DNA from: an uncultured Planctomycetaceae bacterium
Lineage (GTDB): Bacteria > Planctomycetota > Planctomycetia > Planctomycetales > Planctomycetaceae
DNA: 34,340 nt
Reading direction: 5' to 3'
NCBI GenBank assembly: GCA_903858815.1
Contig: CAIOKE010000202.1
Coordinates: forward strand, 1 to 34,340
The stretch's first letter is position 1; each line of letters opens with the position of its first letter. Shown in pieces: positions 1-34,340 of this stretch. The notes beneath the pieces are model-generated. The model was given only the letters and a program-made list of their open reading frames with translations, did no database searches and was not told the origin of the DNA. A program made the translations under genes and the position numbers.

Positions 1-1404
1 ATGCGGGCAGTCAGACTGTGTTGTGTGGTGGAGTGGCTGTGTGCGGCGCTGATTTCGGTGTTGGTGTCGGCTGCGGTTGTGCATGCGGCTGAGCGTCCGA
101 ATGTGATCCTTGTGATGGCCGACGATCAGGGCTGGGGTGACACGGGTTACAACGGCCATCCGCAGTTGAAGACTCCGCATCTGGATGCGATGGCAGCGGC
201 CGGGCTGCGACTGGATCGGTTTTATACAGCGCACTTCAATTGTTCGCCGACGCGTGCCAGCGTCATGACGGGTCGTCATCCGCATCGGATGGGCACGTTT
301 TCTCCGGGGCGTTCGATTCGAGCCGAGGAGTTGACGGTGGCAAAGGTACTGCAGGGGGCGGGTTACGCGACCGGTCATTTTGGCAAGTGGCATCTGAACG
401 GGAAGAACGGTGATCGCAACACGAAGGTGCTGCCGGGGCGAGCGATCCTGGCGGAGGATCCCTTGTCTCCGGGGAAGCTGGGGTTTGATGAGTGGGTCTC
501 GGCGGACAATTTCTTTGATCTGGATCCGGTATTGGGGCGGAATGGAGTGCCTGAGAAGTTTGAGGGTGATGGTTCTGATGCAGCGATGGGTGAGGCTTTG
601 AAGTTCATCCGTCGGCAGGCTGCTGCGAAACGTCCATTTCTGGCCGTGGTTTGGTTTGGGAATCCGCATGTACCGCATGAAGCGTTGCCTGAGGATCGTC
701 GGCTGTATGTTGATCTTCCGGAGAGTGAACAGAACTACTACGGAGAGATCACGGGGATTGATCGCAATGTGGGGCGTTTGCGTGCGGAGCTGCGAGAGTT
801 GCAGGTCGCTGAGAATACTCTGGTGTGGTACTGCAGTGACAACGGCGGCGCTGCTGGTCCTCGTTCAACCGGCAATCTGCGTGGATCCAAGGGGACGTTG
901 TGGGAGGGTGGGTTACGTGTACCGGGGCTGGTGGAGTGGCCGGCTCGAATTCGGCAACCGGCTGTCAGTGACCTGCCCTGTTCGACACTGGATATTTATT
1001 CGACGGTGCTGGCGGCTACGGGGGCAGTGCCTGGGAAACAGATTGAGCCGCTGGATGGTGTCAACCTGCTGCCGTTGTTTGACGGTCAGATGTCGGCGAG
1101 GGGGAAAGCGATTCCGTTTGTCGCGATGATCAATACGGCAGGTTCGCATGCTGCACTGCTGGACTGGCCGTGGAAGCTGCATGAGAATCCGCGGTCTGGT
1201 GCTGGCAGGAAGAAGTCCGGTGATGGTGGTCCAGTGGAACCATTGATGTTGTTTGATGTGCAGGCTGATCCTCGGGAAACAAAGAATCTGGCCAGCGAGC
1301 AGACGGAGCGTGTGCAGCGAATGACTGCGGAGTTGAGGGCCTGGAAGCGTTCGGTGCTGCACAGTCTTGACGGTGGGGATTACGGTCCGGAGTCTGTTCA
1401 GTGA
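1..1404 (+). CDS. Secreted sulfatase (arylsulfatase A-like, family S1)
   Basis: Predicted to hydrolyse sulfate esters, probably on polysaccharides, outside the cytoplasm. The 467-residue protein opens with a signal peptide (hydrophobic stretch about 11-29, AAA-type cleavage near 30). The metal-binding DD lies at 41-42 in the MADDQGWGD motif. The formylglycine signature CSPTR starts at C81, so activity needs maturation of that Cys. Later S1 motifs are GKWHL, SDNGG and a Lys/EGG.RVP segment. The length is normal for the family. The ATG is the first base of the window, so a longer upstream start cannot be excluded, although the signal peptide looks complete. The stop overlaps the start of the next sulfatase by 4 bases, which implies cotranscription and translational coupling. 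The substrate cannot be told from sequence. Confidence 0.93.
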   Translation: MRAVRLCCVVEWLCAALISVLVSAAVVHAAERPNVILVMADDQGWGDTGYNGHPQLKTPHLDAMAAAGLRLDRFYTAHFNCSPTRASVMTGRHPHRMGTFSPGRSIRAEELTVAKVLQGAGYATGHFGKWHLNGKNGDRNTKVLPGRAILAEDPLSPGKLGFDEWVSADNFFDLDPVLGRNGVPEKFEGDGSDAAMGEALKFIRRQAAAKRPFLAVVWFGNPHVPHEALPEDRRLYVDLPESEQNYYGEITGIDRNVGRLRAELRELQVAENTLVWYCSDNGGAAGPRSTGNLRGSKGTLWEGGLRVPGLVEWPARIRQPAVSDLPCSTLDIYSTVLAATGAVPGKQIEPLDGVNLLPLFDGQMSARGKAIPFVAMINTAGSHAALLDWPWKLHENPRSGAGRKKSGDGGPVEPLMLFDVQADPRETKNLASEQTERVQRMTAELRAWKRSVLHSLDGGDYGPESVQ

Positions 1405-3032
1405 GGGACTGTGTCGTGACCAGCCTGCTGCAGATCTGTGCCACGGTCAGTGGATGGAGTTGGACGTTGCTGCTGTCCGGCTGGCTGTGCAGCACGGTGG
1501 CAGCGTCGGACCGACCGCCGAATGTGGTGCTGTTTGTTGTGGATGATCTGGGCTGGCGTGATCTGCAGTGTTATGGCAGTGCGTTTCATCAGACGCCGCG
1601 GATTGATGAGTTTGCGGCTGCAGGAGTGCGTTTTACGCAGGCGTATGCGTCCTGCCATGTGTGTTCGCCGACGCGGGCCAGTCTGCTGACGGGGCGGTAC
1701 CCTGCGCGGCTGGGTCTGACAGACTGGTTACCGGGGCGAAAGGACTTTGCGTTTCAGAAGCTGCGGAACGTTTCGACAATTCCGCATCTGCCACTGTCTG
1801 AGGTGACATTGGCCGAGGCGTTGCGGGAGCATGGTTATCGAACGGCCCATATTGGAAAGTGGCATCTGGGTGAGGATCCGCACGGCCCGTTGCAGCAGGG
1901 ATTTGACGTGCGTGTACCGGCGTGGAACAAGGGCTGGCCGAAGGTGGGATTTCACGCGCCGTTCGAACTGAAGGGTCTGGCTGACAAACCGGGCGACTAT
2001 CTGACGGATCGTCTGACGGATGAGGCTGAGAAGTTTATTGAGCAGCAGCGGGGCGGGCCGTTTTTTTTGTATTTTTCGCATTTTGCGGTGCATGATCCGA
2101 TCGAGGGGCGAGCCGATCTGGTGGGGTATTACGAGCATCGTCGTGCGGGGTTGGCGGGGACGTCAGTGGCGCAGGGACCGGCTTTTATTCTGGAGGGCAA
2201 TCCCGACGATGCGGCTCCGTTATCCCGCGACGCACTGACGGGCATGCTGCAGCGGCCGGCGTGGCAGGAGCATCGTGTCCTGCCGCAGCGGACGGTTCGG
2301 ATTCGTCAGCAGCAGGACAACGTCCAGTTTGCGGCGATGATGGGGGCACTGGACGAAAGTTTTGGCCGGATCGTGGATTGTCTGCGGCGCTCTGGTCTGA
2401 CGCAGAACACCGTGGTGATTCTGTGTTCGGACAATGGCGGCATGTCAGCGGCGAATTTCGGTCGCCCTGCACGCAAGATCGCAGCCGACCAGCTGGATAC
2501 CGCGTACTCGACATCAAATCTGCCGCTGCGTGGGGGCAAGGGGTGGTTGTACGAGGGGGGGATACGGGTACCGTTTATTGTGTCAGGTCCGCGTGTCAGG
2601 GGCGGAGGTGTGTGTGACGTCCCTGTGATCAGTAATGATGTGTATCCGACGGTGCTGGAGCTGACCGGTCTGCCGGCTCGCCCGCAGCAGCATGTGGATG
2701 GGGTCAGTCTGGCGGGACTGTTGCGAGATGGTGTTGTGGTACCGGATCGGGATGCGTTGTTCTGGCATTTTCCGCACTACAGCAACCACGGGATGCAGAG
2801 TCCTGCGTGGGCAATTCGTGTGGGTGATGAGAAGCTGATCGAGTATTTTGAGAATGGTACGGTGCAATTGTTTGATTTGCAGGCTGATCCGGGTGAGCAG
2901 CGGGATCTGGCGGCGTTGCGGAGGGACCGTGTTGCTGTGTTGCGTGAGCGATTGTATCGTTGGCGCAGCGAAGTGGGGGCGAAGATGCCGGGTGCGAATC
3001 CGGAGTATCGCGAGACGGCGGAAATCCGGTAA
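1401..3032 (+). CDS. Secreted sulfatase (second of an overlapping pair)
   Basis: A second S1-type sulfatase, 543 residues, with an N-terminal hydrophobic signal (about 20-36). Asp-Asp is at 48-49 in FVVDDLGWRD and the formylglycine site CSPTR starts at C88. The motifs GKWHLGEDPHGP, SDNGG and GGKGWLYEGGIRVP follow. The start is GTG at 1401 within the GTGA overlap with the preceding stop; an in-frame GTG at 1416 is an alternative that also keeps the signal peptide. The two enzymes differ clearly from one another (different spacing and a longer insert around 180-290 here). They therefore look like complementary activities rather than a recent duplication. No terminator is obvious immediately downstream. 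Confidence 0.92.
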   Translation: MRDCVVTSLLQICATVSGWSWTLLLSGWLCSTVAASDRPPNVVLFVVDDLGWRDLQCYGSAFHQTPRIDEFAAAGVRFTQAYASCHVCSPTRASLLTGRYPARLGLTDWLPGRKDFAFQKLRNVSTIPHLPLSEVTLAEALREHGYRTAHIGKWHLGEDPHGPLQQGFDVRVPAWNKGWPKVGFHAPFELKGLADKPGDYLTDRLTDEAEKFIEQQRGGPFFLYFSHFAVHDPIEGRADLVGYYEHRRAGLAGTSVAQGPAFILEGNPDDAAPLSRDALTGMLQRPAWQEHRVLPQRTVRIRQQQDNVQFAAMMGALDESFGRIVDCLRRSGLTQNTVVILCSDNGGMSAANFGRPARKIAADQLDTAYSTSNLPLRGGKGWLYEGGIRVPFIVSGPRVRGGGVCDVPVISNDVYPTVLELTGLPARPQQHVDGVSLAGLLRDGVVVPDRDALFWHFPHYSNHGMQSPAWAIRVGDEKLIEYFENGTVQLFDLQADPGEQRDLAALRRDRVAVLRERLYRWRSEVGAKMPGANPEYRETAEIR

Positions 3033-3160
3033 GGTCGCGGAGGGGGTGATAGTGATCGTGCAGATGTGAGACCGAGTGCAGGACGTGGCCAATTGGAGGC
3101 GGGGGGAGGGGGGAATTGTTTTCGAAGTGCAGGCCGTGTGTGCCAAAGAGCGTTGCGTGA

Positions 3161-3330
3161 GCTTCAGCCCTTGTCATTACCCACAAATCCCGCTGTTTGT
3201 GCTCTGGGCTTTCGGAAACCGGTCCTTCAGGCCTGAATCGCAGCCGCGGGCAGAGCAAAAACGAAACAGGCGCTCCGGGGGACCGCCTCGCTTCGTGGGT
3301 CATGGCGAGTTGACTTGCCCGGGCTGAAGC
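3161..3330. repeat. Candidate non-coding interspersed element bounded by a 10-bp inverted repeat
   Basis: The 310-bp gap 3033-3342 holds no convincing gene. Within it, gcttcagccc (3161-3170) is mirrored exactly by gggctgaagc (3321-3330), bounding a 170-bp segment. Inside is a perfect 12-bp palindrome, TTCAGGCCTGAA (3226-3237). GGGCTGAAGCCC-like ends recall dispersed intergenic repeats of planctomycete genomes, but that is from memory and only one copy is visible here. The segment lies between convergent genes, so a role in transcription termination is also possible, although no T-tract follows. Confidence 0.35.
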
Positions 3331-3342
3331 CCAGTCTACGGT

Positions 3343-4284
<942 letters not shown>

Positions 4285-4355
4285 TCAGTATCCGGGCAGG
4301 CTTTTGAAGCGGGTGAAAAGATGACAGAAGCAGTGTCTGCAGGCGGGAGTAAGGG

Positions 4356-5288
4356 TCAGCGTTTTCCCTTGGGGTCAAGGTTTTCACGGATTTCCGCATC
4401 AGAAACGGCTGCCGAATCGACTCCGTGAGTGGGGACGTCAATGCCGGTGATCCAGCAGAGTGCATTGAGGATGGTGCGGCGGAAGTCTTCGTTCTGCCAG
4501 TTTGTGTGAAAGTGTCCGCCGGTGAAGCCAAAGCCTTTTCCGCCATCTGGTCGTTCGACGGCCCACAGCAGGGTTTCCCTGCGACCGGCATTCTGCTGGA
4601 TATGGGGGTATGGTCCGGGTGGATAGACATAGGGGCCGTTGCGTGTTGCATTGGAGGGTACGGCGGCAAGCACCGGAGTGAACTGGACGTTGTTGACAGT
4701 GGTTGGCTGAGCCGTATCGAAGCCTTCGGCGAAACGCATATTGAAGTACCATTCGTCGCGGATTTCGAAAGGTTTGACTCCGCGGCTGATGGGGTGTTCG
4801 GGGAACGATTCGAAGCGTGCGTCCCAGATGGGGTTACAGGACCACTGATGTTCGTAGTGTCCACCGATCCAACGCTGGAATTCCGCACCTCCACGCTCCT
4901 TCGGCACTTCGACTCCGAAGTGCATACAGCCGAATCCGACACCGCGAGCGATCAGTTTTTCGAACAGCTGCAGGCGATTTTCCTGGATGGCTGGGTGACC
5001 ACCGCCACCATCGGAGAAGATGACAACGGCAGCGGCGTCGTCGAATGTGGCTTCGTCCCTGACCCAGCCCATTTCATGTCGTTCGACTTTGAGGTTGGGG
5101 ACTTGCTGGAGTCGTTTTTCGAGGAGGATGGTGCCGGCGCGAAATTCGTGCATCATGGGCGGGTGGCTGGGTTTGCCGGCGATGAGGATCAGTTTGCGAG
5201 GGGCAGAACTGCACGCTGCTGCGCGCAGGGCCGTTGGGCTGACAGCGATCGAGGACAGCAGCAGTCGCAGAAAGGTGGAACGCAGCAT
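4356..5288 (-). CDS. Secreted ThuA-domain protein
   Basis: The 310-residue protein belongs to the ThuA-like (trehalose-utilization) family, which has a class I glutamine-amidotransferase-like fold and is abundant in planctomycetes; its reaction is not established. The N-terminus carries a signal sequence, and AAAC at 23-26 could be a lipobox. Family features are the early strand KLILIAGKPSH, the VVIFSDGGGGHP segment, GVGFGCMHFGVEVP, the HYEHQW block and the C-terminal GGHFHTNW. ATG at 5288 is chosen because GAAGG lies 8 bases upstream and the signal peptide begins there; an upstream TTG (5330) and ATG (5312) are possible. It is followed on the same strand by the esterase and faces the third sulfatase divergently. 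Confidence 0.85.
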   Translation of the reverse strand: MLRSTFLRLLLSSIAVSPTALRAAACSSAPRKLILIAGKPSHPPMMHEFRAGTILLEKRLQQVPNLKVERHEMGWVRDEATFDDAAAVVIFSDGGGGHPAIQENRLQLFEKLIARGVGFGCMHFGVEVPKERGGAEFQRWIGGHYEHQWSCNPIWDARFESFPEHPISRGVKPFEIRDEWYFNMRFAEGFDTAQPTTVNNVQFTPVLAAVPSNATRNGPYVYPPGPYPHIQQNAGRRETLLWAVERPDGGKGFGFTGGHFHTNWQNEDFRRTILNALCWITGIDVPTHGVDSAAVSDAEIRENLDPKGKR

Positions 5289-5373
5289 GGGAAAAACCTT
5301 CGCGGGAACCATCGAAGTGGAATCGGTCAAACGACAGGGTCGTGCGATGGTAATTGATCAGGAAGCGATTGGA

Positions 5374-5471
5374 CAGTTTTCAGCAGGCAGTTTTCAGCAG
5401 GCAGTTCGAGGTAGGCCGTTCGAGGTGGGCAGTGGTTGGTGGGCAGTGGTTGGTGGTTGGTGTACAGTGGT
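5374..5471. repeat. Degenerate heptamer tandem array (14 x 7 bp)
   Basis: This 98-bp stretch divides exactly into fourteen 7-bp units, often paired into 14-mers. CAGTTTT-CAGCAGG occurs twice, then CAGTTCG-AGGTAGG, CCGTTCG-AGGTGGG, CAGTGGT-TGGTGGG, CAGTGGT-TGGTGGT and TGGTGTA-CAGTGGT. It resembles the short tandemly repeated (heptamer) sequences described from cyanobacteria. It lies between the divergent ThuA and sulfatase genes, ending 48 bp before the sulfatase start, so its unit number could affect promoter spacing. Confidence 0.8.
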
Positions 5472-5519
5472 GGGGGGCCCTGGGTGGGTGTGTGGTGGGT
5501 GAGAGTTGGGAGCGGACTG

Positions 5520-7193
5520 ATGCGTGCTTGGCTGGTGTTGTTGAGTCTGTTTTCGGTGGTGGAGGCGCGTGGAGCGGATGTGGATGTGATGCGTCGTCCG
5601 AATTTTATTTTCATTCTGACGGACGATCAGGGCTGGGGTGACGCGGGGTTTGCCGGTCATCCTTATGTGCGGACTCCGGCGCTGGATCGGTTGAAGCGTG
5701 AGGGGACGTGGCTGCAGCAGTTTTACGTAGCGGCAACAGTGTGTTCGCCCAGTCGTACGGCATTTATGACGGGGCAGTATCCAGCGCGGCATGGGATTCA
5801 CGGGCATTTTTCGACGCCGGAGCAGAATCGGTCGCGGGCGATGCCCAACTGGCTGAATCCTGCGGCTCCGATGCTGCCGCGGCTCCTGCGTGGGGCGGGG
5901 TATGCGACAGCACATTTTGGGAAGTGGCATCTGGGGCATGGTGAGGGGGCTCCGCCGCCGAGTGACTATGGTTTTGATGTTTCGAAAGTGGTCAATGGAA
6001 GTGGTCCGAGGCTCGGGGATGAAAGCGTGGAGTCTTATTTTCGAGCGAAGTCTACGGCGCAGATTATGGACGAGACGATTGCCTTTATTCGGGCGAATCG
6101 GGAGCGTCCGTTTTTTTTGAATGCGTGGACGCTGTTGCCGCATGCGAAGCTGGACCCGACTCCTGAGCAGTTGTCTGAGTATGCGGGGTTGCAGCCGCGG
6201 GCTGACGATCCGGCATTTGGCAGCTGGATGCAGAAGTATCTGGGGCAGGCGAAATCGCTGTCGGATCAGATGCAGGTGTATTGTGCTTCGCTGTCTGATC
6301 TGGACGAGCAGGTGGGGCGTCTGCTGAATGCTTTGGATGAGCTGGGACTGGCTGAGAATACCGTCATTTTTTATTCGAGCGACAATGGTCCTGAGGATTA
6401 CCGGGTGGGGAACGCGGCGAACGCGGGATTGGGCAGTCCTGGTGTGCTGCGGGGGCGGAAACGCAGTATGTATGAGGGCGGAATTCGTACGTTTGGTCTG
6501 GTGCGCTGGCCGGGGCATGTTCCTGCCGGGCGCGTGGATGGTGTCAGTGTGACGGGAGCGGTGGATTTTCTGCCGACTGTGTGTGGTCTGGCTGGGGTGG
6601 AGTTACCGGCGGAGCAGGCAGGTGACGGTGAGGATGTCAGTGACATCTGGCTGGGTGCAGAGCGGGAACGTCGCGAGCCGTTGTACTGGGAGTGGTTGTT
6701 TAGTGTGCAGGGTGCGGCGGATGGGTATCAGCCGCCGCCATTAGCGATGCGTTATGGTGACTGGAAGTTGTTTGCGGACCATCGTGGGGAACGGCTGCAA
6801 TTGTTCAACATTGTGGCTGATCCGTCGGAGCAGCGTGATGTGCTTGCAGAGCAACCTGTGCTGGCAGAGCATCTGAAGAAGCGGCTGCTGTCGTGGTCGA
6901 GCGGATTGCCCGCCAGTGGGGCTCGTGAAAAGCTGCTGGCCGAGGGTTTGGGAGTATCGGGTGCTGCAGCGTCAAAAAAGACGGATGCGAGGTCCGGGCC
7001 AAAGGACATCGCGGGCATTCGAGCGGCCGCCCTGAAGCGTTGGGATACCGATCAGGACGGTGAATTGACATTGGATGAATATCGAACGGGATTGAAGCAG
7101 CCTGACGCTGAGCAGCGATTTCAGCGATTTGATGCGAATGGTGATGGTCGTCTGACGCGTGAGGAGTTTGTGGGTGGCTCCGTCGGCAAATGA
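5520..7193 (+). CDS. Secreted sulfatase with C-terminal EF-hand pair
   Basis: S1-type sulfatase, 557 residues. Signal peptide about 1-18, Asp-Asp at 35-36 in LTDDQGWGD, and the formylglycine site CSPSR starting at C75. GKWHLGHGEG, SSDNGPED and a YEGGIRTFGLVRWPG segment follow. After the catalytic domain (ending about residue 470) comes a tail with two EF-hand loops, DTDQDGELTLDE (about 509) and DANGDGRLTREE (about 538). It may therefore bind calcium in addition to the active-site metal. ATG 5520 is chosen because GGGAG sits 7 bases upstream and the signal peptide starts there; the longer reading to 5436 would translate the tandem repeat. Its stop codon is directly adjacent to the stop of the convergent regulator gene. 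Confidence 0.93.
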   Translation: MRAWLVLLSLFSVVEARGADVDVMRRPNFIFILTDDQGWGDAGFAGHPYVRTPALDRLKREGTWLQQFYVAATVCSPSRTAFMTGQYPARHGIHGHFSTPEQNRSRAMPNWLNPAAPMLPRLLRGAGYATAHFGKWHLGHGEGAPPPSDYGFDVSKVVNGSGPRLGDESVESYFRAKSTAQIMDETIAFIRANRERPFFLNAWTLLPHAKLDPTPEQLSEYAGLQPRADDPAFGSWMQKYLGQAKSLSDQMQVYCASLSDLDEQVGRLLNALDELGLAENTVIFYSSDNGPEDYRVGNAANAGLGSPGVLRGRKRSMYEGGIRTFGLVRWPGHVPAGRVDGVSVTGAVDFLPTVCGLAGVELPAEQAGDGEDVSDIWLGAERERREPLYWEWLFSVQGAADGYQPPPLAMRYGDWKLFADHRGERLQLFNIVADPSEQRDVLAEQPVLAEHLKKRLLSWSSGLPASGAREKLLAEGLGVSGAAASKKTDARSGPKDIAGIRAAALKRWDTDQDGELTLDEYRTGLKQPDAEQRFQRFDANGDGRLTREEFVGGSVGK

Positions 7194-7670
7194 CTACGGT
7201 CGGGCGCACAGTTGCAGCAGTTCGCCAATGGTGCGGTGGGACTCGATGGGATGTCTGAGTGGAACAGCGAGATCGATCGTGTAGCGATTCTGTCGCCCGA
7301 CTCGGGTTCGCTGCAGGATGGTTGCTGTTTCCAGCTCGGCGATGATGTGCTGCACAGCTCGTTCGGTGATTCCGACCTGTCGGGAAACTTCGCGCAGCGT
7401 GATGGCGGGGTTCTGGAAGAGCAGTACGAGGACGTGAGCGTGGTTGGTGAGGAATGTCCAGCGGGGATATTCTGGTGCTGCGGTTGTTGTGGGTGCAATG
7501 GTGGCCGTGGGGTTGACTGCGCTGGTTACCGGGGGTGCGGTTGAGCTTGTGGGGGTGCGATCGGGTGTGCTGAGGGGAGCGCGAGGTGTGGGTTTCTGTG
7601 GCTGGTGGGGCACCGGCGTACCGGTCTTTCTGCGATTTTGGCGAGTGAGCAGGGAACGCCGTTTCTTCAC
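7194..7670 (-). CDS. Winged-helix DNA-binding regulator with Pro/Thr-rich N-terminal extension
   Basis: Probable transcription factor of the ArsR/MarR-like winged-helix group, 158 residues. The DNA-binding domain is at about 70-158. [13 protein letters not shown] begins the first helix, [24 protein letters not shown] is the helix-turn-helix (recognition helix about 102-114), and [10 protein letters not shown] is the wing. Residues 1-16 are very basic and 17-66 are Pro/Thr/Ala-rich and probably disordered, an extension not expected in the usual roughly 100-residue family members. The start is GTG at 7670, with AGGAG 9 bases upstream; the reading frame extends further upstream without a better start. 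It ends exactly against the sulfatase stop (no bases between), so regulation of that sulfatase or its neighbours is plausible but unproven. Confidence 0.78.
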
Positions 7671-7962
7671 GGTGGGAAGCTCCTGAGTGCACAGACAACA
7701 GACGCTGGAGGGGAGGACACTGCAGTACAGGACTCCAGTGTCCCCTGATGCTGTGCAAAACCTGAGCAACTGTCAACTGAAGCGATATAAAACTCGGGCT
7801 GCCGATGTGTCCTGTGGCGTTTGTGTCGTTGGTGGTTCTGGTGTGGTGTTGTTTCACCACGTAGCGCCTCGGAAAGACACGGAAAAGCGCAAGGGGGGGG
7901 GGCATTTTGAACCACGAATGACACGAATGGTGGTTGTGGCGGGGATGTGGGGGCGGACGCCG
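7671..7962. other. Gene-free spacer with decayed dispersed-repeat sequence and a G10 tract
   Basis: No reading frame here looks coding. The spacer has short related motifs, for example accacg...ggaaagacacggaaaag around 7857-7886 and gaaccacgaatgacacgaatgg around 7909-7930. These recall the ACGAAT/ACGAAA-type intergenic repeats common in planctomycete and verrucomicrobial genomes (recalled, not searched). A run of ten G occurs at 7893-7902, a spot prone to slippage or sequencing error. The promoter of the winged-helix gene presumably lies near 7680-7780, but no clear -35/-10 pair was found. Confidence 0.5.
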
Positions 7963-8010
7963 TGATCAGTGATCAGTAATCAGTAATCAGTAATCAGTAA
8001 TCAGTAATCA
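7963..8010. repeat. Heptamer tandem repeat (TRATCAG, 6.9 copies)
   Basis: Two copies of TGATCAG (7963-7976) are followed by four full and one partial copy of TAATCAG (7977-8010), a near-perfect 7-bp tandem array. It stops 20 bp before the stop codon of the carbonic anhydrase gene, between the winged-helix and carbonic anhydrase genes. Its period equals that of the array at 5374-5471, though the unit sequence differs. The array contains overlapping GATC/TGATCA motifs, but no known protein site is implied. Confidence 0.93.
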
Positions 8011-8030
8011 CGGCAGCAGGCGATTCACTT

Positions 8031-8744
8031 TCAGAGTCCGAGTTCGACGGGAGTTACGAGTCCTGTTTTGAGGTCGTAGACACCGCCGGCGATGATCAGT
8101 TCGCCTGTTTTGAGCAGTCGTCCGATGACGGGTGAAGATTCTGCAAGCAGCAGTGCCTGGTTGCGAACATTCTGAGTCACAGCGGCGGCGAGGTCGGGTT
8201 GATTTCTGATGGCCGGTCGGATGTATTGGAACAGTCCGCTGATCTGGCCGGGGACTTCATCGCCTTTGATGGTCGCGTGGACAGCTCCGCATTGTGTGTG
8301 TCCGAGGACATACAGGACTTTTGCGCCGAGGATGCGGGTGCCGAATTCGAGGCTGCCGATATTTTCACTGCAGGCCACATTTCCGGCGATGCGTGTGACG
8401 AACAGATCTCCGAAGCCCTGATCGAAGACGATTTCAATGGGGACTCGGGAGTCAGCGCAGCCAAGGAAGGCGGCGAAGGGCTTCTGCCCTTCTGCCAACT
8501 CCTGAACTCGCTTCATATCCCGATGTTCGGCCAGCGGTTTTCCGGTTGCAAAGCGCTGATTGCCGTCGTACAGCTTTTTGAGGGCATCGGATGGGGCGAT
8601 GTCGGGGGCGGAAGCTGGAGAAGCGGCGGAGGCAGCCGCCTGATGTCGGAGCCAGCCGGTGGCGGCGCAGTTGGCGGCGGCGAGGCCCTGTCCGAGGAAC
8701 GCCCGTCGGCCGTGTGTGTAGTGTTGTGTGATTCGGGGGCACAG
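8031..8744 (-). CDS. Beta-carbonic anhydrase with Tat signal; no canonical start codon
   Basis: Interconverts CO2 and bicarbonate. Read from the only near-usual start (CTG at 8744) it has 237 residues. A Tat-type signal follows: RR at 13-14 in GRRAFLGQGL, then an Ala-rich hydrophobic stretch. The helix DALKKLYDGNQRF leads into the catalytic domain. Zinc ligands are C96 (in CADSR), H149 and C152 (in GHTQCGA), with the Asp98/Arg100 dyad, typical of beta-class enzymes. Between the TGA of the upstream transporter (8754-8756, same frame) and the RR pair there is no ATG, GTG or TTG. The first ATG (8516) would delete the signal and conserved N-terminal helix. GTGA, overlapping the transporter stop, lies 9 bases before the CTG and may serve as SD. 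The Tat signal suggests action outside the cytoplasm. Confidence 0.85.
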   Translation of the reverse strand: MCPRITQHYTHGRRAFLGQGLAAANCAATGWLRHQAAASAASPASAPDIAPSDALKKLYDGNQRFATGKPLAEHRDMKRVQELAEGQKPFAAFLGCADSRVPIEIVFDQGFGDLFVTRIAGNVACSENIGSLEFGTRILGAKVLYVLGHTQCGAVHATIKGDEVPGQISGLFQYIRPAIRNQPDLAAAVTQNVRNQALLLAESSPVIGRLLKTGELIIAGGVYDLKTGLVTPVELGL

Positions 8745-8753
8745 GACTGGTTT

Positions 8754-9746
8754 TCACTGACAGAAGAATTGTGCGAAGCGGTAGTAGAGAGGAATTCCGG
8801 CGATGAGGTTGAAGGGGAATGTGATGGCGAGTGCTGAGGTCAGGTAGTAGGTGGGGTTTGCTTCGGGCAGTGCCATCCGCACGGCAGGTGGAGCGGCGAT
8901 GTATGAGGCGCTGGCTGCCATTGTGGCCAGCATGGTTGTGCCACCGACGCTGAGTCCGGAGGCAGCGCCAAGCCATGCTCCGAGCAGTCCGTGGAGGACG
9001 GGCATCAGGATGCCGAAGGCTGCAAGGAACAGTCCGCTGGTGCGGAGATCCTGCAGGCGGGCGCCGGCAGTGAGTCCCATTTCGAGCAGGAAGAGTGTGA
9101 GCAGACCTTTGAACAGGCCCTCAAAGACCGGCTGCACGGGTTTCCAGCCGTCTGTTCCGACTGCGGCTCCGATCAGCAGGCCTCCCACCAGCAGCAGCGT
9201 GGAGGGAGCGCAGACGAGTTCGTGGCAGACGGAGAGGAGTCGGGCGGCGGGGGACTGGTCGGCAGCTTGATCGGAATGCTGGCGAGCCATCTGGAAGGCT
9301 CCTATGGCCAGTGCCATCTGAATACCGGGGATTTCGAGGAGTGTGAGCAGTGTGGGCATAAAACCTTCGGCTGGTATTCCGGCCGAGTTTGTGAATTGTT
9401 GTGCAGCGATAAAGGTCACGGCAGAGACGGAGCCGTAGTGTGCGGCGATGCCGGCGGCGTCGGGCACGCTGAATCTGCCAAGGCGTCGTAGTACGAGGTA
9501 TGCGGAGACGGGAGTGAGACAGCCCAATAGGAGTGTGGCGGCGGCGGGTGCGGCAAGTTGAGTGAGCGAGCTGTGTGAAAGTTCGACGCCGCCTTTCAGG
9601 CCGAGGGCGAACAGCAGGTAGATGGAGAGCGAGGTATAGAGTTCGCGAGGCAGGCTGAGCTGACTGCGAATAACGCGGGCGAACAATCCGAGTGCGAAGC
9701 AGAGTGTGAGTGGGGAGACCAGATTCAACCGCAGCACGTCAAGCAT
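8754..9746 (-). CDS. Sodium-dependent bicarbonate transporter, SbtA family
   Basis: Integral membrane protein of 330 residues with about ten hydrophobic segments and the characteristic SbtA (formerly DUF897) motifs: ALGLKGGVELS, AAHYGSVSAVTF in the first half, and AASASYIAAPPAVRMALPEA plus ALAITFPFNLIAGIPLYY near the C-terminus. Known members import bicarbonate with sodium in cyanobacteria; the same substrate is likely here. The ATG has AAAGG about 6 bases upstream. The carbonic anhydrase follows in the same frame, with only 9 bases between this stop codon and the putative CTG start, so the two are almost certainly one transcript. Together they form an inorganic-carbon uptake/interconversion module. 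No SbtB-like PII gene is seen nearby. Confidence 0.88.
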   Translation of the reverse strand: MLDVLRLNLVSPLTLCFALGLFARVIRSQLSLPRELYTSLSIYLLFALGLKGGVELSHSSLTQLAAPAAATLLLGCLTPVSAYLVLRRLGRFSVPDAAGIAAHYGSVSAVTFIAAQQFTNSAGIPAEGFMPTLLTLLEIPGIQMALAIGAFQMARQHSDQAADQSPAARLLSVCHELVCAPSTLLLVGGLLIGAAVGTDGWKPVQPVFEGLFKGLLTLFLLEMGLTAGARLQDLRTSGLFLAAFGILMPVLHGLLGAWLGAASGLSVGGTTMLATMAASASYIAAPPAVRMALPEANPTYYLTSALAITFPFNLIAGIPLYYRFAQFFCQ

Positions 9747-10041
9747 GGAGAACCTTTCAGAGAGTGAATATGCAGGGAAAAGACTGGCGACAGGGAGGGG
9801 GTGCGGGGCAACGACCGGTTCGTCAGTGGCGAATTTTTAAGCACGAAATAAAAGGAACGAAATGGAACACGCGAAATATAATTCGCATATTTTCGGACGT
9901 ATGTGAAGCTGCGGGTCAGGAATTCCTGGAACTGGCTGACTGAGACTGTGGCTGCGCGGCTGGATTTGCTGCGGGCGGCTGGTGATAATCGGGGAGGTAC
10001 CGGGATTGCGGTGGTGTGTTGGTGCAGCGGAGTGACTGGAT
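9747..10041. promoter_or_regulatory. Divergent intergenic region with AT-rich core and TATAAT
   Basis: This 295-bp spacer separates the divergently transcribed transporter and cytochrome genes, so promoters for both should lie here. The most AT-rich part (about 9836-9895) contains a perfect TATAAT on + at 9877-9882 inside GCGAAATATAATTCGC, whose ends form a 5-bp inverted repeat. No good -35 is found at 16-18 bases. Part of it (cacgaaataaaaggaacgaa) resembles the dispersed ACGAAA-type repeat noted at 7857-7930. No gene is supported. Confidence 0.4.
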
Positions 10042-13000
10042 ATGGGTGCAGGGACCATGTGGCGACGGTGTGTGGCTTTCCGATGTGCCGGTCTGTGTCT
10101 GGGTTGGTTGCTGCATGCGGCCTGTGCGGTGGCGGTACCGCAGGAGTCTGACCCCGAGGAGGCTCGCGCGGGCCTGCGGCTGCTGACGACGGGTCGCGAG
10201 GGCAGTTTTGCTGCGGTCGTGGGGCGTCCGGCATTTCGTTCGGCGGGAACTTTGCCGGAGGTGCGTCTGGCGGACGGTGAGCGGCAGGAGTATGCGGGCA
10301 ATCTGCTGGTACGTAATCCGGGTCGGATACGTTTCAGTGCTCAGCTGTCGGGGCGTCTGGAACTGCTGGTGGATGGTCGCAGTGTGCTGTCCGGCGAGTC
10401 TGCCGGGCTTTTGCTGGCGGGTGAGCCGGTGGAGTTATCGGGTGGTGACCATGAGGTGCAGATTCGTTATTGGCGTCCGGCGGGTGCGGCAGTGGCGGAG
10501 CTGTCGATTTTCTGGTCGGGCGAGGATTTTACTTTAGAGCCATTGCCGGCGGATGTGTTCAGTCATTTTCCGGTGGCTGCCGGTGTGGATGGTCTGGAGT
10601 CAGGTGCGGGGCGGAAGATTGTGGATGCTCTGCGTTGTGGCGCGTGTCATGGGGGCTGGGGTGAGTCTGAGCCATTGCGTGCGCCGGACCTGACGACTGC
10701 CCTGCCCCATCTGAGTGACGAGGCGGTATTGCAGCGACTGATGAATGGGACGGACAATCATGCCATGCCGCATTATGGGATGACGGAGGAGCAGGCGAAA
10801 TCTGCGGTGTCGTGGCTGCGTTCGGTGATACCGAGCAGCGCTGCGGAGCTGCCCGCTGCCACCCTGAAGAAGGGTGACCGGGAAACTGGTGAGCGTCTGC
10901 TGCTGACACTGGGGTGTGTGGCCTGTCATCAGGTGACTGCTGACGTGTCGGAGCGTGAGTGGTATGGTGGTCCAGCGCTGCTATCTGGTGGTTCGAAACG
11001 CAGTCGGGGCTGGCTGGAGGCGTGGTTTCGGGATCCGTCGCGGCTGAATGCGGCGCACCGGATGCCGGTTTTCAGTCTGACCGATGACGAGCGTCGGCAG
11101 CTGGCGGCGGCGTTGAGTCGGGAGCAGCCGGCAGAATCGGGGAATGCGGAGACGGAATTGTCAGAGCGTCTGACAGTTTCGCAGGCAGCGGCTGGTCGTG
11201 AGTTAGTGGTCAGTGCGCGTTGTGCATCCTGTCATCGCATACCGGGATTGGAGCAGCCGTCGCAGCTGCCGTTTGTTTCGGGGGCCGGGGCTTTGGCGGC
11301 AACGGCTGCCGGTCGAAGCTGTGTGAATGCTGAGGGGGCGTCGGCTGCTGGGGGGCTGCGGCCACAGTATCGGACGGGTTCTGATGCTGCGGAGGTGATG
11401 CGGGTGTGGCTGGGAACGATTGAGGCTCCATTGCATTCGGCCGTCCCGGGAGATTCGGCAGCGGGCGTTTTGTTGATGCAGCGGAACGGCTGTGTGTCGT
11501 GTCATGACCGGGATGGCGAGGTGGGTTTGTCGGCTCTGGCGGCGGATCTGGAGCGGCAGCGGGATGATTTGCGGGGTCAGAGCGAGTATTTGATTCCTCC
11601 GGCATTGACCGCGGTGGGTGATCGATTGCGGGATGAGGTGCTGCTGGAGTCGATTCAGGGGAAGGTGTCGGAGCGACGTCTGCCGTGGCTGCTGGTACGG
11701 ATGCCAAAGTTTGTGCTGACGGATGCTGAGTCGGCGTCGATTGCGGGGGGACTGGTGGCAGAGGATCGTATCCCGGATGAGGCGGATACTCTGCGGGCGG
11801 ACCTGTTTGAGCATTTGAATCCGCAGCATCCGGCGCTGGCGACTGCGGAGCAGCTGGTGGCTGGATCGCAGATGGCGGGTGCGGGTGGCTTCAACTGTAT
11901 TGCGTGTCACAAAGCTGGTCGTTTTGAGCCACGAAATGTGGCTCCGGGGACTCGTGGTTCGGATCTGCTGGTGATGGGTCGTCGTCTGCGTTCGCGGTAT
12001 TTTATGAGGTGGATGCAGAATCCGATTCGAGTGCTGCCGGGGATTGAGATGCCGGCGATTCGACGACCGCTGGACCGCGATCCTGTGGAGACTCTGAATG
12101 AGCAGTTTGCGGTGCTTTGGACGTCCTTAGCGGACCCGGGTTTCCCGGCTCCGACGGTGTCCAGTCGTTATGAGCAGGTGTTAGCAGTGGGGCGGGGGCA
12201 GTCGCCGCGCGTCCTGAGGGACGTCTTTTTGTCGGAGGGTGCGGCCGGTGGCAGTGGGACAGCGCGTGCATTTGCCGCAGGATTTGGTAATGGCATGAGT
12301 CTTCTGCTGGATGCGGACTCAGGGCATTTGCAGCAGGTGGCGTTTGGTGAATTTGCGCGGCAGCGGACTGAGGGGAAGAGCTGGTTCTGGGACCTTGCTG
12401 GAATTCCGCTGTTGACGGGCTCTGCTGAGGGTCCGTTTTGTCGACTTGTGGAGGCGGATGGTGGTGGCACGCCACTCCTGCCGGTCAGAGATGAGCGGCG
12501 TGAAGCAGAGTTACTGTCGTGGAAGGTCGCAGGTCAGTCTGTTGAGCTGCAGCTGAGATTTCATTTTGGGAAGGTGGCGTCTGCTGGGGTGACTGCGGGG
12601 CCGCACGATGAGCAGACTGTCTGGCAGTTGCTTGAGCAGCATGAGGTCGTGGAGGTGGAGCTGCAGCTTTCTGAGCTTCCGGGTGAATTGGCAGGGATCC
12701 AGCTGAGGCTGCGGTGTTCCGGTGTCCCGGCTGGTCGCGCTGTGGAGTTGACTGGCTGGGGCTTGAATCGGACCGGGGACAGGATTCGTGTGACGTCGGA
12801 GGTGGATGCTGCGCGACGATCGCGAGGTGGGAGTGCTCTGCTGGGGGCTGGTGAAGTAGCCGTGTGGTCGCTTGGTCTGGAGCAGTCACTGCCGTCGGCC
12901 CCGCAGGCCGTGGCAGTTCCTGCGCTGTTGACGAAGGAACTGGAATTGAGGTCGGTACCGGGATTCCGTGGTCAGCGTCTGGCTTTGCCGTCGGGGATCA

Positions 13001-14292
13001 TGCCGACGGCGCTGGCGTGGCTGCCGGACGGTCGACTGGCGTTAACGTCATTGAAGGGGCAGGTCTGGATTCTGACGGACCGTAATGCTGATGGCCTGCC
13101 GGACAATTCTGAGCTGTTTGCTGAGGGTTTGGCAGCACCTTATGGAATTTTGTCTGAGGGTCACGATCTGCTGGTATCGCACAAGCCAGAGGTTTTGCGT
13201 TTGAGTGATCGTGATGGGGATGGTCGAGCGGACGAGTTCGCTGTGCTGGCAGCGGGCTGGGGTTTCAGTGATGACTATCACGACTGGACAGCGGGACTGG
13301 TGCGAGATGGTCGTGGGGATTTGTATGTGGGGCTGGGCAGTGATTATTCGCAGAAGGGTCGTGCTGCGGACAATGATCGATGGCGTGGGACGGTACTGCG
13401 TCTGGAGCGTGGCGGGCGGATTGAGCCATTTGCGTTTTCGATGCGCTTTCCGATGGGTCTGGCGGTGGACAATCAGGATCGTTTGTTTGCGACCGACAAT
13501 CAGGGTGTGCAGAACACGTGGAACGAGCTGAATCACATTCAGCGTGGTCGACATTATGGTGTTCCATCGCGTCATGATCCGGCGGAGGGTGTGCAGTCGG
13601 AGTCACCGGCGCTGATGATTCCGCATCCATGGACTCGCAGTGTGAATGCCGTGGCTTTTTTTCCTGCTGATTATCTGCGATCGTCGCTGGCGGGGCAGGG
13701 AGTGGCCTGTGAGTATGATACTCAGTGCCTGATACGCTTTTCTCTGCAGGAGGTGGATGGAGTGATGCAGGGTGCGTGTTATCGCTTCAGTCGATTGCCA
13801 GTGAATGGCGAGCAATCCGAGTTGCTGGGGCCGATCGCCTGCAGTTTTGGGGCGGACGGTGCATTATTGATTGGCAGCATTCGGGACAGTGGCTGGCAGG
13901 GGGCGGGGAATATTGGCTGCATTGAAGTGCTGCGACCGGCGGACGAGCAACCGAACGGGATCCGTGAGATTCGAGCGGTGCGGGATGGTTTTGAAGTGGA
14001 CTTTTTTGAATGTCTGCCGGAGGGGGTTGCTGTGAATCCGGAGCACTGGGATCTGCAGTCAGCGACGCGAGTTTGGACGGGCAGCTATGCGACTCCTGAC
14101 AGTGAGCGCCGGCAGGTGCGTGTGGAGAGTGTGCGTGTGTCGAATGCTGGCCGAACTGTGATCCTGAAGACGGGAGTTCATCAGGCGGGGCATTTGTATG
14201 AGGTTCGGCTGTCGCAGGAGTCAGAGGTGGTCCGGCAATTCTGGCCGGTGGAGGGATTTTATTCGATGAAGCGAGTTCCGCAGGCGGAGTGA
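10042..14292 (+). CDS. PVC-type five-haem cytochrome c / beta-propeller protein
   Basis: Giant secreted redox protein, 1416 residues. After a signal peptide (about 10-32) comes a PA14-like beta domain (about 80-165). A multihaem region follows with five CxxCH sites at C199, C292, C394, C484 and C619 and candidate axial Met in HRMPVF, VRMPKF and EMPAI motifs. After a less recognisable middle (about 700-950), a six-bladed-propeller 'membrane-bound dehydrogenase'-like domain begins near 970 (LPSGIMPTALAWLPDGRLAL, then GDLYVGLGSDY and FSMRFPMGLAVDNQDRLFATDNQG). Such proteins are abundant in planctomycetes; oxidation of sugars or aldehydes with electron transfer through the haems is proposed, but the substrate is unknown. 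ATG 10042 has GGAG 9 bases upstream; ATG 10057 is an alternative. It converges on the next gene with 14 bp between. Confidence 0.88.
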   Translation: MGAGTMWRRCVAFRCAGLCLGWLLHAACAVAVPQESDPEEARAGLRLLTTGREGSFAAVVGRPAFRSAGTLPEVRLADGERQEYAGNLLVRNPGRIRFSAQLSGRLELLVDGRSVLSGESAGLLLAGEPVELSGGDHEVQIRYWRPAGAAVAELSIFWSGEDFTLEPLPADVFSHFPVAAGVDGLESGAGRKIVDALRCGACHGGWGESEPLRAPDLTTALPHLSDEAVLQRLMNGTDNHAMPHYGMTEEQAKSAVSWLRSVIPSSAAELPAATLKKGDRETGERLLLTLGCVACHQVTADVSEREWYGGPALLSGGSKRSRGWLEAWFRDPSRLNAAHRMPVFSLTDDERRQLAAALSREQPAESGNAETELSERLTVSQAAAGRELVVSARCASCHRIPGLEQPSQLPFVSGAGALAATAAGRSCVNAEGASAAGGLRPQYRTGSDAAEVMRVWLGTIEAPLHSAVPGDSAAGVLLMQRNGCVSCHDRDGEVGLSALAADLERQRDDLRGQSEYLIPPALTAVGDRLRDEVLLESIQGKVSERRLPWLLVRMPKFVLTDAESASIAGGLVAEDRIPDEADTLRADLFEHLNPQHPALATAEQLVAGSQMAGAGGFNCIACHKAGRFEPRNVAPGTRGSDLLVMGRRLRSRYFMRWMQNPIRVLPGIEMPAIRRPLDRDPVETLNEQFAVLWTSLADPGFPAPTVSSRYEQVLAVGRGQSPRVLRDVFLSEGAAGGSGTARAFAAGFGNGMSLLLDADSGHLQQVAFGEFARQRTEGKSWFWDLAGIPLLTGSAEGPFCRLVEADGGGTPLLPVRDERREAELLSWKVAGQSVELQLRFHFGKVASAGVTAGPHDEQTVWQLLEQHEVVEVELQLSELPGELAGIQLRLRCSGVPAGRAVELTGWGLNRTGDRIRVTSEVDAARRSRGGSALLGAGEVAVWSLGLEQSLPSAPQAVAVPALLTKELELRSVPGFRGQRLALPSGIMPTALAWLPDGRLALTSLKGQVWILTDRNADGLPDNSELFAEGLAAPYGILSEGHDLLVSHKPEVLRLSDRDGDGRADEFAVLAAGWGFSDDYHDWTAGLVRDGRGDLYVGLGSDYSQKGRAADNDRWRGTVLRLERGGRIEPFAFSMRFPMGLAVDNQDRLFATDNQGVQNTWNELNHIQRGRHYGVPSRHDPAEGVQSESPALMIPHPWTRSVNAVAFFPADYLRSSLAGQGVACEYDTQCLIRFSLQEVDGVMQGACYRFSRLPVNGEQSELLGPIACSFGADGALLIGSIRDSGWQGAGNIGCIEVLRPADEQPNGIREIRAVRDGFEVDFFECLPEGVAVNPEHWDLQSATRVWTGSYATPDSERRQVRVESVRVSNAGRTVILKTGVHQAGHLYEVRLSQESEVVRQFWPVEGFYSMKRVPQAE

Positions 14293-14306
14293 GGGAGTGC
14301 CGAGCT

Positions 14307-15038
14307 TCAATCGGACCCCTGATTGATTCTGCGTGAGTCATGCGTGCTGGCTGTTGCGGGGATATCGTCATCCAGCATCATGATTTTCTGCCAGATTTTG
14401 CGGGCCAGCCCATTTGTGAGCTGTTCGATATCGTTGACTGCCTGGAGGACTACGGGATCAGAGGTACTTTGGGCGTAGAGTGCAGCCAGCTTTCCGACGA
14501 GCGAGAGCAGTTCGCTGCAGTAATCGAGGTAGCGGGTCAGCTGGAACGGTGTCAGCGAGCGAGTGGGTGACGAGGCGGTGCGTTGTGCGGCTGAGTTGAA
14601 CAGCTGACTGGGGTCCTTAGTGAGCTGGTGCATGTCAATGACGTGCGAGATGGACCGCAGTTCGTGCAGAGCCTGCAGGATGTGATGTCGTTTGATGCGT
14701 GATTCCAGCGACAGCAGGAAGAACAGTGAGGCGCCGAAGAGGATCAGGACATTGAAGCCGGCATCCAGTTCTTCGAGTTCGGGTTGTCCCTGGAGTTTGA
14801 TATAGCGGACAGCGAACCAGACGGCGGCGATGGCGGCGAGGATCACAGCGCACACGCCGACGCGGATCCATGGCAGGCTGCGGGCGGACCAGTTGACGCG
14901 TTCGTGTGTTTCGCGAGCGATCTGCAGCAATTCCCGGCAGACGTTTCCGAGGCTGGCGGCGGGGAATCGTTCATCGATGCGCTGGCCGAGCGTCTGCAGT
15001 GTCTGGATGGTTTTTTCCGGGTTCAGTGCGCGGTACAT
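14307..15038 (-). CDS. Conserved-looking membrane protein, function unknown
   Basis: The family is not recognised. The 243-residue product has a soluble N-terminal helical region (1-55), two transmembrane helices (about 58-80 and 93-112) separated by a short acidic loop (ELEELDAG), and a helical C-terminal domain of about 125 residues ending DSRRINQGSD. A helical hairpin carrying cytoplasmic helices on both sides would suit an anchor or sensor. ATG 15038 is chosen (CGGAA about 7 bases upstream); the frame remains open to a TTG at 15176, but that stretch is unlike a protein start. It is divergent from the lipoprotein cluster and convergent with the giant cytochrome, so it is probably monocistronic. 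Confidence 0.7.
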   Translation of the reverse strand: MYRALNPEKTIQTLQTLGQRIDERFPAASLGNVCRELLQIARETHERVNWSARSLPWIRVGVCAVILAAIAAVWFAVRYIKLQGQPELEELDAGFNVLILFGASLFFLLSLESRIKRHHILQALHELRSISHVIDMHQLTKDPSQLFNSAAQRTASSPTRSLTPFQLTRYLDYCSELLSLVGKLAALYAQSTSDPVVLQAVNDIEQLTNGLARKIWQKIMMLDDDIPATASTHDSRRINQGSD

Positions 15039-15149
15039 GCGGGATTCCGCTGCGGATCGGGTGTAGGGCACTGCAATGGTGCAGTTTGCCGTGGATTCTG
15101 TCTTGAGGAATTGTGAGCAGAATCGGGAGTGAGATTCAAGTTCGTGTGA

Positions 15150-15170
15150 ATTGTGCCGTTCGTGCACAAT
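15150..15170. promoter_or_regulatory. Inverted repeat in a divergent promoter region (candidate operator)
   Basis: ATTGTGC (15150-15156) and GCACAAT (15164-15170) form a perfect 7-bp inverted repeat with a 7-base spacer, a geometry typical of dimeric regulators. It lies in the 344-bp gene-free region 15039-15382, about 110 bp upstream of the membrane-protein gene and about 210 bp upstream of the lipoprotein gene. No matching second site was noticed. The rest of the spacer shows no gene. Confidence 0.35.
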
Positions 15171-15382
15171 CTGCAAAAAGAATCAATGTCAGGTGTTATG
15201 ACAGTCCGATGAATGAGAAGGGAAAAGTCCGTTCTCAGGTTACTGGCGATTGTTCCGAGTGGATTGGCATTCGGGTGGTGACGGACTGATGTCAGGCGGG
15301 TCGTTTCGGGGGAAACGGCTTGTGCTGCGTTTGGATTGCGGCAACCGGCCACGGAATTGCGGGGCCGCTGGGGGGAGTACAA

Positions 15383-16633
15383 ATGAGATTCAGACGGCCC
15401 GTGGTGCTGTTGCTTGGTGGAATGCTGGCTGCATCGAGCCTTGGCTGTTCGGCAGCGAGTGCTCTGATGGGTGATTACGAGCCGGCGAGTTCCGCGAAGC
15501 AGGCATCTGCCGATCGGATGGTCGCGATTGCTCAGGTCTTTGAACAACAGGGACAGCTGGACAAGGCTGAATCCATGTATCGGGGGGCTCTGAAGAAGAA
15601 TCCTCAGAACGCTATGGTTCGCCAGCAGCTGGCGGAAGTTCAGACGAAGCGTCGGAATGGGACCGGTGGCGCAGTTGTGGTGCACACAATTCCTCCGACT
15701 CGACGGATGACTCCGGTTGCAGCAGGATCAGCGACGGCATCCGGGATGGTGGTATTGCCGGCGGCAGGAGCGGCGGTGGCCGCACCAGCGACGCAGTCAC
15801 CTGCCGCGAGGGTGTCTGTTCCGGTGACATCGGCAGCTCCGGCATCAGCACCAGTTCCCGCAACCACTGCAGCACCGGTTGTGGTGAGTCCTGTAGCGGT
15901 TCCTGTACAGAAGCCAGCCAGTGTTGCTGTGCCGGCCGTCAGTACGGCGACACCTGCGACCCCGGCTGCGGCGGTGCCTGCGATCACTGGGCAGACGCCT
16001 GTTCCCGTCCGAAATGTCTCTACGGCTGAAGCGGTACCAGCGAAGTCAGCAGCGGTGTCCGTTGCCGGAGCAACGACTCTGGATGCTCTGCTGCAGGCGG
16101 CGGACAAGCCGGAGGACCACACTGTGCTGTTGATTCAGGCGGTGCAGCAGGGAGAGAGCAGTGAAGCGAAATGTCTGGCAATGACACTGCTGGGTGAGTG
16201 TTCATCAGAGAATGCCGGCATTCGTGAGGCGATTGAGAAGACGGTTGCCGACGCATCAACTCCGACAGACGTATTGCTGGCTGCAGTGGATTCGCAAGTC
16301 CAGCGAGGCGAGCTGACAGCAGCATCTGCTGAGCGACTGATTGGGGTGGTGAAGGCGAGCCAAACTGGTGACCAGGTTCAGGCGATCACGATGCTGCGGT
16401 ACTTCACCGCGATGGATGGTCGGGAATCGTGTCTGAGTGCTCTGGAGACGTGTCTGACATCGACGGATTCCGAGGTGCGTGCGGCGGCGGCTCTGGCACT
16501 GGGAGATTTCACTCCACTGCCGGAATCGCAACTGGCGAAGCTGAAGGAACTGGCTGAGAAGGATGCCAGTCAGGATGTTCGTGATGCGGCCGCAGCGTCG
16601 CTGAAGCGAACAGAGACTGCGACCGCAAACTGA
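15383..16633 (+). CDS. Lipoprotein with TPR motif, Ala/Pro/Val linker and HEAT-like repeats
   Basis: Envelope lipoprotein of 416 residues. The signal peptide ends in the lipobox SLGC, so C22 should be lipidated. A TPR-like helical pair follows at about 45-88 (AIAQVFEQQGQLDKAESMYR...). Residues about 98-228 form a low-complexity Ala/Pro/Val/Thr linker, and residues about 235-410 look like alpha-helical HEAT/ARM-type repeats (for example SEVRAAAALALGDF and SQDVRDAAAASL). The layout suggests a protein-protein scaffold reaching from the membrane. ATG 15383 has GGGAG 5 bases upstream. It is followed on + after 65 bp by another lipoprotein and then by a polysaccharide export protein, so a role in assembling the exopolysaccharide machinery is a reasonable inference. 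Confidence 0.8.
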   Translation: MRFRRPVVLLLGGMLAASSLGCSAASALMGDYEPASSAKQASADRMVAIAQVFEQQGQLDKAESMYRGALKKNPQNAMVRQQLAEVQTKRRNGTGGAVVVHTIPPTRRMTPVAAGSATASGMVVLPAAGAAVAAPATQSPAARVSVPVTSAAPASAPVPATTAAPVVVSPVAVPVQKPASVAVPAVSTATPATPAAAVPAITGQTPVPVRNVSTAEAVPAKSAAVSVAGATTLDALLQAADKPEDHTVLLIQAVQQGESSEAKCLAMTLLGECSSENAGIREAIEKTVADASTPTDVLLAAVDSQVQRGELTAASAERLIGVVKASQTGDQVQAITMLRYFTAMDGRESCLSALETCLTSTDSEVRAAAALALGDFTPLPESQLAKLKELAEKDASQDVRDAAAASLKRTETATAN

Positions 16634-16698
16634 TTTGATTCTTTCTGAATGGTGCTCCGAGGTCGGCGGGGACAGAAGATAACGAGGGAGATGTTGAC

Positions 16699-17292
16699 AT
16701 GAAGATGCGATCCACCAGTAAATGGCTGGCGCTGCTGTTTCTTTCAGCGACTGGCTGCAGCAGCATCAGTGACGGGATCATCCGGACTGAGACGGATCTG
16801 CGAAATCAGATTCTGGCTCAGAAGGCGTGGGGCGAGTGGTCGTGGTGCTACGACGAACTGAATCACCCGTGGGATTTTGCCAAGGGTTTCAAGGCTGGCT
16901 ATAAGAACATTCTTGAGGGTGGAGCGGGCTGCCAGCCAACACTTCCGCCGCGGTGTTACTGGAAGCCGAGTTACGAGACGACCAGTGGCCGTGGCCGAAT
17001 CAATTCGTGGTTTGACGGGTATTCGCACGGGGCACTGGCGGCCCAGCAGGATGGCATGGGTGGCATGGGTGTGCTGCCGATCTCTCCGACTGCTCGAGCC
17101 AATCTGATTTCAAAGAATGCTCCAGTCAATCCGGACTGTTTCAACGGGCTGCAGAACACTCCAACACCCGATGGTGGACTGCTGCCGCAGTCGGATGAGA
17201 TGGGCAATGATCCGGCTGCTCCAGCCGGCGAAGAGCTTCCGCCAACACCGGCTGGTTCCCCCTCGGCCACTCGGCCGTACGAAGGGAACTGA
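16699..17292 (+). CDS. Small lipoprotein of unknown function
   Basis: The function is not recognised. The 197-residue product has a lipoprotein signal ending SATGC (C20). It is followed by a Trp/Tyr/Cys-rich region (WGEWSWCYDELNHPWDFAKG...FKAGY; CQPTLPPRCYW; WFDGYSHG) and a Pro/Ala-rich tail of about 50 residues ending ATRPYEGN. The four non-lipidated Cys residues (near 50, 78, 86 and 146) could form disulfides. ATG 16699 has GGGAG 8 bases upstream. It sits between the TPR/HEAT lipoprotein and the polysaccharide export gene, all on +, so it is probably a third envelope component of the same complex. Confidence 0.75.
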   Translation: MKMRSTSKWLALLFLSATGCSSISDGIIRTETDLRNQILAQKAWGEWSWCYDELNHPWDFAKGFKAGYKNILEGGAGCQPTLPPRCYWKPSYETTSGRGRINSWFDGYSHGALAAQQDGMGGMGVLPISPTARANLISKNAPVNPDCFNGLQNTPTPDGGLLPQSDEMGNDPAAPAGEELPPTPAGSPSATRPYEGN

Positions 17293-17418
17293 GGCTGTCG
17301 TCAGAGGGCAGTCGGGTGTTGCGGTGTGTTGGGCGACGGGATTGGAGAATCCGGTAAGGAATCAAACTGCGGGTAGTGAAGCTGCCTGGCAGACGCAGGT
17401 TACAGGGAGGTAGAAGCA

Positions 17419-18771
17419 ATGGCCGTGATTACAGCACAGCAGGGTACGAATGGGAGGGTAGACGGTCGGTCCGGCCTGCTGGGACTGATTGCTCTGGCCT
17501 GTCTGATGCAGACGGGCTGTCTGATGGACCGGGAGATTGATGCCATTCCGGTGGCTCGCGTGCCCAGAGAGATTCTGTCGGTTGACCGTAAGGACAACTA
17601 CAAGGATATCTCACTGCTGCGGCTGCGTCAGGATCCGCCGGAATCCTATCTGCTGGGCCCCGGCGACGTGCTTGGTGTTTACATCAAGGGCGTTCTGGGC
17701 AGCGAAGAAGAGCTGCCGCCGATTCACTTCCCGGAAGACGGCAATCGTCCTCCGGCCGTGGGTCTGCCGGTTCCTGTGCGGGAAGACGGAACGCTATCTC
17801 TGCCGATTATTGAGCCGATCAACGTGAAGGGAATGTCCCTTGTTGAGGCTTCAAATGCCATCAAGATGGCGTATATCTATCCTGAGCCGATTATTCGTGA
17901 AGGTGAAGAGAGCATCATTGTGACTCTGATCCAGCAGCGTAAGGTTCGAGTGATGGTGATTCGCGAAGAGGCGGGTGGCCAGCAGGGTGTGACCAAGCGG
18001 GGGACAGGTCAGGTTGTGGACCTGCCGGCTTACGAGAATGACGTGCTGCATGCTCTGGGTGCAACGGGTGGTATGCCCGGTACGGACGCGAAGAATGAGA
18101 TTATGATCTATCGCGGGATGTATCAGGCTGGCGTTGATGCCGATTCTGTGCTGAATCAGATCTGTCAGGACAACTGTCAGGACAACTGCTTCTGCAGTGA
18201 GGCACCGCTGCCCGATCCACCGAGCGTAACTCGAGTTCCGCTGCGATACGATCCTTCGAATCCGCCGAAGTTTACTCAGGAAGATGTCATTCTGACTGAG
18301 GGCGACATTGTGATCATTCGCAGTCGCGATGAGGAGACCTTCTACACGGCAGGTGTGCTGGGTGGTGGCGAGTATCCTCTGCCTCGCGACAAGGATCTTG
18401 ACATTCTGGGAGCGATCTCACTGGCTCGTGGGCCGCTTGGTGCCAGCGGTACTGGAGTGATGGCCATCGGTGGCGGTGGCGGTGGCGGCGGGATGGGTGG
18501 TGGTCGCGGTGGCGGCGGTGGCGGCGGTGGTGGCGGTTTCTGCCAGCCATCGCAGGCCATCATCATCCGCGAATTGCCGTGTGGCAGCCAGATTGCCATC
18601 AAAGTCAACCTGAACCGAGCACTGACAAATCCCGGAGAACGCATCCTGATTCAGCCCAAAGACGTGATCCTGCTGAAGTACACGCTGGGTGAGGAAGTGG
18701 GAAATGTGTTCCTGAGCCTGATCCAGTTCAACTTCCTGTGGGGTCTGGGTGGCAACGGTTTGAATAACTGA
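17419..18771 (+). CDS. Polysaccharide export outer-membrane lipoprotein (Wza/OPX-like) with poly-Gly insert
   Basis: Likely outer-membrane translocon component for exopolysaccharide. The 450-residue precursor has a lipobox MQTGC (C34). The Poly_export domain runs from about 75 (SYLLGPGDVLGVYIKG) to 172 (REDGTLSLPIIEPINVKGMSLVEA; IIVTLIQQRKVRVMV). SLBB-like segments follow near 195-235 and 305-345 (TFYTAGVLGGGEYPLPRDKDL). Two insertions are odd: a Cys-rich loop CQDNCQDNCFC (249-259) and a glycine run (about 351-373). ATG 17419 has a near-ideal GGGAGG 8 bases upstream, and the 126-bp gap before it shows nothing else. A strong terminator follows. No Wzc-like kinase or glycosyltransferase is in the window, so this export locus is unusual in standing apart from biosynthesis genes. 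Confidence 0.85.
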   Translation: MAVITAQQGTNGRVDGRSGLLGLIALACLMQTGCLMDREIDAIPVARVPREILSVDRKDNYKDISLLRLRQDPPESYLLGPGDVLGVYIKGVLGSEEELPPIHFPEDGNRPPAVGLPVPVREDGTLSLPIIEPINVKGMSLVEASNAIKMAYIYPEPIIREGEESIIVTLIQQRKVRVMVIREEAGGQQGVTKRGTGQVVDLPAYENDVLHALGATGGMPGTDAKNEIMIYRGMYQAGVDADSVLNQICQDNCQDNCFCSEAPLPDPPSVTRVPLRYDPSNPPKFTQEDVILTEGDIVIIRSRDEETFYTAGVLGGGEYPLPRDKDLDILGAISLARGPLGASGTGVMAIGGGGGGGGMGGGRGGGGGGGGGGFCQPSQAIIIRELPCGSQIAIKVNLNRALTNPGERILIQPKDVILLKYTLGEEVGNVFLSLIQFNFLWGLGGNGLNN

Positions 18772-18799
18772 TCCGGAATTCCGGGAACAGTAATGACAA

Positions 18800-18839
18800 C
18801 AGGCCCTGTCGAAGAATCTTCGACAGGGCCTGCTTTTTT
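18800..18839 (+). terminator. Rho-independent terminator of the lipoprotein/export cluster
   Basis: caggccctgtcgaaga (18800-18815) is perfectly complementary to tcttcgacagggcctg (18817-18832), a 16-bp inverted repeat with a single central base, followed by cTTTTTT (18833-18839). It lies 29 bp after the export gene stop. A T-tract on the opposite side is absent, so it works for + transcription. Confidence 0.93.
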
Positions 18840-18858
18840 CACGGACAGACCTGTTCGA

Positions 18859-20067
18859 TCAGTTTGCCGGGACAGTCTCGATCGGCATGGGAACTGCCGT
18901 CTCGCCGGTCGTTTCCGGTTTTTGCTGGGGAATCACGTCCTGGTCGACTCGGCTGACTCGGCTGCCGCGGCGTTCCAGAACAACGCGAGCCGCTTCCCGA
19001 ACTTCGTCATCACCGAGGCGGCGCAGATTCACGATTTCGGTCAGCGGGCGAATCACTTCAGCGACTCTGGCAATGCTGGATTCCATCAGAGCAATTTCCA
19101 TCAGTGTACGTCGCAGTACTTCCAGCGAGTTGATGTGTCGAGCCACTTCCTGCTGGAATTCGTCGAGGATTTCAAGGTTCTGGACGGCGCTGGCGACCTG
19201 TTCGGTTCCCGTGGCGAGGGCCGTCTGGATTGCCAGCAGCTGGTCAAGGTTCTGGCGAGCGACGATGACTGGCTGAGACTGCTGACTGAGCAGGCTGTTG
19301 ATTTCTGCGGAGGCGTCGGCGGCCGTGCGAGCGGCTGGCAGGTCGCCTGCTGAGTTGATGATGGAACTCTTCAGGTCGTTGAATTCAGCGATACCCGTTT
19401 CAGCGAGGTCCAGATCCTTTGCGGCTGCAGTCACTGTGTCGCGGAAGCGGATGAATCGATCGAAATCCGCTGCGGCCTGCTCAATAGATTTGTCTTCCGC
19501 GATGATGCGGCCTGTCAGATCACTGATTCTGGAGATGCTTTCACTGGCATCTTCGTAACCGTTGGATGCTGCGATCAGGCGGTCCTGCAGGGCCTGCATG
19601 CCACGCAGGGCTGAGTCAGCGACTTCGGTGGCGTCACTGCCATTGATGATTGTCTGCCGCAGTGAATCGAGAGCGTCCAGAGATTCACGAGCCAGCGTTG
19701 TGCTCTCGCTGGAGGCAATCAGGCGATCCTGCACTGCCGCAATCTGATCGACTGCCTGCATGGCATCCACCGCGGCTGTACCTTCCGAGGAGATTGTGTT
19801 TCGCAGCGTCTGAATATCGCTGATGCTGCGGCGAAGCGATTCCAGCCCACGAGCCTGCTGCTCAAGGGAAGACAGCAGATCGTTGGTCTGTTCGGCTGAC
19901 ACGCTGCTGCGAACCAGACGGTTCATGCTGCGATCGGACTGGTCGAGCCGCGCCTGAATATTCTGCAGCCGTCCCTGCAGAGGGCCAACCATCAGGATCT
20001 GCATCCCGAAGAAGACGACTGACAGTCCCGCCAGAAGCGAAACTCCGATCAGGGTACGAGGATTCAT
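18859..20067 (-). CDS. Membrane-anchored protein built from exact 24-residue helical repeats
   Basis: The family is not recognised. The 402-residue product has one N-terminal transmembrane segment (about 5-27, no cleavage site), a heptad-like helix (30-83) and then ten consecutive 24-residue units (85-324) plus a partial eleventh. In each unit positions 1, 4, 8 and 22 are mostly hydrophobic, position 18 is Ala in nine of ten, and positions 10-14 are rich in Ser/Gly/Asn/Asp. The C-terminal 55 residues are basic then Pro/Thr-rich. ATG 20067 is chosen (GGAAG 8 bases upstream); the frame continues to 20283 without a plausible start. Likely an envelope spacer or scaffold. The upstream 264-bp gap (20068-20331) shows no gene and only a weak GTGCA/TGCAC hairpin after tdk. 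Confidence 0.82.
   Translation of the reverse strand: MNPRTLIGVSLLAGLSVVFFGMQILMVGPLQGRLQNIQARLDQSDRSMNRLVRSSVSAEQTNDLLSSLEQQARGLESLRRSISDIQTLRNTISSEGTAAVDAMQAVDQIAAVQDRLIASSESTTLARESLDALDSLRQTIINGSDATEVADSALRGMQALQDRLIAASNGYEDASESISRISDLTGRIIAEDKSIEQAAADFDRFIRFRDTVTAAAKDLDLAETGIAEFNDLKSSIINSAGDLPAARTAADASAEINSLLSQQSQPVIVARQNLDQLLAIQTALATGTEQVASAVQNLEILDEFQQEVARHINSLEVLRRTLMEIALMESSIARVAEVIRPLTEIVNLRRLGDDEVREAARVVLERRGSRVSRVDQDVIPQQKPETTGETAVPMPIETVPAN
19096..19815 (-). repeat. 72-bp-phase repeat region encoding ten 24-residue units
   Basis: Codons for residues 85-324 of the membrane-anchored protein fall into ten units of exactly 72 bp without a single insertion or deletion. Examples of unit starts are IQTLRNTI, IAAVQDRL, LDSLRQTI, MQALQDRL, ISDLTGRI, FIRFRDTV, FNDLKSSI, SAEINSLL, LLAIQTAL and LDEFQQEV. 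DNA identity between units appears low, so this is an old protein-level repeat rather than a recent DNA duplication. Confidence 0.8.
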
Positions 20068-20331
20068 GATGCTGTCTTCCGAAATACTGCTGCGATGAAG
20101 TGGTCCGGTGTGTGTGCGGCAGGCGAACCTCAGTTGTATCGCCAGTCCACAGTGGCAGAATTTGCCGGAATCAATCGGCACAGCGGGAAATGCCGGAACG
20201 CGCTGCAAAGCTGTAGGGGTTGGTTCGGTGGAAGCGATTCGTCCGAGACAACTTTCCTGTGGCTCTGAATAAATGTGCAACAAGTGCTCATGAAATGTGC
20301 AGTTTGCACCTTCACAATACGTGCTGTTTGT

Positions 20332-20952
20332 TCAGTCTTCTTCGAGATCCGAAAAAGGGAGTTGCGGCCCTGAGCGTTCTGCGAGGCCTTCATGGAAGTG
20401 GCGTCGGCAGACGGATACGTAGCTTTCATTCCCGCCGATCTGGATTTGTTCGCCGGATCGCAACGGGCGTCCAGTGGCATCAATTCGCAGCACCATTGTG
20501 GCTTTGCGTCCACAGTGGCAGACAGTTTTGATTTCAGAGAGGACGTCAGCCCAGGCGAGCAGGTACTGACTGCCTTCGAACAAGGCTCCCTGAAAGTCTG
20601 TGCGCAGTCCGTAGGCGAGTACGGGGACAGCCTGCTCGTCTGCAATACGGCACAATTCGGACACCTGCCTGCGGGTCAGGAACTGGGCTTCGTCAACAAA
20701 GACGCAGGCGATGGGTGATGACTGGTGCTGACTGCGAAAGATTTCCAGCAGTGAATCATGTTCACTGAAGGTATGGGCATCAGCGTCCAGTCCGATACGC
20801 GATGCAATTCTGCCCAGCCCGTCCCTCGTGTTCAGGCGGGGGGTCAGCAGCAGTGGTTGCATGCCTCGTTCGCGGTAGTTCCAGGCAGCCTGCAGCAGTG
20901 TGGTTGACTTTCCGGCGTTCATCGACGAGTAGTAGAAGTAGACTTTGGCCAT
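20332..20952 (-). CDS. tdk: Thymidine kinase (type II)
   Basis: Phosphorylates thymidine to dTMP with ATP (pyrimidine salvage, cytoplasm). The 206-residue protein has the type II features. The P-loop SSMNAGKST is at 9-17, the Walker B/catalytic site FVDEAQFL follows, the lasso-lid region is [15 protein letters not shown], and the structural zinc site is made by CHCG and a later CRRHF. The substrate-binding segment [11 protein letters not shown] is also present. The length is standard. Its ATG directly follows the TGA of the YjbQ-like gene with no gap, so translation is coupled. Expression is likely from a promoter upstream of ftsH or yjbQ. Confidence 0.95.
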
Positions 20953-21387
20953 TCAGTCAGTCTCCGCATCGCCGTGCAGTGTCAGAATCAGTCTGCGGCG
21001 TCCGCCGTGATTCCGATGTTCACAGAGGCAGATTCCCTGCCACGTTCCCAGCAGCAGTTGGTGGCGTCCGACGGGAATCGAGAGTGACGAACCCATCAGA
21101 GACTGTTTCACATGGGCCGGCATGTCATCAGGCCCTTCGCAGGTATGAGTCCAGCGCGAGTTTTCCGGCGCCAGTCGGTCAAGTGCGACATTCAGATCTG
21201 TGCGAACATCAGGATCAGCATTCTCGTTAATTGTCAGTGAGGCTGAAGTGTGCTGAATGAAGATGTGCAGGATTCCGATACGAACGGAAGCCAGTTCGGG
21301 CAATTCCTGCTGGACACAGTGCGTGATCAGGTGAATGCCGCGGGGCATGGCTGGCAACAACAGTTCTCGCTGCACCCAGACTGTCAT
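20953..21387 (-). CDS. YjbQ/UPF0047 family protein
   Basis: Small soluble protein of 144 residues of the YjbQ (UPF0047) family, a compact beta-rich trimer-forming fold. Members have been reported to show weak thiamine-phosphate synthase activity, but the physiological role is unsettled. Diagnostic segments are the HTSASLTINENADPDVRTDL block and HTCEGPDDMPAHVKQSLMG, followed by LLLGTWQGICLCEHR near the C-terminus. The conserved His residues of the presumed metal site are present. It begins 32 bases after the FtsH stop and its own stop touches the tdk start, forming a tight three-gene run. Confidence 0.9.
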   Translation of the reverse strand: MTVWVQRELLLPAMPRGIHLITHCVQQELPELASVRIGILHIFIQHTSASLTINENADPDVRTDLNVALDRLAPENSRWTHTCEGPDDMPAHVKQSLMGSSLSIPVGRHQLLLGTWQGICLCEHRNHGGRRRLILTLHGDAETD

Positions 21388-21419
21388 CAGGCCACCCCTG
21401 CCAGCGGTTCAGGTCTTAA

Positions 21420-23390
21420 TCAGCCGGTCTCAGAGACAGGTTCAACCGGCGAATCGGTCTCTTTGGAAGCCAGAAAAGGCCGTGGTCCAAGAATCTGTTC
21501 GATCTGTTCACGAACGAGATCCTCGGACTCCAGCAGTGCCTGCACCAGCTGATCCATTTGCCGGCGATACTGTGTCAGCAGTTCGATGGCCCGCTGTTCG
21601 GCATCCTTGATGATCCGCTGGACTTCCAGATCGATTTGACGGGTCGTTTCTTCGCTGAATTCCCTGTAGGTGTGCATTTCCTTGCCGAGGAACGGATGTT
21701 CTTCGGACTGTCGGAATGAGACGGGCCCGATAATTGCGGACATGCCCCAGCGGGCCACCATACGACGAGCGAGCGAGGTGGACTGTTCGATATCGTTCTG
21801 TGCGCCTGCGGAGTATTCGTCGTAGATCATTTTCTCAGCGGCACGTCCACCCATCATCATGACGATGCGAGCCTTCAGTCGTCGTTCGCCGAGGTTATGA
21901 ATTTCACTTTCGGGCATAACGAGAGTGACGCCGAGGCTGCGTCCGCGGGGGACGATCGAAACTTTGTGGACCGGATCGATGCCTTCCTGTGCCCATGCCA
22001 GTACGGCATGTCCGGCTTCGTGCCACGCCGTGAGTTCCTTTTCGGGGCGTTCGACTTTTTCATCACGGGGAGCCCCCATGGTGACGATGTCGATCGCGTA
22101 CCGGAAGTCGCTCATGTCGACTCGTTTCTTGTTTTCACGAGCAGCTCGCAGGGCTGATTCATTGACCAGCTTTTCCAGTTCAGCGCCGCTGAAGCCCATC
22201 GTTGTGCGAGCCAGCAGTTCAAGATCGACATCGTCGTGGAGAGGCACTTTGCGGGTATGGACGCGGAGAATTCCAAGGCGACCGTCACGTGCGGGCAGGT
22301 CGACTGTCACATGACGATCGAAACGACCGGGGCGAAGCAGCGCCGGGTCAAGGACGTCGTGGCGATTGGTGGCCGCCAGTACGATGACGGTTTCCCCCTG
22401 CTGGAACCCGTCCATCTCGCTGAGGATCTGGTTGAGCGTCTGTTCGCGTTCGTCATGTCCACCGCCGACCCCAGCGCCGCGGACTCGTCCGACAGCGTCG
22501 ATTTCATCGATGAAGACGATGCAGGGTGCTGCTTCGCGAGCCGTTTTGAACAGATCGCGGACTCGAGTCGCCCCGACGCCGACAAACATCTGGATGAATT
22601 CGGAACCATTGATCGAGAAGAACGGAACGCCGGCTTCCCCAGCGGTTGCTCGAGCCAGCAGAGTTTTTCCTGTGCCTGGGGGGCCAACGAGCAGGACGCC
22701 TTTCGGGATCTTGGCTCCGAGCCGGGTAAATCTGGCGGGTTCGCGGAGAAAATCAACGACTTCCTGCAGGTCCTGTTTGGCTGCTTTGAGTCCGGCAACG
22801 TCTTCGAAGCGGGCTGATTTTTCACTTTTCTCGAAACGACGTGCCGGGCTGCGAATGAAGCCACCCATCATGCCACCAGCGCCGAAGGGGTCAGCCGAGC
22901 GGCGCAACATGTTCCACATCAGAAATACGAACAGCAGTGGCATCAGGACCCAGAAAAAGAGGTCACCCAGCCCGACGACGGCCACGGGCATCGCTACGAT
23001 CTGCACGTTGCGAGTGTGTAGTTCCTGCATCAGTGTTGGATCGCCGATGGAGTCGGGAGGCAGCACTGTGTTGAACTGTTCGACCAGTGTGCCGGTCATC
23101 CCTTCGGGTATTTCGTCGGGGATCAGCTTCCAGCGACCGGTGAGAATTTCACCGTGGAACGTGACCACGGCGATACGGTCTTTCTGCAGTTGTTTGTAGA
23201 AGAACGAGTAGGGAACAGTGTTGCCGTAGTTGGTGGGCGAGCTGGTCCATGCGAAGATTGACACGAGCACTGCGGCAACCAGAAGCACCAGCGTCATGGA
23301 GCTGAAGTTGACCCTGCGAGGATCGCCACTGGGAGGGCCAGCGGGCTTCTGAGGGCTGGAATTGCCGGGCTTACCAGAGGAATCACTCAT
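21420..23390 (-). CDS. ftsH: ATP-dependent zinc metalloprotease FtsH
   Basis: Membrane AAA+ protease that degrades membrane and unstable cytoplasmic proteins; acts as a hexamer with the catalytic domains in the cytoplasm. From ATG 23390 it has 656 residues. A Pro/Ser-rich N-terminus leads to TM1 (about 32-48), a periplasmic domain and TM2 (about 143-160). The AAA domain has Walker A GPPGTGKT (236-243), Walker B VFIDEID (292-298) and the second region of homology ending RPGRFDR; the protease domain has HEAGH (457-461). All key residues are present. The frame is open upstream to 23486, but [10 protein letters not shown] is the natural start; the SD is weak. It heads the ftsH-yjbQ-tdk run. Planctomycetes often carry several FtsH paralogues, so this need not be the only copy. 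Confidence 0.95.
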
Positions 23391-23468
23391 GAATCGGACG
23401 TTCTGATGAACTGATAGTAGATGAATGGGATTTCCGCAGCAGGTTATCCGCAAACGGAGAGTCCCGCA

Positions 23469-23487
23469 ATTGAACCCACTGTTCAAT
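23469..23487. promoter_or_regulatory. 7-bp inverted repeat upstream of ftsH (candidate operator)
   Basis: ATTGAAC (23469-23475), a 5-base spacer, and GTTCAAT (23481-23487) form a perfect inverted repeat 79 bp upstream of the ftsH start, in the 273-bp divergent gap 23391-23663. The position suits a repressor or activator of ftsH or of the small divergent gene. No -35/-10 pair could be fixed around it. Confidence 0.4.
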
Positions 23488-23663
23488 ACCGTATCCGGCA
23501 GGCACCGATTTCCAGGTGGGAACGGGGCTGTGGCGGAGCGGTTCCGGAAAATCGGAGTGCGTCGACGGCGAGGAACAACGGCGGGTTTTGTGTCCCCGAC
23601 TGGTTATGATTTGGGGGGGGCAGCCGGGTTGTTTCAGGGGATTGGGGCAGGCTGGGGGCAGGC

Positions 23664-24068
23664 ATGGGTGGTCACAGAATCAGGCTGGCGGGACCGTGGC
23701 AGTATCGACTGTCTGGTGCGGCGGGGGAAGTTCGCACGGTGCGTCTGCCGCTGGTGGTTGACACGACCGGGGACAGTCTGCATCGCGGATTTCACGCGCC
23801 GTCGGGGCTTGCGGGTGAAAGTGAGCTGCTGGTGGTTTTTCGGGCTGTCGGTGCGTTTGAGGTGCGGCTGAATGGGACGCTGCTGGCTGAACACGGTTCG
23901 TCGGTCGGTGAGTGTGCGGTGGCGGATGAGTCAGAGCACGAGCGAAGTTGCGGGATTCCTGGAACCGCTTTGAAATCGTTCAACGAATTGGAGTTTACGG
24001 CAGGAAGTTGTGGGGGCGAGGTGTGTCGTCTGGAGGAGGTCTGGCTGCTGATTCTGGAGTCTGAGTGA
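23664..24068 (+). CDS. Small jelly-roll-like protein, function unknown
   Basis: A 134-residue cytoplasmic-looking protein without signal peptide or membrane segment. The pattern HRIRLAGPWQYR, RTVRLPLVVD, GFHAPSGLAGESELLVVFRAVGAFEVRLNGTLLAEH recalls the N-terminal sugar-binding (galactose-binding-like) domain of GH2 glycosidases, in which strands carry a GPW...RLNG signature; this is fold-level resemblance only. It contains five Cys residues, three of them in the last 40 residues. The start is ATG 23664 with only a weak SD. It precedes the radical SAM gene by about 125 bp on the same strand, but a promoter-like pair between them suggests separate expression. Similar small genes near radical SAM genes would be worth looking for. 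Confidence 0.55.
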   Translation: MGGHRIRLAGPWQYRLSGAAGEVRTVRLPLVVDTTGDSLHRGFHAPSGLAGESELLVVFRAVGAFEVRLNGTLLAEHGSSVGECAVADESEHERSCGIPGTALKSFNELEFTAGSCGGEVCRLEEVWLLILESE

Positions 24069-24111
24069 AGGAGTGATCGGCTGGCGGGGGTGTGAAATCG
24101 CGACCGGGGGA

Positions 24112-24140
24112 GTGACTCTGAGCACGGCGAGTGCTAGAAT
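24112..24140 (+). promoter_or_regulatory. Candidate sigma70-type promoter of the radical SAM gene
   Basis: GTGACT (24112-24117) as -35 and TAGAAT (24135-24140) as -10 are separated by 17 bases. Transcription would begin near 24147, leaving a leader of about 47 bases before ATG 24194. The -10 matches 5 of 6 consensus bases, the -35 matches 4 of 6. Confidence 0.4.
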
Positions 24141-24193
24141 CCGGTCAGTGACAACGCTGGAGATTGACAGCAGCAGGAAGACTGGCAGAAGTT

Positions 24194-25510
24194 ATGTATA
24201 CACTGAAAATGGCTCGACGCATGCTTCTGGAGACGGACAAGCGTCTGTTGTGGAAGCTGGTCTGGAACCTTGGCGTGCGTGGTTCGATGTCTGTGCTGCG
24301 GCATCGGTCGCGGATGAAGAAGGGCGTCTTTTTTCCGCCGTTTCTGTATGTGTCGATCATCAACAGCTGCAACCTGCGTTGTCAGGGCTGCTGGGTCGAT
24401 GTGGCTCACAAACAGGCCACGATTGATCTGGCGGCGATGAATCGTCTGATCAGCGAGGCGCGGGCGCAGGGGAATTCGTTCTTCGGTCTGGTGGGTGGTG
24501 AGCCCTTCATGCATCCGGAGATTCTGGACATCGTTGAGGCTCATCCGGACTGTTATTTTCAGGTTTTCACGAACGGTCACTTTATCACAGATGAAGTGGC
24601 GGCTCGACTGCATCGAGCGGGCAATGTGACTCCTTTGATCAGTGTGGAGGGGAACGAGATCATCAGTGACGAGCGTCGTGGTCGCAGTGGCGTGTACAGC
24701 AAGACGCTGCAGGGGATTCAGAACTGTCTGAAGCACCGAGTGATGACGGGGGTCTGTACCAGCCTCGCGAAGTCCAACATTGATGATCTGCTGACTGAGC
24801 GGTGGGTGGACCGGCTGATTGAGATGGGCGTACTGTACACGTGGTTTCATGTCTATCGTCCGATGGGTCCGGATGCGACGACTGAGTTGTGTCTGACCCC
24901 TGAGCAGCAGCGACGTGCTCGACAGTTTGTCGTGGACATGCGGGCGAAGAAGCCCATTGTGATAATTGATGCGTATTATGACGGTGAGGGGCGAGCGTTG
25001 TGTCCAGCGGCCAACGGCATCAGTCATCACATCAATCCGTGGGGTGATATTGAGCCCTGTCCGATCGTGCAGTTTTCGCGTGAATCCATTCATTCCGGGG
25101 CGGATTCGCGGTCCTTGTACCAGAAATTTACGGAGTCCGAGTTTCTTGACGGATTTCGTCGGCTGTCCCAGCAGACGACTCGGGGCTGCATTGTTCTTGA
25201 GCGTCCGGATCTGCTGGAGCAATTGGTGGTGCAGCACAGTGCGAAGGATTCCACAGCGCGGGGGACCGCTCTGAATGAGCTGCGTGCGATGGTGCCGAGA
25301 ACTTCGCAGTATCATCCGGGGCACGAAATACCGGAAAAGAATCTGTACTACCGGCTGGCGAAGAAGTTTCTGTTCAATGATTTCGGGGTGTATGAAGGAC
25401 ATGATCATCGTCAGACTGCGGCACCGTATCTGGGGGCATCGAGTGCTGTTGCCGGTGCGTCTCAGGGTGGATGTTGTGGCGAGCAGTATGTGCAGTTGAA
25501 AACTGACTGA
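24194..25510 (+). CDS. Radical SAM protein with SPASM-like C-terminal cysteines
   Basis: Iron-sulfur enzyme that cleaves S-adenosylmethionine to start radical chemistry; the substrate is unknown. From ATG 24194 it has 438 residues. The cluster motif CxxxCxxC is C59-C63-C66 (CNLRCQGC), followed by the SAM-binding GGEP (101-104) and the strands FQVFTNGHF and PLISVEGNE. A later cysteine set (CPAANGIS...GDIEPCPIVQF, RGCIVLE) resembles an auxiliary-cluster/SPASM-type extension. The C-terminus ends with GGCCGE, possibly another metal or maturation site. An earlier TTG (24164) is possible but less likely. Residues 1-45 are basic and helical. It resembles peptide- or lipid-modifying radical SAM enzymes more than biosynthetic housekeeping ones. 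No precursor peptide gene is evident next to it. Confidence 0.85.
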   Translation: MYTLKMARRMLLETDKRLLWKLVWNLGVRGSMSVLRHRSRMKKGVFFPPFLYVSIINSCNLRCQGCWVDVAHKQATIDLAAMNRLISEARAQGNSFFGLVGGEPFMHPEILDIVEAHPDCYFQVFTNGHFITDEVAARLHRAGNVTPLISVEGNEIISDERRGRSGVYSKTLQGIQNCLKHRVMTGVCTSLAKSNIDDLLTERWVDRLIEMGVLYTWFHVYRPMGPDATTELCLTPEQQRRARQFVVDMRAKKPIVIIDAYYDGEGRALCPAANGISHHINPWGDIEPCPIVQFSRESIHSGADSRSLYQKFTESEFLDGFRRLSQQTTRGCIVLERPDLLEQLVVQHSAKDSTARGTALNELRAMVPRTSQYHPGHEIPEKNLYYRLAKKFLFNDFGVYEGHDHRQTAAPYLGASSAVAGASQGGCCGEQYVQLKTD

Positions 25511-25673
25511 CCGCCGATCTGGCACAGGATGAGTGGCGGGGACAGGCGCAGGCTGGATGTGGATTGGGGTTTTGTGAGATGTGTGTTTGACGCAGGGAAG
25601 ATGCCGGGTGGGAATCCGCGATTTCTCTGCGGCATGGATGTTTGTGCTGAGAGGGCTGGCAGGGAGGCGACGC

Positions 25674-28600
25674 GTGCGGACACTGGTCGGATTGACAACT
25701 CTGCTGGCAGTTCTGGGCAGTGTCCATTCCGTGGTCGTCGCGCAGCAGGTGGCTGCGGATGATCAGGATGATGGTTCGGCGAGGATTGAGTTAATTGACG
25801 GCGAACCGGTGCGGGAGTTGTTGTCGGCGGGAGCGGCAACGCGACGTCCGGAGGTCCTGGAGGACGCTGGCCTGAATGACGTGGCGGTGGCCGGTCGATA
25901 CTGCTGGGCCGTGGGCGAACGCGGGGTCGTATGTTTGTCAAAGGACGATGGTCGCACATGGTTAACTCGTGCCCTGCCCTTTGACTGTCGCCTGACCAGT
26001 GTGTGTTTTCTGACGAATCGTCGTGGCTGGATCGGTGGGATTCAGGCAGGTCGAGGGGGGGCGTGCGGGGCCGTCCTGTTGTCTACAGACGATGGTGGTC
26101 AGACGTGGCGTGATCTGTCAGGGACTGACGGTGATTTGCCCGGTATTCTGCAGTTGCAGTTTTTCGGTCTTGAGGATGCGATTGCGGTCACGCTTCCGGC
26201 GGCAGACCAGCGGGGAGCCGCATTGTTTCGCACGCAGGACGGTGGTGTATCGTGGGAGCCTGTGTCGACCGACCGTGCTCAAAGTTTATGGCTGGGGGCT
26301 GGATTCTGGGCTGCGGATGCGGGAGTCGTTGCGGGACTGCGACAGGGGTTGGGTGTACTGACGGGGAGTGAGGCGATCGTACTGCAGCAGGCTGCGGGTG
26401 GTCTGCGAAGTCTGCGTGCCGTATCGACAGACGGCGATCAGTCCGGATGGGTTGGTGGTGATGGGGCTTCGCTGTTGCAGACGGAGGATTCCGGGGTTTC
26501 GTGGCAGCCTCCGGCTGGCGACCTGCCTGTGGAATTGCGGGATCTGTTTGATATTCGTGCGATCTGTCATCGTGGTGAGGTGGTGGTTGCTGCGGGTGAT
26601 CCCGCTCAGGTACTGCTGTATTCAGATGACGCTGGCGGATCGTGGCAGCAGTATGAATTACCAGCTGCTGGTCGCATTCAGCGGATTCGTCGTTGCGGTT
26701 CGCAGGGATTTCTGGCTGTTGGCAGTTTTGGTCAGGTGCTGCGTTCAGAGAATGGCCGGGATTGGTCCTGTGTGCGGGGCAATGGTCGCCATGCCGCAGT
26801 GCTTTCGGTGGGTGGGACCGGGCTGCAGCCCCAGTCGCTGATGCTGGCTCGACTGTCGGCTGACGGTGGGCTGCGGAGTGCGGTTTGGCAGGCGGTGTCG
26901 GTGGAGCCCACGGCGGGTGTGGCTGCACTGTTCCAGGAGTCAGAGTGGCAGGGGCCGGCCGCAACGACAGGGCTGGGGGGCAGTGACTATTGCGTGGACT
27001 GGCACCTGCTGGTGTCTGACGGCGGTGCGGGTCTGACCGAGGAGCGACTGCTTGAGAACCTGAATCGACAGACGGATGGTCGAGCGGAGGAGCTTCTGAC
27101 CCTGCGGCTGGCACGGCAGATTCGATGCTATTGTCCGACAGTGGTGGTGATTGAGTCTGCTGGTGAGACAGACGGTTTATGTGCGGTGCTGCAGAGGCTG
27201 ATGCCGGCGGCTGTGGGATTGGCAGCCGACGGCGATGATGCGCGACTGTCCGGGGTGATTTCTGATGGCTGGCAGGTGCAGCGGGTTCTGGTGAGACGTC
27301 CGGGGGGCCGAGGGACTTCACTGCTGTTTTCTGCGGCCGATCTGTTGCGGAGTGAAGGGACTACGGCCGGTCTGCTGGCACAGGCTGCACTGGATCTGTG
27401 GCCGGGTTCAGAGATGGGATTGCAGGCGACATCAGAAGCTGGGGATCAGGCGGTGTATGATGTGCTGCTGAACAGCACTGGAGAGGCTGGGATTCGATCC
27501 GCGTTTGATGGTCTTGAGGAGTCGCTGACGACAGCTGTAAAGCGAGCGCGATTGATGCTGGATCGTGAGTCGTTGCAGCAGGCTGCGATGACGATCAGGG
27601 ACTGGCGGGTGGAGTCGGGCGTGCTGACGGGGGCGGCTGGTGCTGAGCAGTCTGCCGAATCGTTTGTGGCCAGTCTGGAGCAGGCGGGGGAGGGGCTGCC
27701 GACAGCACTGGCGAAACAGCAGCTGCGTGAAGCGGCTCGTGCGGCACTGGGACGCGGCAATCTGGAAGGCTGGCTGGCGATTCAGCAGGAACTGATTCGC
27801 AGATTTCCCGGAACAGCGGAAGCGTGGACTGCATTAGAGGGGTTGCTGCTGGTGTATGGATCGGCGGAGTTGGAGGTAGTGCGTCGCGGTGCGACGCAGG
27901 ACAGCAGTGCGGAGGAACTGAGGGGGCGAGACCCCGGGGAATTTCCTGGAGGAACGATAGTGCAGCCTGTGATACAGCCAGCGGCTGCCTCGGGGTTTGG
28001 CGGTCAGCGTACGCGGCAGCGCGAGGCTTTGCGGGAACTGTGGGATGCCAATGAACGAACGGCGTGGCGTCTGTTGACGGAAGTATCGGGTGGGCGTGCT
28101 GAGGCTGGGTTATCACCGGCTGCTGTGCTGCGGCATGCGATTACTCTGAGGCGTCAGGAACAATTTGGTAAGGCGACCAGTCTGCTGGCGGGATTATCCG
28201 TGCGTGACGACGACTGGGGAGTCTGGGCGCAATCTGAACAGCGGCTGACTCAGGGGCTGAAGTCTGAGTGTTTTCGCGAGGTGCTGCTGCGGCAGGCTGC
28301 CACGGTGCCAGTGCTTGATGGCAGACTGACCGATCCGATCTGGGAGGAGGCAGAAGAGGTCAGGCTGGTGGCAGTCGAGGGGGATCAGTCGGTTGACGAC
28401 AGTCTGTGTCTGCTGGCGTGGGATGATCGTTATCTTTATGTTTCGGTGCGAGTTCCGCGGGTAGCGGGCGAGCGGGCTTCTGAGCCGGCCGAGAATCGTT
28501 ACTACGACGAATCGCACGCGGGGCGTGATCGTGTGGAGATCAATATCGACGTGGATCGTGACCGGTCAACTCAGTTCAGTCTCAGCATTGATGAAAGCGG

Positions 28601-28859
28601 TCGTACGTCAGACCGTTGCTGGTTGATTGACCGCTGGAACCCGCGGTGGTTTGTGGCGGTCGATCAGGACAATGCTGCGTGGCGTCTGGAAATGGCAATT
28701 CCTCTGCAGGAACTGCATACAGGGGGCGTTAACGCCGGCACCTTATGGAACATCGGGATTCGCAGGCTGCTGCCTGGAATCATTGAGCAGCGGACGCAGT
28801 CGGTGGATGCAGAAGCCAACGCGGGTCCGTTGCTTGTCAGGTTTGCACGAGAGCGCTGA
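25674..28859 (+). CDS. Secreted BNR/Ycf48-like repeat protein with C-terminal CBM9-like domain
   Basis: Secreted protein of 1061 residues. A signal peptide (about 1-24) precedes a beta-propeller-like region (about 40-400) with degenerate BNR/Asp-box units: SKDDGRTW, STDDGGQTW, TQDGGVSW, TEDSGVSW, SDDAGGSW and SENGRDW, as in Ycf48/photosystem II stability factor-like proteins. The middle (about 430-860) is not recognised. It begins with a Rossmann-like segment (DYCVDWHLLVSDGG; PTVVVIES) and ends in helical TPR-like sequence. Residues about 878-1055 resemble the CBM9/DOMON-like carbohydrate-binding fold (VLDGRLTDPIWEEAEEV; DDRYLYVSVRVP; WRLEMAIPLQEL). GTG 25674 is chosen because AGGGAGG lies 6 bases upstream and the signal peptide begins there; ATG 25638 is the alternative. 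The gap 25511-25673 shows nothing. Confidence 0.8.
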   Translation: MRTLVGLTTLLAVLGSVHSVVVAQQVAADDQDDGSARIELIDGEPVRELLSAGAATRRPEVLEDAGLNDVAVAGRYCWAVGERGVVCLSKDDGRTWLTRALPFDCRLTSVCFLTNRRGWIGGIQAGRGGACGAVLLSTDDGGQTWRDLSGTDGDLPGILQLQFFGLEDAIAVTLPAADQRGAALFRTQDGGVSWEPVSTDRAQSLWLGAGFWAADAGVVAGLRQGLGVLTGSEAIVLQQAAGGLRSLRAVSTDGDQSGWVGGDGASLLQTEDSGVSWQPPAGDLPVELRDLFDIRAICHRGEVVVAAGDPAQVLLYSDDAGGSWQQYELPAAGRIQRIRRCGSQGFLAVGSFGQVLRSENGRDWSCVRGNGRHAAVLSVGGTGLQPQSLMLARLSADGGLRSAVWQAVSVEPTAGVAALFQESEWQGPAATTGLGGSDYCVDWHLLVSDGGAGLTEERLLENLNRQTDGRAEELLTLRLARQIRCYCPTVVVIESAGETDGLCAVLQRLMPAAVGLAADGDDARLSGVISDGWQVQRVLVRRPGGRGTSLLFSAADLLRSEGTTAGLLAQAALDLWPGSEMGLQATSEAGDQAVYDVLLNSTGEAGIRSAFDGLEESLTTAVKRARLMLDRESLQQAAMTIRDWRVESGVLTGAAGAEQSAESFVASLEQAGEGLPTALAKQQLREAARAALGRGNLEGWLAIQQELIRRFPGTAEAWTALEGLLLVYGSAELEVVRRGATQDSSAEELRGRDPGEFPGGTIVQPVIQPAAASGFGGQRTRQREALRELWDANERTAWRLLTEVSGGRAEAGLSPAAVLRHAITLRRQEQFGKATSLLAGLSVRDDDWGVWAQSEQRLTQGLKSECFREVLLRQAATVPVLDGRLTDPIWEEAEEVRLVAVEGDQSVDDSLCLLAWDDRYLYVSVRVPRVAGERASEPAENRYYDESHAGRDRVEINIDVDRDRSTQFSLSIDESGRTSDRCWLIDRWNPRWFVAVDQDNAAWRLEMAIPLQELHTGGVNAGTLWNIGIRRLLPGIIEQRTQSVDAEANAGPLLVRFARER

Positions 28860-28891
28860 CGTTGCAGTTGGTTCCTGAGTCGCTGCAGCGA

Positions 28892-30523
28892 TCAGGGTTG
28901 CTGAGCGGGCACTGGTTGCACTCGAATCAGCCGAGCCACCGGTTTCTTCAGATCGATCACAATGGGTTGTGGTGTCTGAGCGACTGCCTGATTGCCGGCC
29001 TGGTCACGAGCGGTGAGTCGGAAGAAGACGGCTGGTGGCATTCCGGGCCGCAGAGCCATTTCGTAACCATTGCGGTTCGGTTGCCAGTCAAAGGCTGCGG
29101 TCCATGGTCCGGTTGCTGCCGCAGCGTATTCAAGGCGAACAGAATTCTGAGCGGGATGCGTTTCGCGAATGCGCCAGGCAAAACTGACTGATCCAGCACC
29201 GGCGGTGCGTACGATCGGCTGAGCCATTTCGATGGCTGGTGCGGTCTGATCAACGGTGACGATGATTTCGGGTTCAGTACCGGGTTGAGGAGGAATGTCG
29301 GCGACGCCCACTCCATTGCGTACTCGCACGGCAAAGCCGAAGGTTCCTTCGGCCATGGTATCCACTGAGAATGGGCTGCGACGGTCACTGTCATTGCCGT
29401 AGCGAAACCACTGTTTGCCGTTGTCTTCAGTGACGAACAGATCGACGGCACTGATGCCGGAAGGGCCAACATCATCAACCTGATACTCTAACTCGAAAAT
29501 TCGATTGTTGACCATCAGGGTCGCTGGTCCCTCGTTGCCGTAGTCAGCGTCGGTTGGTTGTGGTGGAGTGACTGGCGGACGAGCGACTTCCTCGGCCATG
29601 GCAGGTGCTGCCGGGGGCGTCTCGTTGACATCAATCGGGGGCTGCGGTTGGCGATTTGGAACCGGTGAGGGCTGCGGTGGGCGTCTGACAGGGGCCGGTT
29701 GCGGTTCGGGAACTGGTTCCGGATCTGGCTCAGGTCTGGAGGTTGGTTCGGGTTCCGGTGTTGGATTTTCTTCCGTGGCAGGTCCTTCGTCAGGACCGCC
29801 TCGTTCTTCGTTCATTTCGGCGTCGGGCGACATTGTGTCGGGGCCTTCTGCCGGAGCGTCGTAGTCGCTTTCAAGTTTTCGTCGGGCTTCCCCTTTGTTT
29901 CCAGCGGAATCCACGATGGATGCTCGCACCTGGACGGCACCGCTGCGAGGAAACGGGACAGTGGTGGTGCCGGAAAGTGCCGGATCGATTTTGAGGCGTC
30001 GTCGAACACCGCTGCTGACGTCCGTGACTTCAATCATCAGTGATTCAGCGACAGCGCCGGCGTCATCCGTTGACCATTTGATCGTCAGAATGCGGGGATC
30101 TTCCTCCAGCAGTTCCAGTTTGACGATGGGTTCCGACCTGTCGACTCGAATTTCCAGTTCGGGTGGACTGCCTTCGATGGGGGCCAGCAGCATTCCGTTT
30201 GCGTCGGTCATGCGAATAGCGAAGGAGTAGATGCCATCGCGGGGCGTCGAGAAGACGAAGGCTCCTTTGCTGGCGGGGGCTGTCTGCTCTCGTTCCCACG
30301 TCTGGCCACCGTTCTGTGATTTGTAGAGAATTGCCTGACAGTTGGGATCCTGCCCGGATTCCTCATCCACTTCAAACGGGATCTCGAAGCGATAGGCGTT
30401 TGTGATCAGACGCTGGATTTCATCGGCTGCAGCGACAGGTGAAACCGGTGTCGCTGCCAGCAGCAGGACGGCAGTCAGAGGCTTGCGACAGAAGACCTTC
30501 TGCCAGAGTGCTGGTGATTTCAC
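28892..30523 (-). CDS. Secreted protein with two duplicated Ig/FnIII-like halves and a Pro/Glu linker
   Basis: Extracytoplasmic protein of 543 residues, function unknown. After a signal peptide (about 1-33), residues 38-215 and 335-525 are homologous halves. Each has a beta domain with a SxNGGQTW/TEDNGKQW motif and a YSFAIRMTDANG/FGFAVRVRNGVG strand. Each then has an Ig/FnIII-like domain entered through VDRSEPIVKLE or VDQTAPAIEM and closing with a DSAGNKGEA/DQAGNQAVA motif. Between them, 220-330 is acidic then Pro-rich (PEPEP, PDPEPVPEPQP). GTG 30523 has GGAGG 8 bases upstream; ATG 30586 is an alternative but gives a worse signal peptide. It converges on the BNR/CBM9 gene (32 bp apart). The NGGQTW motif resembles Asp-boxes in that neighbour, hinting at shared ancestry of the beta units. 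Confidence 0.78.
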   Translation of the reverse strand: MKSPALWQKVFCRKPLTAVLLLAATPVSPVAAADEIQRLITNAYRFEIPFEVDEESGQDPNCQAILYKSQNGGQTWEREQTAPASKGAFVFSTPRDGIYSFAIRMTDANGMLLAPIEGSPPELEIRVDRSEPIVKLELLEEDPRILTIKWSTDDAGAVAESLMIEVTDVSSGVRRRLKIDPALSGTTTVPFPRSGAVQVRASIVDSAGNKGEARRKLESDYDAPAEGPDTMSPDAEMNEERGGPDEGPATEENPTPEPEPTSRPEPDPEPVPEPQPAPVRRPPQPSPVPNRQPQPPIDVNETPPAAPAMAEEVARPPVTPPQPTDADYGNEGPATLMVNNRIFELEYQVDDVGPSGISAVDLFVTEDNGKQWFRYGNDSDRRSPFSVDTMAEGTFGFAVRVRNGVGVADIPPQPGTEPEIIVTVDQTAPAIEMAQPIVRTAGAGSVSFAWRIRETHPAQNSVRLEYAAAATGPWTAAFDWQPNRNGYEMALRPGMPPAVFFRLTARDQAGNQAVAQTPQPIVIDLKKPVARLIRVQPVPAQQP

Positions 30524-30751
30524 AATGACATCCTCCGCGGGACTTCCAGTCCGAAAGCCGTGTGAAGTGGCAGCCGGACTCAGCATTCAACGGGCCCTGA
30601 GCGATTTTTAGTCTGACTCCGGAACCCCGGTCAAGCGCGCAGTAATTCTGGCGCAGTGATCCCTGAGTCGAATATCGGGAGGATTGAGAAAGGGACTTCA
30701 GGCGATCGCGAGGATTATGCTGATCGGGAGAGTATTTACGTTTGGGGGGAC

Positions 30752-30794
30752 AAAAAAACAGTCCCCCGAAGCCATGGGAGGTTTCGGGGGACTG
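30752..30794 (-). terminator. Rho-independent terminator of the cell-wall protein gene
   Basis: cagtcccccgaa (30759-30770) pairs with ttcgggggactg (30783-30794). The stem can extend by three more pairs (gcc with ggt, one wobble), leaving a 6-base loop. Seven A at 30752-30758 become a T-tract on the - strand. It sits 69 bp beyond the stop of the YTV-repeat gene. The rest of the 340-bp gap 30524-30863 holds no visible gene. Confidence 0.93.
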
Positions 30795-30863
30795 CGGTGT
30801 TTGAGGGGTTTTGCGGGAGTGCAGTTGGCACGGACCCGGTTATCCCGCATCGGCACGGCGGCC

Positions 30864-32135
30864 TCAGTGGCAGCAGGCCTTTTGGGCATGTCGAGCGCGG
30901 TCATTGCAGCAAGGCGCTGGTTTCCACACCTTGCACTCCACTTCCTTCTCGACCATGTGGCACACCTGGACTTCAACTTCCTTATGTTCCACCTTGTGGG
31001 TGCAGACGGGCACGGTGCAGGTTTCTTCCACCGGGACCATTTTGCTGACAAGGACCTTGTGTGTTCGAGTTTCCGGTTTGCAGACCGTGACCTGACACTT
31101 TTCAACCACTTCTTCTTCGACGTATTCGGTCACCTGCACCTTGCAGGTGCGAGTTTCAGGTTTGCAGACGGTGACAGTGTACTTGCAGGGCACAGTCTTC
31201 TGGACGTACTCGGTGTGCTGCACCATGCGGGTGCGAGTTTCGGGTTTGCACACGGTGACAGTGTGCTTTTCCCTGACTTCTTCTTTGACCTGCTTTGTGA
31301 CGCACACCTTGCGGGAACGGGTTTCCGGCTTACAGACGGTCACGTTCCAGGTGTACTGCTCTTCCTTCGTCTGACATTCGTACGTGCAGTACTCCACTTC
31401 GGTTTCCACAAGCTTCGGGACCCAGACGCGGCATTTGCGGGTGACCTTGCGGCAGGGGCCGCAGGCAACTTCCACGCAGCGTTCTTCCCAATGACCTTCA
31501 TCCCGGCAGACTTTGCGAGTCTTTTTGACGGGGACCATCTGGCGGACTGTGCGTGTTCCCATGCGCTGTTCCTGAGTGGGCACGAGGACGGTATAGGATT
31601 CTTCGTGCTCTTCCACGACCGGTTTGCACACGATGCGAGTACTTTCGCGTTCTTCGGTGGTGGGAACCATCACGGTGTAGGACTCTTCAACTTCCTTTGT
31701 GACAGCCTCGCAGACGGTTTTTGTGCTTTCGCGTTCTTCCTGCACGGGGACCATGACTTCGTAGGAGCGTTCAACTTCTCGAACCACGGGTTTGCAGACT
31801 TTGCGACGGATTTCCTTTTCCTCGATCACAGGCACCATGACGGTGCAGGACTGTTCCACTTCTTCGGTGACGCACTTATGGACTGTGCGAGTCACCTGGC
31901 GGTGTTCGACGACCGGGGTGCACACTTCCACAACGCGCTTTTCGATCTTCATTTCCGGAACGCAGATTTTCTGCTTTACGGTTTCCCATGTACCGTTGCA
32001 GGGAGCAGCCACTGGTGCGCATCCCGTGCTGCAGGGGGCTGAGCAGCAATGGCTGGTTTTTCTGCCAAAGCAGCCGCCGGCTTCGGCTGATGCTGTCAGC
32101 GAGCAGGCAAGGACGAGAGCGAGGACGAAACGCAT
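30864..32135 (-). CDS. Cys-rich planctomycete cell-wall protein with YTV-type repeats
   Basis: Structural envelope protein of the YTV-domain type that forms the proteinaceous cell wall of planctomycetes. The 423-residue precursor has a signal peptide (about 1-19) and then a Cys-rich head (GCFGRKTSHCCSAPC). The first half carries YTV/YEV repeats (EESYTVMVPTTEERESTRIVCKPVV). The second half has four VTVCKPETRxxxV repeats alternating with Glu/Lys/Val-rich beta segments, then a His/Cys-rich end (CCH). There are more than 35 Cys, which fits an extensively disulfide-linked insoluble wall. ATG 32135 has AAGGAG 9 bases upstream; the frame is open to 32201 without a comparable site. It is flanked by its own strong terminator and a roughly 540-bp upstream region, so it is monocistronic and probably highly expressed. 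Confidence 0.92.
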   Translation of the reverse strand: MRFVLALVLACSLTASAEAGGCFGRKTSHCCSAPCSTGCAPVAAPCNGTWETVKQKICVPEMKIEKRVVEVCTPVVEHRQVTRTVHKCVTEEVEQSCTVMVPVIEEKEIRRKVCKPVVREVERSYEVMVPVQEERESTKTVCEAVTKEVEESYTVMVPTTEERESTRIVCKPVVEEHEESYTVLVPTQEQRMGTRTVRQMVPVKKTRKVCRDEGHWEERCVEVACGPCRKVTRKCRVWVPKLVETEVEYCTYECQTKEEQYTWNVTVCKPETRSRKVCVTKQVKEEVREKHTVTVCKPETRTRMVQHTEYVQKTVPCKYTVTVCKPETRTCKVQVTEYVEEEVVEKCQVTVCKPETRTHKVLVSKMVPVEETCTVPVCTHKVEHKEVEVQVCHMVEKEVECKVWKPAPCCNDRARHAQKACCH

Positions 32136-32673
32136 GCAGTAATACTCCTTCAGGTCCGAATGAAAGGCATCCGTGGCTGCAGGGCCCAACCGTGGGACCA
32201 TACCGAGCAGTTTTGGGTGATGCCGATCAGGTTTTGATCATTCAGGTGATGCACAATGGAATGCTGAAGGCCTGGCAAAGATTGGTTAGCGGTGTGTCAG
32301 CCGTAGGGTGAGTCCCGTGGTGTGCGGTCCCGACCGTGGCTGATATTTCCGGTGTATCTTTGCGAAGTTCCTTGATTTGTGCATTCTGTGTTTTGTGTTC
32401 ACGTGTTGTAGTCTACTTATTTTAACTCAGGATTGCAGCGACTGCGATGAAAATGTGTGTTTTGGGATACGTGTATTTTTGGACAGTATTTTTATTGGAG
32501 TGGGTGGAGTGGGCAGGTAGGAAAAGCCTGCGGATTGCGGGTGCTGTTTTTCTCCAATTCTGGATTCACGAAAGCGGTATGCTTTGTTGCAGGAGTCAGG
32601 CGGTTTAGACTGTGGGGTCAGTTTTGTCGCTGGCTTGCGGGCTGGCAGAGTGAGCGAGCGGAGAATACGGGCG
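32136..32673. other. Long divergent intergenic region between the wall protein and fabZ-like genes
   Basis: No gene is supported in these 538 bp. The part nearest the wall-protein gene (32136-32300) includes ccgatcaggttttgatc, a GATC-flanked imperfect repeat. The middle (about 32340-32510) is distinctly AT-richer than its surroundings (tacttattttaactc; gtatttttattgg), as expected for promoters. No -35/-10 pair meets consensus well enough to place. The length suggests long leaders or regulator binding. Confidence 0.5.
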
Positions 32674-33159
32674 ATGCGTTTTTGTCTGGTTGATCGAGTA
32701 CTTTCAGTGGTGCCTGGCGAGTCGATTGAGACGGTGAAGCAGGTTTCGCTGGCTGAGGAGTATCTGCAGGATCACTTTCCGGGTTTTGCGGTTTTCCCGG
32801 GTGTCCTGATGGTGGAGTGCATGGTGCAGAGCTGTGCGTGGCTATCTCGCGTGACGGATGAGTTTGCGTACAGCACTGTCTTACTGAAGCAGGCACGAGC
32901 TGTTCGCTTCAACAATTTTCTGAAGCCTGGTGAAGCGCTGCATGTTTCTGCGACACTGAAGTCATCGGGCGTGGGTGAGAGTGAGTTTCAGGTGTCGGGT
33001 ACTGTGAATGGTCAGTCAGCGGTCAGTGGTCGTCTGTTATTGTTGAAGCAGAATCTGTCGGACCGGAATCCTCAGTTGTCTGACAACGACGAGCGATTGA
33101 AGTCGGCGATGCGGGAGCTGTGGGGTCAATTGTGGGTTCCTGCTCCGACTGTGAGTTGA
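32674..33159 (+). CDS. FabZ/FabA-like 3-hydroxyacyl-ACP dehydratase
   Basis: Hotdog-fold protein of 161 residues, expected to dehydrate 3-hydroxyacyl-ACP in fatty-acid or related lipid synthesis. The catalytic His is in DHFPGFAVFPG (about residue 32) and the catalytic Glu in GVLMVECMVQ (about residue 47), with the usual spacing. The later core RFNNFLKPGEALHVSATL and GRLLLLKQ fits the family. A C-terminal extension of about 25 residues after the fold is more than in standard FabZ. ATG 32674 has GGAG about 10 bases upstream. A fabG-like gene follows after 113 bp on the same strand, which supports a shared acyl-ACP pathway. No acyl carrier protein gene is visible before the window ends. Confidence 0.85.
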   Translation: MRFCLVDRVLSVVPGESIETVKQVSLAEEYLQDHFPGFAVFPGVLMVECMVQSCAWLSRVTDEFAYSTVLLKQARAVRFNNFLKPGEALHVSATLKSSGVGESEFQVSGTVNGQSAVSGRLLLLKQNLSDRNPQLSDNDERLKSAMRELWGQLWVPAPTVS

Positions 33160-33272
33160 GTGAGCGTGGGTTTTGAGATCAACGGTTTAGAGATGAGTGA
33201 CGTTGTTTTGTGGCGATTGCCGGCAGTGGTTGTCGGGTGGATTTTGAGCAGGCAGATGGAAGGGCGCGGGCG

Positions 33273-34025
33273 ATGACGGTTTCTGGACGGACGGCATTGG
33301 TGACTGGTGGCAGTCGTGGCATTGGTCGGGCGATTGTGGAATCGCTGGCTCGTGGCGGCGCAAAGGTTGCGTTTGTATACAACTCGAACGCCAGTGCAGC
33401 GGAGGCTGTGGCGGCTGCGTTGCAGGCAGAGGGCCACGAGGTGTGGGCGATACAGGCGGATGTGCGTTCGAAGCCAGCGGCTGACAAGGTCGTTGCAGAT
33501 GTGGTGGAGAAGTGGGGTCGTCTGGACATTCTTGTGAACAATGCGGGGATCATTCGTGATGGTTTGCTGGCCATGATGGATGCTCAGCAGTGGCAGGACG
33601 TGATCGACACGAATCTGACAAGCGTGTTCAACTTCTGTCAGGCAGCGACTCGCCAGATGATGTCTCAGCGTTATGGTCGGATCATCAACATGTCGAGTGT
33701 GGCTGCGGATGTTTCGAATCCGGGTCAGGCGAATTACGCTGCCAGCAAGGGTGGTGTCGAAGGGTTTACTCGTTGCATCGCCACCGAGTTGGCTCGCCGT
33801 GGCGTGACTGCAAATGCAGTGGCTCCGGGTTTCATTGAGACGGACATGACGGTGGCGGTGGTGAACGCTGCTGGTGACGAGATTAAGAAGAAGATTCCGG
33901 TGCGGCGTTTGGGTCGACCAGACGACATCGCGGGTGCTGTCATGTTTTTTGCTGCTGACGAATCATCGTATGTGACGGGTCAGGTGTTGAAGGTGGACGG
34001 TGGATTAACGTTAGGCGGTTTGTGA
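33273..34025 (+). CDS. fabG: 3-oxoacyl-ACP reductase (FabG-type SDR)
   Basis: Short-chain dehydrogenase of 250 residues that reduces 3-oxoacyl-ACP with NADPH in fatty-acid elongation. The cofactor loop TGGSRGIG is at about 12-19, followed by the NNAG motif (NNAGIIRDGLL), the catalytic Ser in INMSSVAA, and YAASKGG with catalytic Tyr and Lys. VAPGFIETDM and the C-terminal YVTGQVLKVDGGL are typical of FabG. The length is standard. ATG 33273 has GGAAGG 9 bases upstream; the frame also opens at GTG 33210, giving an unlikely N-terminal extension. The fabZ-like gene upstream argues for a fatty-acid role rather than another SDR activity. Confidence 0.93.
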   Translation: MTVSGRTALVTGGSRGIGRAIVESLARGGAKVAFVYNSNASAAEAVAAALQAEGHEVWAIQADVRSKPAADKVVADVVEKWGRLDILVNNAGIIRDGLLAMMDAQQWQDVIDTNLTSVFNFCQAATRQMMSQRYGRIINMSSVAADVSNPGQANYAASKGGVEGFTRCIATELARRGVTANAVAPGFIETDMTVAVVNAAGDEIKKKIPVRRLGRPDDIAGAVMFFAADESSYVTGQVLKVDGGLTLGGL

Positions 34026-34340
34026 CAAGGGTTGGTGGTCTGGGGGGAAGGGGTCCACTTTTTCTCTCTTTCTGAGTCTCGGGTTTGGGGAACCTTCCCG
34101 ATTTTGGGGACTTTTTCTGCCAAAATGGCAGAGATTAGTGTTGCTGGTGGATTGCTGGGCAGGAATGTCTGGAAGTCGGTGGCTTTTCCGGCAACAATAG
34201 GAGATTCAGAGTTGAGCCGGCCAGGGGAGGCTGGTTCAGCTTTGGAGGCTGCAACATCTTCTGGCTGTTGTGGCGAATTCTCTGGTGTGTTTGCACTGGA
34301 TGAATCTGGGTGCTTGTTCTGAATCACGTTGCCGATTCGG
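34026..34340. other. Window-end region without a recognised gene
   Basis: Two overlapping frames are open here, one on each strand, but neither shows a recognisable motif, a signal peptide or a clear SD. A short inverted repeat TCTGCCA-aaa-TGGCAGA lies at 34116-34132 just after T-rich sequence (ctttttctctctttctg), but it lacks a downstream T-tract on either strand. A gene beginning beyond the window and ending here on - cannot be excluded. Confidence 0.4.

Follow-up and report, generated by a model that had tools for sequence, protein, structure and literature searches.

The assembled genome of an uncultured planctomycete shows a carbonic anhydrase gene without an ordinary start codon behind a bicarbonate transporter gene

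How is a conserved gene translated when no usual start codon precedes it? The question was raised by the window, the whole stretch of 34,340 nucleotides analyzed here from an uncultured Planctomycetaceae bacterium, where a minus-strand frame of 240 open codons extends between the TGA at 8754-8756 and the stop at 8031-8033. A sequence-only reading had described this frame as a Tat-type beta-carbonic anhydrase (CA) lacking a usual start, and its coordinates for the frame, the TGA, the twin arginine (RR), a CTG, an ATC and the ATG at 8516 were all confirmed. Neither ATG, GTG nor TTG occurs in the 15 codons separating the TGA from the RR at 8703-8708. Two GTGs that were absent from that reading (8755-8757 and 8740-8742) share a common frame, which is shifted by one base against that of the CA. 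By hand arithmetic, 15 codons would lack the three starts by chance about half of the time ((61/64)^15 = 0.49), so the start-free stretch means little by itself. The oddity, as judged from the compared sequences, is that a conserved gene has no start when 29 of 31 loci with the same arrangement possess one.

The gene pair and its products

The features of the locus are collected in Table 1. The identification of the frame as a beta-CA was supported by a match to PF00484 (E 1.1e-30) covering positions 1-156 of the 156 of the profile. Against the subfamily model NF011765 (PRK15219) the protein scored 148.1 bits, below the curated cut-off of 221 bits. The residues C84, D86, R88, H137 and C140, which we take to be the catalytic residues of beta-CAs (zinc ligands C-H-C and a D-R dyad), did not vary among nine aligned sequences. 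The best structural matches were 1ym3/2a5v (E 3.9e-31), and the match to these solved enzymes covers residues 34-217, beginning past the Tat signal region. The RR is followed by a hydrophobic stretch, in orthologs too, and the protein is thus a predicted Tat substrate; the RR was also present in the genus relatives G003, G004, G010, G011, G012 and G017, and some orthologs had no called RR. A second beta-CA, with 45% identity, is encoded elsewhere in the same genome (G000:C36).

Table 1. Positions of the features at and around the junction of the two genes.
Feature	Position	Strand	Remark
Open frame, Tat-type beta-carbonic anhydrase (CA)	8031..8753	-	without canonical start ahead of RR; PF00484
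CA stop codon	8031-8033	-	
SbtA-type sodium-dependent bicarbonate transporter, 330 aa	8754..9746	-	TGA 8754-8756; PF05982 E 7e-111
GTG of the GTGA overlap with the SbtA stop	8755..8757	-	misses the CA frame by one base
CTGTG motif	8740..8744	-	near-cognate in-frame CTG 8742-8744 and out-of-frame GTG 8740-8742
Run of five C immediately 3' of GTG	8735..8739	-	candidate spot for a one-base slip or error
ATC in the CA frame	8730..8732	-	start candidate, weaker
Shortened junction, first base of SbtA stop to RR, 48 nt	8709..8756	-	
Twin arginine of the Tat signal (G-RR-AFLG)	8703..8708	-	RR also in genus relatives
Span of C84, D86, R88, H137, C140 (RR-based numbering)	8289..8459	-	invariant in nine aligned sequences
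Tandem repeat, 7 bp, 6.6 copies, 97% matches	7965..8010	.	directly past the CA stop

The gene upstream encodes an SbtA-type transporter, whose match to PF05982 was full-length (1-308 of 308) and whose sole structural relative found was Slr1512/SbtA (7cye, E 3.4e-33). In cyanobacteria, SbtA is part of the CO2-concentrating mechanism. The window protein resembles the cyanobacterial Slr1512 in its full-length PF05982 match and differs in that it belongs to a planctomycete and is paired with a putatively exported CA. A description of such a pair in planctomycetes was not found among the titles of the literature on SbtA and CA, which is weak evidence.

The junction in other planctomycetes and in the genus

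A scan of genome collections, of which the best 80 of 279 loci were used and which possibly left out records very near the window, gave 83 distinct CA loci when taken together with 14 further regions and the window itself. The loci L001-L049 stand outside this count, and those bearing a CA were inspected separately. A locus was considered linked when SbtA was encoded on the same strand no more than 1500 nt upstream. By this definition, SbtA was directly upstream of the CA in 31 loci, window included, within the best 80 of 279; in 28 of these 31 (window counted) the CA identity was at least 57%, and the other three were more distant. A canonical in-frame start, placed ahead of the RR or of the start of the aligned part and checked by eye, was present in 29 of the 31 (best 80 of 279), the exceptions being the window and L090. 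The latter (LR594584.1, Gemmataceae CJuql4) has an ATG and a proper Tat motif, both in a frame other than that of the CA, with the break inside the signal peptide. L083, counted among the 29, carries an in-frame TAG past the RR. Two further rows that appeared to lack a start, L115 and L134, were discarded as wrong RR calls; both have ATGs a short way downstream in the frame of the CA.

Clusters of SbtA, SbtB and a Tat-type beta-CA, found in planctomycetes and Gemmatimonadota, show the same order of SbtA followed by the anhydrase as the window; in some of those clusters SbtB is placed between the two, and the window differs in having neither SbtB at this place nor the start. SbtB (P-II, PF00543) separated sbtA from the CA gene in 13 of the 31 loci (best 80 of 279), examples of such an intervening P-II-like gene being L053, L054, L058, L062 and L069. 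In the window, G003, G004, G011 and G012 the CA gene follows sbtA with no SbtB in between, and a search of G000 (the genome of the window) and of these four relatives found no close SbtB; in four of the five, matches of 25-30% were detected inside larger frames. A loss of sbtB may be what placed the CA gene close behind sbtA, where translational coupling could replace a Shine-Dalgarno (SD) sequence. As separate observations, G000 has a P-II-like stretch (G000:C319:4619-4897) with 30% identity to SbtB within a larger frame, and P-II-like stretches lie within frames of 593-718 aa in several members of the genus.

The genus was searched in 18 genomes, the own genome G000 included, and near-full-length close orthologs of the CA (identity of at least 68%) were detected in G000, G003, G004, G010, G011 and G017. 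The nearest relative by SbtA was G012 (88%) and the nearest by CA was G003 (83%). In both, an ATG is placed 60 nt ahead of the RR, at 30 nt (G012) and 47 nt (G003) counted from the initial base of the SbtA stop. The spacing between that base and the RR is 48 nt in the window, while G012 has 90 nt and G003 has 107 nt; the window junction is therefore shorter by a net 42 nt and 59 nt, respectively. The net length difference is certain for these sequences, and the breakpoints are ambiguous. A deletion inside the SbtA of G003, which had seemed real and in frame, was dropped when it proved to be a contig end, with residues 1-279 on another contig.

The junctions of G012 and G003 aligned strongly with each other, with a score of 84 (shuffle mean 26; none of 500 shuffles as high), and their ATG was conserved. 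The window junction aligned weakly to each of them (p 0.01 in both cases, 500 shuffles). In a pair-HMM analysis with four parameter sets and the two relatives, the bases of the relatives' ATG were unpaired in the window with a posterior of 0.38-0.83; the posterior for pairing of GTG 8740-8742 with the relatives' ATG was 0.13-0.33 for G003 and under 0.02 for G012, and the best window partner of the G012 ATG was a CCG six bases past this GTG (0.11-0.55). MAFFT with the three sequences placed the missing block, ATG included, in one gap of 59 columns, and a pairwise aligner scattered the gaps. Since these placements disagree, only net lengths are claimed here. The sequence-only reading had proposed that an ATG or GTG at the same position in relatives would speak against an unusual start. 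This is largely borne out by the ATG of G012 and G003, 60 nt ahead of the RR in a stretch that is shortened in the window, although the exact counterpart of this ATG is ambiguous in the alignments; GTG 8740-8742 is one candidate.

The CA gene has not fared equally throughout the genus. In G012 (L055, G012:C87, 4243-4756), a draft assembly, it is broken, with a frame break near residue 75 and homology lost past residue ~158-165, about the last 30% of the gene; in the remaining pieces 4 of the 60 invariant columns covered were changed. In G014, with a listed completeness of 100%, SbtA is present and a close CA ortholog was not found. Because of these two genomes, the CA looks dispensable in the genus. 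Separately, G015 (L152, G015:C97) has an SbtA match over residues 94-329 with an internal TAA, and a close CA ortholog was not found there.

Selection on the carbonic anhydrase

The coding region of the window CA is intact and under purifying selection. Compared with the CA of G003, dN was 0.12 and dS 1.08 (dN/dS 0.11), with a ratio of 0.07 for the mature part and of 0.43 for the signal part (38 codons). In 14 outgroup orthologs, 82 columns were invariant; the window differed at one of them, a difference common to G003, and G003 at two. The changes that could be assigned to the window and to G003 numbered 3 and 5 with unanimous genus outgroups, and 9 and 15 when G004 was the outgroup. Hence, no decay of the CA body was found by dN/dS or at the invariant columns, and changes were not in excess on the window side. 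The gene is not a pseudogene by these measures, although they would miss a loss that is very recent. An old loss of the start, without substitute, would be expected to leave decay; the junction change is therefore young, bypassed or not real.

Explanations of the altered junction

The reading that we favor, with a probability of roughly 40%, is that this is an ordinary sbtA-CA pair whose junction was recently altered in this one lineage. The ancestral arrangement would have been that of the nearest relatives, with an exported CA starting at an ATG shortly past the SbtA stop. A stretch shorter by 42 to 59 nt, with the remaining GTGs one base off, would have deprived the CA of its normal start. 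Either the change would be young or some CA protein would still be made, because the CA body is intact. Any residual CA would most likely come from ribosomes that finish SbtA and, infrequently, reinitiate at the CUG within CUGUG (8740-8744); the SD-like GTGA upstream of this CUG looked weak by eye. That the altered junction exists in the DNA, that it arose recently and that the CUG would be the route to any residual CA are our inferences. Counting against this explanation, the window CA, which bears no signs of decay, may be fully functional through some different start, or the sequence itself may be in error. The change was seen in one genome, either as an indel of recent origin or as an error of one base in an assembly of 373 contigs. 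A laboratory precedent for such a start loss is the frame-shifted lambda cI gene, which kept its function in E. coli, an outcome that its authors credited to a non-natural start codon (PMC6397469), and termination-reinitiation at start-stop overlaps has been discussed (PMC9841429). If the junction is real, a natural loss of a start codon would have been caught ahead of decay of the coding region, in a genus whose species differ in having this gene intact, having it broken or having none that was found, and how far near-cognate reinitiation can keep a gene alive would become testable.

An error of sequence or assembly, rightly listed among the options of the sequence-only reading, is the strongest of the rivals and only somewhat less likely than the favored reading. 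If the true junction differed by one base, the GTG of the GTGA overlap or GTG 8740-8742 would be an ordinary in-frame start. Both GTGs lie in one frame, a single base off that of an intact CA, and a run of five C is situated between GTG and RR. The overlap with the SbtA stop has the GTGA form that is usual for coupled starts; start-stop overlaps of the AUGA/GUGA type are described in PMC9841429. The genome is assembled in 373 contigs, and L090 is similar, with its ATG and CA in different frames and the break within the signal peptide. On the other hand, a five-C run is probably short for a typical homopolymer error, and the domain matches of the other window genes each lie in one frame, which is not a test of every gene. 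A Cys ahead of the RR is absent from the GTG frame and present in five of six genus relatives (a count that uses the upstream ATG of G017, behind GAGGAG). Codon usage favored none of the three junction frames, whose scores were all negative (-2.7 to -5.5); the scan, based on 170,196 bases of the own genome (the window and 20 stretches), chose antisense frames at the CA locus and is not relied on. At least 30 coding-like codons ahead of the first start were found in 2 of its 82 chosen frames, both in L175. Were an error the cause, a start missing from one assembly would be a reason to check relatives first.

A CUG start at 8742-8744 that is stable and functional, that depends on the termination of SbtA through coupling, is sensitive to IF3 and yields less CA than SbtA, is a clearly more doubtful explanation. 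Initiation in E. coli at AUGUG and GUGUG sites in two overlapping frames has been reported (PMC9841429); CUG and CUGUG are absent from the main text of that report. The CTG would give a Cys directly after the start and 12 residues in all ahead of the RR, and Met-Cys begins the signal peptide in 8 of the 64 orthologs with a called RR and start (L070, L075, L079, L082, L091, L092, L097 and L102), with the RR 10-15 residues on; a few RR calls in this set are doubtful. This match is post hoc, and at the nearest ATG of the six genus relatives none has Cys in position 2. The lack of decay in the CA agrees with a working CUG, and the own genome encodes IF3, whose gene infC (L184, G000:C331) probably starts at an ATT behind GGAGG, its first ATG being 16 codons on. 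An ATT start of infC is likewise known from E. coli, and infC (ATT/ATC) and sigR (GTC) are reported as bacterial genes with non-canonical starts (PMC5472188). The window gene is like these in having no ATG, GTG or TTG at the right place; it differs in that they are characterized genes, while its CTG is a candidate start common to no relative. No examined relative relies on CTG, and the overlapping GTG, as the better start, would be a competitor in the wrong frame.

The CTG start offered by the sequence-only reading is thus possible in this lineage at low probability, and was discarded as a conserved family feature by the survey of relatives: 29 of 31 loci (best 80 of 279) have ATG, GTG or TTG in frame and L090 an ATG out of frame. 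Equally doubtful is the specific sequence of events in which an indel took the ATG of the coupled gene and the CUG overlapping an out-of-frame GUG (CUGUG) now starts the CA. If so, each ribosome terminating on SbtA would pick either a dead-end frame or an exported CA, and the site would represent a natural, recently evolved non-canonical start with a low CA:SbtA ratio and a response to IF3.

Initiation at GTG followed by +1 slippage at CCC-C (GTG CCC CCG) into the CA frame is improbable. The geometry fits exactly, and CCC-C beside a start codon is described as prone to +1 shifts when the tRNA lacks m1G37; such shifts are reported to be rare with normal m1G37 (PMC6335274), and conservation of the site was not seen. 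Still less credible is a start at ATG 8516, the first in the CA frame, giving a cytoplasmic protein of 161 aa. This ATG is residue 65 counting from the RR, and starting there would cost the Tat signal and 10 residues (P39 to D64) that are invariant in the nine-sequence alignment, window included; the starts of relatives lie far upstream. It was ruled out by these residues, as the sequence-only reading had anticipated. Readthrough of the UGA into an SbtA-CA fusion, also proposed there, can practically be dismissed: the CA lies in the SbtA frame with no second stop, but none of the 31 SbtA-linked loci (best 80 of 279) is fused, the distance, taken modulo 3, is not constant (0 for the window and for G012; 2 for G003, G004 and G011) and an internal Tat signal would presumably be useless. 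Altogether, the observation and the error option of that reading held up, and its exotic options received little support, with an ordinary start in 29 of 31 loci (best 80 of 279).

Two minor observations were made around these genes. Met-Cys was considered as a start rule for the family and dropped at 8 of 64; several other orthologs carry Cys and His ahead of the RR, possibly a metal-binding start. Downstream of the CA, the frame at 6805-7905 (minus strand) had no Pfam match, and weak, partly stop-broken matches to it were present in 5 of the 17 other genomes of the genus.
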